Below are positions 1 through 64,000 of a DNA stretch of 64,000 nt, one piece after another. This stretch comes from an uncultured bacterium (GTDB lineage Bacteria; Cyanobacteriota; Vampirovibrionia; Gastranaerophilales; Gastranaerophilaceae), in NCBI GenBank assembly GCA_949296355.1, contig CASFPS010000003.1:31111-95110 (forward strand). Direction: 5' to 3'. The position numbers were made by a program, and so were the translations under genes. Below the pieces are notes generated by a model. The model was not told the origin of the DNA. It did not search any database and saw only the letters and a program-made list of their open reading frames with translations. The stretch's first letter is position 1; the number at the start of each line of letters is the position of its first letter.

Positions 1-860
1 TCACTTTCGGAGCAGAGCTCCTGTCCGTTCGCTTTGCTCGCTATCCGGACTACCTCACTAACGTTCGTGTCGTCCGTCCGCAAATCCGCTTCCCCCGCAA
101 GGGGGGCAGACGCGGCGGCGCTCAATTAACGCATATTCATTACCCTCTAAAATTCACGTCATTTCGAGGGAACAGTCATTCAGCCCGAAGCAATCCTGAA
201 CGAATTTAACAATTAAAAACAGTAGGTTGGGTGGAACCCAACAATAACTAAATGGATTGCCGTGTCGCTCCCGCTCCTCGCAATGACACCCCGCCGGTAG
301 TTTTACCTGCCAACCAAAATACATTTACTCCTGACGCCCAATTAACGCATTCCCCTCGCCCTTTTGGGGAGAACGGATTTGCGGACGGAGCGGGTGAAAC
401 AGCCAAGACAGCCACCCTCCGGATAGCGAATGGATTGAGCCAACAGGAGCTTTGCTCCGAAAGCGAAACTCCGTGAGCGTGGAGCAAATCCAAGACAGGG
501 AGCAGCTGTTCTCGAGCCGTCAGGCGAAAGCTACGGTGCGGGTGAGGAGCTGAAAAACTATCTCTTCACACAACACCCCCCTACCCCCTTCGGGTACTGT
601 CTTGGATTTGCTCCACGCTCGCAAAATCTCACTTTCGGAGCAGAGCTCCTGTCCGTTCGCTTTGCTCGCGTCCGCAAATCCGCTTCCCCCGCAGGGGGGG
701 CAGACGCGGCGACGCTCAATTAGCGTAAACCGGATAGTTAATAATTGTAAAATTTTTGAATATTTTTACGATTTTTGTTACAATTCTTCACAAAACACTT
801 CAAAAAAGGCAATTTTTTAAATATTAAATACTTTATATATACATAAGAGATAAATAATAT
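1..860. repeat. intergenic repeat mosaic, no gene
   Basis: No credible gene lies here. Two long near-copies of one block are visible: 1-130 and about 600-726 share the stretch from TCACTTTCGGAGCAGAGCTC through CTTCCCCCGCA and GGCAGACGCGGCG to GCTCAATTA. Between them lie an ATTGC-armed hairpin element (252-289), a TTGGGT/ACCCAA hairpin (about 221-250) and CCCTC-rich pieces. The same modules recur in nine other gaps of the window. Short open frames here are made only of repeat sequence. Local GC is clearly higher than in the neighbouring genes. Confidence 0.85.
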
Positions 861-880
861 TTAATATGAGGCTTTCTATT

Positions 881-1060
881 ATGACACAAAATGAGAGAAA
901 GAGATTTACAGTTATTACAAATGAAAACTTTGAAAACGAGACAGGATTCAAAGAGAAGCATAAGTCATATCAAACAAACCCGTTAACTGAAAAGTTGATG
1001 AAGTTTACCAATAGCGAGGGCGGACGGAAGTTCAGCGTGGAAGATCTGCTCAAGTGGTAA
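881..1060 (+). CDS. small hypothetical protein (59 aa)
   Basis: I do not recognise this short basic protein. The ATG at 881 is preferred over the in-frame ATG at 866 because GAGG at 868-871 lies 9 bases upstream of it. No membrane segment or signal peptide is visible. The end reads S-V-E-D-L-L-K-W. It is followed by a purine-rich stretch and a strong terminator hairpin, so it is probably a monocistronic unit. Composition matches neighbouring genes rather than the repeat block upstream. Being a real gene is likely but not certain at this length. Confidence 0.5.
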   Translation: MTQNERKRFTVITNENFENETGFKEKHKSYQTNPLTEKLMKFTNSEGGRKFSVEDLLKW

Positions 1061-1123
1061 ACAGGCGGCAAAGAAGCGGAAAAAGGAAAAAGGAACAAAA
1101 GGAAAAGGAAGAGGATAAGGTTT

Positions 1124-1154
1124 AAAAGAGGCGTACAACTTGTACACCTCTTTT
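1124..1154 (+). terminator. intrinsic terminator
   Basis: A near-perfect hairpin with arms AAAAGAGG-GTACAA and TTGTAC-CCTCTTTT ends in a short T run. It lies 64 bases after the small gene ending at 1060 and 21 bases before the next gene. Confidence 0.75.
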
Positions 1155-1174
1155 AATTATATTAAAATTATTTT

Positions 1175-1681
1175 ATGTATCAGATTAAAAACAGGATTTA
1201 TTTGAATTTTGATAAGACCCAGAAGAGCGGTGTTTGTAATTTTTTAAGGGCGCTGGTCAAACAGAACCTTAATCTAAGCTGTCAGGAGATTTTGAACAAA
1301 TTTATTGAGGATGAAAAATATTATCTGGAGCTTAATGCTTCAAGGTTTCCTTTTTTGAAGGACGTGATAGACGACAGTGATTTTCTCAAAGACACCGGGG
1401 ATTATATCAAAGAGTGCATAAAATATTACGAGTATAAGGAAAAACAGCGACCGATAATTGAGGCTAACAAAGAATTTGAGAAAAAGAAGCGGAAATTTTT
1501 GCAGGAAGTTAAGATGTCAAAGGAGAAGCCTACGAAAAAGCAGCTTTATTATTATGACAGGCTTTGCAAAAAATATTCCGTAGAGAAAAAAGATGTAAAT
1601 GAATTATCAAAACTGGATTTAAGAGACGAGATAGAGAAGATTTTAAATGAACATTCAGAAGATTACAAAAATATTAACTGA
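1175..1681 (+). CDS. hypothetical protein, charged and helical (168 aa)
   Basis: I do not recognise a family. The protein is rich in Lys, Glu, Asp and Tyr, with no signal peptide or membrane segment, and its second half (about residues 85-168) looks mostly helical. The 3' end overlaps the first 35 bases of prmC in another frame, so the two genes are very likely cotranscribed and perhaps translationally coupled. No clear ribosome binding site precedes the ATG at 1175, which sits about 20 bases after a terminator hairpin, so a very short 5' leader is possible. Function unknown. Confidence 0.6.
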   Translation: MYQIKNRIYLNFDKTQKSGVCNFLRALVKQNLNLSCQEILNKFIEDEKYYLELNASRFPFLKDVIDDSDFLKDTGDYIKECIKYYEYKEKQRPIIEANKEFEKKKRKFLQEVKMSKEKPTKKQLYYYDRLCKKYSVEKKDVNELSKLDLRDEIEKILNEHSEDYKNIN

Positions 1682-2507
1682 CGCGGGAATTGAAGAAAAC
1701 GAGGCGAAAATTGAAGTTAGAATGCTTTTTGAGCATTTTTGCAACTATACGGAAAAAGATTTTATTTTAGGTAAGCCCTTAAGAGATGAACTTGTCGAAC
1801 TTGTGGAGGAAAAAGCCAGAGAGCGCGCAATAACGAGGGTTCCGATACAATATCTTTTAGGCAAAGCTTACTTTATGGGAGAGTATTTTAAGGTTACGCC
1901 CGATGTTCTGATTCCGCGCGATGAGACAGAGATTCTTGTGAGAAGAGCTATAGAAATAATACGCGGCAATTGGCTGACACCTCACCCTGACCCTCTCCTC
2001 AAGGAGAGGGAATACAAAGTTCTTGATATCGGAACCGGCTCCGGCTGCATTGCCTGTACAATTGCAAAACAAACAAGCGCAACAGTTTTGGGGGTTGATA
2101 TATCTTCGGACGCTTTGAGGATAGCTCTTGATAATGTTACGCAGCTTGGTATAAACAACCGCGCGGTGTTCAGAAAATCAGATTTATTCAGCAGAGTCAG
2201 AGAAGAAGAGAAATTTGATATAATAATTTCCAATCCGCCGTATATTCCTTATCACATAGAACTTTCGCCCGAGGTTATGCAGGAACCTGAAATTGCTCTC
2301 AGGGCAAAAGAAGACGGTTTGGAGTTTTACAGAAAAATTGTTGAAAAAGCGCCTGATTATCTTAAACCGGAGGGTTATTTATTGTTTGAACTCGGAATAG
2401 ACGAATCCGCAGCTGTAAAAAAGTTTATGGAGAAGAGCTTTACGGAAATTATGATTGAAAAAGACTTAGCCGGAATTGACCGTGTTATTTCCGGCAGAAA
2501 AAAATAA
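1647..2507 (+). CDS. prmC: peptide chain release factor N5-glutamine methyltransferase PrmC
   Basis: PrmC methylates the Gln of the GGQ motif of release factors RF1/RF2 using S-adenosylmethionine. The 286-residue length fits the family. Visible motifs are L-I-P-R-D-E-T-E (88-95), the SAM loop D-I-G-T-G-S-G (127-133) and the hallmark N-P-P-Y (196-199). A GAGAAG ribosome binding site inside the upstream gene precedes the ATG at 1647. Residues about 107-121 (with T-P-H-P-D-P-L-L-K-E-R-E) are encoded by a copy of the CCCTCTCC/GGAGAGGG repeat, inserted in frame in the linker between the N-terminal helical domain and the methyltransferase domain. The catalytic parts are intact, so the enzyme is probably functional. 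Confidence 0.95.
   Translation: MNIQKITKILTDAGIEENEAKIEVRMLFEHFCNYTEKDFILGKPLRDELVELVEEKARERAITRVPIQYLLGKAYFMGEYFKVTPDVLIPRDETEILVRRAIEIIRGNWLTPHPDPLLKEREYKVLDIGTGSGCIACTIAKQTSATVLGVDISSDALRIALDNVTQLGINNRAVFRKSDLFSRVREEEKFDIIISNPPYIPYHIELSPEVMQEPEIALRAKEDGLEFYRKIVEKAPDYLKPEGYLLFELGIDESAAVKKFMEKSFTEIMIEKDLAGIDRVISGRKK
1977..2012 (+). repeat. palindromic repeat element inserted in frame in prmC
   Basis: Begins ACACCTCACC and contains the hairpin CCCTCTCC-TCAA-GGAGAGGG. It is almost identical to 25471-25508 inside bioA and related to intergenic copies at about 7018-7092, 13619-13692, 35611-35640 and 37686-37765. Here it is read as T-P-H-P-D-P-L-L-K-E-R-E. Confidence 0.8.
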
Positions 2508-2524
2508 TGGTTTTAAGTCTAAAA

Positions 2525-2556
2525 AAGAAGCCCGGAGCTGCAGCTCCGGGCTTCTT
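2525..2556. terminator. bidirectional terminator between prmC and fliD
   Basis: A perfect 32-base palindrome with arms AAGAAGCCCGGAGCTG and CAGCTCCGGGCTTCTT. An A run on one side and a T-rich end on the other let it serve both converging genes. Confidence 0.85.
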
Positions 2557-2563
2557 AAATCAA

Positions 2564-4300
2564 TTATGATAAAAACGAACTGTAATTTTGCTGCATTTGC
2601 GCTATTGCCATTTCCATCTGATAAAATTTATTTTCCAGCTGGCTTCTGTAAGTTTCAATGCTTGTATTTTTCTTTGTAATTTTTTCTTCCATTTTGTCTA
2701 TGTTTGAATCAAGAGTAGAAGTTTTAACATCAAAGAAACCGGTTGTTGCGGACAAACTCTGTTCTACAGCGTTTTCCATCATGCTTAAGACGCCATTATC
2801 GCCTGTTAGAATAGATTTTACCGACTCAGGATTTTCCTGAAGCGCTTTCATGAATTTCTCAGAATCCAGAGAAAGTTGATAAGTATCTGTAGACAAATTA
2901 TTTCCGTCTGCAGCAGCGGTTGAAATACCTATATCCGATAACAGTTTAAATACGCCGCCGTTTGTTGTATTAGAGCTTGTTGAATAGCTTTTCAGAGTTC
3001 TTGCAAGGCTTGTGAGCGAAGTTTCGCCGTGAAGGTCAGCCCCGCTTGCGGTAACTTCTTCAACTTTTGCAATTGCAGCGTTATATGCTTCTATAAACGC
3101 ATTAACTGCACTTTCTAAATCTTCTGTGTTTTGTGTTACCTGCAGCGTTGTATTGCCGTCTTCTTCCGTGTTAGTACCTTTAAGGGTTAATGTAACCCCT
3201 TCTATTCTGGAAATATCGGAAGTTACTGTATTAGAAGTTGACGTCATTGTTGTTCCGTTAACTGTAAAGATAGCATTTTTACCAAGCTGCTGGGCGTCTG
3301 TATACATTTTAGATGATACAAGATTTCCGTCAGCGTCCCATTCTGATGTAGTGAAGCCCATTACATCGGTAAAGTTGCTTGTTCCGGCTTCAATATTAAT
3401 ATAAGAAGCGCCTTCAACAGTTGATGTAATATTTAATTTACCTGTTGCATCATCCCAGTATGCGTAAGCCTGGGCATCTTCGCTGCTGTTAATTTGTGAA
3501 ATCAATGATGAAAGTGTTGTATTTTCATCAATTGTGAATGTCGCATCTCCGATTGTGAATGTTCCTGCAGTAATTTGCTGATTAAAACCGGAGTCTGTGG
3601 AGGTAAGATTGGTAGCAACAGAAGCTTTATACAAAGAACTTGTAGAGGCGTAAGTTCCGTCCTCTTGCTGTGTTAAGCCGATAAGTGATACAAGGTTTGA
3701 ACTGTCTGTTGTAGCGCCTATGTTAATTGTATCACTTCCGTTTTGTGCTGAAAATCTTAAAACACCGGCTTCATCCACCTCCGTTTTAACGCCAAATTCA
3801 GCCATACGTGCTTTTAAGTCACCGAGAGTATCGGCTTCATCAATATTTATGGTATGTTTTTCCCCATTAACGTATGCTGTCAAAGTTCCTTCAGTAATAC
3901 CAAGGTTTGATAACAGTGTTTCATCGTCAGCAATTGCACTTGCAGCTTCTTTGGAAGTAGCTTTTGTTGTGGTTGCAAGCTGCTGCACTGATATATCATA
4001 ATTCTGTCTTACTGCACTGCTGGTTACGGTTGCAGTGAAGATATTTTCATTAGAAGAAGTAACCGAGTTCTGTGCAAACAAATCGAATGTCCCGCCGAAC
4101 TTAGCGTCAGTAAGCTTTTCTATAGCGGAACGAAGGTCTGAAAACACGCTTCTTGTATCATTCAATGTGGTTTTTTCTTTTTGCAGCTCTTCTAATTCTG
4201 TTTCATATTTTTTGACTTCTTCCTGCTTTACGGAGACAAAAGCTTCAACCCATGAAGATGTATCTAATCCGGAAACCAGACCGCTAAACGATATTGTCAT
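2564..4300 (-). CDS. fliD: flagellar filament capping protein FliD (HAP2)
   Basis: FliD caps the growing flagellar filament and helps exported flagellin fold at the tip. The 578-residue protein starts M-T-I-S-F-S-G-L-V-S-G-L-D, the conserved FliD N-terminus, followed by a long coiled-coil stretch (about residues 20-75). The middle is rich in Ser/Thr/Asn and the C-terminal helical region ends in Q-N-Y-S-S-F-L-S. The start at 4300 is supported by AGGA seven bases upstream; the longer frame to 4375 runs through the promoter. It has its own sigma-70-like promoter and is not beside fliS here; flaG/fliS lie 41 kb away. Use of the housekeeping-type promoter rather than a sigma-28 site is notable. 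Confidence 0.93.
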   Translation of the reverse strand: MTISFSGLVSGLDTSSWVEAFVSVKQEEVKKYETELEELQKEKTTLNDTRSVFSDLRSAIEKLTDAKFGGTFDLFAQNSVTSSNENIFTATVTSSAVRQNYDISVQQLATTTKATSKEAASAIADDETLLSNLGITEGTLTAYVNGEKHTINIDEADTLGDLKARMAEFGVKTEVDEAGVLRFSAQNGSDTINIGATTDSSNLVSLIGLTQQEDGTYASTSSLYKASVATNLTSTDSGFNQQITAGTFTIGDATFTIDENTTLSSLISQINSSEDAQAYAYWDDATGKLNITSTVEGASYINIEAGTSNFTDVMGFTTSEWDADGNLVSSKMYTDAQQLGKNAIFTVNGTTMTSTSNTVTSDISRIEGVTLTLKGTNTEEDGNTTLQVTQNTEDLESAVNAFIEAYNAAIAKVEEVTASGADLHGETSLTSLARTLKSYSTSSNTTNGGVFKLLSDIGISTAAADGNNLSTDTYQLSLDSEKFMKALQENPESVKSILTGDNGVLSMMENAVEQSLSATTGFFDVKTSTLDSNIDKMEEKITKKNTSIETYRSQLENKFYQMEMAIAQMQQNYSSFLS

Positions 4301-4346
4301 AATAAAATCCTTTTTATATTTAATTGAGTATATACTATATATACAT

Positions 4347-4375
4347 ATTATAAAACATGTATTTTGGCTTTTCAA
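4347..4375 (-). promoter_or_regulatory. sigma-70-type promoter of fliD
   Basis: On the minus strand TTGAAA (4375-4370), 17 bases, TATAAT (4352-4347). The start codon is 47 bases beyond the -10. No sigma-28 consensus is visible. Confidence 0.75.
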
Positions 4376-4396
4376 CCCTATAGATAAATGATATTG

Positions 4397-4426
4397 TTAC
4401 AATTGTAAAGAATTTTATGGTATAAT
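4397..4426 (+). promoter_or_regulatory. promoter of the phosphohexomutase gene
   Basis: TTACAA (4397-4402), 18 bases, TATAAT (4421-4426), then AGGAGAGG (4441-4448) and the ATG at 4453. It is divergent from the fliD promoter with about 20 bases between the -35 boxes. Confidence 0.65.
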
Positions 4427-4452
4427 GATTGAACTTAGTTAGGAGAGGATTT

Positions 4453-6738
4453 ATGTATAAATTAAAACCAGGTTGTGAATTGGAAGGAGAATTGTTTCAG
4501 AATGTTTTTGACAAAACTCCTGATTATATAAAGAATTTGAACTTATTGAATTTTGATAATGAAGGCGGATTCACTTTTACACTAAAAAAAGAGCACCTGT
4601 ATCCGCACTCTGACGCTAATCCTGAGGGATTGAACCTCAAAGAGTGGTTTGCTAATTATTCTAAAGAGGCAAAAGTTTCGACAGCAGGGATTAGAGGACC
4701 GCAGAATATTTTGTACCCGCAGGATACAAGATTTCCGATTAACCTTGTGGGAATTGTGCTTGCAACTTTAGCCAAAGCGCTTGTTGCAAGAGAAAAATAC
4801 CCGAATCAGGAGATTGTAAAGCTTGCCGGAAGCGAAGTCAGATACAATTCAGCTCTATATCTTGACGCTATTGCAAGAATTCAGGCGGCAGAAGGCATAA
4901 GAACTCTGCTTCCGGAAGGTCGTAGGACTATTCCTATATGGCTTGCGTCTTTTCTGGCGTTTAAACTTGACCTTCTGGGCGGTGAATATATTACCTCAAG
5001 CCACGGAATTTCAGTAAAGACCGCTACAAAAGATTTAAACTCTCAAGGCAGCCAGTATTTACCGGAGGAATCCCTTGAATTTGTAGACAAAATTCAGGAA
5101 ATTTTTGATAAAACCGAACGTGACGGCGCTTATGAAATCAAAATTGCGCCGAAAAACGACCCGCTTATTGACGAAGCTGTTATGACAAAGCTTAATGACG
5201 GAATTGACCTTTATGTTGAATACCTTAAATCAGGTGTTGCGCAGAATTTGGACGGGGTTAAGAAAATGAAGTCCAAACTGTTTATCGAAAGTGTCGGCGG
5301 GTGTGCTTACAGAACTCTGAGTCGTGTGCTTGAAAAACTCGGGATTCAGGACAAATACGTCTGGAACAATACGGAAGAAGACCCGTTTTTCCATTCAATC
5401 GGCAAATACAATACCGACCCTAAAGGAAATAAGGTTTTTTATGACTATTCAGTTGATGCGACCGTCGTTGCAAAAAGACCGGATGGCGAAAAATTCTTCC
5501 CTGTAATAGAATCTTTGCACTATGAAAAAGTTCTTAAGGATTATCCTCTGGGCACAATTGTTTTGATTACAGACCCTGACCATGACAGGCTTACTGTCTG
5601 TCAGATAGAGGCAGCGGGAAGCTCTATGGCGCTTGATGACTACGGAATATCTTATATCACTCTTGATGATGACAGGATTTTAACCGTATACAGCGCAAAT
5701 CAGGCATTTTTAATGCTTATGAACTACAGGGTAAAACAACTTAAAGCGCACGGGAAGTTCAAAAACCATCCGAGATTTATGATAAAAACAACCGCATCGG
5801 CGCTTTCATGGGATGAATGGGCTAAAGCGCACGGAATCAAAGTGGTTAATGTTCCTGTCGGGTTCAAAGAAATTGCCAATATTATGAAAAAAGTCGAACT
5901 TCAGATTAAAAATAATCCTGATAAAGATGTCGTTGTGGATGATGTTTTCGGAAACTCAATCAATTTAGGCGTTCAGCCGCGCTTAATCTTCGGCGGTGAA
6001 GAATCCGGCGGCATGATTATGGGTTCGGAAGATTTGATTGAATCTCTTGCAGGAAGAAAAGCTATTGCAATGCGCGAAAAGAGCGCAACAGAAGCTATAA
6101 TTGTTGCGTCTTCCCTTGCTGCAAAATTGGAAGAAGACAACAAAACTCTTTCCGAGTATTTGATTGAAATTTTTGATGAAAATAATATCATTGCAAAATA
6201 CGATGTTAGAGAAGATATTTCTTACTATAACGAGTCTGAGCCTGATATAGAAAAATTAAAACAGGCAAAAATTGAAGGCGAAAAGCAGAGAACTAAAAAT
6301 GACCTTTTCTATCTCTCTTTAGCAATTGCAATCAGAGAAGGAAAAGCTGACTTAGAATCCGTAAAAAAAGTCCTGAACGGCGCGTTTGCAGAACTTGAGT
6401 TTGACAACTTAATGTCTGTAAAATTTGTCGGAGACGGAACTTATCTTCAATTTACCGACAAGTACGTAGAAATCAGACCTTCGGGAACAGATGCCAAAAC
6501 AAAAGCTTACGCGGGCGGTGAGAACCTTGAAAATATAGAGAAATTTGCAAGGGTTCTCGGAAATTACTCCGGTGAAAGAACAGAACTTCATAAAGAACTT
6601 ATTTCCGACGAGTTTTATGAAAGCGCGAAGGAAAAAGCACTGGATTATTATTTGCAGTTTGTGGAAAAAGACGCAAATAATGAAGTATTTGTCATTCCGG
6701 AGTACAAATTTTTGGGCAGTGATCAAGTGACCGGGTAA
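4453..6738 (+). CDS. phosphoglucomutase/phosphomannomutase superfamily protein
   Basis: Probably interconverts hexose-1- and hexose-6-phosphates. All four superfamily landmarks occur in order: S-T-A-G-I-R-G-P (76-83); an active-site loop reading T-S-S-H-G (181-185) where most relatives have T-A-S-H-N-P; the metal site D-P-D-H-D-R (374-379); the sugar loop G-G-E-E-S-G-G (514-520); and the phosphate loop R-P-S-G-T-D-A-K (675-682). At 761 residues it is longer than usual (about 450-580). AGGAGAGG fixes the ATG at 4453. The last residues, S-D-Q-V-T-G, are encoded by sequence resembling the GTGATCAA/GTGACC octamer repeats that follow, so the C-terminus may have been replaced by repeat DNA. Exact substrate unknown. 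Confidence 0.85.
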   Translation: MYKLKPGCELEGELFQNVFDKTPDYIKNLNLLNFDNEGGFTFTLKKEHLYPHSDANPEGLNLKEWFANYSKEAKVSTAGIRGPQNILYPQDTRFPINLVGIVLATLAKALVAREKYPNQEIVKLAGSEVRYNSALYLDAIARIQAAEGIRTLLPEGRRTIPIWLASFLAFKLDLLGGEYITSSHGISVKTATKDLNSQGSQYLPEESLEFVDKIQEIFDKTERDGAYEIKIAPKNDPLIDEAVMTKLNDGIDLYVEYLKSGVAQNLDGVKKMKSKLFIESVGGCAYRTLSRVLEKLGIQDKYVWNNTEEDPFFHSIGKYNTDPKGNKVFYDYSVDATVVAKRPDGEKFFPVIESLHYEKVLKDYPLGTIVLITDPDHDRLTVCQIEAAGSSMALDDYGISYITLDDDRILTVYSANQAFLMLMNYRVKQLKAHGKFKNHPRFMIKTTASALSWDEWAKAHGIKVVNVPVGFKEIANIMKKVELQIKNNPDKDVVVDDVFGNSINLGVQPRLIFGGEESGGMIMGSEDLIESLAGRKAIAMREKSATEAIIVASSLAAKLEEDNKTLSEYLIEIFDENNIIAKYDVREDISYYNESEPDIEKLKQAKIEGEKQRTKNDLFYLSLAIAIREGKADLESVKKVLNGAFAELEFDNLMSVKFVGDGTYLQFTDKYVEIRPSGTDAKTKAYAGGENLENIEKFARVLGNYSGERTELHKELISDEFYESAKEKALDYYLQFVEKDANNEVFVIPEYKFLGSDQVTG

Positions 6739-7349
6739 TCAAGAGTAGTAGGGTGGGAAAGGCGTTAGCGTTCCCACCGGAATGAAAAAGTAAATAGGTC
6801 GGAAGTCCGACAAAAACTAAATAAAAATGGATTGCCGCGGCGCTCACGCGCCTCGCAATGACGGCAGGGGTAAATGTATTTGGGTTGTCAGATGAGACTA
6901 CAAGCTTGACGTCATTGCGGGGGTAAATGAATTAGGTTAGTAAGTAAGCCTACAAGTCGGGCGTCATTGCGAGGGAGCAGCCATTCAGCCCGAAGCAATC
7001 TTGAACGAGGGTTAACCCCTCACCCGCATCCGTAACTTTCGCCTTCCGGCTCAAGAACGGCTGCTCCCTCTCCCACAAGGGGCGAGGGGAAGGAATGACA
7101 GAATAGAATCTATTCACTAATCACTACTCACCATTCACTAAAAAGTAAGGTAGGGTGGGAAAAGCGTTAGCGTTCCCACCGGAATGAAAAAGTAAATAGG
7201 TCGGAAGTCCGACAAAAACTAAATAAAAATGGATTGCCACGACCCTGACGGGTCTCGCAATGACTACAAACTTGGAAGTAAGCCTACAAACTTGCCGTCA
7301 TTCAGAGCCCGACAGCAATTCAGGGACGAAGAATAACTTTAACTAAATT
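6739..7349. repeat. intergenic repeat mosaic
   Basis: No gene. Modules: GTGGGAA/TTCCCAC hairpins at 6751-6779 and 7153-7181; TCGGAAGTCCGA hairpins near 6799 and 7201; ATTGC-armed elements at 6829-6863 and 7231-7264; a CCCTC...CAAGGGGCGAGGGG element at about 7018-7092; and ATTCACTA arrays at about 7110-7140. Positions 6749-6836 and 7151-7238 are an 88-base direct duplication with one visible mismatch. Confidence 0.9.
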
Positions 7350-7748
7350 ATGAAAGAATACTGGTTTAAAATATCTGATAAAATACGATTTCTACTCGTC
7401 GGCGGGTTTAACGCCGGCGTGTCATACGTTATTTATTCAGTAATATGTTTGATTCTGGGTGCACATTTTTATCAGGTTGCACTCGCTTCAGCCTGGATAA
7501 TTTCTTCTGTCGTATCTTTCACAACACAAAAATTCCTCGTATTCAGAGGAAAAGGGAACTGGAAAAAAGAGTATGTTAAATGCTGTACAACGTGGTTTTT
7601 CAGCTATCTTATAAATGCAGGTCTTCTGGAAATTTTTGTAAAGTCTCTGCATATAAATGTTTTTATTGCACAAATTATGGCAACCCTTATAGCATCAATT
7701 TTTACATATATTATATTTAAAAAATTTGCATTTAAAGTCCGCGTGTAA
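7350..7748 (+). CDS. GtrA-like membrane protein
   Basis: Small integral membrane protein (132 aa) of the GtrA/DPMS type. Four hydrophobic segments are visible (about 12-32, 36-55, 75-92, 100-123), with the conserved start I-R-F-L-L-V-G-G-F-N-A-G (12-23) and C-terminal K-K-F-A-F. Family members are proposed to help translocate or anchor polyprenyl-linked sugars during O-antigen or teichoic-acid glycosylation, which suits a genome with many glycosyltransferases. No ribosome binding site precedes the ATG at 7350, and repeat sequence reaches to within about 25 bases. It ends 2 bases before the convergent gene. Confidence 0.8.
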   Translation: MKEYWFKISDKIRFLLVGGFNAGVSYVIYSVICLILGAHFYQVALASAWIISSVVSFTTQKFLVFRGKGNWKKEYVKCCTTWFFSYLINAGLLEIFVKSLHINVFIAQIMATLIASIFTYIIFKKFAFKVRV

Positions 7749-7750
7749 TC

Positions 7751-8545
7751 TCAGGCGTGCAGCCATTTTCTACGTAAACGCAAAATAACGTTTTTTCTCT
7801 GCATATCCTGTATTGCAAAATCAATATTTTCTTTCAGCCTTTTTGTGGTTTTGCCTTTTCTGAAAGCAATGCCGTAAGGTTCTTTTGTGTATCTTTTAGG
7901 TAAAAGCTTGACCGACTTATCTTCATAAACAAATCTGCTCAATATAGTATCGTCGGAAGTGAGTGCGTCAATCTTTCCGGCTTTTAGTGCCTGATAAGCG
8001 GTACGGTAGTTTCTGAATCCGATTATATTAGCGGTAGGCGCAAGGTTTAGCATGTTTTTTTCTGCTGTTGTTCCGAATACAACTCCGACATTTTGACCTG
8101 CCAAATCCGCAAGCGAAGTTATTTTGCTGTTTGAACGTACTAAAAGTGCCTGACCTGCAGCATCATACGGAACGGAAAAGTCTAAAATTTCCCGCCTTTG
8201 TGAATTGATAGTCATTGTTGCAATTACAATATCCACTTCACCGGTTGAGGCTTTTAACATTCTGTTAGCAGGTGTTACCGGATAAAATTCAACAGCGTTA
8301 GGGGATTTAAGAATGTACTGGGCTATATATCTGGCTAAATCAGCATCATACCCTTTAACTTCCCAGTTTTCATCATAAAAACCAAATGGCTTGGAATCCG
8401 TGTTTATTCCGACTTTAATTACCCCCTTTTCCAGAATTGAATCGTATAAATCCTTCTCAGGATATTTTTCCGGTTTGAAGATAAGAAAATATATCGCAAC
8501 CAGCATCAGGAATAAAATTGTAAGTATTATTGCCAGTTTTTTCAT
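7751..8545 (-). CDS. amino-acid-type ABC transporter substrate-binding protein
   Basis: Family 3 periplasmic solute-binding protein (264 aa). An N-terminal hydrophobic segment after M-K-K (about 4-25) is followed by typical landmarks: G-V-I-K-V-G-I-N-T-D-S-K-P-F-G-F, G-Y-D-A-D-L-A and D-I-V-I-A-T-M-T. No lipobox Cys is seen, so it is probably anchored by an uncleaved signal. The start at 8545 overlaps the thyX stop (ATGA), so the two are translationally coupled. No permease or ATPase gene is nearby. The ligand is likely a polar amino acid but cannot be fixed from sequence. Confidence 0.85.
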   Translation of the reverse strand: MKKLAIILTILFLMLVAIYFLIFKPEKYPEKDLYDSILEKGVIKVGINTDSKPFGFYDENWEVKGYDADLARYIAQYILKSPNAVEFYPVTPANRMLKASTGEVDIVIATMTINSQRREILDFSVPYDAAGQALLVRSNSKITSLADLAGQNVGVVFGTTAEKNMLNLAPTANIIGFRNYRTAYQALKAGKIDALTSDDTILSRFVYEDKSVKLLPKRYTKEPYGIAFRKGKTTKRLKENIDFAIQDMQRKNVILRLRRKWLHA

Positions 8546-9237
8546 AAGCTGAGTTTCGGCTTCCTTCCGCAGGATTTGTCTTCGTCGCAAAAACCGAGTC
8601 TTTCACATTTTGGTACAAGATAAGGTTTTAACCAAGGTTCAACTTTGATTAATTCATCACACATCATTTTCACCATGGTTCTTATTTCATACTGTGCTCT
8701 CGTACAAAGTCTTAAATTTGCAAGGTGAATCATTTCTCTCAGGTTCAAACTTGCAACAATAGAGCTGGCAGCAGCGTTCGGAAGAACTGCTCTTGCATCT
8801 TCCGCAGGAATTCCGGCTTCCGTAAATTCAGTATAAAGTCCGGAAACTTCTTCCATAAAATTAACGAATTTTGTTTTTAATTCTTCATTTTTTTCTATGG
8901 TAGGCGGAATAATGTAGTCAAACTGCCCTTTTTCTTTGACATATCTCTGTGATTTTTGTGAAAATGACATATGGCGGTGTCTTACAAGCTGGTGTGTGCA
9001 GGCTCTTGAAACATTAGAGATTGCAAAAGTTACCTGAATATGTTCAATTACGGAATAATGTCCTGATGAGACCACTCTTTCGATAAGCTTGAGCATTTTT
9101 TCTTCATCATCAGTACTGTTATAAATATTAAACGGCGTGTCTGCACTATAGCAGGTTCTGGCTGCCGTGTATATAGTCTTAAGCATATTTTCCGGTCTGG
9201 AAATTAGATGAACGACCGGTTTATTATTCTCTTCCAT
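8542..9237 (-). CDS. thyX: flavin-dependent thymidylate synthase ThyX
   Basis: ThyX makes dTMP from dUMP using FAD, NADPH and methylene-tetrahydrofolate. The signature R-H-R-x7-S is complete (R86, H87, R88, S96). The 231-residue length is normal. GGGGAGA lies just upstream of the ATG at 9237, and a TTCACA-N17-TATTAT promoter precedes it. It is followed, with a 4-base overlap, by a solute-binding protein. No thyA is present in the window, so this may be the sole dTMP synthase, though that cannot be decided here. Confidence 0.95.
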   Translation of the reverse strand: MEENNKPVVHLISRPENMLKTIYTAARTCYSADTPFNIYNSTDDEEKMLKLIERVVSSGHYSVIEHIQVTFAISNVSRACTHQLVRHRHMSFSQKSQRYVKEKGQFDYIIPPTIEKNEELKTKFVNFMEEVSGLYTEFTEAGIPAEDARAVLPNAAASSIVASLNLREMIHLANLRLCTRAQYEIRTMVKMMCDELIKVEPWLKPYLVPKCERLGFCDEDKSCGRKPKLSL

Positions 9238-9261
9238 ACATTCTCCCCTTATCCTTATATA

Positions 9262-9290
9262 ATAATATCATAAGATTACTTTTGTGTGAA
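9262..9290 (-). promoter_or_regulatory. promoter of thyX
   Basis: Minus strand TTCACA (9290-9285), 17 bases, TATTAT (9267-9262). Confidence 0.6.
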
Positions 9291-9299
9291 ATCAGGTTA

Positions 9300-9800
9300 A
9301 TAAACTTAAAAAAGAAAACAGTAAATAGGCGTGGGGCGGGAAAAGCGTGAGCGTTCCCACCCCGCGCCTATTTACACAATGTTTGTGGAGCAAGCTCCAC
9401 ACTACTACACTGTCGCTCAATTAGCGCATTACCAGCGCCCAATAATCGCGTTTACCTCCCAAGTTGGGGAGGTCGCAGTTGTGCGAACGCCAGTGAGCTA
9501 CAAATGCGGGTGGGGTTCAGACAACATAAAGAACACCCCCTCCCTAACCCTCCCCGCCGGAGAGGGAACGCGCGCTGTCGCTCAATTAACGCATTTCTTC
9601 CGCCCTGTAAAAATCACGTCATTGCGGGGGGGGGGTAAATGATTTCAGAAGCAGCGTGGAGCTTGCTCCGCAAAAGTTATTGTCGGGCTTTAGTAGGCGT
9701 AGGGTGGGAAAAGCGTCAGCGTTCCCACCATAATAGAAAAGTTTTTATCGGGCTAAAGCCCGAGCTATTAGTCACTTCAGGCGTCCATTTCATTCTCTAA
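9300..9800. repeat. intergenic repeat mosaic
   Basis: The gap between thyX and the next gene holds repeat modules: a GTGGGGCGGGAA/TTCCCACCCCGC hairpin at about 9332-9365, a GTGGAGCAAGCTCCAC hairpin at about 9384-9399, GCTCAATTA pieces at about 9415 and 9578, CCCTC/GGAGAGGG pieces near 9538-9570, a second GTGGGAA hairpin at 9702-9729, and TCGGGC/GCCCGA near 9748-9765. A 103-codon open frame at 9331-9642 consists only of repeat sequence and is not called. Confidence 0.85.
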
Positions 9801-9807
9801 ATCCCTT

Positions 9808-10824
9808 TTATGCTTCACGCTTTAATTTTTTTCTGCTTTTGTGCGGGATATCAAGCTTCGGGTTATGGTCGGCTATATCGGCTAAAAATGTTGAAATAAA
9901 AGGGATAAGCATATAATAAACACATCCGACCAGCAGAATCGGTTTGGCAATTTTTATTCCTTCAACCTGCTTATCGAGGTTTTTGTCGTTAATATTTACT
10001 TTTTTGAACTTTTCAATAAATTTTTGGGTAGGTTTTTCCGTAAGCTTATCCAGAATATAACTGCTTATGATACTCAGCCCCGTAGAAATTCCGGCATTAT
10101 AAATCAAAGCTTTTTTTCTTCTCTCTTCTATTTTATCGCTTCTGTTTGTTTCGTGGATAAAAGTTGCTGTCGTAAGCGCATCCGTTGCAGCAACTATGTG
10201 CATAGGGAAATTTGAATCTTTAAACCTGTCTGAAAACTTTTGCATGCATTTTGTATCAAGAATTTTTCCCACACCTTGCGCAAGTTTTTCTCCGGATTTG
10301 CCTTTAAATGACGGGTTTTCATTTTGTTGTTTTTGCGGTTTAGGTTTATGGAAAACTTTTTGCATGACAAACGGCATGCCGGCACAGGTCAGAATAGCTT
10401 TTGGCATAGCAACAATAAGACCCAGCCCTAATTTAAACAGCTGAGTCGCAAGTGTGTAACTTTTAGATTGATATAATTTTTCGTTTCCATTTTTTAGAAA
10501 CTTAATAGTTGACGGCTTAAGATAATTTTGGGGATTTTCATCAATTTTTTTTATTGCGTTTGTAAAGGGGGATGAGACTCCAAGTGTCAAAAGATATCCG
10601 GCACCGCTTGACGAGATTGATTTTGCACAGGCAACTTTTTTGTTCTCCTTGTCTGTATGCGGCGCAAGCCAGATTGCAGCAGGACGCGCTCCCGCGGAGA
10701 GCAAAAGCGTTGTGGTCGCGGCAAACAGTGCACCGTTATCGGCTGCAAACTCCAATCCCCTCTTTAGAGCGTTATTTGTATAAATACTTTTGAATGAGAT
10801 ATCCCTGATTGAATTTACTTTCAT
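9808..10824 (-). CDS. orphan membrane-associated protein with N-terminal I-S-F-K motif
   Basis: No recognised family (338 aa). It starts M-K-V-N-S-I-R-D-I-S-F-K-S, a pattern resembling other orphans in this window, and has P-S-F-K-G around residue 175. Hydrophobic or amphipathic stretches lie near residues 30-52, 72-88, 125-150, 210-222, 240-258 and 292-315, so it is probably multi-pass. The C-terminus is strongly basic. No ribosome binding site is seen before the ATG, and only 24 bases separate it from divergent pnuC. Probably lineage-specific; role unknown. Confidence 0.7.
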   Translation of the reverse strand: MKVNSIRDISFKSIYTNNALKRGLEFAADNGALFAATTTLLLSAGARPAAIWLAPHTDKENKKVACAKSISSSGAGYLLTLGVSSPFTNAIKKIDENPQNYLKPSTIKFLKNGNEKLYQSKSYTLATQLFKLGLGLIVAMPKAILTCAGMPFVMQKVFHKPKPQKQQNENPSFKGKSGEKLAQGVGKILDTKCMQKFSDRFKDSNFPMHIVAATDALTTATFIHETNRSDKIEERRKKALIYNAGISTGLSIISSYILDKLTEKPTQKFIEKFKKVNINDKNLDKQVEGIKIAKPILLVGCVYYMLIPFISTFLADIADHNPKLDIPHKSRKKLKREA

Positions 10825-10837
10825 CTATTTTTATTAG
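10809..10837 (+). promoter_or_regulatory. candidate promoter of pnuC
   Basis: TTGAAT (10809-10814), 17 bases, TATTAG (10832-10837), with the ATG at 10849 only 11 bases beyond the -10. A leader of about 5 bases and no ribosome binding site would make this nearly leaderless. It overlaps the start of the divergent gene. Confidence 0.4.
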
Positions 10838-10848
10838 ATAACATAAAT

Positions 10849-11532
10849 ATGAAAATTATTAAATATATAAATTTAAAATTTTCTGAAATGGTCGTATTGG
10901 CGCTTATTTATCTTGTATTGATTGTAAATTTACTCGTGTTTAAAGATAATCCGGCGGCGGTTTTATCGGCATTTTTCGGCATAACGTATACTTTTCTTGC
11001 AGGGAAAGGAAATCCTGTTTGCTATCTTTTCGGAATTGCAGGCTCGGGTTTTTACGGATATCTGGCTTTTCATAACGCTCTCTGGGGTAATCTCATTTTG
11101 TATCTGGGGTATTATCTTCCGATGCAGATTCTTGGATTTTTCAGGTGGAATAAACATTTAAAATCCGGTAAAAATGAGATTGTAAAAATTTCTTTATCTT
11201 TAAAAGAGAGAGTTATATTATGCTCAATAACAACATTATTTACCTTTGCCTCAATAGCAATTCTTTATTTTATGCAGGACAAAAACCCGATTATAGACGG
11301 AATTACAACAATTTTTTCAATAGCCGGAATGTATTTGACCGTACGCCGCGCAATTGAACAGTGGCAGGTTTGGATGGTTGTTAACGGTTTATCTGCCATA
11401 ATGTGGTTCTTGATTGCTTTAAACGGCGTAAAGGTCTATTCTACGGTTGTTATGTGGAGTGTGTATTTTGTTCTTGCAATATATTTTTATGTTTGCTGGA
11501 ATAAAGAGATTACTGAGGAGCAAGTCGGTTAG
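10849..11532 (+). CDS. pnuC: nicotinamide riboside/mononucleotide transporter PnuC
   Basis: PnuC brings nicotinamide riboside into the cell for NAD salvage. The 227-residue protein has about seven membrane segments and family motifs: G-N-P-V-C-Y near residue 55, then L-Y-L-G-Y-Y-L-P-M-Q-I-L-G-F-F-R-W around 85-101, and R-R-A-I-E-Q-W-Q-V-W-M-V-V-N in the last third. No NAD kinase or NadR partner is adjacent. The start is inferred to be leaderless or nearly so. Confidence 0.9.
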   Translation: MKIIKYINLKFSEMVVLALIYLVLIVNLLVFKDNPAAVLSAFFGITYTFLAGKGNPVCYLFGIAGSGFYGYLAFHNALWGNLILYLGYYLPMQILGFFRWNKHLKSGKNEIVKISLSLKERVILCSITTLFTFASIAILYFMQDKNPIIDGITTIFSIAGMYLTVRRAIEQWQVWMVVNGLSAIMWFLIALNGVKVYSTVVMWSVYFVLAIYFYVCWNKEITEEQVG

Positions 11533-11633
11533 AAAGACTGTTGTTCTTTCTGGTTTTTGCCGGATTTTAATATGCCTTATATTTTCTGGTAAATAAAAAT
11601 TTTTTTATTTATAATATTATTGAGGCTAGCGAA

Positions 11634-13007
11634 ATGATTAATGACTTAACAAAGGGAGCTCCGCTTAAAATAATGCTGCTGTTTTCTATCCCGCTTCTTA
11701 TCGGGAATATCTTCCAGCAGTTTTATAACATTGCAGATATTATTATTGTAGGAAGAACCCTCGGAATGGACGCGCTGGCTGCCGTTGGTGCCGTGTCCCC
11801 TCTGTTTTTCCTCATTATGTTTATAATTGTCGGTATGACTAACGGATTTGCAGTTATTACAGGGCAAAGGTTCGGTGCTAAAGATTTTGAAGGCGTCAGG
11901 CGCTCGGTTACTATGTCAACAATTCTAAGCTGCGCTTTAACTCTTGCGTTTACCGTTGTATGCGCGTTTTCTATGCCTGTAATCCTTAAGCTGATGAACG
12001 TTCCCGCGGAAATCTACAAAGACGCTTTCTATTATATCCAGATAGTTATTGCAGGACTTATTATTGCAAATTTTTATAACCTTCTGGCAAGTGTGATAAG
12101 AGCATTAGGAGACAGTATGACACCTTTATACTGTTTAATTATTGCCTCTGTTCTGAATATTTTCCTTGCGCTCCTCTTCATACTTGAATTTCACCTTGGA
12201 GTCCCGGGCTCTGCCTGCGCGTTAGTTCTCTCGCAAGCATTCTCCGCCCTGCTCTGTATCTGGTATGTAAAAAAACATTTCCCGATTCTTCACCTCAAAA
12301 AACAGGACTGGATTTTTGACTGGAAAGAGGATTACAAATTTGCGCTTGAACATATAAAAGTCGGGCTTCCGATGGCTGCCCAGTTCGCAATTCTGGGCAC
12401 AAGCATTCTTATAATCCAGAGTGTGTGCAACTCCTTTGGTCCCGATATTATTGCAGCCTTTACCGCCGCTCTCAGAATCGAACAAATCGCGACGCTTCCG
12501 ATGATTTCTTTCGGTGTCGCGCTGGCGTCCTTTGTCGCTCAAAACTTCGGCGCCGGAAACTTCTCCAGAATCCGCTACGGTGTTAAAAGAGCCTCATTAA
12601 TTAACGTCGGATTGAGTATTGTTATGGCATTTATTATGCATTTCTGGGGCGGACATTTTGTCAGAATTTTTGTCGGATACAAAAATGAAGATATTGTACA
12701 AATAGCACACTCTTACCTGTTTGTAAGTTCAATTTTCTACTTCTTCCTCGCGCAAATCTTTATTTACCGTAACGCCCTGCAAGGTCTCGGACGAGCCGTT
12801 ATACCTATGCTTGCTTCAATCGGTGAACTCTTAATGCGAGCTTTTGCCGCGGTTTATCTTGCTGTAAGAATCGGTTATTTTGGCGTATTCTACGCCGGTC
12901 CCATTGCCTGGGTCACGGCGTCGCTCGTACTCGCTATCGGATACTATTCTACGATTAAACAATTTATACTCAAAACCCAGCAAAAACTAAGAGCAAAAAA
13001 AATGTAA
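11634..13007 (+). CDS. MATE family multidrug/cation exporter
   Basis: A 457-residue protein with about 12 membrane segments and the family start L-T-K-G-A-P-L-K-I-M-L-L-F-S-I-P-L-L (about 5-22), followed by I-A-D-I-I-I-V-G-R. The D-R-Y-P-type internal duplication of MATE proteins is consistent with the repeated P-M-A-A-Q-F-A and A-L-R-I-E-Q-I-A segments around 240-285. Such proteins exchange Na+ or H+ for drugs or metabolites. GAGG eight bases before the ATG at 11634 supports the start. Substrate unknown. Confidence 0.92.
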   Translation: MINDLTKGAPLKIMLLFSIPLLIGNIFQQFYNIADIIIVGRTLGMDALAAVGAVSPLFFLIMFIIVGMTNGFAVITGQRFGAKDFEGVRRSVTMSTILSCALTLAFTVVCAFSMPVILKLMNVPAEIYKDAFYYIQIVIAGLIIANFYNLLASVIRALGDSMTPLYCLIIASVLNIFLALLFILEFHLGVPGSACALVLSQAFSALLCIWYVKKHFPILHLKKQDWIFDWKEDYKFALEHIKVGLPMAAQFAILGTSILIIQSVCNSFGPDIIAAFTAALRIEQIATLPMISFGVALASFVAQNFGAGNFSRIRYGVKRASLINVGLSIVMAFIMHFWGGHFVRIFVGYKNEDIVQIAHSYLFVSSIFYFFLAQIFIYRNALQGLGRAVIPMLASIGELLMRAFAAVYLAVRIGYFGVFYAGPIAWVTASLVLAIGYYSTIKQFILKTQQKLRAKKM

Positions 13008-13176
13008 ACAAATTTAAAGTTCCAGCCTTGACACCCCCGAAGCCCTTGTGGTACATGTATTATATATAAATAGTATTAGATGGGTTAATCGTGTCTAAAC
13101 GGGCAGAATTCAGGCTGGAGGTCTATTTGCCGAAAACCTTACTCCCTACGATTCCCGAAAAAAGAAAGGAAATACA
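13008..13176 (+). promoter_or_regulatory. 5' leader of rplU with candidate promoter
   Basis: A 169-base leader without open frame precedes L21. TTGACA at 13028-13033 is a good -35, but the matching -10 is weak. The stretch about 13080-13160 has short inverted pieces (AGGCTGGAGGTC; CTTACTCCCTACG). Many bacteria regulate rplU through a structured L21 leader; whether this is one is inference. AGAAAGGAAA precedes the ATG. Confidence 0.35.
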
Positions 13177-13530
13177 ATGTACGCAATAGTCGAAACAGGT
13201 GGTAAACAATACCAGGTTGAAGAAGGACGTTATGTTGACGTTGAATTGTTAGGCGAAGAAAAAGACGCAAAAGTCGTTTTTGATAAAGTCGTTATGATTG
13301 TTAACGGTAAGAAGTCAAAAGTTGGTCAGCCATACGTTGCTAACGCTAAAGTTGAAGGCACTGTTATCAAAACTGACAGAGCTAAGAAAATTATCGTTTT
13401 CAAACAGAGACCTAAAAAAGGTTACAGAAAAAAACAGGGTCACAGACAAGGGTTTGCAAGAGTTATGATTAACAAAATCAGAACTACTGCATCCAAAGCA
13501 AAGGCTGAAGGTGAAACTGCTGAAGCTTAG
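13177..13530 (+). CDS. rplU: 50S ribosomal protein L21
   Basis: 117 residues with the classic start M-Y-A-I-V-E-T-G-G-K-Q-Y-Q-V and the C-terminal signature K-K-G-Y-R-K-K-Q-G-H-R-Q-G-F. L21 binds 23S rRNA. It is normally followed closely by rpmA (L27). Here 333 bases of mostly repeat sequence separate them. Confidence 0.98.
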   Translation: MYAIVETGGKQYQVEEGRYVDVELLGEEKDAKVVFDKVVMIVNGKKSKVGQPYVANAKVEGTVIKTDRAKKIIVFKQRPKKGYRKKQGHRQGFARVMINKIRTTASKAKAEGETAEA

Positions 13531-13554
13531 GCAGAAGTTCGGTAAACGCTGAGC

Positions 13555-13860
13555 GGGAATAAAAGTTAAGTCTGGTTGACAGGAACAAGCTTGAAGCAAT
13601 CTTAAACGAGGGTTAACCCCTCACCCGAATTTCTAAGTTCGCTAAACGCTCACTAAGAAATTCATCCCTCTCCCACAAGGGGCGAGGGGAAGAATAAGTT
13701 AAATAAGTAAGTTTAACCGATGTCACCCGAAACAAAAAAAAGAAACGCCCGATGCAGCCAGCCGGTAGCAAGGTCAGCAGAGGGGGACAGGGAAGAATAA
13801 GTTAAATAAGTAAGTTTAACCGATGTCACCCGATAAAGATAGTTAAAAAAAGGAGAAATA
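13555..13860. repeat. repeat block between rplU and rpmA
   Basis: Contains a CCCTCACCC...CCCTCTCCCACAAGGGG element at about 13617-13691. The block AAGAATAAGTTAAATAAGTAAGTTTAACCGATGTCACCCG occurs twice, starting at 13691 and 13793. The last 14 bases hold the rpmA ribosome binding site AAGGAGA. No terminator is visible, so the genes can still be cotranscribed. Confidence 0.8.
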
Positions 13861-13863
13861 AAA

Positions 13864-14118
13864 ATGGCACATAAGAAAGGTATGGGTTCAACCCGCAACG
13901 GTCGTGATTCTGAAGCCAAGCGATTAGGTGTAAAGAAATTCGGCGGTGAAGTTGTAAAAGCAGGAAACATTCTTGTTCGTCAGAGAGGAACAAAAATTCA
14001 TCCGGGTAACAATGTAGGCATTGGTTCAGATGATACTTTGTTTGCATTGATTGACGGACAGGTTAAATTTGAACCGCACAGACGCGATAGAAAACAAGTA
14101 AGCGTTTATGCAGTGTAA
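13864..14118 (+). CDS. rpmA: 50S ribosomal protein L27
   Basis: 84 residues starting [16 protein letters not shown], the L27 signature (G-S-T-x-N-G-R-D-S). There is no Firmicutes-type N-terminal extension to be cleaved. L27 sits at the peptidyl transferase centre. AAGGAGA precedes the ATG. A good terminator follows. Confidence 0.98.
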
Positions 14119-14133
14119 AATAAAAATACTTAG

Positions 14134-14164
14134 AGCTTCCTGATAAACACAGGAAGCTTTTTTA
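14134..14164 (+). terminator. terminator after rpmA
   Basis: Stem AGCTTCCT (14134-14141) with AGGAAGCT (14151-14158), followed by a run of seven T. Confidence 0.85.
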
Positions 14165-14250
14165 ATAAAAAATTTATAAAAGATTTAAGATTTAGAATAG
14201 CAAAAAATTTTTTTTACGGGTTTTTCAAACTCATAGAAAGGATGGAATGT

Positions 14251-14547
14251 ATGAATATAAATAGTGTAACCCCGATATCATGCAAAGGAAACTTTGTTAA
14301 AAATTTAAAGAACGTAAAACAATTAAGTGTTCCTCTTAAGGATGGTTCTACAGCAAAATTTATGACCTCAGATACTTATTTGGAATGCCTTATTACAAAA
14401 GGAGATAAAATTCTTGAAGGCAAGGGTAAATACTCTACAAAAGGTATAACTTCAAAGGACGTTTGGAGTTCTTTTGAAAAAGTTCAGGATCATGTAAAAA
14501 ACGGGGTTGATTTCTTTAAAGAATTTTCACGTGCAATTTTATCATAA
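14251..14547 (+). CDS. small orphan protein (98 aa)
   Basis: Unrecognised. It starts M-N-I-N-S-V-T-P-I-S-C-K-G-N-F, a Cys variant of the I-S-F-K-type N-terminus seen on other orphans here. The ATG at 14251 is chosen because AGAAAGG (14235-14241) is nine bases upstream; the in-frame ATG at 14242 would leave no spacing. The rest looks like a compact soluble domain with an amphipathic C-terminal helix. Flanked by two terminators, so it is a single-gene unit. Confidence 0.6.
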   Translation: MNINSVTPISCKGNFVKNLKNVKQLSVPLKDGSTAKFMTSDTYLECLITKGDKILEGKGKYSTKGITSKDVWSSFEKVQDHVKNGVDFFKEFSRAILS

Positions 14548-14563
14548 TAGGAAAACTTATAGA

Positions 14564-14597
14564 AAGCAGGTCATTCAAACGGATGACCTGCTTTTAT
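14564..14597 (+). terminator. intrinsic terminator
   Basis: Stem AAGCAGGTCAT (14564-14574) with ATGACCTGCTT (14583-14593), then TTATTTT. Confidence 0.85.
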
Positions 14598-14681
14598 TTT
14601 GCTGATTTTAGATTGATAAGTTTTGTAAAATATTGTATAATCGAGTGATATAGCGAAGTGATGTGTTAAAAGGACGGAAGA

Positions 14682-15548
14682 ATGAGTGAGATTTGCAAGA
14701 ATTGGACGCAGTGGCTGAAACAAAACCGCTTTGCGGGGCAAACTGCTGAAATGCAGGAACAGACTATGCGCTGGCTTGAGGCTGTCAGGGATGTAATTCT
14801 GGTTTATGCTGATATAAAGCCTTATGACGTTGTATTGGATATCGGAACAGGAACGGGATTACTTGCGTTTAAGGCTCTGGAGCAGCAGGATTGCAAGGGA
14901 AGGGTTATTTTTTCCGACATGTTTCAGGATTGTCTTGATGATTGCAAGAAAATACTTGACGAAGCCGGAATAACTACGGGATATGAACTGTTAAAATGTC
15001 CTGTTGAACATATAGCGCTTCCGGAAAGTACGGTTCACAAAGCTCTTATGCGTTCGGTACTTGTGCATGTTGTAAATAAGCAGCCGGCAATCAGTGAAAT
15101 TTACAGAGTTTTAAAACCGGGCGGAAAATTATGCGCATTTGAGCCGATTATCAGTTCAAATACAAGATACTGGGAGATTTTAGACCCGAAATTTATTGAT
15201 AAGTATGAAGATTTTAAGCGGGCAGAAAACGAGATAATGGAAAACCCGCTGGATTCTCTTTGTAATTTTAATGAACACACTCTAAAAACAAATCTGGAAA
15301 TTGCCGGATTTTCAAAACCTGATATTAAATTGCAGGAAGTACGCTCAAGATATGTGGTTCAGCCTAATATGGTAAGAGAATGGTTTATAAATCCGCCGTC
15401 TCCGGATCAGCCTTCTACACGAGAAAGATTTTTAAAATATTTTGACGAAGCTACGGTGGACAAATATATGCAGGATGTACAGAATTATCTGTCAGGAAGA
15501 GAAATTAGTTTAAAGACTAATGCAGTGTTTATTAATGCAACTAAATAG
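14682..15548 (+). CDS. class I SAM-dependent methyltransferase
   Basis: 288 residues. SAM-binding motif I is L-D-I-G-T-G-T-G (52-59), with an acidic end of strand 2 (F-S-D-M) and a post-core strand L-K-P-G-G-K-L-C-A-F-E-P. This is the Methyltransf_11/25-type fold. The C-terminal third (200-288) is a variable substrate region. kdsB follows 13 bases later with its own GGGAGG site, suggesting an operon. Substrate unknown; a link to LPS is possible only by neighbourhood. Confidence 0.8.
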   Translation: MSEICKNWTQWLKQNRFAGQTAEMQEQTMRWLEAVRDVILVYADIKPYDVVLDIGTGTGLLAFKALEQQDCKGRVIFSDMFQDCLDDCKKILDEAGITTGYELLKCPVEHIALPESTVHKALMRSVLVHVVNKQPAISEIYRVLKPGGKLCAFEPIISSNTRYWEILDPKFIDKYEDFKRAENEIMENPLDSLCNFNEHTLKTNLEIAGFSKPDIKLQEVRSRYVVQPNMVREWFINPPSPDQPSTRERFLKYFDEATVDKYMQDVQNYLSGREISLKTNAVFINATK

Positions 15549-15561
15549 ACAGGGAGGATAT

Positions 15562-16293
15562 ATGGAAAAACAAACAGCAATTATAATACCGGCAAGATAC
15601 GGCTCTTCAAGGCTTGAAGGCAAGCCGCTTTTGAGGGCAAAAAATAAGCCTATAATTCAGTGGGTATGGGAAAAAGCTTCAACTGCTTCCGGCGCCGACA
15701 GGGTAATTGTTGCAACGGATAATGAACTTATATTCAACGCCTGTAAAGATTTTGGGGCAGAAGTTGAGATGACATCTTCCGAGCATAAAAGCGGAAGCGA
15801 CAGAATTGCCGAAGTTGCCGAACGCCATCCGGAAATCGGGTATATAATTAATCTTCAAGGTGATGAGCCTTTGATTGAGGAATCAAATATTGAGCTTGTA
15901 ATAAGAGATATTAAAGCAGATGAAAATACGGATATTTCTACTCTGGTCAGAGAAATTAAAGAAGAGCATGAAATTAACAACCCTAACCTTGTGAAGTGTG
16001 TGTTTGATGTGAATAATTATGCAATGTATTTTTCGCGCTCAAAAATCCCGTTTGAGCGGAACAAAGGAAAATCAAAATTCTACGGGCATTTAGGGATTTA
16101 CGGCTACAAGCGCGAAGCATTATTTAAGATGACAAAACTTGCCCAGACGCCTTGTGAAATGGCAGAGAGTCTGGAACAGTTAAGAGCGCTTCAAAACGGA
16201 ATGAGAATTAAAGTTGCGGTTGTAGAGAATATTCCTGTAGGAATAGATACAATGGAAGATTTTGAACATTTCAAAGCTATTGTTGAGGGATAG
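15562..16293 (+). CDS. kdsB: 3-deoxy-manno-octulosonate cytidylyltransferase KdsB
   Basis: Activates Kdo as CMP-Kdo for LPS inner-core synthesis. The 243-residue protein begins I-I-P-A-R-Y-G-S-S-R-L-E-G-K-P-L (8-23), the nucleotide-binding signature, and has L-Q-G-D-E-P-L (98-104) and Y-G-H-L-G-I-Y-G-Y. The start at 15562 is fixed by GGGAGG; the longer frame from 15520 lies inside the upstream gene. With lpxK at 48.7 kb this indicates that the organism makes Kdo-containing lipid A. A repeat element begins seven bases after the stop codon. Confidence 0.93.
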   Translation: MEKQTAIIIPARYGSSRLEGKPLLRAKNKPIIQWVWEKASTASGADRVIVATDNELIFNACKDFGAEVEMTSSEHKSGSDRIAEVAERHPEIGYIINLQGDEPLIEESNIELVIRDIKADENTDISTLVREIKEEHEINNPNLVKCVFDVNNYAMYFSRSKIPFERNKGKSKFYGHLGIYGYKREALFKMTKLAQTPCEMAESLEQLRALQNGMRIKVAVVENIPVGIDTMEDFEHFKAIVEG

Positions 16294-16700
16294 ACAAATG
16301 GATTGCCGCGAAAATCAAAGATTTTCCCGCAATGACAGTTAGTGGATTGCCGCGGCGCTCACGCGCCTCGCAATGACGCCCGATTTGACAGTAAGCCAAA
16401 CTTGCTGACATTCAGAGCCCGACAGCAATTTAGGGGCGAAGAATCCCTTAAACTAGTGAATAGTGAGGAGTGAATAGTGAATAGAAAATTTTCATAAGTT
16501 ATAGAGATTCATCGGGCTGACGCCCTCTGAATGACGCCACATTGGAAGCTAAGCATACAAGCTAGTAGATACTACTACCTATATTTTCCTTAGTCACTCA
16601 ATCACTTAATCACCTACAAAACACATTTACCCCCGCAATAAAGCCAAGCTGGTAGTTCCACCTGCCAGCCTAAATACATTTACCCCCTCCCGCAATGGCG
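16294..16700. repeat. intergenic repeat mosaic
   Basis: ATTGC-armed elements at 16300-16336 (inner stem AAAATC/GATTTT) and 16344-16378 (inner stem GCGC/GCGC). A GTGAATAGTGAGGAGTGAATAG tandem tract lies at 16456-16485, then an AT-rich stretch to 16510 and a TCGGGCTGACGCCC hairpin. 16456-16535 is almost identical to 24052-24128. A CACTCAATCACTTAATCACC octamer tract lies near 16592-16613. 16700-16768 is the AT-rich promoter region of the next gene, with TATAAT at 16741-16746. Confidence 0.9.
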
Positions 16701-16768
16701 CTAAACTCCTTATTTACATAAAATTATTTGTATGATACACTATAATCCGAGTATAAGGAGTATCCCGA

Positions 16769-17296
16769 ATGAAAGTATCGTTAAAAACATTTATGCCTCT
16801 TGCAGCAGCCGGCATGTTGTCTTTGACATCCTGTGAAACGGCACAAGACAGAGCACGAAATTATATGACAGAGACAAACCGTACACAAAAGGAATTGGAT
16901 GAAATCACTAATAACGCAGATGCTCAAACAGTTCAATACAAATTAGATTCATTAGCATACAGGGATATATTTAATTCAACGCAGGCTGCAAAAGATTCAA
17001 CATGTGTTGCGGAATTCAATAAGGTTGCAGCTAAAATGCGTCCGGAAACTGATGGCGATATGTGGGATGGTATGTTTGCGGTTGATGATAAATTGACAAG
17101 AGATGGTATTTCAATAAAAGAATTAGATGAAATAAAAGAAAAAGATTTTTGGTTAAAAGATGATCGTAAAAGGGTAAACACACGTCAGCATTATGCGGAT
17201 GACTGGGCGTACAGAAAGTTTTTTGAAAAAATCGGAATTATGAATGACAGTATTGCAAAGAAATGCGATGAAGTCAGTGAAAAAATAAGACCGTAA
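16769..17296 (+). CDS. putative lipoprotein, unknown function (175 aa)
   Basis: Has a typical lipoprotein signal: M-K-V-S-L-K, a short hydrophobic stretch, then the lipobox L-T-S-C with Cys22 as the lipidation site. The mature part is charged and probably helical, with two weakly similar segments (about 60-95 and 140-175), each ending near K-M-R-P or K-I-R-P, suggesting an internal duplication. AAGGAG eight bases upstream supports the ATG, and TATAAT at 16741 is a likely -10. No family recognised. Confidence 0.7.
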   Translation: MKVSLKTFMPLAAAGMLSLTSCETAQDRARNYMTETNRTQKELDEITNNADAQTVQYKLDSLAYRDIFNSTQAAKDSTCVAEFNKVAAKMRPETDGDMWDGMFAVDDKLTRDGISIKELDEIKEKDFWLKDDRKRVNTRQHYADDWAYRKFFEKIGIMNDSIAKKCDEVSEKIRP

Positions 17297-17371
17297 ATTA
17301 TATTTATACCTGCTTGATAATTTCTTAATCACTTGAACAGCCAGGCGAATTATTATAAAATTCTTTTATAA

Positions 17372-18217
17372 ATGTTTAAAAGAATTTTATCAAAAATTTC
17401 AATACACACTGTTTTAATACTTGTATCAATTCTTTCGATATTTCCTTTTATATGGTTGACTTCAACCTCATTAAAGGGATTAAGCGAGGATATTTTTGCT
17501 TACCCGCCCCATCTTATTCCATCGGACTTTACCTGGAAAAACTATATTGACGTATGGGGCAGGGTAAATTTTATGGGATATTTCTGGAACAGTGTTATTG
17601 TTGCGGCGCTTACCGTTATATTGAACCTTGTTTTATCATCGCTTGCCGCTTATCCTTTAGCAAGAATGAATTTCAGGGGCAAAAAGATTGTATTCTTTTC
17701 GATTCTTGCCACAATAATGATACCTTTTCAGGCAATAATGCTTCCCGTGTATATTATAACCCTTAAGCTTCATCTGACGGACAGTGTTAATAATGTTATG
17801 GGCTACATCGGGCTTGTAATGCCGTTTGCGGTGAGTGCGTTCGGAATATTTCTCATGCGTCAGGCATTTTTGAAGGTTCCAAGAGAAGTTGAAGAGGCGG
17901 CAATTGTTGACGGATGTAATGTTTTTCAGATGTTTGCAAGGGTTGTAATCCCTATGGTTAAGCCGACACTTGCGGTTCTTGCGGTGTTTACGTTTATCGG
18001 CTCGTGGGGAGAATTCTTATGGCCGAGTATTATGCTCACAAAAGACGCAATGTACACTCTTCCGGTCGGAATAAACAATTTGCAGGGAATGTTCTCGTCT
18101 AACTGGAGATTTATTGCGGCAGGGTCAATAATTTCAACCATTCCTATAATTATTTTCTTTCTTTTTATGCAAAGATATTTTATTTCAGGCGAAAACGACG
18201 GGGCTGTCAAGGGTTAA
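17372..18217 (+). CDS. ABC sugar transporter permease (MalG/CUT1 type), orphan
   Basis: A 281-residue inner-membrane permease with six predicted membrane segments. The EAA loop that contacts the ATPase is clear: E-E-A-A-I-V-D-G-C-N-V-F-Q-M-F, then P-M-V-K-P around residues 174-197. The N-terminus (S-I-F-P-F-I-W-L-T-S-T-S-L-K) is typical of MalG/UgpE/LacG partners. No MalF-type permease, binding protein or ATPase gene lies nearby, so partners must be elsewhere. No clear ribosome binding site. The stop codon overlaps the stop of the convergent ClC gene. Confidence 0.88.
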   Translation: MFKRILSKISIHTVLILVSILSIFPFIWLTSTSLKGLSEDIFAYPPHLIPSDFTWKNYIDVWGRVNFMGYFWNSVIVAALTVILNLVLSSLAAYPLARMNFRGKKIVFFSILATIMIPFQAIMLPVYIITLKLHLTDSVNNVMGYIGLVMPFAVSAFGIFLMRQAFLKVPREVEEAAIVDGCNVFQMFARVVIPMVKPTLAVLAVFTFIGSWGEFLWPSIMLTKDAMYTLPVGINNLQGMFSSNWRFIAAGSIISTIPIIIFFLFMQRYFISGENDGAVKG

Positions 18218-19842
18218 TCCGGAGGCAGAATATCTTTTCTTGTAACGATTCCGAGAATTTTTCTCTCATTATCTATAACAATAGCCCATTCTGTAGAGTT
18301 TTCGTGAAGCCTGTAGTAGGCTGTATAGAGATTTTCGTCAGGATAAACCGTCACCGGAGCTGTTTCCAGAATACTGTTAACGCTTGCACCGCGCATTTTT
18401 GAATCCACAAGGGCATCTTCAATATCTGATTTTGTAATAATCCCGCATAGCCGTCCTTTTCTGTCTTTTACAGGATAAGCGTGATGTCCTTCTTTATTCA
18501 TACAATCAAGAATATCAAGAATATTTGTATTGTCGCTGAAAGTTCTGACATCAGGTGTCATAACATTTTTAACGCATTCTTTATTTGTAATATTTACTCC
18601 GCTGTTCTTATACTGATTAACCGCAAGAAGCGCATAAATCGGTTTGTGGTTGAGTTTTCCGGCAGTCATATCCGCAATAGCGGCAGTTAACATAAGCGGA
18701 AGTATACAATCGTATCCGCCTGTCATTTCAAATACCATAACGACTGCGGTTATAGGAGTTCTTGCAACAGAAGCCAGAAATCCAGCCATCCCGAGAGACG
18801 CGGCAGCGATCAGGTTAACTTCCGGAAATATAAAATCCGCCGTAAATCCTGTCATATAGCCGAGAAATGAGCCGAGCATTAACATCGGGAGGAAAATTCC
18901 GCCGGCTGCGCCCGAGCCGAAACATAGAGGGGTTATAATAAATTTTGCCGCAAATATTATAACAACCATCAGAATAGGAAACTCGCCTTTCATAAGCATT
19001 TCCACGCTTCCGTTTCCGGAAGACAGAATGTATGGGAGGCTAAGCCCTGCAAGTCCTGTCAGAAAACCGGCAATAGCAGGCTTTGTATAATTCGGAAGCT
19101 TTATTTTTGAATAAAGATTGTTAAAAAAGAATATTGTTTTAGAAAACAAAACTCCCAAACCCCCGCATAACAGTCCTAAAATTATGCATACAAAAATCAT
19201 GCTTCCTTCAAGAGTAATCGGCGGAAGTGTTATATTAAAAGACGGATTGTTCCCGAGAAAATGTCTTGCAGTTTCGGCGGAAATTACTGTTGCGACAAGT
19301 GTCGGAAAAAGCATTGAAGGAGTGAATTTGTGTATTAATTCTTCCAGAACAAACAATGTTCCCGCAACCGGGGCATTGAAAGTCGCGCCTATTGCGGCGC
19401 CTGCACCTGAAGCTATCAATTTATCGCGGTTATTTCCGTCGAGTTTAAAAAGTTTACCGACAAAAGAGCCGGCTCCTGCTCCCAGTTGAACGCTCGGACC
19501 TTCACGCCCCAGAGAAAGTCCTGTTCCTATTCCGAGAACGCCTGATATAAATTTTACAAAGATAGTTCTTATTCTTATTAATCTGCCGCTTCTTAAAAGT
19601 GAAAGTTTTACATAAGGAATACCGCTTCCCGAGGTTTCCGGAGCAAATTTGTATACAAATATTCCGGCAATCAGTCCGCCAAGGGTTGTTACAAAAAGAA
19701 AAATCAGCGGATGTGAATAAAAATTCGTCATAACAAAGCCGAACAAATTCTCGATTCCAAGCCTGAATAAAACCACAATCAGCCCTGTCAGAAGCCCGAC
19801 AAGGCATGCCTGCCAGAATAATTTTGTAAATCCCTTTTCCAT
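18214..19842 (-). CDS. ClC-family chloride/proton antiporter with CBS domains
   Basis: 542 residues. The anion-selectivity motifs are G-S-G-I-P (72-76), G-R-E-G-P (112-116, with the gating Glu) and G-G-I-F-L-P (314-319). The Glu pair at 167-168 matches the internal proton-path Glu of exchangers, so a H+/Cl- antiporter is more likely than a channel. A pair of CBS domains follows (about 425-540), expected to bind adenosine nucleotides. It may serve acid resistance or ion balance. No ribosome binding site is obvious. Confidence 0.92.
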   Translation of the reverse strand: MEKGFTKLFWQACLVGLLTGLIVVLFRLGIENLFGFVMTNFYSHPLIFLFVTTLGGLIAGIFVYKFAPETSGSGIPYVKLSLLRSGRLIRIRTIFVKFISGVLGIGTGLSLGREGPSVQLGAGAGSFVGKLFKLDGNNRDKLIASGAGAAIGATFNAPVAGTLFVLEELIHKFTPSMLFPTLVATVISAETARHFLGNNPSFNITLPPITLEGSMIFVCIILGLLCGGLGVLFSKTIFFFNNLYSKIKLPNYTKPAIAGFLTGLAGLSLPYILSSGNGSVEMLMKGEFPILMVVIIFAAKFIITPLCFGSGAAGGIFLPMLMLGSFLGYMTGFTADFIFPEVNLIAAASLGMAGFLASVARTPITAVVMVFEMTGGYDCILPLMLTAAIADMTAGKLNHKPIYALLAVNQYKNSGVNITNKECVKNVMTPDVRTFSDNTNILDILDCMNKEGHHAYPVKDRKGRLCGIITKSDIEDALVDSKMRGASVNSILETAPVTVYPDENLYTAYYRLHENSTEWAIVIDNERKILGIVTRKDILPPD

Positions 19843-19998
19843 AAAATAATTATACTTGCAACAAAAAGAGGAGCAAGAGCGGAAAAGCCGGCATTTTTAC
19901 TTGATTGTAACATGTCTTAATATACATCTTTAAATTAGCAATTTTTTTTGGAAAATATACTTTATATAATTGTAGCAGGTTTAGAAGGTAATATTTTC

Positions 19999-21480
19999 AT
20001 GTCATTTGGTTTATACAATAATCCATATAAATCAACGTATAATCAGTACGTAAACTTTTCCGCAGCAGCTCCTAATGCGCCGGAAGTTATTGCCAAACCG
20101 ATTGAAAAAGTTGAAGATGTTATCACAAATACAGTTGATACTTTTGTAAAAGAACCGCAGGACGAGGAGAAAAAGAAGTCTCATAAAACCGCTATTGCAG
20201 CAGGCAGCAGCGTACTTGTTTTATCTTCTCTTATTGCACTTCTCAACCCGAGATTTTCCGGCAAATTTTTAGGCAAATTGAAAAATCTGTCAAACAAAGC
20301 TTCGGTTAATGTTCAGAAAAACAAAAATGATATTATTAAAAGCAAATTTTACCAGTCCTGTGAAAAGTTTTTGAAAAAGGTTTTTGACATTTTTCAATTT
20401 ACAAACAGTGCAAACGCTTCTAAAGACTTGGGGTTTAAGTGGCTATGCACGGCAGAAAAGTTTGACGGAGTTAAGAATGATACTTTAAGAAAATTTCTAA
20501 AAGTGTGTGACAGCGGATTCCGTAAAGTAATGTCACCGTTTCACAACGGTATTACAAAATGGTTTGACGGAATCAGTAAAAGCACGGTGTATCATAAATA
20601 TAATTCAGCCGGTAAGAAAATGGATTACCTTGATGATTTGATAAAAAATTATAAAGGCAAATTAACTCCTGCAGAGCAGAAACAACTTGAAGCCAAGCTT
20701 AGCGAGATAAAGCTCGCGCAGAATTATTTTTCAAAAGACAGAACCGCCGAGCGTCTTGTTATGCAGGAAAAATCTATGTCCAATCTCGAAAAGGATTTTA
20801 AAGACAAGTTATTTAACGGATATTTGAAACAATTCAAAGGTCCAAAGTCGGAAGGTACTTTCAAGCAAAAAATGCAGCATAACAGAAAACTCGTTCAGGA
20901 TAATATGACTTTCTGGGCGGAAGATATGCTTATGCCTGCCAGAAACACCTTTGAGCAGGACGGAAAGAAAGCTGTAAGCGAACTTATGGGAGACGGTAAA
21001 AACATCCGCGGGAAGTATAACGAAGTTATAGACATGCTTTCACCTCATATTACAAAAGATGAAAAAGCTCTTCTTGATGACGGACTCAAAGCTGCAAAGA
21101 AAAAACTTACCAAAGCAAACCATAGTGAATGTATAGATTATTTTGACAAGAAAAGAGACCTTGTACTCGGCGGTGCTCCATCTGATATTATAAGCGGTAT
21201 CGGTATGATTGGCTTAAGCGGTATAGCAGTCGGTACGGCAGACACCAAGGAAGACAGGGTTTCACGCGCGCTAACTCTCGGATTTCCGGCAGTTGCAGGT
21301 ATCGGGGCTTCAATGGCGCTTACCGCAATGCTGTTCTCCGGCGTCCAGAGTATTATTTACGGCTCAATTGCCAGTGCCGGCTTAAGCCAGATTGGAAGTA
21401 TTGCAGATAAAACATTAAATCCGAAAAAGCCTGCCGGAATAGTGGCGCAGGCAAATACAAAACCGGCGGGAACTGCATGA
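19999..21480 (+). CDS. large orphan protein, possibly membrane-associated (493 aa)
   Basis: Unrecognised. The start M-S-F-G-L-Y-N-N-P-Y-K is preceded by GAAGG at 19984-19988; the longer frame from a TTG at 19948 overlaps the -10-like TATAAT (19965-19970). There is one hydrophobic segment near residues 62-82 after a charged stretch (E-E-K-K-K-S), a long helical middle, and a Gly/Ala-rich C-terminal hydrophobic region (about 395-470). It resembles in style the 338-residue orphan at 9808-10824. Probably a lineage-specific envelope protein; role unknown. Confidence 0.65.
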   Translation: MSFGLYNNPYKSTYNQYVNFSAAAPNAPEVIAKPIEKVEDVITNTVDTFVKEPQDEEKKKSHKTAIAAGSSVLVLSSLIALLNPRFSGKFLGKLKNLSNKASVNVQKNKNDIIKSKFYQSCEKFLKKVFDIFQFTNSANASKDLGFKWLCTAEKFDGVKNDTLRKFLKVCDSGFRKVMSPFHNGITKWFDGISKSTVYHKYNSAGKKMDYLDDLIKNYKGKLTPAEQKQLEAKLSEIKLAQNYFSKDRTAERLVMQEKSMSNLEKDFKDKLFNGYLKQFKGPKSEGTFKQKMQHNRKLVQDNMTFWAEDMLMPARNTFEQDGKKAVSELMGDGKNIRGKYNEVIDMLSPHITKDEKALLDDGLKAAKKKLTKANHSECIDYFDKKRDLVLGGAPSDIISGIGMIGLSGIAVGTADTKEDRVSRALTLGFPAVAGIGASMALTAMLFSGVQSIIYGSIASAGLSQIGSIADKTLNPKKPAGIVAQANTKPAGTA

Positions 21481-21845
21481 TGACAAGTTCGGTGATCAAG
21501 TGATCAAGAAAAGTGAAGGTATCTTATGGGTGACTGAGTGATTAAGTGACTAAGTGACTGAGATGATAAAATGTAGGTTGGGTGAAACCCAACAATAACT
21601 TACTGGATTGCCGCGGCGCTTCCGCTCCTCGCAATGACGCCCTACTGGTTGTGTTGGCTACTAGCTCAAACATTTACTCCCGCAATGACGCCAAGCTTGT
21701 AGTCTCACTTACTAACCTAAATCATTTACCCCCGCAATGACAGAATAAATTCTATTCACTAATCACTCTTCACTATTCACTAAAAAGTAAACAGCTTGGG
21801 CTTTAGCCCGACAATAACTAAACATTTAAAATTACAAATCAAATA
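21481..21845. repeat. intergenic repeat mosaic
   Basis: Octamer array GTGACTGA/GTGATTAA/GTGACTAA/GTGACTGA at 21530-21561; a TTGGGTGAAACCCAA hairpin at about 21577; an ATTGC-armed element at 21604-21640; CCCGCAATGAC pieces near 21690 and 21732; TATTCACT heptamer-type repeats at 21756-21782; and a TTGGGCTTTAGCCCGA hairpin near 21796. Confidence 0.9.
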
Positions 21846-21862
21846 AAAAGGAGACAACTTTA

Positions 21863-21979
21863 ATGCTTAACACAATTTTTCAACAATTTTTAGAACATTT
21901 TTTCTCAATGTTTCGTAATCCTTGTTATTGTCGACTAGAAAATCCCAATCCTGGATATTATCTAAATCAACTTCGGTAA
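21863..21979 (+). other. possible 38-codon reading frame antisense to the kinase-like gene
   Basis: AAAAAGGAG (21846-21854) stands at ideal distance before ATG 21863 and opens a frame starting M-L-N-T-I-F-Q-Q-F-L. All but its first codon runs antisense through the 3' end of the kinase-like gene. It may be a small protein, or the leftover start of a gene lost when the neighbourhood was rearranged. Confidence 0.25.
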
Positions 21980-22382
21980 TATCATCCTCACCTACGAGCT
22001 TTCCGCCGCGGGCTTCTCTTATTTCCCTTGAAGCTTCGACCCGTATGGAAATTGCTCCGGCATTTTTGAAAACTTCATACTCGTGCTTTATCCGGACATC
22101 TGTTACAACTATATTACCCTCCTGCGCAACAATCTTTTCTAACCAGTAGTCCGGACTTATACTCCTGCCATAATTCCCTAAATCAATTAAGCCCTGACGG
22201 TATTTTGGTTTATTCGCTTCAATCTCTTCAAAAGTCAAATTATGTTCTTTTGCGTATTCAATCTTTATAATATCGCCCATTGCACAACGCCTGAAATCCG
22301 GCATGGCTTCCATCAAAATTTTTGCCGCCGTATCTTTGCCGGAATATTGTTTGCCTGAAAAAATTATTATTCTATCTGCCAT
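21867..22382 (-). CDS. P-loop kinase of the phosphomevalonate/dNMP kinase type
   Basis: 171 residues. The N-terminal P-loop reads F-S-G-K-Q-Y-S-G-K-D-T-A (8-19). From memory, the layout resembles animal-type phosphomevalonate kinase: a P-loop with G-K-D, a Y-A-K-E-H-N-L segment, P-D-Y-W-L-E-K-I-V, T-D-V-R (near 94-97) and a D-D-I-T-E...L-D-N segment. T4-type deoxynucleoside monophosphate kinases share the T-D-x-R layout. The substrate cannot be fixed by reading. No mevalonate-pathway gene is in the window. It lies between a repeat block and a vWA gene, with no operon partner. Confidence 0.6.
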   Translation of the reverse strand: MADRIIIFSGKQYSGKDTAAKILMEAMPDFRRCAMGDIIKIEYAKEHNLTFEEIEANKPKYRQGLIDLGNYGRSISPDYWLEKIVAQEGNIVVTDVRIKHEYEVFKNAGAISIRVEASREIREARGGKLVGEDDITEVDLDNIQDWDFLVDNNKDYETLRKNVLKIVEKLC

Positions 22383-22421
22383 AAATTTATTATAACAAAA
22401 AAGGGATGGTCTGATTGCATA

Positions 22422-23135
22422 TTATCCGGAGTTTGTGCTGTAAATTGTCGCCTCAACGTCTTTATGCGCATGCTGATGTGTAAAATTTTCCATAGAGCGG
22501 AATAATTGTGCTTTTGTCTCAGCCTGCGTAAATCGTCCGCCGGTTACGTCTGCCGTGCATTTGAGCTGCGCAAGGTCGTCCTCATCGTGTACGTTAAATG
22601 CTATTACATCAATTTTTATATCCCGTCTTTCTTTGACAAGGTCAATTGCATAATCACACGGGCTTTCGTCACAATTTTCACCGCCGTCTGTAAGCAAAAT
22701 TATGTGTTTGATTCCGTCATATCCTTCAAAGTCTTTATCCACTGCCTGTTTTAAAGAATATGTAATCGGTGTCATTCCCCGCGGACGCAGATGAGACATT
22801 TCCGACAAAATAGAATCACTATTGGCAAAACCGAGCGGTACAACAAGTTCCGAACTCCTGCAGGCATTATAGGCAAAAAGGTTGCAGGTATGCCCGTATA
22901 CCCTTAGTCCGACTTTTGTGGACGGTGAAATTTGCGGAACAATAAATTTCATCATTTCCTTAACGTGATTGGCTTTTGTTTTGTGTTCCAAATATTCTCC
23001 CATACTGTTTGAATAGTCGACAACAAAGAGAAGCTTATCACCGGATTCTTTGTAATTATAGTTTTCCGGAGTATAGACTTCATAGGCAAAAACCGGAAGA
23101 ATTATTAAAAACAATAAAAAACAGATTTTTTTCAT
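22422..23135 (-). CDS. exported von Willebrand factor A domain protein
   Basis: 237 residues with an N-terminal signal peptide (hydrophobic 4-17, V-F-A). The vWA domain has a complete metal-ion-dependent adhesion site: D-Y-S-N-S (40-44), M-T-P-I-T and L-T-D-G-G. Such domains bind proteins through a divalent cation. Four Cys (C-N-L-F-A-Y-N-A-C and E-N-C-D-E-S-P-C) suggest disulfides in the periplasm. No AAA partner gene is present. It is divergent from bioD with 108 bases between them. Confidence 0.82.
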   Translation of the reverse strand: MKKICFLLFLIILPVFAYEVYTPENYNYKESGDKLLFVVDYSNSMGEYLEHKTKANHVKEMMKFIVPQISPSTKVGLRVYGHTCNLFAYNACRSSELVVPLGFANSDSILSEMSHLRPRGMTPITYSLKQAVDKDFEGYDGIKHIILLTDGGENCDESPCDYAIDLVKERRDIKIDVIAFNVHDEDDLAQLKCTADVTGGRFTQAETKAQLFRSMENFTHQHAHKDVEATIYSTNSG

Positions 23136-23243
23136 ATCTTAAGATTAACCTGTTTTTTCAATCCGACATATTCTCCTGCAGGGCTAGCCTGCAATACTTG
23201 ATTTTCATTTTTATCAGCGCTACTCTTGTATCGGAGGAGTATG

Positions 23244-23933
23244 ATGTCAAAAAATATCTTTATAACAGCGACAGGAACAGATATAGGTAAGACTTATGTT
23301 TCAGCCCTTATTGTAAAAGAGATGAGAAATTCCGGATATAATTGCGGATATTTTAAACCTGTTTTAAGCGGAGTGGAAGAAAGCGGGGGAAAACTGACTT
23401 CAAGTGACTGTAACTATGTCGTTGATACGGCAAAAATTCCATGTACGGCAGAGGATTGCGTAACTTACCGGTGGAAAGAAGCTGTCTCGCCTCATTTAGC
23501 AGCACAAAGAGCAGGAATGAAAATTGATATTTCAAAAATCAAGCAGAAATTTGAAAAACTAACTAAAGATTATGACTATCTTTTAATAGAAGGCGCCGGC
23601 GGAATTACCTGCCCTTTAAGGCTTGAAAACGGAGAAAAATACCTGCTTAAAGATTTAATAAAAGAGCTTGACACAAGCATTATTATTGTTGCAGACGGCG
23701 GACTGGGTACGATAAATTCGACTCTGCTTACGGTTGAATACGCAAGAGCCAACAATATCCCGATTGCCGGAATTATTCTGAATAACTTTAATCCTGTAAA
23801 TTTTATGCATCAGGATAATTTAAAACAGGTAGAGTATTTGACAGGTGTAAAAGTTGTTGCAACGGTTGAAAAAGGTCAGAAAGATATAACATTTCCGGCA
23901 GAGTTGTTTGGGAGGGGGGCGGTGAAAAGGTGA
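23244..23933 (+). CDS. bioD: dethiobiotin synthetase BioD
   Basis: Closes the ureido ring of biotin: 7,8-diaminopelargonate plus CO2 and ATP gives dethiobiotin. 229 residues with the P-loop G-T-D-I-G-K-T (11-17), K-P-V near 39-41, S-P-H-L-A-A near the substrate site, and E-G-A-G-G. GGAGGAG (23233-23239) precedes the adjacent ATGs at 23241 and 23244; the second has better spacing. bioA follows in the same direction but after about 950 bases of repeats. A short hairpin TGCAGG-CCTGCA lies in the leader; no BirA operator is evident. Confidence 0.93.
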   Translation: MSKNIFITATGTDIGKTYVSALIVKEMRNSGYNCGYFKPVLSGVEESGGKLTSSDCNYVVDTAKIPCTAEDCVTYRWKEAVSPHLAAQRAGMKIDISKIKQKFEKLTKDYDYLLIEGAGGITCPLRLENGEKYLLKDLIKELDTSIIIVADGGLGTINSTLLTVEYARANNIPIAGIILNNFNPVNFMHQDNLKQVEYLTGVKVVATVEKGQKDITFPAELFGRGAVKR

Positions 23934-24840
23934 GCAAGGGGGGTAAATGTGTCTTACGGGTGACTGAGTGATTAAGTGACTGAGTGACTGAGAAATGTAG
24001 GTTAGGTTTTACCTGACAAAAAATTTTCTATTCCGGTGGGAACTTTTGCTGGTGAATAGTGAGGAGTGAATAGTGAATAGAAAATTTTCATAAGTTATAG
24101 AGATTCTTCGGGCTCACGCCCTCTGAATGACAGCAGGGGTAAATGTATTTGGGTTGTCAGGTGAGACTACAAGCTTGGCGTCATTGCGGGGGTAAATGAT
24201 TTCAGTTATGAAGTAAACCTACAAGCCCGACGTCATTGCGAGGGGTAAATGTATCGGGCTGGTATTGAGACTTCCAGGAGTGCCGTCATTGCGAGGGAAT
24301 AGCCATTTAGCCCGAAGCAATCCAGAACAAATTTGACAATTGAATAAAGATGGATTGCCACGACCCTGACGGGTCTCGCAATGACGGCACATTGGGAAGT
24401 AAGCCTACAAGTCAGCCGTCATTCAGAGCCCGATAGCAATTCAGGGGTGAAGAATCTCTTTAACTGGTGAATAGTTAGTAGTGTGGAGCTTGCTCCACAA
24501 ACCTACTTTACTACAAGGCTGGCGTCATTGCGAGGGAACAGCCATTCAGCCCGAAGCAATCCAAAACATATTTGACAATTGAATAACAATAGATTGCCGC
24601 GAAAATCAAAGATTTTCTCGCAATGACAGTTAGTGGATTGCCGCGGCGCTCACGCGCCTCGCAATGACGCCCTACGGGTTGTGTTGGCTACTAGCAACAT
24701 TTACCCCCGCAATGACAAAATAAATTCTATTCACTAATCACTATTCACTAATCACTATTCACTAAAACGGACATTAGCCCGACAAAAACTCGATTAGAAA
24801 GACACAAAGTTTTTGTGGAGCAAGCTCCACACTACTGCTG
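23934..24840. repeat. large repeat mosaic between bioD and bioA
   Basis: The richest repeat block in the window. Octamer array at 23960-23991; a partial GTGGGAA piece near 24034; a 77-base copy (24052-24128) of 16456-16535; a stretch at 24130-24200 almost identical to about 6868-6925; ATTGC-armed elements at about 24352-24387, 24591-24627 and 24634-24668; GTGGAGC/GCTCCAC hairpins near 24485 and 24815; and ATTCACTA arrays at 24727-24765. No gene is seen. Confidence 0.9.
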
Positions 24841-24881
24841 ACACAAAAATAATTGTACAATCAATATACAAGGAGCAAAAA

Positions 24882-26285
24882 ATGGACTGGCAGAAAGAAG
24901 ATTTAAAATATATATGGCATCCGTGTTCGCAGATGAAGGATTATGAGACGCTTCCGCCGATTGTAATAGAACGCGGCGAAGGGATTAATCTTTATGATAT
25001 AAACGGCAAGTGTTATAAGGATGTAATAAGTTCGTGGTGGTGTAACCTTCTCGGACACTGCAACCCAAGGATTAATGCTGCCGTAAAAAAACAGGTTGAC
25101 AGCTTAGAACACGTTATTTTCGCGAATTTTTCCCACAAACCTGCAATTACTCTTTGCGAAGAGCTTGCAAAAGTTGTTCCGGAAGGGTTGTGCAAGTTTA
25201 ACTTTGCTGATAACGGCTCTGCTGCAATAGAAATGGCGCTGAAGATGAGTTTTCAATACCATTACCAGACAGGTAATCCGCAAAAGAAAAGATTTATGGC
25301 ATTATCAGATGCTTATCACGGTGAAACGCTCGGCGCGCTTGCCGTTGGCGGTGTAGATTTGTATTCGGAACTTTATAAACCGCTTTTATTAGACGTTATA
25401 AGAATTGACGCTCCTGATTGTTTCCGTTGTCCTTACAGCAAGCATTGTGCCGGACACTATTCTACTATTAACACCTCACCCCAACCCTCTCCTCAAGGCG
25501 AGGGGGAAACTTGCCATTGTGAATGTTTTGAAAAAGCGGAAGAAGCGTTCAAAAAATATGCAGACGTAACTGCCGCAATTATTGTCGAGCCGCTTTTACA
25601 AGGCTCTGCTGGCATGAAGGTTTATCCGCCTTTGTATTTGAAAAAGCTTAGAGAGCTTTGTGATAAATACAACGTACATTTGATTGCCGACGAGATTGCA
25701 ACAGGTTACGGAAGAACCGGTAAAATGTTTGCATTTAACCATGCAGGCGTAAGCCCTGATATTATGTGTCTTTCAAAAGGTCTGACGGGCGGATATATGC
25801 CTATGGCAATTGCTGTAACAACTCAGAAAATTTATGATGCGTTTTACGATGATTACCTTAAGGGTAAGGCGTTTATGCATTCCCATACTTATGCCGGAAA
25901 TCCGCTTGCCTGCTCTGCCGCAATAGAGGTTTTAAAAATTTTGAAAGATGAAAATATTATTGAAAAAGCAAATGAAAAGGCGGTTTATTTTAATAAAATA
26001 ATAAAAGAGAAATTCCTTCCGCTTGAAAATGTCGGCGAGGTTAGAACAATAGGCTTAATTAACGCAATAGAGCTTGTTAAGAATAAAGAGACAAAAGAAC
26101 CTCTGGATTATACAAAGCGTACAGGATATCAGATTTATAAAAAAGCTCTGGAGAAAGGTGTAATTTTGCGCCCGCTGGGAGATGTAATTTATTTCAACCC
26201 GCCTTTGATAATTGAAAAAGAAGATATGGATTTTGTGACAGATATTGCATTAGAATGCACAAAAGAGATTCTTGGTAATACATAA
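24882..26285 (+). CDS. bioA: adenosylmethionine-8-amino-7-oxononanoate aminotransferase BioA
   Basis: PLP enzyme of biotin synthesis that transfers the amino group of SAM to KAPA. 467 residues. Motifs: W-H-P-C-S-Q (12-17), S-S-W-W-C-N (50-55), D-A-Y-H-G-E-T (143-149), D-E-I-A-T-G-Y-G-R-T-G (270-280) and the PLP-binding Lys299 in S-K-G-L-T-G-G. AGGAG six bases upstream fixes the ATG at 24882. Residues about 196-210 (N-T-S-P-Q-P-S-P-Q-G-E-G-E-T) come from a CCCTCTCC/GCGAGGG repeat inserted in a Cys-rich surface segment; active-site residues are untouched. A TTGTA-N9-TACAA inverted repeat lies just upstream (24853-24871). Confidence 0.95.
   Translation: MDWQKEDLKYIWHPCSQMKDYETLPPIVIERGEGINLYDINGKCYKDVISSWWCNLLGHCNPRINAAVKKQVDSLEHVIFANFSHKPAITLCEELAKVVPEGLCKFNFADNGSAAIEMALKMSFQYHYQTGNPQKKRFMALSDAYHGETLGALAVGGVDLYSELYKPLLLDVIRIDAPDCFRCPYSKHCAGHYSTINTSPQPSPQGEGETCHCECFEKAEEAFKKYADVTAAIIVEPLLQGSAGMKVYPPLYLKKLRELCDKYNVHLIADEIATGYGRTGKMFAFNHAGVSPDIMCLSKGLTGGYMPMAIAVTTQKIYDAFYDDYLKGKAFMHSHTYAGNPLACSAAIEVLKILKDENIIEKANEKAVYFNKIIKEKFLPLENVGEVRTIGLINAIELVKNKETKEPLDYTKRTGYQIYKKALEKGVILRPLGDVIYFNPPLIIEKEDMDFVTDIALECTKEILGNT
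25471..25508 (+). repeat. palindromic repeat element inserted in frame in bioA
   Basis: Begins ACACCTCACC, continues CCAACCCTCTCC-TCAA-GGCGAGGGGG. It matches the prmC copy (1977-2012) apart from a few changes near the middle and end, but is translated in another frame, giving T-S-P-Q-P-S-P-Q-G-E-G-E. Confidence 0.8.
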
Positions 26286-26349
26286 GGTCGGTTATTTGGC
26301 GCGGGGAGGGCTTTTCTCATTCACTCAGTCACCAATAAAAGCCCCCCTC

Positions 26350-26378
26350 TTGCAAAAAAGCAAAAAAACAACTATTAT
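26350..26378 (+). promoter_or_regulatory. promoter of rel, probably giving a leaderless mRNA
   Basis: TTGCAA (26350-26355), exactly 17 bases, TATTAT (26373-26378). The ATG at 26388 is 10 bases after the -10, so transcription should begin at or within about three bases of the start codon. No ribosome binding site is present. Confidence 0.6.
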
Positions 26379-26387
26379 AGCAGTATA

Positions 26388-28589
26388 ATGGAACAGTTTG
26401 TAATAACATTTGATGAAATAAGAGCGCTTTTAGTCGAGCAACAGTATCCCGATTCAGACATAGAAGAGTTAGAAAAGGCTTTTGAGTTTGCCAAGAAGCT
26501 TCATGCGGGGCAATACAGGGTTTCCGAAGAACCTTATATTATTCACCCTATGGAAGTCGTAAAAATTCTTATAGGTTTAAGGGCTGATAAGCACACCTTG
26601 ATGGCAGGCTTTTTGCATGACATTCTTGAGGATACCGAAACAAAGCCGGAAGAGATTAAAGAACTCTTTGGCGAAGATGTTTTGAACCTTGTTCAGGGGG
26701 TGACAAAACTCGGTAAACTCCAGTTTAAATCGACGGAAGAGCGTCAGGCAGAGAATTTCCGCCGTATGATGATAGCAATGGCAAGCGACGTCAGGATTAT
26801 ACTTCTTAAACTTGCTGACAGGCTTCATAATATGCGGACTCTTAATTACATGACTCCTGTAAAGCAGCAGAGAATTGCGCAGGAAACTCTGGATATTTTT
26901 GCTCCGCTCGCTAACCGCTTAGGTGTCGGTAAAATTAAGGCGGAACTTGAGGATTTATCTTTAAAATACCTTCATCCGGATAAATATTATGAAATAGCCC
27001 AGCTTGTTTCCCAGAAAAAAGCCGAGCGTGAAATGACCGTAAAACTTTTGATAGATAAGATTTCCAAGGATGTTAAGGCAAGCGGGATTAATGCTCAGAT
27101 TACAGGGCGCGCCAAGCATTATTACAGCATTTATAATAAAATGCAGCGTCTTAATGTTGCATTCCATGACTTGTACGACATTACCGCTGTGCGTGTAATC
27201 GTTGATACGGAAAAAGAATGCTATGAGGTTCTGGGGCTTATACACTCCCAGTTTAAGCCGATTCCGGGGCGTTTTAAAGATTATATTGCAATGCCTAAAG
27301 GAAACATGTATCAGTCTTTGCACACCTCCGTCATAGGTCCGCGGCAAAAACCGCTGGAAGTTCAGATAAGAACATGGGAAATGCACGAGATTGCTGAATA
27401 TGGTATTGCTGCGCATTGGAGATACAAAGAAAAAGGCTCTAAAAAAGCTGATTCGGCAAGTGATATTAAATTCTCGTGGATGAGAAAGCTTGTTGAATAC
27501 AACAAAGAAACCAAAAACGCCGAAGAATTTGTAAACTCTGTCAAATTAGACCTGTTTTCAGACCAGGTATTTGCATTCACGCCGGGCGGTGACGTTATTG
27601 ACCTGCCGCAAGGCGCAACTCCTGTAGACTTTGCTTACCGTATCCACTCGGATGTCGGGCATAAAACAGTCGGTGCGTTAATAAACGGGCGTATTGCGCA
27701 GCTTGATACAAAGCTTAAAAACGGCGACATCGTTGAGATTATGACTTCAAAAGTCGCAGCACCGCGTCTTGACTGGCTGAACTTTGTAGTTACAAAGCAG
27801 GCAGCTTCCAAAATACGACAGTGGTACAAAAAGAACAAGCGCGAAGACCATATTGAAATCGGTAAAGCCAATCTGGAGCATGAGTTAACTAAATCTGTTT
27901 TTGATGATTATGTCAAAAACGGCGAGTTTGATAAAGTTGCAAAGCAGATGAATTATGTGAGCGCGGATGATTTATTTGCTGCGCTGGGCTATGGCGAAAC
28001 AACGGTTAATAAAATTATTAACCGCCTGAGAAAACCGCCGAAGCAGGAAAGCCCGAGTCCGCACAAACCGCGTAAAGCTTCCGAAAAAGATATTGTCGGG
28101 CTGGAAGGACTTTTGTATTCTTTTGCCAGATGCTGTTCTCCGATTCCGGGAGAGCCGATTGTCGGAGTTGTTACCCGCTCTAAAGGCGTAACTGTCCACA
28201 GGCTTGACTGTAAAACTCTGGAGAATATTCCGGTAGAAAGGCTTCTGGATATTCACTGGTCAGGCAATAATGTTAATAAAACATACAGTACTACAATCCG
28301 CATTGAAACCGCTGAAAAACTCGGGCTTTTGAAAGATATAATAGGCGTTGTTTCGGATAACAACACTAATATAAGTTCCGCAAACGTCAAATCAAAAGGT
28401 AAAGTCGGAATTATTGAACTCGGAATAGAACTCGATAACATTGAAACGTTAAGGCGTGTAATGACAGCACTCCAAGCCATGCCGGATGTTTTCAGCGTTA
28501 AGAGAATCCAAACATCATATACAAAGGCTCCGCAGCAATTTACCAAGAAGGTGAATAAATCAAAACATAAGAAATCATCAAATAATTAA
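26388..28589 (+). CDS. rel: bifunctional (p)ppGpp synthetase/hydrolase Rel
   Basis: Long RelA/SpoT homologue, 733 residues. Hydrolase half: H-A-G-Q-Y-R (39-44), H53, the HD pair in F-L-H-D-I-L-E-D-T (75-83) and D-R-L-H-N-M-R-T-L (144-152) are all present, so it should be active. Synthetase half: G-R-A-K-H-Y-Y-S-I-Y-N-K (240-251), D264, F-K-D-Y-I-A-M-P-K (296-304), Y-Q-S-L-H (308-312) and E-V-Q-I-R (324-328). A TGS domain follows (about 393-455), then a helical/Cys region and a C-terminal ACT domain. The gene ends directly against the convergent divergent RelA/SpoT-like gene. Confidence 0.96.
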   Translation: MEQFVITFDEIRALLVEQQYPDSDIEELEKAFEFAKKLHAGQYRVSEEPYIIHPMEVVKILIGLRADKHTLMAGFLHDILEDTETKPEEIKELFGEDVLNLVQGVTKLGKLQFKSTEERQAENFRRMMIAMASDVRIILLKLADRLHNMRTLNYMTPVKQQRIAQETLDIFAPLANRLGVGKIKAELEDLSLKYLHPDKYYEIAQLVSQKKAEREMTVKLLIDKISKDVKASGINAQITGRAKHYYSIYNKMQRLNVAFHDLYDITAVRVIVDTEKECYEVLGLIHSQFKPIPGRFKDYIAMPKGNMYQSLHTSVIGPRQKPLEVQIRTWEMHEIAEYGIAAHWRYKEKGSKKADSASDIKFSWMRKLVEYNKETKNAEEFVNSVKLDLFSDQVFAFTPGGDVIDLPQGATPVDFAYRIHSDVGHKTVGALINGRIAQLDTKLKNGDIVEIMTSKVAAPRLDWLNFVVTKQAASKIRQWYKKNKREDHIEIGKANLEHELTKSVFDDYVKNGEFDKVAKQMNYVSADDLFAALGYGETTVNKIINRLRKPPKQESPSPHKPRKASEKDIVGLEGLLYSFARCCSPIPGEPIVGVVTRSKGVTVHRLDCKTLENIPVERLLDIHWSGNNVNKTYSTTIRIETAEKLGLLKDIIGVVSDNNTNISSANVKSKGKVGIIELGIELDNIETLRRVMTALQAMPDVFSVKRIQTSYTKAPQQFTKKVNKSKHKKSSNN

Positions 28590-29690
28590 TTATTTCTTCT
28601 TTTTGGGATGATTTTCACACTCAAGCATAATTCTGTTTAAATTATTTAAATCGTAAACCGGCGGAAGGTTAGATTTGAGCGGAAGGAAGTAGGCAGGAGT
28701 GTCTGAGCTGAGGTCTACAAACACATTCGGATCCTTCTCTCTCTGGAATATGAACGCTTCACCGCGGTATTGATTAAATTTTTCCAGATATTCTTTATTT
28801 CCCGGCTCGTTTAATGGTTTTACAATATCCACAAGCGGTTTATATTTTTTATCAATGTCTTTGTTGTTTAAAATTTTGAAAAGTTTATCATCCAGTTCCT
28901 TCAAATCATGTACGTCCTTACCCATCAGCATAAGTTCAAACGGACGCGGTTCACCGGGGAACTTGAACAAGAAGTGTATAGCGGAATAATTTACTTCGGT
29001 TATGTCATTCATGTCAAAACGAACTCTACGCTTTTCTTTCATCCCTAAACTTTCCCATTTTTCTTCCTGCACACGCTGCATATTTGCCAAAAAATCGATT
29101 GAAGCATAGTCATACTGTTCTTTTGCAGTACGTTTCATTTTTTCGGTTGTTTTCGGTCTTTTATTTTCAATTTCAATAAGTTCTATTTCACCTTTTTCAA
29201 TTGCAGGGAAAAATCTTGAAAGAAGCTTTTCAACAGTCTTTTTTCTGCCGTCTCTCATAACAATTTTAGCCCCGTTAAGATCCGTCATAAAATCCAAAAC
29301 TTCCGCCTTGCAGTTATACTGGCGTGTTGCGCTTTTTTCTACAATAGATTTCGGTGTTTTAACTCTGCCGCAAAGTTTAAATACAGGCAGCTTCGGATTT
29401 AATTGTGTAGCGACCAGATCACCGAACAGTCTGTTCATAAAAGTTTCAATTTTTTCCTGCATAGGTTCTGCAGCCTTGCTTATAGAACGGGCTACGCCTA
29501 AAGAAACACCCCCCATTGCTCTTGACTGGAGCATTTTAGCAGTCGCGCCAAAAGATACGGTATCTTTCGATAATGCCCTCGGCATTGTCAAACCATAATT
29601 AGTATTCGGATAAGAAACGGTTTTATTATTACTGCCGCTGTTATTTGTTGTCTGGAATGCTCTAAAACCAATGATTTTGGGGATATTCAT
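28590..29690 (-). CDS. divergent RelA/SpoT synthetase-domain protein (366 aa)
   Basis: No full match by eye, but the core aligns with the synthetase domain of the neighbouring Rel. G-R-V-K-T-P-K-S-I-V-E-K (108-119) matches G-R-A-K-H-Y-Y-S-I-Y-N-K; D-L-N-G-A-K-I-V (137-144) matches the strand with the catalytic Asp; Y-S-A-I-H (235-239) matches Y-Q-S-L-H; F-E-L-M-L-M-G (251-257) matches L-E-V-Q-I-R-T with the conserved Glu; V-H-D-L-K-E-L (260-266) matches M-H-E-I-A-E-Y. The P-K segment of the substrate loop is missing and about 75 residues are inserted between strands. No HD, TGS or ACT domain. The N-terminus carries V-S-F-G-A (45-49). AGGAGA fixes the start. Alarmone synthesis, tRNA modification or loss of activity are all possible. 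Confidence 0.6.
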   Translation of the reverse strand: MNIPKIIGFRAFQTTNNSGSNNKTVSYPNTNYGLTMPRALSKDTVSFGATAKMLQSRAMGGVSLGVARSISKAAEPMQEKIETFMNRLFGDLVATQLNPKLPVFKLCGRVKTPKSIVEKSATRQYNCKAEVLDFMTDLNGAKIVMRDGRKKTVEKLLSRFFPAIEKGEIELIEIENKRPKTTEKMKRTAKEQYDYASIDFLANMQRVQEEKWESLGMKEKRRVRFDMNDITEVNYSAIHFLFKFPGEPRPFELMLMGKDVHDLKELDDKLFKILNNKDIDKKYKPLVDIVKPLNEPGNKEYLEKFNQYRGEAFIFQREKDPNVFVDLSSDTPAYFLPLKSNLPPVYDLNNLNRIMLECENHPKKKK

Positions 29691-29768
29691 TTTAATTTCT
29701 CCTGTTGTGTACCAATATTAATAAACACTATAAAAAAAATTTTTGCGCTTTTATTACAAAATATTAAG

Positions 29769-30449
29769 CTAGACCGCAGCTTCTTCTTTTAATGATTCCT
29801 CAATTTTATTTTCATATCCCGTAAATTCGCATATCTGGCGCGCCCATTCTCTTGCGATTTCATCCTCGTCCAGTGTGTAAGAGATAGGTTTTCCTATTTT
29901 CACCGTTATATGTTTTTCAAAAAGTTTTTTGGCATATCCGTCAAATCCGCATATACCTACGGGAATTATATCTGCCTTGAATTTTTTTGCAAAAAGTATA
30001 AAACCTTTGTGAACATTGGTCAGAACAGGCTCTTTGACGATTTTGCCCTGAGGAAAAATTCCCAGTGACCACGATGTATTAAAAACTGATTTTACGGTTT
30101 TAAAAGTTGCAATCTCTGGCTTGTCTCTGTTCACTGCAAAACCGCCTAATGTATGCACAAGAAAACGTAAAAGCTTGCTTTTGTCGTGGAAAAGTTCCTG
30201 TTTTGCCATATATGCAATGGTTCTCCAGGCAGCGACAGCTATAAGCGGAGGATCAATATATGAAACATGGTTTGCCGCAAAAATTACATGGGGATTCTCC
30301 GGAACATTTTCTTTCCCTTCAACCTTCAGATTATACATAAGCTTTGTTACAGGATAAACGACCAGCATTAAAAACAGCATATAATATGATGTTCTGAACC
30401 AGTTATAGTCTTTTTCTGTTCGTCTGTTGTAATTCTTTTCCTTTCCCAT
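29769..30449 (-). CDS. PlsC-type 1-acylglycerol-3-phosphate acyltransferase
   Basis: 226 residues of the glycerolipid acyltransferase family. Motifs: N-H-V-S-Y-I-D-P-P (the H-x4-D catalytic pair) around 59-67, G-G-F-A-V-N-R-D, and F-P-Q-G-K in place of the common F-P-E-G-T-R. An N-terminal hydrophobic segment (about 21-38) anchors it to the membrane. It adds the second acyl chain in phosphatidic acid synthesis, or acylates a related lipid. It is 27 bases downstream of a paralogue, so the pair is likely an operon from gene duplication. Confidence 0.85.
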   Translation of the reverse strand: MGKEKNYNRRTEKDYNWFRTSYYMLFLMLVVYPVTKLMYNLKVEGKENVPENPHVIFAANHVSYIDPPLIAVAAWRTIAYMAKQELFHDKSKLLRFLVHTLGGFAVNRDKPEIATFKTVKSVFNTSWSLGIFPQGKIVKEPVLTNVHKGFILFAKKFKADIIPVGICGFDGYAKKLFEKHITVKIGKPISYTLDEDEIAREWARQICEFTGYENKIEESLKEEAAV

Positions 30450-30476
30450 TTTTCCCTTCCAGTCGTAATAAGGTTT

Positions 30477-31145
30477 TTATACTTTTACTTTATCTTCTAC
30501 GTATTTAAATCCGGTTAAATCCTCAATTGATTTTTCCCACTGACCTACCATTCCCATAACATCATCGGAATAAGGTATAACTTTTCCTATTCTTACAATA
30601 ATTTTTCCCGTAAAAGGCAGCCTTTTAACTTCCTGCGTGCCTGTAATACCTATTGGCAGAATTCCGCATTTTGTGCTTTTTGCAAGGGTCGCGAAACCTT
30701 TAGCCACATGGCTGATTTCTCCTGCTTCCTGACGTGTTCCCTGCGGGAAAATCCCGAGCACCCAGTCTGTTTGTTTCAAATTCTTGACTGTTTTTATTGT
30801 AGAGACGCTGAGTTTTTCTCTGTCAACGGCAAAAGCTCCGAGCCAGTTAAGCCACCAGCGCATAAAAGGATTTTCAAAAAGTTCCTTTTTCGCCATATAA
30901 GCAACTCCCCTGTTCATCACTGCACACACAAGAGGCGGGTCTAATGTGGACAGGTGGTTTGCTGCTATTATAAAGTCATTGTTTTCAGGAATGTTTTCCC
31001 TGCCGTAAACTTCAAGTCTGTACACCAGTTTAAACCGGATCATATAGAAAACATGCGTTATTATAAACAAAAACATCCGGCGCCATTTGTTATAGAATTT
31101 AGCCTCTCTTAAGCAGTAATTACTGCCTTTTTTATCGTTTGACAT
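30477..31145 (-). CDS. PlsC-type acyltransferase, paralogue
   Basis: 222 residues, same family as the next gene downstream. N-H-L-S-T-L-D-P-P (catalytic H-x4-D), G-A-F-A-V-D-R-E and the more canonical F-P-Q-G-T-R-Q are visible. The N-terminal membrane segment (about 23-40) starts after a charged stretch. Both copies keep the catalytic His-Asp, so both are probably active, perhaps with different acyl donors or acceptors. No strong ribosome binding site is visible upstream of the ATG at 31145. Confidence 0.85.
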   Translation of the reverse strand: MSNDKKGSNYCLREAKFYNKWRRMFLFIITHVFYMIRFKLVYRLEVYGRENIPENNDFIIAANHLSTLDPPLVCAVMNRGVAYMAKKELFENPFMRWWLNWLGAFAVDREKLSVSTIKTVKNLKQTDWVLGIFPQGTRQEAGEISHVAKGFATLAKSTKCGILPIGITGTQEVKRLPFTGKIIVRIGKVIPYSDDVMGMVGQWEKSIEDLTGFKYVEDKVKV

Positions 31146-31217
31146 ATGAAATACCCCTTGTCTTAAGCAGTATTATACTATAAATAACGGCAATAAAATA
31201 GTATACTAAGCGAATTT

Positions 31218-31604
31218 TTATTCTTCGCTTTCTTCTTCCGCTTCTCTGTACTCTTCTTCTGCTTCCGCTTCTAAGCGCTCAATTTCTTTTTCTTCTTTTT
31301 CTTTCTCTTTTTCTTCTTCAAGAATATCTTTAATTGATTTTTTATGTTTTTTGGCATTCAAAACAGAGGCTACATTTGTCATTGCAAGGGAATTCAGAGT
31401 TGCCCTCAAAAGAGCGCTTCTGTCAACAAACTGGTCATTATAGAAGTTTCCGCCTTCTTCTTCACCTTCGGCAGGAGGAAGGTACATAGCTTCAGACCCG
31501 TATTTATCCTGACTCATTTTAGCAGCAGTTCCCGATGGGTCGCCGCTTTTAAAATTAAACGCCCCGCCGATTCCGTAAAAACCTGCTGATCTGTTATCTA
31601 CCAC
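31218..31604 (-). CDS. orphan protein with strongly acidic coiled-coil tail (128 aa)
   Basis: Unrecognised. Residues 1-50 are Gly-rich (F-Y-G-I-G-G-A-F-N-F-K-S-G-D). A hydrophobic helix follows (about 62-82), and from residue 92 the chain is almost only Glu, Lys and Arg, a likely charged coiled coil. The start is GTG at 31604 with GAGG seven bases upstream; an in-frame TGA just before that rules out a longer form. A short upstream frame with a stronger ribosome binding site overlaps this start. Confidence 0.65.
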   Translation of the reverse strand: MVDNRSAGFYGIGGAFNFKSGDPSGTAAKMSQDKYGSEAMYLPPAEGEEEGGNFYNDQFVDRSALLRATLNSLAMTNVASVLNAKKHKKSIKDILEEEKEKEKEEKEIERLEAEAEEEYREAEEESEE

Positions 31605-31638
31605 TATAAGACCTCATGTTAAGGGTATTTCTTACCAT
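31594..31638 (-). promoter_or_regulatory. candidate 14-codon upstream frame with hairpin
   Basis: On the minus strand AGGAGG, ten bases, ATG (31638), then M-V-R-N-T-L-N-M-R-S-Y-S-G-R and TAA, which lies 8 bases inside the next gene. Arms GGGTATT and AATACCC (31650-31644 and 31629-31623) would fold the ribosome binding site and ATG into a hairpin. This could couple or attenuate translation of the acidic orphan. Confidence 0.35.
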
Positions 31639-31704
31639 ATTTTAATACCCTCCTAGGATAATATAACCTCTAAAAGTATTATTTGCTAGTTCGTAAAGAA
31701 ATTG

Positions 31705-31935
31705 TTACATTTTATTAATATTTATATCCGGAACAGGGTCATAGCCGCCTTCATTGAGCGGATGACATCTGCAGACCCGTTTTACTCCTAACCATCCGCC
31801 GCGGACAAGACCGTATCTTTCGATTGCTTCACGGACATACTCGGAGCAGGTCGGATAAAACCTGCACCGCGCCGGTGTGTGGCGGGAAATAAATTGATAA
31901 ATTCCGATTAAGTTTAAAATAAGTTTTTTTAACAT
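31705..31935 (-). CDS. yidD: membrane protein insertion efficiency factor YidD
   Basis: 76 residues with the family core [13 protein letters not shown] (about 21-33), then [23 protein letters not shown]. YidD is an amphipathic inner-membrane-associated protein that assists YidC-dependent insertion. It is normally next to rnpA/yidC/rpmH; here it stands alone, and rnpB is 18 kb away. Confidence 0.95.
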
Positions 31936-31952
31936 ATATAAATAGTAGCATA

Positions 31953-31988
31953 AATTTAAAGGCGTACCTTAAGGTACGCCTTTAAATT
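31953..31988 (-). terminator. terminator of the CMD/cupin gene
   Basis: A perfect 36-base palindrome with arms AATTTAAAGGCGTACCTT and AAGGTACGCCTTTAAATT, five bases beyond the stop of the gene at 31993. Confidence 0.85.
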
Positions 31989-31992
31989 CTTT

Positions 31993-33243
31993 TTATTTTT
32001 TATACTCTCTGTCACTAACAGGCTCCAGCCATATTGATTGATTGTTAGGAAGATTAGGTTCAATCGAGATATGTGCAAACGTACTCTCAGGTGCAGCTCC
32101 GTGCCAGTGTTCCACATTCGGAGCTATTTTCACAACATCACCGGGTTTCAAAATTTGAATTTCTTTGCCTCTTTCCTGATATCTGCCTTCTCCTGCTGTT
32201 ACAAGGAGGATTTGTCCCCCTGTATGCTTATGCCAGTTTGTTCTTGCACCTTTTTCAAATGTCACGTTTGCAATTGAGGAATTCCAGATATCATCCTGAG
32301 CACAAAGTCTGTTCAGATAAGTAGTACCCGTAAAATATTTACTGTAAGGATTAATTTCTCCCAGTTTAAACGGCTGTTTAAAATCCACTGTCACCGTATT
32401 CTTTCCGGTTTCGTTTTTCAAAACTTTAAGTGCTGAAAGCGCGTTCGGGAATCCTGTATACGGCATACACTGAATAATTGCTGCAGCTAATGTTTCAGGC
32501 TGATTCCCCGCCTTAATTGCTCCGGATATATGGCTTTTTAAAGTTTCAGTATTGCCGGTTGTCGTAAGAATACATACAGCAAGCAATTCTCTGGTTTTTG
32601 TATCAAGAACGCCTCTTGTATAAATATCGCCGAAACAGAATTCTGTCAAAAACCTTGCTGCCTCGCTGCCGAGGTTATCCGGCAGCCCCTGCATTTCTCT
32701 TGCAATTTCATCACCGTAAAGCGGAGTCTGGATTTCAGAACCCTTGATAAACCTTTCGTTTTCATTCACTGTACCTGCTTTTGCAAGAGGTGTCGCAATA
32801 TTTCTTGACCCGAAAACTTCGTTCAAAACTCCGAGCGCGTTCAGGGTTTTAGGAAAACCTATAAACGGCGCACAGAGATAAATTGTCTCTCTAAGTTCAA
32901 GAGGAGAAGCTCCGGCATTAAGTGCAGCATTGATATGCGCATTCAACTGCGGCAGTGTCTGCTGAACCGCAAGAGAAGTTACTGTTATCATCTCTCTGGT
33001 TTTTATATCAAGATTTCCGACAGTAAAAACTTCGCCGAAAATATACTTTTGAAGTATTTCCATCATCTCAGGGTCGCTTCCGGTATCGGGATTCCACTGC
33101 GAATTAAAAAGAGTTTCATAATTTTTCTTACAAATATCTGCTCTTGTCATGTTTGAACCTTCTTTCTTAATAGTTTTTGCAAACGCAAAGCCAGTCTGTA
33201 ATATTATCAGACTAAGGATTGCGGCAATTATTTTTTTCTTCAT
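31993..33243 (-). CDS. exported double carboxymuconolactone-decarboxylase/cupin protein
   Basis: 416 residues. After an N-terminal signal peptide (M-K-K-K-I then hydrophobic, ending F-A-F-A) come two tandem CMD (AhpD-like) domains (about 35-125 and 165-275). Their matching segments are L-D-I-K-T-R-E-M-I-T-V and L-D-T-K-T-R-E-L-L-A-V, then A-P-F-I-G-F-P-K and M-P-Y-T-G-F-P-N. The C-terminal cupin (about 315-400) has H-K-H (metal ligands), G-D-V-V and H-W-H. No CxxC of peroxidase-type AhpD is seen. The start at 33243 has GGAG upstream. Relatives occur with quinone or aldehyde detoxification; the actual reaction is unknown. Confidence 0.8.
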   Translation of the reverse strand: MKKKIIAAILSLIILQTGFAFAKTIKKEGSNMTRADICKKNYETLFNSQWNPDTGSDPEMMEILQKYIFGEVFTVGNLDIKTREMITVTSLAVQQTLPQLNAHINAALNAGASPLELRETIYLCAPFIGFPKTLNALGVLNEVFGSRNIATPLAKAGTVNENERFIKGSEIQTPLYGDEIAREMQGLPDNLGSEAARFLTEFCFGDIYTRGVLDTKTRELLAVCILTTTGNTETLKSHISGAIKAGNQPETLAAAIIQCMPYTGFPNALSALKVLKNETGKNTVTVDFKQPFKLGEINPYSKYFTGTTYLNRLCAQDDIWNSSIANVTFEKGARTNWHKHTGGQILLVTAGEGRYQERGKEIQILKPGDVVKIAPNVEHWHGAAPESTFAHISIEPNLPNNQSIWLEPVSDREYKK

Positions 33244-33455
33244 ACCATTAAACTCCATTTCATAAACTTCCATGAGTACGGGCAAGTAAAAATATTTTTA
33301 GATATAATACTTTTCCTGCTCATTACTTAATTATTATAAAACCTTAGAGCAGCTATCAGTCAAGGGCATGCTTTAGACTCCCTTTTGAGAATAAAATATT
33401 GATTTAGCGGATTCAACATGTATGATTATAAAAGGAGTATTGAGAGGTTATTTGA

Positions 33456-35405
33456 TTGATTAATGTTTGTTTAGCGTGTGATGATAATTATGCAAAATAT
33501 GCAGGCGTTGTTATAGCCTCAGCTCTTGCTAATGCCGCAAAAGATGATTATTTGAATTTTTATATTTTAGACGGCGGGATAAAAAACAAAAATAAAGAAA
33601 AATTACTGGAATTAAAGTCCGTAAAAGATTGTAATATTGAGTTTATTGAAATTGATAACAGTCTTTTTATTGACTATATGGACGTAAAAACACACTCATA
33701 TATTTCACTTCCGACTTTTTACCGGCTCAAGCTTCCGAGTCTTTTACCTAATGTTAAACGGGTAATATATTTTGATTGTGATTTTGTTATCAACAGCAGC
33801 CTGAAAGAACTTTTTAATACCCGGATGGGCAGCTATCCGATAGCAGGGGTTCGGGATATAAATAAAAAAATTACAAAGAAAAATCCGAACTACGTTAATG
33901 CCGGTATGCTCGTTATGGACATTGAAAACATGAGAAAAATCAATGCGGAAAAGATTTTTCTTGACTGGACAAAAGAGCATTTTGATACAATAAAAGTCGG
34001 TGATCAGGAGATTATAAACGAAGCATTGAAAGGTCAAATAATGCTTGTTGATGACGCGTGGAATGTCCAGTCAAGCAACTTTACAAACAGGTCAAGTTTT
34101 ACTAAAAATCCTAAAGCAATTCATTTTGTTGCAAAGAAAAAACCATGGCATTTTGCTTCTTTTAGTTACCATAGACCGCTTTATTTCAAATATTTGCAGC
34201 TTACTCCGTGGAAAATGGGCGAAAAAGAATTAAGACACTGGATTTTTGACAACCAGATAGCTTCGCTTTTTGAATATGTAAAATATCGACCTCTGTTTTT
34301 ATTAAGACCAAAATTTTACGAAGCATTAGTCAAAACTTATATTTATCCGCTTTTTGAATATAAAAAACCTGTAATAAAATCCAATACTTTTATTGTATGG
34401 GAGCCCTGCTCAAAAAGCCACTCGGAAGTAGTACCCGGTTTTTGCAAGTATTTGCTGGATTCAGGCTATCACGTCTCTGTTATTGTTAACCCGCAAAAAT
34501 ACAAAGAAGGTTTGTTTTCAAGATTTAAAGATGAAAATCTTACACTGAATAAATTGTCAAGAAATCAAGTTAAAGAATTTTTCAAAAAAGATGCTTTAAG
34601 TAATGCCGCCGGAATTCTTGTAACAACTGCCGGAAAGTTATGCGACAGTATTCATTATGATGAGTGTTATGAAACATTTAATCCTGATATGGATAAATCA
34701 AAACTTTTTCTGGTGGAACATGAGGCAAAACACGCAGTGGATGCCGGATTATGGAAAGAAAATTTAATTACTTTGAGAAAGTTAAATTACAAAGGCGCAA
34801 AATCAGTTGTTGTTAATCCGCATTATTTTGGTGAGGTCAAAATTACACCTAAAAATGAAACTGTCACAAATTTTATTACAATAGGAGCTATTCAGGGTAA
34901 AAAGAAAAACAACGATTTGATTATAAATTCGGTAAAAGAATTACATGAAAGAGGCATACATAATTTTAAAATTACAGTTGTCGGGAAAGGACACCTCAAA
35001 AAGCTCCCGGAAGAAATTCAAAAATATTTTGATATAAAAGGCAGACTCCCGTTCGATAAAATGTATGAAGAGCTGGAAAAAGCGGATTTTATGCTGACTT
35101 CATATAACAAAAAAGACCCAATGCATATAAGGTACAATACAACCGGAACGAGCGGGAACTTCCAGCTTGTATACGGGTTTTTGAAACCGTGTATAATAAC
35201 AGAAGGTTTTGCGCCGATAAATGGTTTTAACAGAGAAAATGCTATTTTATACAAAGAAGATGAGAATTATGCAGACGCCTTGATTGAAGGGATTAACATG
35301 TCTCAGGACAGTTATTCCAGAATGCAGGGTAAGTTGAGAGAATACGAACAAAAATTGTACATTGAATCATTGAATAATTTGAAGAAATTAGTGACCGGAG
35401 GTTAA
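33456..35405 (+). CDS. two-domain glycosyltransferase: GT8 fused to GT4-like
   Basis: 649 residues. N-terminal half (1-250) is GT8: the start I-N-V-C-L-A-C-D-D-N-Y, the metal-binding D-C-D (107-109) in Y-F-D-C-D-F-V-I-N, N-A-G near 148-150, and H-F-V-A-K-K-K-P-W-H (223-232). From about 312 to 645 a second GT-B-like domain has G-A-I-Q-G-K-K-K-N-N-D and I-T-V-V-G-K-G-H-L-K, typical of GT4. The start is TTG with GAGAGG eight bases upstream. It probably adds two different sugars to one polysaccharide. It opens the glycosyltransferase island. Sugars unknown. Confidence 0.8.
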   Translation: MINVCLACDDNYAKYAGVVIASALANAAKDDYLNFYILDGGIKNKNKEKLLELKSVKDCNIEFIEIDNSLFIDYMDVKTHSYISLPTFYRLKLPSLLPNVKRVIYFDCDFVINSSLKELFNTRMGSYPIAGVRDINKKITKKNPNYVNAGMLVMDIENMRKINAEKIFLDWTKEHFDTIKVGDQEIINEALKGQIMLVDDAWNVQSSNFTNRSSFTKNPKAIHFVAKKKPWHFASFSYHRPLYFKYLQLTPWKMGEKELRHWIFDNQIASLFEYVKYRPLFLLRPKFYEALVKTYIYPLFEYKKPVIKSNTFIVWEPCSKSHSEVVPGFCKYLLDSGYHVSVIVNPQKYKEGLFSRFKDENLTLNKLSRNQVKEFFKKDALSNAAGILVTTAGKLCDSIHYDECYETFNPDMDKSKLFLVEHEAKHAVDAGLWKENLITLRKLNYKGAKSVVVNPHYFGEVKITPKNETVTNFITIGAIQGKKKNNDLIINSVKELHERGIHNFKITVVGKGHLKKLPEEIQKYFDIKGRLPFDKMYEELEKADFMLTSYNKKDPMHIRYNTTGTSGNFQLVYGFLKPCIITEGFAPINGFNRENAILYKEDENYADALIEGINMSQDSYSRMQGKLREYEQKLYIESLNNLKKLVTGG

Positions 35406-35780
35406 TAATATGTCGGGCTTTAACCCGACCTATTTACTTTTTAGTGAATAGTGATTAGTGATTAGTGATTAGTGATTAGAATTTATTCTGTCATTGCGGG
35501 GGTAAATGTTTGGGCTGGTAAGCAAAACTATCAGTTTGGTCGTCACTGCGAGGAGCGGGAGCGACGCGGCAATCCAGTAAGTTATTGTTGGGTTTCACCC
35601 AACCTACATTTCCTCCCTCTCCCACAAAGGGGCGAGGGGAAGTCGGTGTAGGGTGGGAAAAGCGTCAGCGTTCCCACCGGAATAAAAAAGTTATCGTTGG
35701 GTTTCACCCAACCTGCATGTCAATATTCCTTTAACATCTATTCACTATTCACTATTCACTATTCACCATTCACCGGTTAA
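35406..35780. repeat. intergenic repeat mosaic with heptamer arrays
   Basis: TCGGGCTTTAACCCGA hairpin near 35413. Five tandem 7-base units AGTGAAT/AGTGATT at 35443-35477. ATTGC-armed element (reverse) at about 35540-35576. TTGGGTTTCACCCAA hairpins near 35587 and 35697. CCCTCTCCCACAAAGGGGCGAGGGG near 35613. GTGGGAA/TTCCCAC hairpin at about 35650-35677. Five tandem units TATTCAC/CATTCAC at 35739-35773, the reverse complement of the first array type. The last repeat ends 13 bases before the ribosome binding site of the next gene. Confidence 0.9.
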
Positions 35781-35796
35781 ACAGAAAGGACATCCA

Positions 35797-36687
35797 ATGA
35801 AAATTCCTGTAGTATTTACATTTGACAAAAGAATAATATTAGGCGCGGCTGTAACAATAAAAAGCCTTATTGATACAGCAGGCAAAGAAACTTCTTACGA
35901 TATTTACGTCTACCATCCGGATATTGAGGAGAAGGATGTAAAAGAGTTTGAAAAAATGCTTGAAGGAACTAATCATACAATCCGTTTTGAATACATTTCA
36001 AAAGAGAGGTTCAAAGACGCGCCGATAAATAAGGGCGGAAGCTGGACAGAGATTGTTTATTACAGGCTTTTGATACCGGAATTATTGCCTCAGTATGACA
36101 AAGTAATTTATGCAGACACGGATGTTTTATTCAAAGGCGACCTGACTGATGTATTTAATACAGACATTTCAGACTACGAATGCGCGGCGGTTGCAATGGA
36201 GCCGAACAATGCAGAAATGATTTGCCACAAGTATTTTCCGGAAAACAAGAACGAGCTTACATTTATTTCAAGCTTTATTATGTTTAATTCCAAAAGAATG
36301 CGCGAGGAAAAATTTGTACAGAGAATGTACAAAACAATCGAAACTTTCAACACAAGGCTCAAATTCTTTGATGTAGATGTTTTGAATATAACCTGCGACA
36401 GAATTTACGCTCTTCCGTACCGCTACGGAGTATTCCAGAGCTTGTATTATAGCGACGACTGGTCAGATTCTAATGAATACAAATTCTTGAAAAATGTATA
36501 CACTGATGATACCTTAAGAGAAGAAGTTAAAAATGTTGTAATGCTTCATTATGCAGGAAAACCGGGCAAACCGTGGAGAAGAAAACACATACCTTCTGAT
36601 TACAAAGAATGTATGGACAAAATTCCTAAAAAATTAAGAAAGTTTACTTTCAGAGACATAAGAAAAAGATTATTCAGCAAAGTATGA
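35797..36687 (+). CDS. GT8 family glycosyltransferase
   Basis: 296 residues of the LgtC-like galactosyl/glucosyltransferase family. It begins I-P-V-V-F-T-F-D-K-R-I-I-L-G. The metal-binding D-T-D (107-109) sits in V-I-Y-A-D-T-D-V-L-F, and the C-terminal H-Y-A-G-K-P-G-K-P-W (about 249-258) matches the family's second metal/acceptor site. AAAGGA seven bases before the ATG at 35797 supports the start. It overlaps the next gene by four bases (ATGA). Probably acts on LPS core or surface polysaccharide. Confidence 0.9.
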   Translation: MKIPVVFTFDKRIILGAAVTIKSLIDTAGKETSYDIYVYHPDIEEKDVKEFEKMLEGTNHTIRFEYISKERFKDAPINKGGSWTEIVYYRLLIPELLPQYDKVIYADTDVLFKGDLTDVFNTDISDYECAAVAMEPNNAEMICHKYFPENKNELTFISSFIMFNSKRMREEKFVQRMYKTIETFNTRLKFFDVDVLNITCDRIYALPYRYGVFQSLYYSDDWSDSNEYKFLKNVYTDDTLREEVKNVVMLHYAGKPGKPWRRKHIPSDYKECMDKIPKKLRKFTFRDIRKRLFSKV

Positions 36688-37568
36688 GTTTATTAAAATT
36701 AAAAAACAGTCTTTTTAAAGTTTTTATAGAGCTTTTTATTTTCAACAGAGAAAAAAGAAGCCGTATAAAAGCGCGTCAGGCTAAGAAGGATTTAAAGAAA
36801 TATGCCGATTATGCAATAAGTTTTCCGTTTGAAAAACCAAACGGGCAAGATGAGGAAATTATCTGGCAATACTGGCATCAGGGCAGGGAAAACGCACCTT
36901 TGTTGATTCAAAAATGTTTTGAAAGCGTTCAAAAATATGAGAGTGATAAAAAAATCAATGTCTTAAGCTTTGAGACAATAAAAGATTATGTTGAACTCCC
37001 GCAAAAGTATTATGAGCTTTTGAAAGCCAAAAAGATTCCGATTGCAATATTCAGCGATATTTTGAGGCTTAACCTTCTGAAAAAATACGGCGGCTGCTGG
37101 GTTGATTCTACCATTTATCTCACGGACAAAATTCCGCAGGATGTTTGGAAATCGGATTTTTGTGTGTTTCAAAAAGACCCGGTTAGTGATTTACAGGAAA
37201 ATAAAATGTCCTGTTATTTTATCCGAGCAAAAAAGGGAAGTCCTAATTTGCAAGCAATAAAACGGGCAATAGAAAAATACTGGGATGAAAACGATTTTCT
37301 TATAAATTATTTTATGTTTGAACATCTGTCAACAATTCTTTCTGACAAAACTCCGGAACTTAAAGCCGAGTGGGATAAAATGCCATACTTAGACGGAGAG
37401 ATTTCCGGACAGCTTCAAAGAACCATGTTTGAAGATTTTAATCAGGTTGAGTGGGAAAAATTGATATCAAAATGTGCAATACATAAATTGACTTATAAAA
37501 CACTAACAAACAAAACAAGCGGAAAGAGTTACTATGATTGGATAGTAAACTTACGGGCGAGTGAGTGA
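36684..37568 (+). CDS. capsular polysaccharide synthesis protein, GT32-like
   Basis: 294 residues. Core features of the Caps_synth/GT32 group: I-W-Q-Y-W-H-Q-G (60-67), F-S-D-I-L-R-L-N-L-L (123-132) and the catalytic-type Y-G-G-C-W-V-D-S-T (135-143). Translation is coupled to the preceding GT8 gene through ATGA. The stop is followed at once by GTGAGTGAGAAT and then repeat modules, so the operon ends here. Sugar donor unknown. Confidence 0.82.
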   Translation: MSLLKLKNSLFKVFIELFIFNREKRSRIKARQAKKDLKKYADYAISFPFEKPNGQDEEIIWQYWHQGRENAPLLIQKCFESVQKYESDKKINVLSFETIKDYVELPQKYYELLKAKKIPIAIFSDILRLNLLKKYGGCWVDSTIYLTDKIPQDVWKSDFCVFQKDPVSDLQENKMSCYFIRAKKGSPNLQAIKRAIEKYWDENDFLINYFMFEHLSTILSDKTPELKAEWDKMPYLDGEISGQLQRTMFEDFNQVEWEKLISKCAIHKLTYKTLTNKTSGKSYYDWIVNLRASE

Positions 37569-37899
37569 GAATATAAAAATGTAGGTCGGGTTCAGCCCGA
37601 CAATAACTTTTCTATTCCGGTGGGAACGCTCACGCTTTTCCCACCCTACACCTTTTGTGGAGCAAGCTCCACACTACTACTATTTACTTCCCCTCGCCCC
37701 TTTGTGGGAGAGGGTAGAATTTCAAGTTGAGCTTGAGCGAAACTTAGAAATTCGGGTGAGGGGTTGGAGTTAAAGAGATTCTTCGCCCCTGAATTGTTAT
37801 CAGGCTCTGCCAGACAATAACTCTTGTGGAGCTTGCTCCACACTACCAGAATTTTTGTCGGGCTGTAGCCAGCCTATTATTTTTTAGCCCGGCTTATTA
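37569..37899. repeat. intergenic repeat mosaic
   Basis: TCGGGTTCAGCCCGA hairpin near 37586; GTGGGAACGC/GCTTTTCCCAC hairpin at about 37620-37643; GTGGAGCAAGCTCCAC at about 37657; the long CCCCTCGCCCC...GGGTGAGGGG element at about 37687-37765; GTGGAGCTTGCTCCAC at about 37827; and TCGGGC pieces to 37890. Confidence 0.9.
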
Positions 37900-38814
37900 C
37901 TAATACGAATACCAGTTGCCTAAAAAACAAATCAGGCGTTCTTTCCTGCGTCTTCTGTAAAAAAAGCGTCTGTAACTTTTGAAACAAAATTTTATATGCT
38001 CTGATAACGTAAGTTTTCTTGCGTTTTTATTAATATCTTTCTTTATCAGATTATAATCATATTTAGTATATTTTTTTATTAAATGTTTTATAAAAATAGG
38101 GTAAAAATTCTCTGCATCTCTATATAATGTTATTTCTCTTTTTAAAAACGGTGATTTGTCCTTTTTTACCAAACCTATATATGCTGCTGCGTGTGCTGAC
38201 GGAACAATTTTACAAAGTTTGCAGTAAAAATCATACTTAAAACCCCTTTCTTCAAGCAGATGAGTCATACCCATTTCATACTTGATAACTATTTCTTGTT
38301 TTGTCTCTTCTTTTTTTACAGAAGTAATAAAATTATAAAAAATTTCAGAATTAAATACCTGCGGTTTAAAAACAACAAAATATGATTGCAGATGATTAAA
38401 TCTGCGGCATTCTATATCTTCATTCGTATCTTTTATTCCGGAATCGGAAAATGTGACACCCCAAAAATCAAGAGGCTTTGCAGACATTTCGGAAAACATA
38501 TTATCGAACGGATACAAAGGAGCATAACAACTGTCGTTTGCAAAAATTAGTTCTTCACAATCTTTCAAAAGTCCATTGTCTTTTGCGTATAAAAAACCGC
38601 GCTTGTATGAGCCGAAGTCATATTCACCATGCCTGCCAACAATAGAATGATAAACAATATTCTCTATCTTTTTTAATTCTTCCGGCAAAACATCTGAATC
38701 AGAAACAAATACAATTTTCTCAGCAAATTTATGTAGTTCTGACAAATAATATATAACATAATCCTGTATTAAATTATTTTTGTCATAATGAGCAAAAATA
38801 GCAATTCTATGCAA
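37900..38814 (-). CDS. rhamnan synthesis F (RgpF)-like protein
   Basis: 304 residues. Typical RgpF landmarks: H-R-I-A-I-F-A-H-Y-D at the start, V-F-V-S-D-S, and R-H-G-E-Y-D-F-G-S-Y-K-R-G (61-73) with the invariant Y-D-F-G-S. N-D-S-C-Y-A-P-L (about 92-99) follows. Proteins of this family take part in rhamnose-rich polysaccharide assembly. The C-terminal 40 residues are very basic. AAGGAGA lies upstream of the ATG at 38814. It is the last gene of a minus-strand group reading from 41407. Confidence 0.85.
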   Translation of the reverse strand: MHRIAIFAHYDKNNLIQDYVIYYLSELHKFAEKIVFVSDSDVLPEELKKIENIVYHSIVGRHGEYDFGSYKRGFLYAKDNGLLKDCEELIFANDSCYAPLYPFDNMFSEMSAKPLDFWGVTFSDSGIKDTNEDIECRRFNHLQSYFVVFKPQVFNSEIFYNFITSVKKEETKQEIVIKYEMGMTHLLEERGFKYDFYCKLCKIVPSAHAAAYIGLVKKDKSPFLKREITLYRDAENFYPIFIKHLIKKYTKYDYNLIKKDINKNARKLTLSEHIKFCFKSYRRFFYRRRRKERLICFLGNWYSY

Positions 38815-38841
38815 TTACTTTCTCCTTATCAAATATTAAAG

Positions 38842-39720
38842 TTAATCTTTCCCATAAAATTTTTGAATTTCATTATCAGAAAAAATATTTCTGCCGCCAC
38901 TAGCCTTAAACAAATCATAAGCTTTTACAATATGACCTAAATCGAGAGCCTGATAACCTTCTTTGGCTAAATCATACGCCAAAACAGTAGCAGTAGGACC
39001 AAGAATAATACATACAATTCTATTCTTATCAATCTTTTTTGCTTCCTTTAATATTTCATTATATTTTTCAAAAGCATCTACGGTCGGAGCATTAATGTAT
39101 TCTATAGATTTTGCACAATCAAAAACATTATGTTTGATATCTTTGAAAACTCTGTCACCTGAAATTATTGTTATATCTTTATCTCTCCACAAATTCCTCA
39201 TTATTTCACAACTATCTTTTATATCTTCATGTGAGAATATACCAGTTTCTATATACACCCTGTCTTTTTGAACCCGATTTAAAATCCAGTCTGTATTTTT
39301 CCCCCAAAAATCATACAAAAATCTTCTTGAAATTTTGTCCCCCGAAGCCATTAGACTATTAAAACTATGACAACAAGAATATGGAATCCCCATTATTATA
39401 TTTTCATCTTTTGAATCAAAAATTTCATTCAACCTCTTTGATAGCTGTTCGTTTTTTTTCTGAAATACAGCAACACTCCCTGCCATGATTTTAAATTCAC
39501 CATCACCGAAACGTACAAGACTCTTTCCTTCTTTAAGAATGTATTGAGCACTTTCTTTGACAGATAAAATTTCCGGAATATAAAGATTTGAAATATCATC
39601 TTTTAATTCATATTTTAAAAAATTTATGTGATTTTCTAAATATTGAATATCACCCTTCAATTCTTTTAAATTGTATCTTGAAAGATATCTCAGATTTTTT
39701 AACAAAGTTTTAATTCCCAC
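38842..39720 (-). CDS. GT-D fold glycosyltransferase (DUF1792-like)
   Basis: 292 residues resembling the third-sugar glucosyltransferase domain first seen in streptococcal serine-rich adhesin glycosylation. S-L-V-R-F-G-D-G-E-F (67-76) holds the metal-binding D-G-E, and the C-terminal I-L-G-P-T-A-T-V-L-A-Y-D-L, then Y-Q-A-L-D-L-G-H, is characteristic. GTG start at 39720 shares one base with the stop of the upstream GT2 gene (TAGTG), with GAGGGGG upstream, so the two are coupled. Confidence 0.82.
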   Translation of the reverse strand: MGIKTLLKNLRYLSRYNLKELKGDIQYLENHINFLKYELKDDISNLYIPEILSVKESAQYILKEGKSLVRFGDGEFKIMAGSVAVFQKKNEQLSKRLNEIFDSKDENIIMGIPYSCCHSFNSLMASGDKISRRFLYDFWGKNTDWILNRVQKDRVYIETGIFSHEDIKDSCEIMRNLWRDKDITIISGDRVFKDIKHNVFDCAKSIEYINAPTVDAFEKYNEILKEAKKIDKNRIVCIILGPTATVLAYDLAKEGYQALDLGHIVKAYDLFKASGGRNIFSDNEIQKFYGKD

Positions 39721-40508
39721 TATTTAGTCCCCCTCATTGCCTCATTAAAATCCATTTTCAGATAATCTTTAAACCGCCCGGATAAATCATCTCCGTATTT
39801 ATCCAGCAGATTATGATTTTTGTAATACTCAAAAATAATCGGAATTAAATTTATATACCTGAAAAGCTTTTTATCCGAATAAATTATAGAATCCGCTCTC
39901 TGAAAGTAATTGTAAAACGGTTTACTTATGTAATATCCCGACTTCACCCACGGATAATACATCATCCAGAAAACGTTATCCTCATAGTTATAACCTTTAG
40001 GAAATATGCAGGCTCTATCTTTTATAATCGATGTATTGAAAATTTTTGACCAGACAGTTACGGGAGTTTTTCTGAATTTTTTGTAATTCATTTTCTGAAA
40101 CCCGTTAAATGGCAGTTTTTGAATTTCAACTTTTCCATTATCATAAACTTTTTGTGAAGCGAAGCACACAAAATCGGTTTTATACTTTTCAATTGCTTTA
40201 TACGCCTCTTCAAACGTACGCTCATCAATCCAATCGTCACTGTCAACAAAAGCCGTATAAGGCGCTGAAACAAACTCCAGCCCGTTGTTTCTCGCATCGG
40301 AAAGCCCGCCGTTTTCTTTAGATATAACTTTTATTCTATTATCACTTCCGGCATACTTATTTAATATCTCAAGCGAATTATCGGCAGAACCGTCATTAAC
40401 ACATATAATCTCAATATCCCTTAATGTTTGGCATAGAACACTATCCAGACAGCGCTCAAGATATTTTTCAACATTATAAACAGGTATAATAACAGAAATC
40501 AGAGGCAT
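39720..40508 (-). CDS. GT2 family glycosyltransferase
   Basis: 262 residues. Classical GT2 A-fold: S-V-I-I-P-V-Y-N-V-E-K-Y-L (5-17), N-D-G-S-A-D-N-S (38-45), G-G-L-S-D-A-R-N-N-G (67-76) and D-S-D-D-W (89-93). It probably transfers a hexose in polysaccharide or LPS synthesis. Overlaps the upstream GT17 gene by 10 bases and the downstream GT-D gene by one, a tight operon. Confidence 0.92.
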   Translation of the reverse strand: MPLISVIIPVYNVEKYLERCLDSVLCQTLRDIEIICVNDGSADNSLEILNKYAGSDNRIKVISKENGGLSDARNNGLEFVSAPYTAFVDSDDWIDERTFEEAYKAIEKYKTDFVCFASQKVYDNGKVEIQKLPFNGFQKMNYKKFRKTPVTVWSKIFNTSIIKDRACIFPKGYNYEDNVFWMMYYPWVKSGYYISKPFYNYFQRADSIIYSDKKLFRYINLIPIIFEYYKNHNLLDKYGDDLSGRFKDYLKMDFNEAMRGTK

Positions 40509-41407
40509 TTGAATAACCTCTTAATCTTATAAACACTATGAAGCAGTATTGCTTTCCCAAAAGAAATCCGATTATTGAAATTAATATACTCCGTGTATTT
40601 TTCTGCATTTGATACAAAATAATCGGGAAAAATATCAGATATCACTAAATTCGCAAAAATATCCCCGCGCTCTAAAATATCTTCATTATTTTGAATTTTT
40701 CTTAATAATGCACTGTCAGTATTATTATTTATAGTATTAACCTGCTGCTCTACAATAGAATTCATTTTATACTTAATGCTTTCCACATTTCCGATGTAGC
40801 TGAAATGCCAGCCGCCATTTTTTATAATTTTTCCTTTAACAAACCGCAAATACGTAGGCAGACCGTATTTTGAATACAGGCAATATTTTTTATCCTTTTC
40901 TTTAATACTTTTCTTTGGATTTATTAAATCTTTAAACCTGCAGATTTTTGCACTCTTACAAAAAGGAATAGTTATATATAAAGAATTGTAGCTAAATCCA
41001 AACCTCAGCTGTCTTAAAGAACATATTCCTTTTCTATATTTTTTTACAGCCTCCGGATTAGGAATTTCATCACAGTCGGAAATTATAACAATATCATCAG
41101 GCTTGCAATTCTCTAACCCGCGCATTATTGCATCTCGCTGATAATTTTCATAAAGCCATTTATTCCCGTCAGAACTCGTTTTCGAACTCTCTAAATCCGG
41201 CAGGTCATCAACTTTTATGTATATAATTTTATCCAGAAATTTGCTGAATCTTTCTTTATTTTGTTCAAAAAGGTATTCTTTTGCTTTTCCGGTATGGGTT
41301 TTATCAGCTTCTGTTATAACAAAATAATCAACTGCTTCATACAGAACATTTAGTCTGATTTCCAGAATATCCAACTCATTAAAAAACGGAAAGCAATCGT
41401 ATATCAT
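40499..41407 (-). CDS. GT17-like N-acetylglucosaminyltransferase family protein
   Basis: 302 residues. GT17 landmarks: I-Y-D-C-F-P-F-F-N-E-L-D-I-L-E-I-R-L (2-19), T-H-T-G, S-D-C-D-E-I-P (110-116) and G-G-W-H-F-S-Y. In eukaryotes the family adds the bisecting GlcNAc of N-glycans; bacterial members sit in surface glycan loci, as here. First gene of the minus-strand group, preceded by GAGGA and an AT-rich 180-base spacer shared with the divergent XRE gene. Confidence 0.88.
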   Translation of the reverse strand: MIYDCFPFFNELDILEIRLNVLYEAVDYFVITEADKTHTGKAKEYLFEQNKERFSKFLDKIIYIKVDDLPDLESSKTSSDGNKWLYENYQRDAIMRGLENCKPDDIVIISDCDEIPNPEAVKKYRKGICSLRQLRFGFSYNSLYITIPFCKSAKICRFKDLINPKKSIKEKDKKYCLYSKYGLPTYLRFVKGKIIKNGGWHFSYIGNVESIKYKMNSIVEQQVNTINNNTDSALLRKIQNNEDILERGDIFANLVISDIFPDYFVSNAEKYTEYINFNNRISFGKAILLHSVYKIKRLFKCL

Positions 41408-41587
41408 TAATCCTCATTTATATTTATTCAAATCAAAAAGTAATACATATAATTACTCAAGATAATAACATAAATTTTCTTTCTTGTTAATACATTTGAT
41501 AAGTAAATAATAATTATTCGTCATATATATTGTTTATAGATAATTATAAGTATTTTATTTTAATAAAAGGTAATAGGTTTATTGATT
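41408..41587. promoter_or_regulatory. divergent promoter region of the glycan island
   Basis: A very AT-rich 180-base spacer between the minus-strand GT genes and the XRE regulator. Contains the inverted repeat AGTAAT (41439-41444)/ATTACT (41452-41457) and the palindrome AATAATTATT near 41509. Either could be an operator for the adjacent regulator. No individual promoter is assigned. Confidence 0.3.
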
Positions 41588-41923
41588 ATGCCAAATATTA
41601 ACAAAACTTATGTAGGTAAAATTATTCAGCAAAAAAGAAAAGATTTAGGCTTAAAACAGTCTGAATTAGCTGAAATGATTGGGATTTCCGAAAAACATCT
41701 AAGCAAAATTGAAACCGGCAAAAACTTTCCTGCTCTTGATAATTTTTTCAAACTAATAGAAATATTAAAATTATCACTTGGAGATTTTGGCACTGAAGAA
41801 ATTGACACTTCCAACCTTTCTTCTAACAAAAACAAATTAAAAATGGTTGTTAATATTGCATCAGAGCAGCAAATAAACATCTATCTGGATATGATAGAAG
41901 TCATAAATCATTACATCAAATAA
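41588..41923 (+). CDS. XRE-family helix-turn-helix regulator (111 aa)
   Basis: The N-terminal HTH (about 8-66) has the Cro/CI pattern: I-I-Q-Q-K-R-K-D-L-G-L-K-Q-S-E-L-A-E, then I-S-E-K-H-L-S-K-I-E-T-G-K-N-F-P. The short C-terminal tail (70-111) is probably a dimerisation helix. ATG 41588 is preferred over the TTG two codons earlier. It lies between divergent glycosyltransferase genes and is followed 18 bases later by a GT2 gene, so it may control surface glycan expression. Confidence 0.88.
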   Translation: MPNINKTYVGKIIQQKRKDLGLKQSELAEMIGISEKHLSKIETGKNFPALDNFFKLIEILKLSLGDFGTEEIDTSNLSSNKNKLKMVVNIASEQQINIYLDMIEVINHYIK

Positions 41924-41941
41924 TTTTTCAGAAAGAAAACT

Positions 41942-42739
41942 ATGAAAAGAGTCGTAATCATAACACCTGTATTTAACAAATTTGAGCAAGCAACAAAACC
42001 GTTTTTGGATTCTATATACAAATATACGGACTCTTTTGACCTGATTCTGATTGATAACAATTCGACAGACGGAACTACAGAATACTTAAAAGAATTTGAA
42101 AAAGAGCATTCTAATCTAAAAGTAATTTACAACAAAGAAAATCTCGGGTATTCAAAAGCAAATAATCAGGGTTTAAAACTTGCTCTAAAATCTGATTATG
42201 AATACATCGGACTTTTGAATAATGATATTTTGTTTACTCCTGAATGGCTTGAAAACGCAATAAGAATTTTTGAATACGATTCCCAGCTCGGGATGGTTTC
42301 TCCGCGTGATGCCGGAAGAAGAAAATTCTTCAAAAAGACATTAACTTCTGACAATTATATTATGCATTATAAAGAATATCTAAAACGTTTTAAAGAACCG
42401 TATAAATATATGCTGGAGCCTTTGTTCAGCTGTGTAATTGTTAAACGCGAAGTTATAGAAAAAATCGGACTGATGGACGAAAACTTTACACCTGCTTTCT
42501 GGGAAGACCAGGACTATTGTCTGAGAGCTTTGTATGCGGGATTCAGCCTTGCAACTTCAAACATTTCTTTTGTATTCCACAACCATAGCACAACAAGCTC
42601 ACAAATAAGCAAAGATATTTACGAAAGAAACAGAGAATATTTTTACAAAAAACACCCGCTCGGCAGATGGATTTGGGAACACAAGCGCTCTAATCTCTTA
42701 AGAGATATCAAAAATTACATCAAGGAAAGTTTGGAGTAG
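41942..42739 (+). CDS. GT2 family glycosyltransferase (rhamnosyltransferase-like)
   Basis: 265 residues. I-I-T-P-V-F-N-K-F (6-14), D-N-N-S-T-D-G-T (38-45), N-L-G-Y-S-K-A-N-N-Q-G (67-77), L-N-N-D (92-95) and the late W-E-D-Q-D-Y-C-L-R-A, an E-D-x-D acceptor motif typical of WbbL-type transferases. AGAAAG precedes the ATG. Likely cotranscribed with the XRE gene. Confidence 0.92.
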   Translation: MKRVVIITPVFNKFEQATKPFLDSIYKYTDSFDLILIDNNSTDGTTEYLKEFEKEHSNLKVIYNKENLGYSKANNQGLKLALKSDYEYIGLLNNDILFTPEWLENAIRIFEYDSQLGMVSPRDAGRRKFFKKTLTSDNYIMHYKEYLKRFKEPYKYMLEPLFSCVIVKREVIEKIGLMDENFTPAFWEDQDYCLRALYAGFSLATSNISFVFHNHSTTSSQISKDIYERNREYFYKKHPLGRWIWEHKRSNLLRDIKNYIKESLE

Positions 42740-42791
42740 ATAAATCTTTTCAAATGTGTAATAATATATTAAGAAAGCAGGTGTGATTAAT

Positions 42792-42980
42792 ATGAATATA
42801 GATGTAATTATACATAAAGAAGAAAACGGCTACTGGGCAGAAGTACCTGCTTTGAAAGGCTGCTACAGCCAGGGCGAAACAATTGAAGAAATTACTGCAA
42901 ACATAAAGGAAGCAATTACAGCGTGGTTCTCTGTTGAGATACCTGAAAACGACGGCGAGGTTATCTCTTTAGCTTTATGA
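42792..42980 (+). CDS. hicB: HicB-type antitoxin
   Basis: 62-residue partial-RNase-H-fold HicB domain: M-N-I-D-V-I-I-H-K-E-E-N-G-Y-W-A-E-V-P-A-L, then G-C-Y-S-Q-G-E-T-I-E-E. It would neutralise HicA mRNA interferase. AGCAGG ten bases upstream supports ATG 42792 over the GTG at 42783. It lacks the usual C-terminal DNA-binding domain. It overlaps hicA by ATGA. Because hicA is broken, hicB may now be free-standing. Confidence 0.85.
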   Translation: MNIDVIIHKEENGYWAEVPALKGCYSQGETIEEITANIKEAITAWFSVEIPENDGEVISLAL

Positions 42981-43194
42981 AAAATATTACAGGCAAAAAA
43001 CTTTGTAAAATTTTGGAAGAAGACGGCTGGAGGCTAATAAGAATAAAAGGTTCACATCATGTTTATACCAAGGAAGGTGAAGAGGCGCTGTAGTACCGGT
43101 GCACGGAAATAAAGAAATTAAAACCGGATTGTTGAAGGCTATTTTAAAAACAGCAGGACTATTATCATTATTTTTCACTTTAATTAATACATAG
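42977..43194 (+). pseudogene. hicA: HicA toxin, frameshifted
   Basis: The first frame gives M-K-N-I-T-G-K-K-L, W-R-L-I-R-I-K-G-S-H-H-V-Y, with the catalytic His, and ends at TAG 43091. The rest, V-V-P-V-H-G-N-K-E-I-K-T-G-L-L-K-A-I-L-K, continues in another frame from 43090 to the stop at 43192. An extra GC in GAGGCGCTGTAG explains the break: without it the frame reads G-E-E-A-V-V-P-V-H-G. All parts are otherwise well conserved, so the lesion is recent, or a sequencing error or recoding site. Confidence 0.85.
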
Positions 43195-43206
43195 GGAGTA
43201 GTGAAA

Positions 43207-44058
43207 ATGTTTGAGAAAAAATACGTAACGCGATGGCTTGTATATAATTTTTGCGGGATGAAGCTTAAATTAAAAACCAAACCGGAACATATTGATACTG
43301 TTAATCTGGTTCTTGATGACAATTATGGAATCGGCAACAGAATTTTCGCCATTGTTAATGCAATAAAGTACTACACTCCGAAAAATTTGAATTTCTACTG
43401 GAACAAAAACGGCTGGGTCAGTCAATCGTTTAAAGATTTATTTGATTGTAATTTTGAATGCAGTGTAAGTGAATTTAATGAAATTCCGAAAAACTGGACA
43501 AACTCCAAAACAGAAAGAACAATATACCTGCCTCAAGCAAGCATTATCACGCCGGATTGGGTTGAAAGAACCCTATCAAACGGGAATATTACACCTGAGA
43601 TAAGAAAAATTTACCGTGAAGTATTTTGTAAAATCAAACCGTCTAAGCAGGCAGAAGAGCGGATACAAAGCATAAGCCTTCCGGAATCTTTCATCGCCCT
43701 GCAAGTCAGAAATGCAGCGGATTGGGATAAGTACGGAAGAAATGAAAATCTTGATATATTTTTAGATGAAATTAACAAATATCCGCCGGAAACCGTGTTT
43801 TATATTTCCGCAATGAATAAAGAAACATCTGACTATATAAAAAATAACTGTAAGTACAAAATACTGGAGCTTCCTGACAAAAATTACAAGTCAATGTATG
43901 ATGCCGTTGCGGATTTGTACATCATGTCCCGTGCAAAAGAAGGAATATATTCTTTTGGCTCCACGTTTGGCGAACTTGCCTGGTGGCTGGCGGAAGAAGA
44001 ACAAAAATATTCAATCGCCGGAAGTGATAAAAACTGGAAATGGATAAAAAATAATTAA
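43207..44058 (+). CDS. putative fucosyltransferase-like glycosyltransferase
   Basis: 283 residues, family assigned weakly. N-Y-G-I-G-N-R-I-F-A-I-V-N-A (about 40-53) resembles the G-x-G-N-R sugar-nucleotide loop of fucosyltransferases (GT11/GT23-like). F-I-A-L-Q-V-R-N-A (about 160-168) resembles their second motif, and S-F-G-S-T-F-G-E-L-A is near the end. GGGAG eight bases before ATG 43207 decides the start. The convergent asparaginase gene overlaps its last four bases. Confidence 0.55.
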   Translation: MFEKKYVTRWLVYNFCGMKLKLKTKPEHIDTVNLVLDDNYGIGNRIFAIVNAIKYYTPKNLNFYWNKNGWVSQSFKDLFDCNFECSVSEFNEIPKNWTNSKTERTIYLPQASIITPDWVERTLSNGNITPEIRKIYREVFCKIKPSKQAEERIQSISLPESFIALQVRNAADWDKYGRNENLDIFLDEINKYPPETVFYISAMNKETSDYIKNNCKYKILELPDKNYKSMYDAVADLYIMSRAKEGIYSFGSTFGELAWWLAEEEQKYSIAGSDKNWKWIKNN

Positions 44059-45098
44059 AGATTAACAACAACTTCTCCGACAACTTTGCCGGAAATTGTT
44101 CTTATTTTGTTATCAAAATCAATCTTACCCCAGCCCAGACGATTAATCGTTTCTAAAACCGCAAATCTTCTCGCTTCCATTGAGCAGTCGTTAATTTTGA
44201 CAACAAAAGCGTCCTGTTTTTTCGTATTCAAAACAACACAAAGCCCGCCGGCTCCGACTTTTGCAACAAGCCCGTCTGTTTTTTCAATAATTTCCGTATC
44301 CAGCCGGTTTTCTCCGCCAAAAATGTATGGATTTTTAATAATTGCGTTGATTATTTTATCGTATTTTAATAAATTTATGTAACCGCAAAGCAGATTATAA
44401 AGCGGCATGCTTACAATCGGCACACCACAGCCGTCATTGGTAATGGGATAGTGAGAGGAATTAAAGTTTTTCTGACACCCCCCTTCGGTCTCCGACCACT
44501 TCCGCCGCAAGGGGGGAAGAGTTTCTTGCGCTAGATTAGCGCGCTTTCTTCCCCCCTTGCGGGGGAAGTCCCAGAGGGAATGGGGGGTATTTTCACAAAC
44601 TTTTTTTTCTCCCTCAATTCTGCACATTTCATATATCTTCTTAATAACAGCCTGCTGAAGAGGGTGTTCAAGCTCATAATAATTTTCCGTATCCCAGCCG
44701 TTAATCTTGCACAAAACCAGAAACCCGAGATGTTTTCCGGAACAATTATTATGAATTTGTGAAGGTTTTTCTCCTCTTAAGAGCATTTTATCCTGCATAA
44801 TCCTTGATAAAGGCGCATGAACTCCACACTTAAGCATATCTTCGGTTATACCGTATTTTTTCATAATCCCGCGTGCAGCTTCCAGATGACACTCCTCGCC
44901 TGCATGAGAGCCGCAGCAAAGAGCAAGCTCCTTATCCGTTAAATCAGCGTCATAGTCGACAAGAAGCGCAGCCTGCAAAGGTTTTGCACAGGAGCGGAGA
45001 TAATAGGGTTCCGGATAAATATTCCCCTCCGCATAACGAAGTAATTTACCCTCATGAAACTCTTCAATCAGACCATCGCGGATATAATCTATACGCAT
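44055..45098 (-). CDS. L-asparaginase, Rhizobium etli type (class 3)
   Basis: Hydrolyses asparagine. 347 residues with class-3 signatures R-S-C-A-K-P-L-Q (35-42), C-C-G-S-H-A-G-E-E (61-69), N-C-S-G-K-H-L-G-F (118-126) and N-D-G-C-G-V-P (221-227), covering the catalytic Ser/Lys pairs and Cys/Lys ligands. Residues about 167-212 (46 aa, rich in Arg, Lys and Trp) have no counterpart in the family layout and are encoded by a long palindromic repeat. The insertion lies between two conserved blocks, so activity is uncertain. No ribosome binding site is obvious. Confidence 0.87.
   Translation of the reverse strand: MRIDYIRDGLIEEFHEGKLLRYAEGNIYPEPYYLRSCAKPLQAALLVDYDADLTDKELALCCGSHAGEECHLEAARGIMKKYGITEDMLKCGVHAPLSRIMQDKMLLRGEKPSQIHNNCSGKHLGFLVLCKINGWDTENYYELEHPLQQAVIKKIYEMCRIEGEKKVCENTPHSLWDFPRKGGRKRANLAQETLPPLRRKWSETEGGCQKNFNSSHYPITNDGCGVPIVSMPLYNLLCGYINLLKYDKIINAIIKNPYIFGGENRLDTEIIEKTDGLVAKVGAGGLCVVLNTKKQDAFVVKINDCSMEARRFAVLETINRLGWGKIDFDNKIRTISGKVVGEVVVNL
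44463..44600 (-). repeat. palindromic repeat inserted in frame in the asparaginase gene
   Basis: About 138 bases containing a large inverted repeat: CCGCAAGGGGGGAAGA (44512-44527) against TCTTCCCCCCTTGCGG around 44547-44562, with a smaller hairpin TTGCGCTAGATTAGCGC in the loop. Related to CTTCCCCCGCAAGGGGGG and GCTCAATTAGCG pieces in the intergenic blocks at 1-130 and 660-725. The length is a multiple of three and the frame stays open. Confidence 0.78.
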
Positions 45099-45101
45099 AG
45101 C

Positions 45102-45878
45102 CTAAAACTCTTGAACTTCCGGTTCTTTTTCAGGCTCTTTATGTTCTTTTATATAAGTAAGAATTGCGTCAATCTTCTGGCGGAGAATCTCGTTTTCTTC
45201 CTTGAGCTTTGTATTTTCAACCCTGATATCGTATTTTTCTTTCTCCATTGCAATTGTCGGAATATCATCAGGATTAAGCGAAAATCTCTTTCCGGCTTCT
45301 TCCTTCATAAACATAATACTTTTGACATCTCTGTCAGCAATAAATCCCATCTGAACCATCAATTCCGCAATAAAAACGTGCTTTCCGGATTCATTCATTT
45401 CCTGTTGTTTATTCAAAACTTCGTCAAGCTGCTCAATTGTCATCTTTCCGGCACGGATAAAATATTCACCGGTTCTGTATTTTCCGGCAAGAAATCCGGC
45501 AGTTGCACTAACAGAGTTTGTTACTTTGTTAGAAAAGAATCCGGAAGTTTTGCAGAACATAAAGGCTTTTGCAATCTCTTCAATAGTAAAATTGTTTTCA
45601 ATTGCAATTTCAACAAGCGACATGCCTTTTGAACAGCCACTCATAAAAGAATAAATCATCTCATCATACTTTGATTCTTTGGTATCAAGTTCATTCTGCC
45701 CCTGCTCTGATAATGCCGGACGATATGTATGAAACAAATCTCCTTCCTGCACATCAAGAAACTCATTACTCAAATAAGTCGTCAAATCATTTGATAAATT
45801 CAGGAAAATTGTCTGCTTAATCCACAAAGGAAACGCCAGCATTTTCTCCATAAAATCTATAAATAAACTATTGCTCAT
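45102..45878 (-). CDS. hypothetical protein with GspE-N/MshEN-like segment (258 aa)
   Basis: No firm family. Residues about 140-195 read G-E-Y-F-I-R-A-G-K-M-T-I-E-Q-L-D-E-V-L and later I-A-E-L-M-V-Q-M-G-F-I, the double pattern of the N-terminal domain of type II secretion/pilus ATPases, which in some proteins binds cyclic-di-GMP. The last 45 residues form a coiled coil ending in acidic repeats. AAGGG supports the ATG at 45878. It is divergent from the flaG-fliS operon by 87 bases, so a role in motility control is possible. Confidence 0.6.
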   Translation of the reverse strand: MSNSLFIDFMEKMLAFPLWIKQTIFLNLSNDLTTYLSNEFLDVQEGDLFHTYRPALSEQGQNELDTKESKYDEMIYSFMSGCSKGMSLVEIAIENNFTIEEIAKAFMFCKTSGFFSNKVTNSVSATAGFLAGKYRTGEYFIRAGKMTIEQLDEVLNKQQEMNESGKHVFIAELMVQMGFIADRDVKSIMFMKEEAGKRFSLNPDDIPTIAMEKEKYDIRVENTKLKEENEILRQKIDAILTYIKEHKEPEKEPEVQEF

Positions 45879-45965
45879 GAAATATACCCTTCTTTTATAT
45901 GATGAACATACGAGCATTATATCATAATATGTAATAAGTTAGAAGATGTAAAGGAACCTTCATAT

Positions 45966-46424
45966 ATGGGCATGGATGGTTTATCAATTGCAAATACCGG
46001 CGTAGTCAAGGAATCAACATCAGCCGAATATGCAAGTAAGACCGAACAGGCAATTCATTCCGAAGCCTTACAGGACTCGCAGCAGGTTCAGAACTTGAGC
46101 GTCAATCAGAGAATCAGGCGCAAAGACGACGATGAAGAGAGTTCTGATAAAAAACAACAGCCGCAAAACGAAGAAGAGTTTCATGACGGGCTTGAGGAAA
46201 CTCAGGAAAATCCGGCTGAAGAAGAAGACACTGAAGCCGACATTGAAGACATTGAAAATCCTAACAAAGATTTTTATGTTAAATTAAATGTAAAAGATGA
46301 TATAATAGAATTATATGACAGTGCAACAAACAAATTAATAGAAACAATTTCCGGAAATGAACTTGGGGAACTAGTACAAAAACTGAATATGGCATCCGGA
46401 ATATTTGTAAACAAGAAGGTATAA
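45966..46424 (+). CDS. flaG: FlaG-like flagellar protein
   Basis: 152 residues. The C-terminal 50 residues (F-Y-V-K-L-N-V-K-D-D-I-I-E-L-Y-D, then I-E-T-I-S-G-N-E-L) match the FlaG fold; the first 100 are polar, acidic and probably disordered, longer than in most FlaG proteins. FlaG influences filament length. It is first in a three-gene cluster with fliS two bases downstream. AAGGA precedes the ATG at a rather short distance. Confidence 0.8.
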   Translation: MGMDGLSIANTGVVKESTSAEYASKTEQAIHSEALQDSQQVQNLSVNQRIRRKDDDEESSDKKQQPQNEEEFHDGLEETQENPAEEEDTEADIEDIENPNKDFYVKLNVKDDIIELYDSATNKLIETISGNELGELVQKLNMASGIFVNKKV

Positions 46425-46425
46425 A

Positions 46426-46908
46426 ATGCCTCCGAGAAATCCATACGAAAAATACATAAAACAATACCAGACAAGTAATATCACAACTGCAACACCTGAA
46501 AAATTAATGATATTGCTATTTGACGGCGCACTTCAATTTTTACAGAAAGCCAAAACAGCAATAGCAGAAAATAATATTAAAGATAAGGCTGAAAATATTG
46601 AAGGTGCAAGAAAAATTATCCGCGAACTTATGCGGACTATTGATCTTGAAAACGGAAACAGTGTGGCAAAACAGCTTTTCAGGTTATATAACAAAATGGC
46701 TATGAACCTTATAAGGGCAAATGTTACGCGTGATGCCGGAAAAATAGATGAGGTTATTCAGGATATAACTAACATCCGGTGGGGATTCCAAAAAGCAATT
46801 GATATTAAAAACGGAACGATTACAGTTGAAGAAGCTATGAACGAAATGCCGCAAAATCAGCCTCAGCAGCATCCGGCTTTAAGAGAGGATAACAATGATG
46901 CAGGATGA
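46426..46908 (+). CDS. fliS: flagellin export chaperone FliS
   Basis: 160 residues. N-P-Y-E-K-Y-I-K-Q-Y-Q-T-S-N-I (5-19), then T-P-E-K-L-M-I-L-L-F-D-G-A (23-35), is the FliS signature. It binds the C-terminus of flagellin to prevent premature polymerisation. The C-terminal 25 residues are a Gln/Pro/Asn tail. It overlaps the next gene by 14 bases. Flagellin genes are not in the window. Confidence 0.92.
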   Translation: MPPRNPYEKYIKQYQTSNITTATPEKLMILLFDGALQFLQKAKTAIAENNIKDKAENIEGARKIIRELMRTIDLENGNSVAKQLFRLYNKMAMNLIRANVTRDAGKIDEVIQDITNIRWGFQKAIDIKNGTITVEEAMNEMPQNQPQQHPALREDNNDAG

Positions 46909-47272
46909 AAAACAATTTGAACAGTTAATAATGCAATACACGCAGCTTAAAAACGGTTCGGAAGATATATCAAGAATGATTGATAATGAGGACTTTGATA
47001 ACGCTATAACTATGATAAAGAGCCGTGAAAAACTGTTTTTAAGTTGTAAATGCATGCAAAAATATCTTGAACTTACGCCTGTTCAGCAAAAAGAACTTGA
47101 TAAACTTGTTGATGAAATAAGAGAGTTGGAGATTAAAAATATTAAAAAACTGGAAGACGGCAAAGACAGGGTTCTTGCAGAGCTTAAAAAAAGCCAGAAA
47201 ACCCAAAAAATCCAACAGGCTTATGAGTTCAACGCAGACGCAAGCGGCAGTATTGTTAACATTAAAGAATAA
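46895..47272 (+). CDS. FliT-like flagellar chaperone
   Basis: 125 residues, almost entirely helical and highly charged (E-K-Q-F-E-Q-L-I-M-Q-Y-T-Q-L near the start). Sequence identity to FliT is not obvious, but size, helical make-up, S-R-E-K-L-F-L and position directly after fliS are what is expected of FliT, which chaperones FliD. FliD itself is encoded 43 kb upstream. Two ATGs (46895, 46898) are possible. Confidence 0.6.
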   Translation: MMQDEKQFEQLIMQYTQLKNGSEDISRMIDNEDFDNAITMIKSREKLFLSCKCMQKYLELTPVQQKELDKLVDEIRELEIKNIKKLEDGKDRVLAELKKSQKTQKIQQAYEFNADASGSIVNIKE

Positions 47273-47333
47273 ATTGTAAAGTTTTTTAAGAGTGTGATTT
47301 CTAATCTGCATGCTTAAAAGAAAAATGGAAAAA

Positions 47334-47364
47334 CGTAAAAAAGATTGATTTTTTACGCAAAAAA
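47334..47364 (+). terminator. weak terminator after the flagellar cluster
   Basis: Stem CGTAAAAAA (47334-47342) with TTTTTTACG (47349-47357). AT-rich, so only a tentative call. Confidence 0.35.
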
Positions 47365-47388
47365 TTTTTTTATAATTTTTATACCGGT

Positions 47389-48192
47389 ATGCAGATAACA
47401 AATTCTTATTCCCCTAATTTTAATGCAAATCTTAATTCCAGGAAATTAAGGTTCAAGCAGGATGATTTTTTTGTCAAAATACGCGGCTACGGTCAAAATA
47501 AAAAATGGGCAAAAGAAGTTATCAAGACTGCTGACAATGCTGTCAATTTAATAAGAAAAGACACTTCCGCGGAAAATGTTTTGAAACTCATTACTGCAGG
47601 TATCCGGAAAGCAAATAATCTTACAACAGAATTAACAAAAAGATTTTTTACAGGAATTCTCCGCACCCGCCGTGAAGGTTGGAAAACCGGGCATGAATGC
47701 GATTTAACAACGCCTTATTCGCATAATAAATACAAATCATACGCACAAAGGCTCGATTATATTGCAGAACATCCGTTTGAAGGCAGTTACAAAATGGACT
47801 ATTCAAGACCGCGTATTTTTGACGGTGATAAAAAGGTCATTTTACACGCCTCGTCTAAGTACCTTAACAATGTTCTGGATAGAGTCTTTGAACTTACAAA
47901 AGAAATTTTTCCAAAATACATACACGAGGACGTTAAGCCGGACAATCTGGACAAAGTAAATTCAACAATAGCGGAAATCCGATGGCTGATGGCACATTCA
48001 ACCCCGTGGATGAGAGGGTCGGACGCTATATCAAATGTGTTTATGCGTGTAATGTATAAGTCTATCGGGATAAAGTCATACCCGCTTAAAAAAGGTGTTT
48101 CTCTGGATTTGGAAGCCTATTGCACGGAGCTTGAAGAATACAAGAAAAAGTTTACGGAATACTTCTCAAAGCCGCCTAAGATTATTGAATAA
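47389..48192 (+). CDS. orphan protein with conserved-looking W-x3-H-S-T-P-W motif (267 aa)
   Basis: Not assigned to a family. It begins M-Q-I-T-N-S-Y-S-P-N-F-N-A-N, a lineage-style N-terminus. Residues 195-214 (A-E-I-R-W-L-M-A-H-S-T-P-W-M-R-G-S-D-A-I) look like a conserved catalytic or ligand motif, followed by G-V-S-L-D-L-E-A-Y (236-244). The remainder is basic and helical. No signal peptide or membrane segment. TATAAT at 47371 is 12 bases before the ATG and there is no ribosome binding site, so the mRNA may be nearly leaderless. It does not look like a flagellar gene. Confidence 0.6.
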   Translation: MQITNSYSPNFNANLNSRKLRFKQDDFFVKIRGYGQNKKWAKEVIKTADNAVNLIRKDTSAENVLKLITAGIRKANNLTTELTKRFFTGILRTRREGWKTGHECDLTTPYSHNKYKSYAQRLDYIAEHPFEGSYKMDYSRPRIFDGDKKVILHASSKYLNNVLDRVFELTKEIFPKYIHEDVKPDNLDKVNSTIAEIRWLMAHSTPWMRGSDAISNVFMRVMYKSIGIKSYPLKKGVSLDLEAYCTELEEYKKKFTEYFSKPPKIIE

Positions 48193-48660
48193 AATAAATC
48201 CGTTTTTTAATGGTGACCAAGTGATTAGGTGACCTATGTTATTTGTGACTGAGTGATTAAGTGACTAAGTGACTGAGAAATGTAGGTTGGGTGAAACCCA
48301 ACGATAACTTTTTTATTCCGGTGGGAACGCTCACGCTTTTCCAACCCTACACCGGCTTACACAATGGTTGTGGAGCAAGCTCCACACTACTACTAACTGG
48401 TATTAAGCTTTACCCAAATGCAGTCATTTTGAGGGGTAAATGCTCTTGGTTTTGAGTCAGGACCTCCCGGAGTGCTGTCATTGCGAGGCGCGTGAGCGCC
48501 GTGGCAATCCATTCTATTTAATTGTCAAATTTGTTCTGGATTGCTTCGGGCTGAATGGCTGCTCCCTCGCAATGACGCCCTCTGAATGACAGCCCAAAAC
48601 AAACTTGAACAATTTTAATAATTTAATATAATAGATTGCAGCAGCCCAAAAAATGACAAA
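48193..48660. repeat. intergenic repeat mosaic
   Basis: GTGACC/GTGATTAG pieces at 48214-48236; octamer array at 48245-48276; TTGGGTGAAACCCAA hairpin near 48287; GTGGGAACGC/GCTTTTCC hairpin at about 48321-48343; GTGGAGCAAGCTCCAC at about 48370; ATTGC-armed element in reverse at about 48478-48512; then GGATTGCTTCGGGCTGAATGGCTGCTCCCTCGCAATGAC at about 48537-48576. Confidence 0.9.
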
Positions 48661-48674
48661 AAGAGGACAGCGAA

Positions 48675-49694
48675 TTGAATCTGAAAACAGAAATAACAAA
48701 ATTACATTACACAAAAGAACCTAAAGGAGCTTTATTTAATCTGCTAAAATTTTGCTCGATTTTTTATGCAGCGGCAAGCGGAGTCAAAAACCTGCTATAT
48801 GACAAGGGATTTTTAAAACCGGCAAAAGTGGATGCTTATGTTATTTCTGTAGGAAATTTCACCACTGGCGGAGTCGGCAAAACGCCGGTGGTCGCCGAGC
48901 TTGCCAGATATTTTGTTGAAAAAGGCGAAAAGGTCTGCATAATCTCGCGCGGTTACGGGGGAAAATTAAACAATAAAAAGGTCAATGTAATTTCTGATGG
49001 TATAAATCTATTCTATAAAGCTGATATGGCAGGAGATGAGCCGTACTGGCTTGCAGTAAACCTTAATATGTGTGCGGTTTTGACCTGCGCTGACAGGGTG
49101 AAAGCGGCTGAGTATGCAATAAAAAAACTCGGAGTTACGAAGATAATTCTGGACGATGCATTCCAGCACAGAAAGATTCATAGAGACTTAAATATTGTAC
49201 TTGTTGACTCGGAAAAAATGTTCGGAAACGAGAACCTGCTTCCTGCAGGACCTTTAAGAGAAGGCTTGGAAGGCTTTAAAAGAATTGACAGGCTTATTAT
49301 TGTAAGCAAAAACATTGATCACACAAGAGCGGAAAAATTAGCCAAAATTATGACTAAAAAGCAGGGTATCCCGACATTTACGGCAAAAGTCGAACCTGAT
49401 TATGTTTATAATATTGTATCCGGAGAGCATTTGGATAAGGGAACAGAGGTTATGGCACTTTCCGCAATAGGACAGCCGGAACAGTTTTATGCCTTTCTGG
49501 AAAAGGATTACAAGATAAAAAACAAAGTAACTTTTGACGACCATCATCAGTATGTTTTAGATGATATTAAAGATATTGAGGGCAATATTGTTACAACGGA
49601 AAAAGACGGTGTAAAACTCGCGCTTTTGAACCGGACAAATATTTATGCACTCAAACTTAAGACCGTTTTAGATATAGAAAAACTTGTGCTATAA
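48675..49694 (+). CDS. lpxK: tetraacyldisaccharide 4'-kinase LpxK
   Basis: Phosphorylates the 4' position of the lipid A precursor. 339 residues. P-loop F-T-T-G-G-V-G-K-T-P (62-71), S-R-G-Y-G-G (90-95) and D-D-A-F-Q-H-R (near 160-166) are the family motifs. TTG start at 48675 with AGAGG eight bases upstream. It lacks a strong N-terminal membrane segment, having only a short one at about 22-38. Its last bases contain the rnpB promoter. Confidence 0.92.
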   Translation: MNLKTEITKLHYTKEPKGALFNLLKFCSIFYAAASGVKNLLYDKGFLKPAKVDAYVISVGNFTTGGVGKTPVVAELARYFVEKGEKVCIISRGYGGKLNNKKVNVISDGINLFYKADMAGDEPYWLAVNLNMCAVLTCADRVKAAEYAIKKLGVTKIILDDAFQHRKIHRDLNIVLVDSEKMFGNENLLPAGPLREGLEGFKRIDRLIIVSKNIDHTRAEKLAKIMTKKQGIPTFTAKVEPDYVYNIVSGEHLDKGTEVMALSAIGQPEQFYAFLEKDYKIKNKVTFDDHHQYVLDDIKDIEGNIVTTEKDGVKLALLNRTNIYALKLKTVLDIEKLVL

Positions 49695-49695
49695 T
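49667..49695 (+). promoter_or_regulatory. extended -10 promoter of rnpB
   Basis: TTTAGA (49667-49672), 17 bases, TGCTATAAT (TATAAT at 49690-49695 with TG two bases before). It overlaps the 3' end and stop codon of lpxK. Confidence 0.75.
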
Positions 49696-49701
49696 TTTTG
49701 T

Positions 49702-50066
49702 GGAATAAAGCAGCCGGATAATCGCGCTCTTAGGAGTGAGGAAAGTCCGTGCATCCAAGGACAGACCGCCGGAGAAACTCCGGGCAGCGCAAGCTGGCGG
49801 ACAGGACCACAGAAAATATACTGCTAACCGCCTTATTAAGGCAGGAGCGATGGTGCAACGGTGAGTTAAGAGCTTCACCGGCGGTATCGAAAGATACCGA
49901 CCAGGCAACCCCCGGTCGGATGCAAGATGAATGAGACGTTATAAAGGTGTCCGCCTTGTCTCAAAAAATCGCTAGAGCTTTGGAGCAATCCAAAGACCAG
50001 ACAGATGATTATCAGGGAATTTTTCCCGAACAGAACACGGCTTATGAGCTGCTTTATTCTTTTTTA
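49702..50066 (+). ncRNA. rnpB: RNase P RNA (type A)
   Basis: The catalytic RNA of tRNA 5' maturation. The P4-forming signatures are present: GAGGAAAGTCCGTGC near 49739-49753 and ACAGAACACGGCTTATG at about 50029-50045. The closing P1 helix pairs AATAAAGCAGC (49704-49714) with GCTGCTTTATT (50048-50058), followed by a T run that acts as terminator. About 360 bases, normal for type A. Open frames within it on both strands are discarded. Confidence 0.96.
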
Positions 50067-50187
50067 TCAATTTACAGATTAGAAATGTAACGTTTTTGTT
50101 ACAAAGCCGATATTTATAGCAATTTTATCTTATCTCCGGTTTTATATAGAGTATAAAAGTGTAGAAATTGAATGAAAGAAGGTTAAA

Positions 50188-50694
50188 ATGGAGCCGATTA
50201 ACAATTCCGGTGCTGTAAACTATGCAATGACAGTTCCTCAAAACAATCAAATACAACAAGAATACCCTGATTATTCTTCTATGCCGATGGTTTACGAACC
50301 GGAAGTTGAACAGAAGAAATCAGCATCTTCTAATATGCTGGGACTAACTGCACTTGGAATTCTGGCAATTGCAGGTCTTGGCTACGGGTATTCAAAAGGT
50401 AAAAAAGTTTCCGGTCTGAAACAGGAAATTGCACAGCTTAGTGCAGAAAAAGACGCCGCGCTCAAGGCAAAAGACGAAGCTGTTAAAATAAAAGACGAAG
50501 TTACCCAGGCTCTTGATAAAGAAAGAACTCTTACAAGATGGCAGAGATTAAAAAGATTCTTTAATCCGAACTCCGGTTTGACAAAAGAAGAACAGGAAGC
50601 ACGTATTGCTGCTAAAAAAGCGAAACAAGAAGCAAAGAAAGCAGAAAAAGAGGCCGCAAAAGAATCTAAAAAAACTGACAGCGAAAATAAATAG
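50188..50694 (+). CDS. hypothetical single-pass membrane protein with coiled coil (168 aa)
   Basis: A Gln/Pro/Tyr-rich N-terminus (1-45), one membrane segment (about 50-66, L-G-L-T-A-L-G-I-L-A-I-A-G-L-G), a coiled coil (about 73-112) and a Lys/Ala/Glu-rich C-terminal helix (126-168). No family recognised. GAAGG lies before the ATG. A terminator follows. Confidence 0.7.
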   Translation: MEPINNSGAVNYAMTVPQNNQIQQEYPDYSSMPMVYEPEVEQKKSASSNMLGLTALGILAIAGLGYGYSKGKKVSGLKQEIAQLSAEKDAALKAKDEAVKIKDEVTQALDKERTLTRWQRLKRFFNPNSGLTKEEQEARIAAKKAKQEAKKAEKEAAKESKKTDSENK

Positions 50695-50721
50695 CAAAAG
50701 AATTAATTATTCCGTAAAAAG

Positions 50722-50763
50722 AAAAACAGTTCGTGAAAATGTACATTTTCACGAACTGTTTTT
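50722..50763. terminator. bidirectional terminator
   Basis: A perfect palindrome with arms AAAAACAGTTCGTGAAAATG (50722-50741) and its complement (50744-50763). Serves the convergent genes on both sides. Confidence 0.85.
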
Positions 50764-50771
50764 CATAATTC

Positions 50772-53700
50772 CTATTGTGCAGGTGTTGTTTCTGTTTTAT
50801 TGAATTTAAACAGATTCTTCAATTCCTCAGCACTGTTTTTAAGCTGCTCTTTTGTCGCATTCCATTCTTCTTTTGAAGCAGAAACCGCGTCTTTGACAGA
50901 ATTAACCGTATTTGTTAAATCTTCGTTTACCGAAGTTGTTATATCTTTGACCGTTTCTTTTACGGATTTTGTTTCGATTGCGCTTGTATCGACATCTGTC
51001 AGCCACTTAAAGGATTTAACCGAACTTGTACTTTCCAAGCCGCCGTTAAATTGGACTTTGAAGTCTTTATAGCTTGTGCTTCCGCTTGTAAGCGCCGGAA
51101 TTGCATCCGTGTTTTCGCCTTTCGGGTTAGCTGTCAGAGCATCTACGAATTTTGCGGTAGAGCTTCCGAACTTAGGAATATAGGAGAGCAGTTTGTCTGC
51201 GGAAAGCTGCCCGAGAGGTCCTAATTTAGCGACTATTTGCGCGTCCAATCTTCCTAAGACATTAACGTTTGTCGTTCCGTTTATCAGGTTGTATTTGCCT
51301 GAGATATAATAAGCAAGAACTTTTCCGGAACTCTTTACCGGCTCAATCTTTGCCCAGCCGTCTGCAAAATTTAAATTCCCGTCTATATAGTCAAATTTCG
51401 CGGTATCTGCAAGGCTTGTATTGTTAACAAGAGTCTGGGCGGTGGTTTTCAGGATTGAATTAGAAATAATATTACCTGCAAGCAGGAACTGGTCTAATCT
51501 TCCGATTGAGCCGAACGCGCCGTTTTGGACATTGAATTTTAAATTTCCTTTAAGCGACTTCATCATCTCGTTGTAGTCAGTGACGACAAGTGAAAGTTTT
51601 GTATTAAAATTCAAAGTTCCGGTGATTGCGTTTTTAATTCCGACTCCGCCGCGTACGGTTTTTTCGGCATTCATATTTTCGCCGGTCATTTCTACTGTAG
51701 TTTTGGCATTTGTAATATTATAAATAATATTTCCGTTAATTTTTCCGTCAAAAGCGTCGCCTTTGAGGTTGTTCAAATAGAAGTTATCACCCTTTAGCGA
51801 AAAATCTCCCGTCAAATTCTGCGCTTCGATTCCTCCGGAGGCAAATTTTTGAACGACAGCACTTCCGTTAAGGATATGCCCGTTGAGTTTGATGTCCGTA
51901 CCGCCCATTGTGACAGGAATTTCAGGAATCTCAAGCGACGGAATATTAATTGTTCCGCTCAAAATCGGATTCATCATATTCCCTGTAATATAAATATTTC
52001 CCGTAAATGTCATTTTCGATTTATCAAACATAGGAATAACAATTGTTGAGCTTTCTGTTGTCGCATAATTCAAATTCAGGCTCTGCTTTGCGGTATTAAC
52101 CGTTCCTGTAAGAGCCGACTTGATGTCGCCTTTTGTTACAAAATCCAGAGTGATTTTTTCAGTCAGGTAATCTTTGATTTTTCCTGAGAGGTTAAAGTTT
52201 ATTTTTTCAACAGTAACGGGAGTTTCGGAGATTGTAATCTCATTTTCTTTAATTACTGCATTAACCTGCGGAGCGGATATTTTTGCGCACGGATTATCAA
52301 CTAAGATATTTGAACTCTTTGCAGTACCGGAAAATGTTTTGCCGTCGGTTGTAATCCCCAGAGTTGTTGCAGGAAGTTTAAGCGTTGTATTAGAAGGAAC
52401 ATTTTTGATATTGATATTCTTCAAATCCACCTTAACTGCCGGATTAATTTTATCCAGTCTTCCTGTTACATCAGCTTTCATAGAAATTAAGCCCGAGTTA
52501 ACCTGATTATCTTTCATCAAAGCTGCCTGACCGACTGCTACAAGAAGCCCTTTGAGGCTCAAATCATTTGCCGTAAGATGCAAGTCGCTCACCGCATCAC
52601 TTGTAATTGTTCCGTAAAGTTTCAAAGGCTGATTGAGGATAGTAAATCCTATATTATTAATATTGATATTGTTATTGTTTAATTTAACATCGGCATTAAT
52701 GTTATCAACTCCGATTTTGTAGAGACCATAATAAACATCGGCAGACGGAATATTTAAATATCCGTTTGATTTAACGGTTTTTAAGTTTGATTTAATATTG
52801 AAGTTTGCATCAAGCTTTCCGTTGGCGCTAAGTGTCTGTAAATCTTTTATATCAAAAATAACCGCAATATCTTTCACAATCTTCAAAATATTTGCAATCT
52901 CAACTTTTGATTTAAAGTTCAAATCAACATCGGGATTTTTTCCTGTCTTAATAATCCCGTCGATTTTTGAAACCTCATCTTTTGCAGTATAAATATCAGA
53001 CAAAACGTCAATACTGTTTTCTTTAAACTTCAACTTTACAAAGCTCGGGGGTAAATTGATAATTGAAATATTTGTAACTTCTGCCTGACCTTTTATTCCC
53101 TCTCTTGCTATCGTCAGGTCTGCATTTGCTTTCGCTGTCAGGTTGTTAGCGTAAATCCCTTTTAAAATCCCGATTACATCAATTCTTTCAAACTCTTCCT
53201 TCGGTTTTTCTTCCGCCGGAGCAGGGTTGAATACAAGTTCATTCAATTCCATATCCGGCATGATTTTGTTTAAAATTTTTACATCATAGCTAAACTGTTC
53301 GCGCCCTTTCAAAACCGCTTTACCGGAGCCTTTCACCTTAATGCTTTTATTCAAAATAAAATCGCTGATTTTTGTATTAAAACCGCTCAAAGTGTACTCA
53401 TCCGCCCCGTCAGTTATTGTAACTGTATAGTTTTTAACCTCTATATCCGGAAGATGGTTTGATAACTTGAATCCCAGAGGCAGTTCCGTCATTGCGGCAG
53501 CTTGTGTTTTCTCGTTTTCAGAAGCCTTTTGTTCATTTTGCGGGAAATATTTTTCAACCTCAAACATTCCGTCGCTGTTGACTTTTAGATAAGCTTCGGC
53601 ACTTGCAAGCTGGATTGCGTCCACTTCAATCCTTCTTGCAAACAGAGGGATAAGAGACATTTTTACCCTGAAACCGTTTGCAGACAGAACTTTTATATTA

Positions 53701-53945
53701 TCCGGTGTAAGAAGTTCAAACTTTTCAGCCTTCAAGCCTGCCGTAAGTTTTGGAGTTGTTACAACCTGCACTTTTTCTAAGTTTGAATTAAGTCCTGTTG
53801 TTTCCTTGATTATATTTTTAATCTGCGGAATATACCCCTCAATTATCGGATTAAGTATAAGAGGACAGGATAAAAATATAAGATATGCAAATACAATCAC
53901 CCCTATTACAAGTATACCAAGCCTTTTCCAGAAAATACGATTCAT
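50772..53945 (-). CDS. AsmA-family envelope protein (1057 aa)
   Basis: A large protein anchored by an N-terminal membrane segment (about 9-31), then P-L-I-L-N-P-I-I-E. Long stretches of alternating hydrophobic beta-strands follow, rich in Asn/Lys/Val/Thr, with the repeated T-x-G-x-L/N-x-N-x pattern of AsmA/TamB/YhdP proteins, thought to form hydrophobic grooves carrying lipids between the two membranes. The C-terminus has amphipathic helices and ends Lys/Thr-rich. GGAGG precedes the ATG. It stands alone, with no TamA-like partner nearby. An exact subfamily cannot be given. Confidence 0.8.
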   Translation of the reverse strand: MNRIFWKRLGILVIGVIVFAYLIFLSCPLILNPIIEGYIPQIKNIIKETTGLNSNLEKVQVVTTPKLTAGLKAEKFELLTPDNIKVLSANGFRVKMSLIPLFARRIEVDAIQLASAEAYLKVNSDGMFEVEKYFPQNEQKASENEKTQAAAMTELPLGFKLSNHLPDIEVKNYTVTITDGADEYTLSGFNTKISDFILNKSIKVKGSGKAVLKGREQFSYDVKILNKIMPDMELNELVFNPAPAEEKPKEEFERIDVIGILKGIYANNLTAKANADLTIAREGIKGQAEVTNISIINLPPSFVKLKFKENSIDVLSDIYTAKDEVSKIDGIIKTGKNPDVDLNFKSKVEIANILKIVKDIAVIFDIKDLQTLSANGKLDANFNIKSNLKTVKSNGYLNIPSADVYYGLYKIGVDNINADVKLNNNNININNIGFTILNQPLKLYGTITSDAVSDLHLTANDLSLKGLLVAVGQAALMKDNQVNSGLISMKADVTGRLDKINPAVKVDLKNINIKNVPSNTTLKLPATTLGITTDGKTFSGTAKSSNILVDNPCAKISAPQVNAVIKENEITISETPVTVEKINFNLSGKIKDYLTEKITLDFVTKGDIKSALTGTVNTAKQSLNLNYATTESSTIVIPMFDKSKMTFTGNIYITGNMMNPILSGTINIPSLEIPEIPVTMGGTDIKLNGHILNGSAVVQKFASGGIEAQNLTGDFSLKGDNFYLNNLKGDAFDGKINGNIIYNITNAKTTVEMTGENMNAEKTVRGGVGIKNAITGTLNFNTKLSLVVTDYNEMMKSLKGNLKFNVQNGAFGSIGRLDQFLLAGNIISNSILKTTAQTLVNNTSLADTAKFDYIDGNLNFADGWAKIEPVKSSGKVLAYYISGKYNLINGTTNVNVLGRLDAQIVAKLGPLGQLSADKLLSYIPKFGSSTAKFVDALTANPKGENTDAIPALTSGSTSYKDFKVQFNGGLESTSSVKSFKWLTDVDTSAIETKSVKETVKDITTSVNEDLTNTVNSVKDAVSASKEEWNATKEQLKNSAEELKNLFKFNKTETTPAQ

Positions 53946-54188
53946 ATAAATCCTCCGTTTATTAAGAAATGTAAAATTACACTAATTTACCTTATTTGTT
54001 CTTATTATATCTTAAAATTTGTAATTTTAAATAACCACCCCGATAATACGCGGGTTTCAGCCCTATTTTTTCTAAGATTTATTTAATTTTATAAAGTTTT
54101 GTAACAAAACAACCCTAAACACTAAAGACTTTTGAAAAACGATCCGTAAACACACACATAGGAAGAAGTTGATTAGGAGCTTTAAATC
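53946..54188. promoter_or_regulatory. divergent promoter region
   Basis: A 243-base AT-rich spacer between the AsmA-like gene and the HExxH protein gene, without repeat modules. TATAAT on the minus strand near 54004-54009 with a weak TTTAAA 16 bases before it could serve the AsmA-like gene. Nothing else is clear. Confidence 0.3.
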
Positions 54189-54749
54189 GTGAAAAAAGTA
54201 GTATTAGTGTTATTTGCATTCTTATTTTTAAGTATTAACCAGCAGGCAATGGCTTACAGAATTCAGACATTCTCGTCAGACGCAAAAATTATTGCGGCAA
54301 TGAGAGTTCTTGAACAGGCAGGTGAGCAGGATGTGTTCAGAAATCTCCAGAAGTACGGAATGAGAATTAAGTTTGATGACCTTACAATGGTTACAAACGG
54401 AAAAAATGCTTTTGCCGTAAGCACATATAATAACTTTGGAACAAGAGTTATTTTAATCAATTCAGCATACAAGAATGCTCCTGCCGAACAAATTGCATGC
54501 CTGATTGCACACGAAAGCTATCATACAGGCTACAGTGCAGATTTAGAAGAAGAAACACTTGCTACCCAGAAAGAAGCTTCCTGCTGGACAAGATTAAAAG
54601 TCGCTTCAAAAACTTATCCTGACAGCAAACTTACAAGAAGATTAGATAAATTAAGCGGTTTATATTTAGCTTCATCTTCCGATAACAACCTTGTTGAACA
54701 AAAGATTGCAAGCAACGGATTCTACAGAAGCCAGTTAGGTTTGAATTAG
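54189..54749 (+). CDS. secreted HExxH protein, putative metallopeptidase (186 aa)
   Basis: A signal peptide (hydrophobic 4-16, ending Q-A-M-A) leads to a small domain with I-A-H-E-S-Y-H (106-112), a zinc-binding HExxH, and Glu-rich L-E-E-E-T-L-A-T-Q-K-E-A (119-130), in which one Glu could be the third ligand (gluzincin style). Length and spacing suggest a compact domain. GTG start with AGGAG nine bases upstream. A strong terminator follows. Proteolysis is inferred from the motif alone. Confidence 0.65.
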   Translation: MKKVVLVLFAFLFLSINQQAMAYRIQTFSSDAKIIAAMRVLEQAGEQDVFRNLQKYGMRIKFDDLTMVTNGKNAFAVSTYNNFGTRVILINSAYKNAPAEQIACLIAHESYHTGYSADLEEETLATQKEASCWTRLKVASKTYPDSKLTRRLDKLSGLYLASSSDNNLVEQKIASNGFYRSQLGLN

Positions 54750-54766
54750 AAAAAGATTTAAGAATG

Positions 54767-54807
54767 ATACCGGACAAGCCCCTTGTGGCTTGTCCGGTAT
54801 TTTTTTG
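54767..54807 (+). terminator. intrinsic terminator
   Basis: Stem ATACCGGACAAGCC (54767-54780) with GGCTTGTCCGGTAT (54787-54800), followed by a T run. Confidence 0.9.
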
Positions 54808-54864
54808 CCCTTAATTTTATGATAAACTGTTCTATATAAATACGGGGAAAATGGAGGGAATTTT

Positions 54865-55281
54865 ATGTATACAATAAAAGAAGTTGCCGAAAAGATGGAG
54901 ATTTCCGAACATACACTTCGCTTTTGGGCAAAAAGCGGATTTTTCCCTTTTGTTACAAGAAACAGAAATAATATCAGAATGTTTTCCGATGACGACTTAA
55001 ACTGGGTCAGGATTGTTAAATGCCTGCGCTCCGTAGGTACGGAAAATAAACTGGTTAAAAGATATATAGATTTGTGCATTGCAGGTGATTCAACGATTGC
55101 CGAGCGTTATGAGATTATCAAAACAACAAAAGAAAAAGCTTTAAAACAGATGGAAGAATTGAAAAACCAGCTTGAAATGCTTGATTATAAAGAAGAGCAT
55201 TACAAAAACCTTATCAAACACAATCTCCGTGACAGCTGGAATCCGATGAATCAGGTTCAACAAAGGGAGTGTGCGGTTTAA
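54865..55281 (+). CDS. MerR-family transcriptional regulator (138 aa)
   Basis: The N-terminal winged HTH starts Y-T-I-K-E-V-A-E-K-M-E-I-S-E-H-T-L-R-F-W (2-21), standard MerR. A dimerisation coiled coil spans about 85-118. No metal-type Cys cluster at the C-terminus, so it probably senses an organic compound or simply binds DNA. GGAGGG precedes the ATG. It lies 130 bases upstream of the efflux operon in the same direction and is a likely regulator of it. Confidence 0.88.
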   Translation: MYTIKEVAEKMEISEHTLRFWAKSGFFPFVTRNRNNIRMFSDDDLNWVRIVKCLRSVGTENKLVKRYIDLCIAGDSTIAERYEIIKTTKEKALKQMEELKNQLEMLDYKEEHYKNLIKHNLRDSWNPMNQVQQRECAV

Positions 55282-55341
55282 AGGTTTTTAATCGGAAAGT
55301 TCTGCGCGGCTACTTTATTTGATTGAAATTTATGTTATAAA

Positions 55342-55370
55342 TTGACATAATTTTTTATAAAAATTAGAAT
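55342..55370 (+). promoter_or_regulatory. promoter of the RND efflux operon with possible MerR-type operator
   Basis: TTGACA (55342-55347), 17 bases, TAGAAT (55365-55370). The palindrome-like AATTTTTTATAAAAATT (55349-55365) fills the spacer with 7-base arms, the place where MerR proteins bind. The spacer is not stretched to the usual 19 bases. Confidence 0.55.
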
Positions 55371-55410
55371 TAGTATAGATTATTCTGTTTACTTGGAATT
55401 GGAGAGAGGT

Positions 55411-56562
55411 ATGAAATTAAAACTTACGCGTAAGCAGGTCGGAGCTATTATTTTACTTATAATTATAGTTCCTATTATTTATAATAAGGCAGCAGGATTT
55501 GTAGCCGGTATGATTCAGAGACGGGCTTTAAGCATGCCAAAAGAGGTTATTGTAGATAATCCTCATATTGAAAAAGTCAATGTTTCTGCTGAAGCTACGG
55601 GAAGGGTCGAGGCAAAATACTCAATTGATGTTATAGCACGTGTTTCCGGATTTTTGCTTAAAAAATATTTTAATGAAGGTGATTTTGTTAAAAAAGGTCA
55701 GCTTCTTTTCCAGATAGACCCGAGAGAATTCCAGTTGTCTGTAAATAACGCTATGGCAACGGTTAACCAGTATCAGGCTTTGTATACTAATGCCCAGCAG
55801 GAATTGGACAGAGCTAATGCGCTTGTAAAAGAAGATTTGATAAGCCGCTCCGATGTTGACCAGAGCCTTGCAACAAGAAACCAGAATAAGGCGCTATTAG
55901 ATGCAGCAAAACAGCAGCTTGAACTTTCGAGGGTAAATTTAGGCTATACGACTATTAAATCGCCGATTGACGGAAGAATCGGGAAAGTTAATATAACAGA
56001 AGGAAACTATGTAACGGCATCTTCAGGCTCGCTTGTTAATGTTGCGAGCGTTTCGCCTGTTTATGTTACCTTCAGCCTTAAGACCGATGATTTTGTGAAA
56101 CTCTTAAGAGCAAGCAACCGGTTTGAAGATGTTCAGGTAAAAGTTCAGTTTTCTGACGGTGACTGGTACGATGAAGTCGGCAAGATTAATTTTGTAGATA
56201 ACAAAATCGACCAGAATTCAGGCTCTGTTACAATGCGTGCAACTTTTGACAACTCAAAAGGCTGGCTTGTTCCGGGTGCTTATATGAAAGTTAAACTTAT
56301 TGCGCCGCAGCTTGTCGAATTTATGACGGTTCCTCAGGCATGCACTAAAGGCGACGCAATGAGCGGGTATTATGTATGGGCAGTTGATAAGAACAACAAA
56401 GCTGTCAGAAAAAATATTGAAGTTTCCGATGATATTAACAATAACTGGATAGTGGAGGACGGATTAAAAATGACTGATGTAATAGTTGTATCCGGTATCC
56501 AGAATGTTTCTCAGGAAGGGCAGAAGTTAAAGACCATAACTAATCAGAGTGAAAAAGAATGA
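55411..56562 (+). CDS. RND efflux periplasmic adaptor (membrane fusion protein)
   Basis: 383 residues, AcrA/MexA type. An N-terminal membrane anchor (about 8-26) without lipobox Cys; then a barrel-sandwich (lipoyl) half-motif [19 protein letters not shown]; a helical hairpin (about 105-170); the second lipoyl half [10 protein letters not shown]; and beta-barrel and membrane-proximal domains. It bridges the pump and the outer-membrane channel. GGAGAGAGG fixes the start at 55411. It overlaps the pump gene by ATGA. Confidence 0.93.
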
Positions 56563-59500
56563 AACCGATTTTTGATAAAGAAAAACTATTTTTCTTCATA
56601 AGAAAGCCGAGATTTGCGTTAGTAATTTCCGTATGTATTGTGATTATGGGTTTAATCTCAATGATGAGCCTGAAACAGGAAAGCTATCCGGATGTTACAC
56701 CGCCTCAGGTAAGAGTTTCCGCAAATTATCAGGGCGCAAGTGCGGAAGTTATTGAATCTTCGGTTGCAACAGTTCTTGAAAATAAACTTAACGGTGTTGA
56801 AGATATGACCTATATGACTTCAACGTCGTATGACGGAAGCTATTCGTTAACTTTGTACTTTAAAGTCGGCTCCGATAAAAATATTAACCTGATGAATGTC
56901 CAGAACAGAATCCAGCAGGTTCAATCCCAATTGCCGGAAGATGTTCAGAGAACGGGTGTTACCGCAATCAGCAGAACGTCAGGCTCCGGCGCTATTATCC
57001 TGACTCTTTATCCGGAATCAGGTAACTGGACTCAATTAGATTTAACAAACTACGGTTCTATTTATATTAAAGATGAATTAAAACGTATAGACGGTGTAGC
57101 TGACGTTGAAGTTTTCGGCGGCGGCAACTATTCTATGAGAATCTGGCTTGACCCGCAAAAAATGGCAGGCTTGAATATTTCCACAAGTGAAGTTAAGACT
57201 GCTATAGCTAACCAGAATACTCAGGTAACTGCTGGCGCTTTAGGTCAGCTTCCTACGGATGAGCCGAATGCATTACAGCTGACACTCAAAACCCAGGGGC
57301 GTCTGGATGATGTTGAAGAGTTTGAAAATATTATAATCCGCTCCAATATGGACGGCTCAAATGTCAGAATTAAAGATATTGCAAGAGTAGAATTAGGCGC
57401 TGAATCTTATTCAAATCTGGGGCTTGTTAACGGCAAACCGTCAGCGGTTGTTCTTATATCACAACTTCCGGATGCTAATGTAATTAACCTTTCTAAAGCC
57501 GTTAAAGCTAAAGTTGAAGAATTAAACGCTCAAATGTCTAACGGTATAAAGATTATGTACGTTAAAGATGATGCGGATTATATTCACGAATCAATGAAGG
57601 AAGTTGAATTTACAATTCTTCTAACCGGCTTTATTGTTGTAGTTATTATATTCCTGTTCCTCGGTGACGGAATGGCAACACTTGTTCCTTGCGTTACAAT
57701 TCCGGTATCTTTAGTCGGAACATTTGCGTTTTTGAAGGCTCTCGGTATGTCCATTAACCTTCTGACCTTGTTTGCAATGGTTCTCGCGGTTGCGGTTGTA
57801 GTCGATGACGCTATCGTTGTTATAGAAAACGTAAAAAGACATATTGATGAAGGAAAGTCGGCAATCATTGCTACCCAGCTTACGATGGAAGAAGTAGGTT
57901 TCGCTCTTGTTGCAATGGCTCTGGTCTTGATGGCGGTATTTGTTCCAATTGTATTCATGGGCGGTATGACGGGTATAATGTACAAACAATTTGCGGTTTG
58001 TATAGCAGTATCTATTGCATTATCCGCAATCTGCGCTCTTACGCTTTCTCCTGCTATGTGTTCGCATTTTCTGGGGCATCAGGGTGAGGGCAAGCTTAAT
58101 AAAAGATTCCCTGTTCTCAAAAAAATTGAAGAGAAGGGCAACCTTATTGTAGTCAAGTTTAATGAAATGTTTGCAAAACTTGAAGATTTTTATATGGAAT
58201 ACGTCATCAAGTTTGTGCACGATAAAAAGCTTGTACTAATATGTTATGCAATCATAATTGCACTTACGCTTTTATGTTTTAAGACAATATCAACAGGTTT
58301 TATTCCGGATGAAGATCAGGGGGTTTTGCTTGCACAAATTACACTTCCTGACGGCGCTTCTTTGACAAGAACGGAAGAAGTTTCAAGAAGATTCACCGAA
58401 CAGGTTAAAAACATTGACGGGGTGGATAAAGAAAAACTGACGGTATTCGGCGGAAACGGTTCTGTAAACCAATCTACCGTTATCATTCAGCTTGATGATT
58501 ATGCAGACAGAAACGTCGGTGTTATTGAGTGGATAAAAAGAAAAATTAAAGGCAGACCTACCGATTTATCACACGTTGCTATTTTGAATCAGGTAAGGGC
58601 AATTGCTTCAAGCTTCAAAGAGGCTTCAATTGTAGCATTTTCACCGCCTGCAATCAGCGGTATGAGTATGATGGGCGGTTTTGAATTTCAAATGCTTTCT
58701 AAGGGCGAATATACTCCGCAAGACTTAGAAGGCTGGGCAGGCAAGTTGATTGCGGCAGCGAACCAGAATCCTTCTCTATCAAGCGTTTACACTTCATTCC
58801 AGGCAAACGTTCCGCAATATATTGTAGAAATCGACTATGAAAAAGCGCTTGCGCAGAATGTTGATTTGCAGGAATTGTATTCAACACTTTCTTCAATGCT
58901 CGGTACGTATTATGTTAACGACTTTAACAAATATGACAGGGTTTATAAGGTACAGCTGCAGGCAGAAAGCCAGTTCAGAAATAAAGCAACGGATTTGTCC
59001 GGAATATATGTAAAGAATAATAATGGTGTTATGGTTCCTGTTTTATCAATAGTAAAATTGAGACAAACAATCGGTACGGCATCAATTACAAGGTATAACC
59101 AGTATAAGTCGGTACAAATTCAAGGTCAGCAGGCTGCGGGAAAAAGCTCCGGCGACGCAATGAACGCTATGGAAGATGTTTCTAAGGAAATACTTCCGGC
59201 AGATATTTCTTATGACTGGTCAGGAACTTCCGCCCAGGAAAGAGAAGCTTCGGGGCAGACAGGGTTAATTGTCGGAATGGCTCTGGTGTTTGTATACTTG
59301 TTCCTTGTAGCGCTTTATGAAAGCTATACAATCCCGATTGCGGTACTTTTGATTTCACCGATTGCGGCACTGGGCGCTCTGTTATTCCAGTTAATGCTGA
59401 ACCAGTCTTTCGATATATATTCACAGGTTGGTATGATAACACTTGTCGGTCTTGCGGCTAAGCAATCCATTTTGATTGTTGAGTTTGCAAAGGAAGAGCA

Positions 59501-59789
59501 CGAAAAACACGGTTTATCCGTAAAAGATGCGGCAGTTAAGGCGGCTAAGTTAAGATTCAGAGCAATTATGATGACAGAATTAGCATTCATTATCGGTGTA
59601 CTTCCGATGCTTTTTGCACACGGCGCCGGTGCTAATTCAAGAATATCCGTAGGCTCAACTGTATTCGGCGGTATGATTGCGGCTGCAACTCTGGGGGCTG
59701 CTCTTACTCCGGCATTCTATGTAATCGTTCAGGAATTAGTTGATAAATTCCCGAAAAAAGAAATTACCGAAAAAGACTTGGAGATGTAG
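56559..59789 (+). CDS. RND multidrug efflux pump, AcrB/HAE1 type
   Basis: 1076 residues, two homologous halves with 12 membrane segments and two large periplasmic loops (about 35-335 and 565-870). The proton-relay Asp pair is in [13 protein letters not shown] (TM4, near 415), and [15 protein letters not shown] lies in TM10. The N-terminus F-F-I-R-K-P-R-F-A is typical. It exports drugs, bile acids or dyes by proton antiport; for a gut organism bile is a natural guess. Middle gene of a complete MFP-RND-OMF operon. Confidence 0.95.
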
Positions 59790-59790
59790 G

Positions 59791-61299
59791 ATGAAAAAGG
59801 TTTTAAATATATTACTAATATGCTCGCTTATAACGGCAATTTCTTCTCCGGCTCTTGCTAAATCCAAAAAAGAGAAAAAGCAGGAGAAAGAAAAAATAGA
59901 AATTGTAAAACCTGAAAAGAAAAAGGTTAACAGGCGGCTTGAGTGGAAAAAATTTAAGAGCAATGAAAAAGCCAAAAAAGATTCCTCTAAAGAAGCTAAA
60001 GGAATGTATGAGACAAAGTTTCCTACAATCACCAGCCAGATTGAATACGCCGATATGAACGGCGAAGTAACTTTGAGTGACTGTATTAAGCTTGCCATCA
60101 CCCATCATCCGACAATTATGTCAGCTATCAGCAACGCCGAGATTTATAAAACAAGAATCGGTCAGGCATGGTCTAATTATTTTCCGACCTTCGGTGCGGG
60201 AGTAAGCTACTCAAGAAACGATATGCTTATGTCCACAATGCCTGCAAACATGACCAGAATGATGCAGCAAAAGTACAATATGTTTTATGTACCGACTCTT
60301 TCTGCTAATCTGCTTTTATTTGATTTTGGTAAAACCAAAGCTATTGCAGATACGGCAAAAAGAAACTGGGAAGCTTCAAGATATGATGCGGAATCCAGCA
60401 TTGAAACAGTTATTTATAACGTGAAAGTCGCATATTACAATATGGTTTTTGCAAAAATTCAGAGAGAAGTTTATGAAGAAACGGTTAAAGACTTTGAACT
60501 CCAGTGGAAACAGGCAAAAGCATATTATGAAATCGGAAAGAAAGCAAAAATTGATGTTACGACTGCCGAATATAACCTTGGAAACGCTCGTGTAAACTTA
60601 ATCAAAGCTAAAAATACGCAAGAAGTTGCAGCCGTAGAACTTGCAAATGCAGTCGGCATTCCGGAGCTTGAAGGGGTCATTTTAAAAGACAAGTTAAACA
60701 ATAAAAAGTATGAGGTTAACTTTCCTGATTTAATAAAGACGGCAGAAGAATCCCGTCCGGCGCTTCTGGCTGCAAAAAAAGCCATGGATGCTGCAGAACT
60801 TAATGTAAGAGCCGCAAAACGGGCATTCACTCCGGATGTAAGCGGATTTGCAGGATATGACCATGGCGGAAGGCAGATTAATAATGACTACGGCTACCAG
60901 TTTGGAGTCCAGCTTAATTATACGGCAATGAATTTGATGCTCCTCAAAAAACAGGTTGATGAAGCAAAAGCTACTTACAATAAAGCCGTTGCTGATTATG
61001 AGCAGCAGAAACAAAATGTTTATCTGGAAGTTAAGAGCGCATATATTAACCTTCTTAACTCCCACGACAGCCTTGATGTTGCAAAACTTGCTCTCCAGCA
61101 GGCAAAAGAACGTCAATATCTGGCATTTAGAAGATATCAGGTAGGACTCGGAGACGCTATTGAATTTAAGGATTCTGAAAATACGTACTTAAATGCACAA
61201 TTAGATTATTACAATAACCTCTTAAATTACAACATAAATGCAGCGGAGCTTGAGAGGGTAATCGGTGCGCCGATTAAAGAATCGGATATTGATTTGTAA
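59791..61299 (+). CDS. TolC-family outer membrane efflux protein
   Basis: 502 residues. A signal peptide (2-23, ending A-L-A) precedes an unusual Lys/Glu-rich linker (24-75) before the TolC domain begins at L-S-D-C-I-K-L-A-I-T-H-H-P. The internal duplication is seen in the paired helices (A-E-Y-N-L-G-N-A-R-V-N-L and E-N-T-Y-L-N-A-Q-L-D-Y). ATG 59791 starts right after the pump stop. The outer-membrane channel of this pump. The basic linker is longer than I expect for the family. Confidence 0.92.
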   Translation: MKKVLNILLICSLITAISSPALAKSKKEKKQEKEKIEIVKPEKKKVNRRLEWKKFKSNEKAKKDSSKEAKGMYETKFPTITSQIEYADMNGEVTLSDCIKLAITHHPTIMSAISNAEIYKTRIGQAWSNYFPTFGAGVSYSRNDMLMSTMPANMTRMMQQKYNMFYVPTLSANLLLFDFGKTKAIADTAKRNWEASRYDAESSIETVIYNVKVAYYNMVFAKIQREVYEETVKDFELQWKQAKAYYEIGKKAKIDVTTAEYNLGNARVNLIKAKNTQEVAAVELANAVGIPELEGVILKDKLNNKKYEVNFPDLIKTAEESRPALLAAKKAMDAAELNVRAAKRAFTPDVSGFAGYDHGGRQINNDYGYQFGVQLNYTAMNLMLLKKQVDEAKATYNKAVADYEQQKQNVYLEVKSAYINLLNSHDSLDVAKLALQQAKERQYLAFRRYQVGLGDAIEFKDSENTYLNAQLDYYNNLLNYNINAAELERVIGAPIKESDIDL

Positions 61300-61311
61300 G
61301 GAAACAATTTT

Positions 61312-61677
61312 ATGACAGATTTGGCACTCAGAAATTATGCACACCTTGGCGATGCTGTATGGGAAATTTTTGTCAGAGAATATGTGATTTACAGGACGTC
61401 CAATCCGAAAACACTGCATAAGCTTACTACAGAAAGAGTCAACGCAACTTTTCAATCGGAAATGCTCCATTTTATTGAGGACGATTTGACGGAAGAAGAA
61501 AAAGAACTTGCAAGACGCGGAAGAAATCTTCCGATTCCTGTAGGGCGCAAATCTATCCAGAATACATACAGACCGGCAACAGCGTTTGAAGTTCTAATCG
61601 GCTACTGGTATTTATGCGACAAAGACAGATTAAACTTTTTCTTTGATAAATTCAGATCAATCGAATTTTTTAGCTGA
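61312..61677 (+). CDS. mrnC: Mini-ribonuclease 3
   Basis: 121 residues of the RNase III catalytic domain without the dsRNA-binding domain. Motifs: Y-A-H-L-G-D-A-V-W-E (9-18, catalytic Asp/Glu), R-R-G-R-N (62-66) and Y-R-P-A-T-A-F-E-V-L-I-G-Y (83-95). It matures 23S rRNA ends. AAGGA precedes the ATG, 12 bases after the efflux operon. Its last 21 bases overlap the convergent TPR gene. MrnC is typical of Firmicutes and Cyanobacteria. Confidence 0.92.
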   Translation: MTDLALRNYAHLGDAVWEIFVREYVIYRTSNPKTLHKLTTERVNATFQSEMLHFIEDDLTEEEKELARRGRNLPIPVGRKSIQNTYRPATAFEVLIGYWYLCDKDRLNFFFDKFRSIEFFS

Positions 61678-62712
61678 TTTTATGCCAAGCTCATCATTTA
61701 TTCTTTCCTGATAATCAAGCAGTATAGGATTGTCAGCCTGTTCCGAAGCAAGAGCGTTCAACTCTTTTCGGGCAAGCGCCAGATATCCGGTATCATAAAG
61801 TATTATTGCTTTAAGCAGATTGGCTTCAAAAAAATCATCCTGCAATTCTTCAAGCGCCCTTTTGTAATGTTTTTCAGAATAATACAAATTTGCAAGTGCA
61901 AAATGATAATTCCGGTTGTCAGGCTTTAAAGCTATTGCGTGATTGTAATACTGCTTGGCAAGAGTTGTGTCGCCCTGCCTAAAATATATGTTTGCTAAAT
62001 TAAAATAATATTCATCATTTTTAGGATTTAATTTTATTGCGCTTAGTACAAAATCCCTTGCGGCTTTAAAATTGCCCAGATAGCTTTCTACCGCTCCGCA
62101 AAAATTAAGGAGTTCCGGATTCTCATTATCTTCTGTCAGTCTGTTTAAAAGCTCTATACACTTGTCTTTTTTATTCTGCGCATAATACACCTGACCCAGT
62201 GTCAATAAAACATCCTGATTGTCAGGCTCAAGCTCCAGTGCTTTATGAAGATATTCTTCCGATTTTTCAAGTTCTTTTTTGTTATACAAAGCCCTTGCCT
62301 GTTCAAGATACACAAGGCTGTCAGGAGTCTCGATATTGTACTCAAAAATTTCATCAAATTTTCCCTGCTGATTCAAAAGCCTGAGTATCTGAACCAGATC
62401 AGAACGGTTATGCGATATGCAATAAATATTTTTGGCTGTCTGTTCTGCCTCTGCAAGCGCATTCTTGTCGATAAATATCTGTTCCAGAAGTCTTAAAGCT
62501 TCAATATGCTCCGGATTTTTGTCCAAAATCTGCTCAATATAGCTTAGAGCCTTTTCTTCATTTTGCATTCTATAATACAAATCAGCAATTTCCAGCAAAA
62601 GCTCTGTACTGTTATTGTCCTGCTCCAGCGCCTTATAAAAGACTTCTATTGCATGTTTATAGTGACCTCTGTTTTTCAGAGTAAAACCTTCTTGTAATAA
62701 ATTCTTAATCAT
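61657..62712 (-). CDS. tetratricopeptide repeat protein (351 aa)
   Basis: About nine TPR units span almost the whole protein, e.g. A-L-E-Q-D-N-N-S-T-E-L-L-L-E-I-A-D-L-Y, L-E-P-D-N-Q-D-V-L-L-T-L-G-Q-V-Y and L-N-P-K-N-D-E-Y-Y-F-N-L-A-N-I-Y. No signal peptide; a cytoplasmic scaffold is likely. It overlaps the FtsB/DivIC-like gene by eight bases, so it is cotranscribed with it and could act in cell division or envelope assembly. Confidence 0.85.
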   Translation of the reverse strand: MIKNLLQEGFTLKNRGHYKHAIEVFYKALEQDNNSTELLLEIADLYYRMQNEEKALSYIEQILDKNPEHIEALRLLEQIFIDKNALAEAEQTAKNIYCISHNRSDLVQILRLLNQQGKFDEIFEYNIETPDSLVYLEQARALYNKKELEKSEEYLHKALELEPDNQDVLLTLGQVYYAQNKKDKCIELLNRLTEDNENPELLNFCGAVESYLGNFKAARDFVLSAIKLNPKNDEYYFNLANIYFRQGDTTLAKQYYNHAIALKPDNRNYHFALANLYYSEKHYKRALEELQDDFFEANLLKAIILYDTGYLALARKELNALASEQADNPILLDYQERINDELGIKSAKKFD

Positions 62713-63139
62713 GTTTTGTTAACTTCATCAGTCTTGCGACTGCATCCTTTTCTGTTTTCTCTTCTTCCGGTTTGTTGATTATAACAAGAACCTCATCTTC
62801 GCCGGACATTTTTAAATTATTTCTCGCAATAGCCTCTAAGCCGGTAACATTTGAAAAATTCTTGATATTGTCCTGCAGCTGCTCATTCAAAGCTTTTGCA
62901 GCATTCCTTGTCTTTGTAATCTGGACAATTTTAGCTTTATAAGAAACAATTTTTGAAATGTTCAAAACCGCGCTGATTGTGATTTGTATAAGGCACAAAA
63001 ATAAAATTATGGTGAGAAAAGAGTAGTAAAAACCGTTTGAGGACGATTTTTTTGCCGCTTTTTTTTCATCCGGTCTCTTTTTATTTATGTTAACGACCCT
63101 GCGCGGACGTTTTTGCTCAGGTTTAAATCTTGGTGCCAT
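62705..63139 (-). CDS. septum formation initiator (FtsB/DivIC-like) protein
   Basis: 144 residues. A strongly basic cytoplasmic tail (1-35) and one membrane segment (about 38-62) lead to a coiled coil (about 70-92). The conserved C-terminal part reads L-E-A-I-A-R-N-N-L-K-M-S-G-E-D-E-V-L-V-I (101-120), the FtsB/DivIC signature. It would join the divisome with FtsL. First gene of a pair with the TPR gene. The C-terminal 24 residues are charged. Confidence 0.85.
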   Translation of the reverse strand: MAPRFKPEQKRPRRVVNINKKRPDEKKAAKKSSSNGFYYSFLTIILFLCLIQITISAVLNISKIVSYKAKIVQITKTRNAAKALNEQLQDNIKNFSNVTGLEAIARNNLKMSGEDEVLVIINKPEEEKTEKDAVARLMKLTKHD

Positions 63140-63168
63140 AAGTTAATTATATAAAAATTTCCAATTAA

Positions 63169-63888
63169 TTACAACTTAAATCCGGTTGAAAAACTGAATG
63201 CGGAGCTTCTGCCTCCGTTTGCATAATATGACTGGGCGACACCGAGTTCAAACTTTAAAGAATCCGCATATTTTTTGAGAGCCGGACTGTATACTATTGT
63301 TATTTCATTTTTGTTCTTAGGGGCATTGACATAGTTTGTAAAACTGTCTTTCAGGGTTAATTTATCAGTTATATGCCACTCCGGAGTAACACATACTGTT
63401 CCGTACAGAGAGCCTACATCCTGAGAGGCTGATTGTTTGAATTTTGTCTCCAGTGAAAAGTATTTAGGAGTATCATATCTTACAAAAACGCCGGTTGATG
63501 ATTCCATCTGGGAGAGCGATAATTCTTCGCCCCAGAGTGTGCCGTATGTAACACCCTTAAAGCTTTCGGATACCACTCCGCTCAGCGGAAGAATATCTTT
63601 CAGGTTATTTCTTGTTACTGCCGCCCTTGAGAGGGCGCTCCTGGGCGTGTTTGTATTTGATGTGATATTCAAAATCTTTACCGGTATTGTTACAGAGCGC
63701 TTCGGGATATTAACCTGAGGCTTTTCAATATCATCATCAAGGTAAATTGTTTCAACCGGATTATCGTCATACTCAACCTGCCCTTGAAGTTTATACGTTT
63801 CCACAACCGGCTTAACTTCTGCCTCTTCTGCAAAAGCCGGCAGAAAATTTACAAACACTAAGGCTATGACGAAAAATAATCTCAACAT
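63169..63888 (-). CDS. exported beta-rich protein, possibly outer membrane (239 aa)
   Basis: A signal peptide (2-20, ending A-F-A) is followed by a linker (25-100) and, from about 105, alternating polar/aromatic strands such as G-V-F-V-R-Y-D-T and K-F-E-L-G-V-A-Q-S-Y-Y, ending G-F-K-L. An outer-membrane beta-barrel fragment fits; family not recognised. The promoter -10 ends only six bases before the ATG and there is no ribosome binding site, so the mRNA is probably leaderless. Confidence 0.65.
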   Translation of the reverse strand: MLRLFFVIALVFVNFLPAFAEEAEVKPVVETYKLQGQVEYDDNPVETIYLDDDIEKPQVNIPKRSVTIPVKILNITSNTNTPRSALSRAAVTRNNLKDILPLSGVVSESFKGVTYGTLWGEELSLSQMESSTGVFVRYDTPKYFSLETKFKQSASQDVGSLYGTVCVTPEWHITDKLTLKDSFTNYVNAPKNKNEITIVYSPALKKYADSLKFELGVAQSYYANGGRSSAFSFSTGFKL

Positions 63889-63894
63889 AGTTAC

Positions 63895-63923
63895 ATTGTA
63901 AATTAAATAAATGATGTTTTCAA
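63895..63923 (-). promoter_or_regulatory. promoter of the exported beta-rich protein, leaderless type
   Basis: Minus strand TTGAAA (63923-63918), 17 bases, TACAAT (63900-63895), six bases, ATG (63888). Confidence 0.65.
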
Positions 63924-63988
63924 TTAGTTTTTGCCTGATTGGAGAATATTCTTTTCTTTCAATTTGAAGGATAAATTAGTAAGAATTT

Positions 63989-64000
63989 TGTAAAAAGGAG
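63989..64000 (+). other. ribosome binding site of a gene beyond the window
   Basis: The window ends in AAAAAGGAG after an AT-rich spacer, so a plus-strand gene probably starts within about ten bases of the right edge. Confidence 0.4.

Follow-up and report, generated by a model that had tools for sequence, protein, structure and literature searches.

The DNA analysed here (the window, a stretch of 64,000 nucleotides) carries, on its reverse strand and convergent with the gene of a long Rel protein, a gene for a 366-aa protein here called SYN. The genes at this locus and the parts of SYN are the following:

26388..28589, forward strand: rel, a long RSH with HD, synthetase, TGS, AH/RIS, and ACT domains (Pfam), convergent neighbour of SYN
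28590..29690, reverse strand: SYN, a divergent RelA/SpoT-type synthetase-domain protein of 366 aa (ATG-start ORF, homologues, profile match, AF2 model)
28860..28901, reverse strand: SYN helix with K264, D267, D268, K272, and K277 (76/76 each)
28935..28937, reverse strand: SYN E252, the predicted catalytic Glu on beta 5 (76/76; compare FaRel2 E145 and SaRelP E174)
28974..28991, reverse strand: SYN N234-Y235-x3-H239, the predicted acceptor-base Tyr and following His (76/76 each)
28992..29153, reverse strand: SYN inserted acceptor-side segment, residues 180-233 (AF2 model, Asp-to-Tyr spacing)
29154..29174, reverse strand: SYN E173-I-E175-N-K177-R178-P179, beta 3 strand (conservation)
29280..29282, reverse strand: SYN D137, the predicted Mg2+ Asp (conservation; FaRel2 D90/R95 as comparison)
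29334..29366, reverse strand: SYN R109-x-K111-x3-S115-I116-x2-K119, the predicted site of ATP as pyrophosphate donor (conservation, spacing)
29547..29564, reverse strand: SYN N-terminal tag DTVSFG, residues 43-48 (alignment of 76)
29699..29703, reverse strand: AGGAG, a ribosome-binding-type sequence 8 nt 5' of the SYN ATG (read in the sequence)
29769..30449, reverse strand: plsC1, an acyltransferase gene directly upstream of SYN on the same strand, 78 bp gap (ORF, Pfam)
30477..31145, reverse strand: plsC2, the second acyltransferase gene of the pair (Pfam, relatives' loci)
31218..31604, reverse strand: a 128-aa ORF with no assigned function, found ahead of the plsC pair in many relatives (relatives' loci)

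The SYN stop abuts the rel stop tail to tail with zero spacer, as the sequence-only reading of this DNA had noted and as both the ORF list and the sequence confirm. In its own genome, rel is the sole PF04607 match at E ≤ 0.001. The same reading took SYN for a divergent RelA/SpoT-type synthetase, which the profile, the predicted fold, and the conserved residues support. Structure prediction, which it had proposed as a check, gave an AF2 model of SYN that, together with its structural matches, points to the RSH synthetase fold.

SYN itself scores 13.7 bits against PF04607 and thus falls below the Pfam threshold (gathering cut-off 27). A search of 5.8 billion proteins returned 83 homologues, 75 of which were aligned with the window's SYN after 8 fragments or near-copies were left out; this alignment of 76 members (A1) reaches down to 35% identity with the window's protein. 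PF04607 was found at E ≤ 1 in 58 of the 76 (best 2.5e-5), and the YjbM model of NCBIfam was matched by 35 (best 4.2e-6). A profile search yielded 115 proteins (weakest E 2.6e-61), five of which carry a precomputed PF04607 match. A further alignment (A3) consists of 66 of the 120 rows listed out of 317. As a single sequence, SYN gave nothing useful against PDB sequences. Searched with the A1 profile, the PDB yielded 3l9d, 2be3, YwaC, RelP (6ewz), and YjbM, with a best E of 0.0011; the alignment covers the first half of the domain, and the second half aligns only weakly. The asserted likeness of SYN to the neighbouring Rel held as far as the order of the motifs is concerned but not in pairwise BLASTP (best E 1.5), so that the case for it comes from profile matching, the predicted fold, and residue conservation. 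HD, TGS, and ACT domains are missing from SYN, as had been stated, with no Pfam match to any of them.

Most of the residues originally matched to Rel are conserved in the homologues: R109, K111, S115, I116, D137, Y235, H239, and E252 are invariant in all 76 sequences and K119 is kept in 75. Further invariant positions are T136, G140, E175, P179, Y195, N234, K264, D267, D268, K272, and K277. The residues of the RSH superfamily (the donor R-x-K...S...K, the metal Asp, the acceptor Tyr, and the catalytic Glu) are therefore present in SYN. In excerpts of PMC5794853 and PMC11782079, the donor site is given as R78, K80, S84, K88, R91, D107, R112, E174, and H190 in SaRelP and as R64, K66, S70, K74, R77, D90, R95, E145, and Q147 in FaRel2, with Y151 and Y128, respectively, as the acceptor Tyr, whose counterpart in SYN would be Y235. 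By these residue numbers, R109/K111/S115/K119 of SYN are spaced as R64/K66/S70/K74 of FaRel2 and R78/K80/S84/K88 of SaRelP. R123 (Arg in 63/76) would be the counterpart, shifted by one, of SaRelP R91 and FaRel2 R77; M254 would correspond to FaRel2 Q147 (column 254 is Q in 38/76 and column 256 is mostly M), and D268 stands for SaRelP H190 by spacing. D137 lines up with SaRelP D107 and FaRel2 D90; five residues past it, K142 replaces the adenine-stacking Arg (R112 in SaRelP, R95 in FaRel2) and is Lys in 75 of the 76 members. Judged from the sequences, SYN retains the positions that serve the donor phosphate, the metal, and catalysis, and its base and ribose contacts are altered.

On the acceptor side, SYN lacks the canonical P-K loop that would precede the Tyr, as had been read in the sequence. 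The insert, first put at about 75 residues, is closer to 54: the Asp-to-Tyr distance is 98 in SYN (87-118 across A1) versus 44 in the window's Rel. It is also 44 in CapRel, counted in its sequence, and 44 in SaRelP and 38 in FaRel2 according to the residue numbers in the excerpts of PMC5794853 and PMC11782079. The insert (180-233) is predicted to form two helices and a strand, and residues 176-233 have a median net charge of +3. It belongs to the least conserved of ten measured stretches (mean 0.47), the best conserved being the one that holds E173-P179 (mean 0.83). The H-[ED]-[IL]-x-E motif proposed for SYN proved to be a chance resemblance, as column 261 is His in only 4 of 76 members; conserved instead is the helix with K264, D267, D268, K272, and K277.

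Compared with RelQ/SAS1 (YjbM) and RelP/SAS2 (YwaC), SYN is longer by about 54 residues on its acceptor side and is without their compact G-loop before Y-x3-H. Where they have an Arg after the metal Asp for adenine stacking and an E-x-Q-x-R motif, SYN has K142 and E-L-x-x-M-G. It also adds the N-terminal tag and extra C-terminal helices, and it is restricted to one lineage. The long Rel next door has the motifs of its synthetase domain in the same order as SYN; it carries HD, TGS, RIS, and ACT, whereas SYN lacks all four and carries the extra acceptor-side segment. CapRel, a fused toxin-antitoxin acting as tRNA pyrophosphokinase, differs in its shorter Asp-to-Tyr distance (44 versus 98) and in that SYN was not found on phage. 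Unlike the exported alarmone synthetases (SaEAS, 8vx3) and Apk1/Tas1, SYN has no recognised export domain: Pfam gave no match to one, and its VSF tag is not among the export domains listed in the excerpt of PMC12691689. As a separate observation, one genome of the wider phylum encodes a CapRel-like protein (L137, 582-1667) that shares 34.7% identity with the SJ46 protein across 92% of the query and matches PADLOC PDC-S33 at E 7e-114.

The closest named relatives of the SYN-bearing bacterium are Gastranaerophilales. SYN matches were found in 30 of 57 genomes sampled from relatives, in 74 of 244 genomes across the phylum, and, in some form, in 137 of 289 genomes of the class. In the class sample, 78 of the 289 have a match to the catalytic core (frame 317-526 aa, E ≤ 2.1e-20), 76 of them in the same family and two in another family of the order; weaker core matches occur in two genomes of other orders (G345, E 1.7e-14; G376, E 9.4e-10). 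Among the 244 phylum genomes, none outside the order matches, and outside the family only G038 does, in the tag region only. The 28 named SYN loci are labelled Candidatus Gastranaerophilales (18), Melainabacteria (1), 'bacterium' (7), and Acinetobacter (2). Carriage on phage, plasmid, or viral contigs was searched for and none was found. Among the papers listed in literature searches on Gastranaerophilales or Melainabacteria and RelA, ppGpp, or RSH, none describes the SYN and SLOT2 families (the latter introduced below), in a coverage that leaves out preprints and most subscription papers.

Several unusual members were seen along the way. A tandem pair of SYN copies lies in G179 (L228, 2206-4187), and G200 also has two adjacent matches. 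Two divergent tagged members (L129, 1174-2328; L130, 1238-2263) have Y-T-A-[IL]-H and an Arg five residues after the metal Asp, and from their sequences they look like a bridge between SYN and ordinary RSHs. Four giant ORFs of 1713-2348 aa end, or nearly end, in a distant relative of the SYN core (L109, 1605-8651; L111, 7608-12815; L114, 23-5677; L110, 6793-11934); in all four, Gln replaces the His of Y-x3-H, and in one of them PF04607 is over the cut-off.

PlsC-type acyltransferases act in lipid synthesis. plsC1 lies directly upstream of SYN in 26 of the 28 named loci, with a gap of 35-91 bp, and plsC2 precedes plsC1 in all 24 whose sequence reaches that far; this position is referred to as slot A. 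Adjacency to rel, whose conservation the sequence-only reading had proposed as a check, is found in part of the relatives: rel lies within 561 bp, tail to tail, in 12 of 28 loci and is absent from that place in the others. In 11 of the 28 it is within -4 to 10 bp of SYN, and in one more it is 9 kb away. Other convergent neighbours include a NuoN-like gene, DAHP synthase, and RecG. In one relative, the convergent ORF (L035, 3238-4038) matches PF05394 (AvrB_AvrC) at E 7.9e-11, over the cut-off. In toxSAS systems a cognate antitoxin gene lies next to the toxin gene or is fused to it; among ORFs of at least 80-100 aa, the slots showed no partner that recurs. SYN evolves much faster than the genes beside it: in 37 pairs with a plsC1 identity of 0.80-0.85, SYN identity is 0.38-0.70, and in the closest pair dN/dS is 0.118 in SYN versus 0.020 in rel.

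In several relatives the same spot is occupied not by SYN but by another protein, SLOT2. Its sequence likeness to SYN is limited to the short N-terminal tag, and PF04607 is not among the 25 Pfam matches listed for it; an RSH fold is predicted for both. An exported synthetase of Streptomyces (8vx3) is among the structural matches of the SYN model and is the best match for that of SLOT2. Within the genus (34 genomes), the SYN core is found in 26 and SLOT2 in 8, with no genome having both or neither (a tag-only SYN match in G017 was left out). In the family (191 genomes), 74 have SYN, 62 SLOT2, one both, and 56 neither, so that 24 shared genomes are expected versus the one observed (Fisher p 7e-16, kinship not corrected for). 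In the family count, matches that are partial or weak are included, the weakest at E 7.7e-11 for SLOT2 and 2.3e-13 for SYN; the count leaves out N-terminal-only matches of SLOT2 (G212, G190, G251) and of SYN, as well as giant-ORF and a few mid-size (470-602 aa frame) SYN matches. The single genome with both, G221, has them on separate contigs, and bin contamination is possible. A later check took 30 genomes from the class search, 28 of them from the family or order (G345 and G376 belong to other orders): the SLOT2 core occurred in 0 of 23 genomes with the SYN core, where two tag-only matches (G166, G414) were not counted, and SLOT2 was present in all five without it (G409, G416, G417, G437, G451).

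In other genera, SYN and SLOT2 alternate at a second position, slot B, tail to tail with the gene of a RumA-type uracil methyltransferase; in three loci named by Pfam, the occupant is head to head with pyruvate:ferredoxin oxidoreductase. Slot B accounts for every one of the 12 SLOT2 loci examined there and for 4 of the 10 SYN loci; the remaining six SYN loci lie elsewhere. Trees of the flanking genes require at least four changes of occupant at slot A and at least three at slot B. The slot A tree has 33 rows (25 SYN and 8 SLOT2, the SLOT2 of G033 not being next to the plsC genes) and does not include 4 of the 28 named loci, whose plsC genes are missing or cut; the slot B tree has 16 rows, a 17th locus (L223) being without RumA. 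SYN and SLOT2 behave like alternatives that can replace each other in the same slots and that exclude one another, and they therefore likely do the same job.

The N-terminal VSFG was confirmed at residues 45-48 of SYN, with F47 in all 76 members and D43 in 75. The tag is common to SLOT2 and to otherwise unrelated proteins. In a sample of 410 ORFs from SYN's own genome, the pattern [VI][ST]F[GKQRST] begins at 19 places within the first 60 residues versus 5 in the next 120. In relatives the tag also heads M29 aminopeptidases and proteins without assigned function; the places recorded are 29547-29564 and 9808-10824 in the window and the sample loci L144-L163. No report on an N-terminal motif in this lineage was apparent by title among the literature matches listed.

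Our leading explanation, to which we give about even credence, is that SYN is a divergent RelA/SpoT-type protein that likely moves pyrophosphate from ATP to the ribose 3' hydroxyl of a purine nucleotide, with a rebuilt and enlarged acceptor loop. ATP would be the donor at the kept donor site, whose conservation favours a live pyrophosphokinase, and the acceptor held by the enlarged loop may be a purine nucleotide rather than tRNA. The nucleotide is favoured by the chromosomal slots, by the finding of no antitoxin partner in the ORFs examined, and by K177 (74/76) and R178 (75/76), the basic pair on beta 3. SYN would then serve in signalling as an accessory to Rel, and Rel, which bears an HD domain, could hydrolyse the product of SYN.

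By our estimate, SYN is unlikely to be instead an enzyme of the CapRel/FaRel2 type that pyrophosphorylates tRNA in immunity or growth arrest and whose long acceptor loop and C-terminal helices bind tRNA or restrain the enzyme. Fast evolution and the exchange of occupants are the best arguments for this reading. However, PADLOC PDC-S33, which catches CapRel (the CapRel of SJ46 as positive control, E 7e-87), matches none of the 76 SYN members, nor the SLOT2 protein P0141, and the search for mobile carriage was negative. Conservation is good in helices 261-320 (mean 0.65) and moderate in the tail 321-366 (0.53), which is unlike a hypervariable sensor, and K177 and R178 would suit a phosphate-bearing acceptor.

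More improbable still is an exported or delivered effector, in which the VSF tag would sort the protein out of the cytoplasm, the fate of exported alarmone synthetases in other bacteria, and the exchange with SLOT2 would reflect antagonism between kin. The spread of the tag over unrelated proteins, the predicted structural match to 8vx3, and the distant core relatives in giant ORFs speak for it; yet no secretion-system gene was recognised beside the slots among the Pfam-named neighbours, no recurrent partner ORF was seen, and tag-like N-termini in the own-genome sample sit on apparent cytosolic or membrane enzymes (named by eye from sequence), which ill suits an export signal. Least probable is a loss of catalysis, in which SYN and SLOT2 would regulate Rel or the neighbouring lipid genes or be their RNA-binding partners. 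The substituted adenine and ribose contacts and the lost canonical acceptor loop speak for it. Against it, the donor residues, metal Asp, Tyr, and Glu are invariant down to 35% identity, which a dead enzyme would not need, and the slot neighbours vary between lineages, which leaves no fixed partner.

SYN and SLOT2 both diverge strongly from canonical RSHs, which suggests that their product, or the way they are controlled, is not that of the ordinary stringent response with (p)ppGpp. The two sequence families have a predicted fold, the slots, and the tag in common, and a genome carries one kind of them; most simply, a single function would be served by two synthetases that are deeply diverged or were recruited convergently. 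We tentatively suggest, as a possibility that is still doubtful, a lineage-specific second alarmone system in Gastranaerophilales-type bacteria: two RSH-fold synthetases alike in sequence only in the VSF tag, kept as interchangeable slot alleles with one kind per genome, whose enlarged acceptor pocket would yield a 3'-pyrophosphorylated product other than (p)ppGpp.

SYN and SLOT2 are both common in one bacterial lineage and RSH-like by predicted fold, yet SYN is mostly under the Pfam cut-off and SLOT2 has no PF04607 among its listed matches; the lineage tag sits on proteins that are open to testing. If active, SYN and SLOT2 would show how an RSH fold can have its acceptor side remodelled around an unchanged donor side and would bear on the choice among GTP, ATP, and tRNA as acceptor. 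The one-or-other occupancy of the slots is a natural experiment that provides a sequence pair for asking what the function needs.
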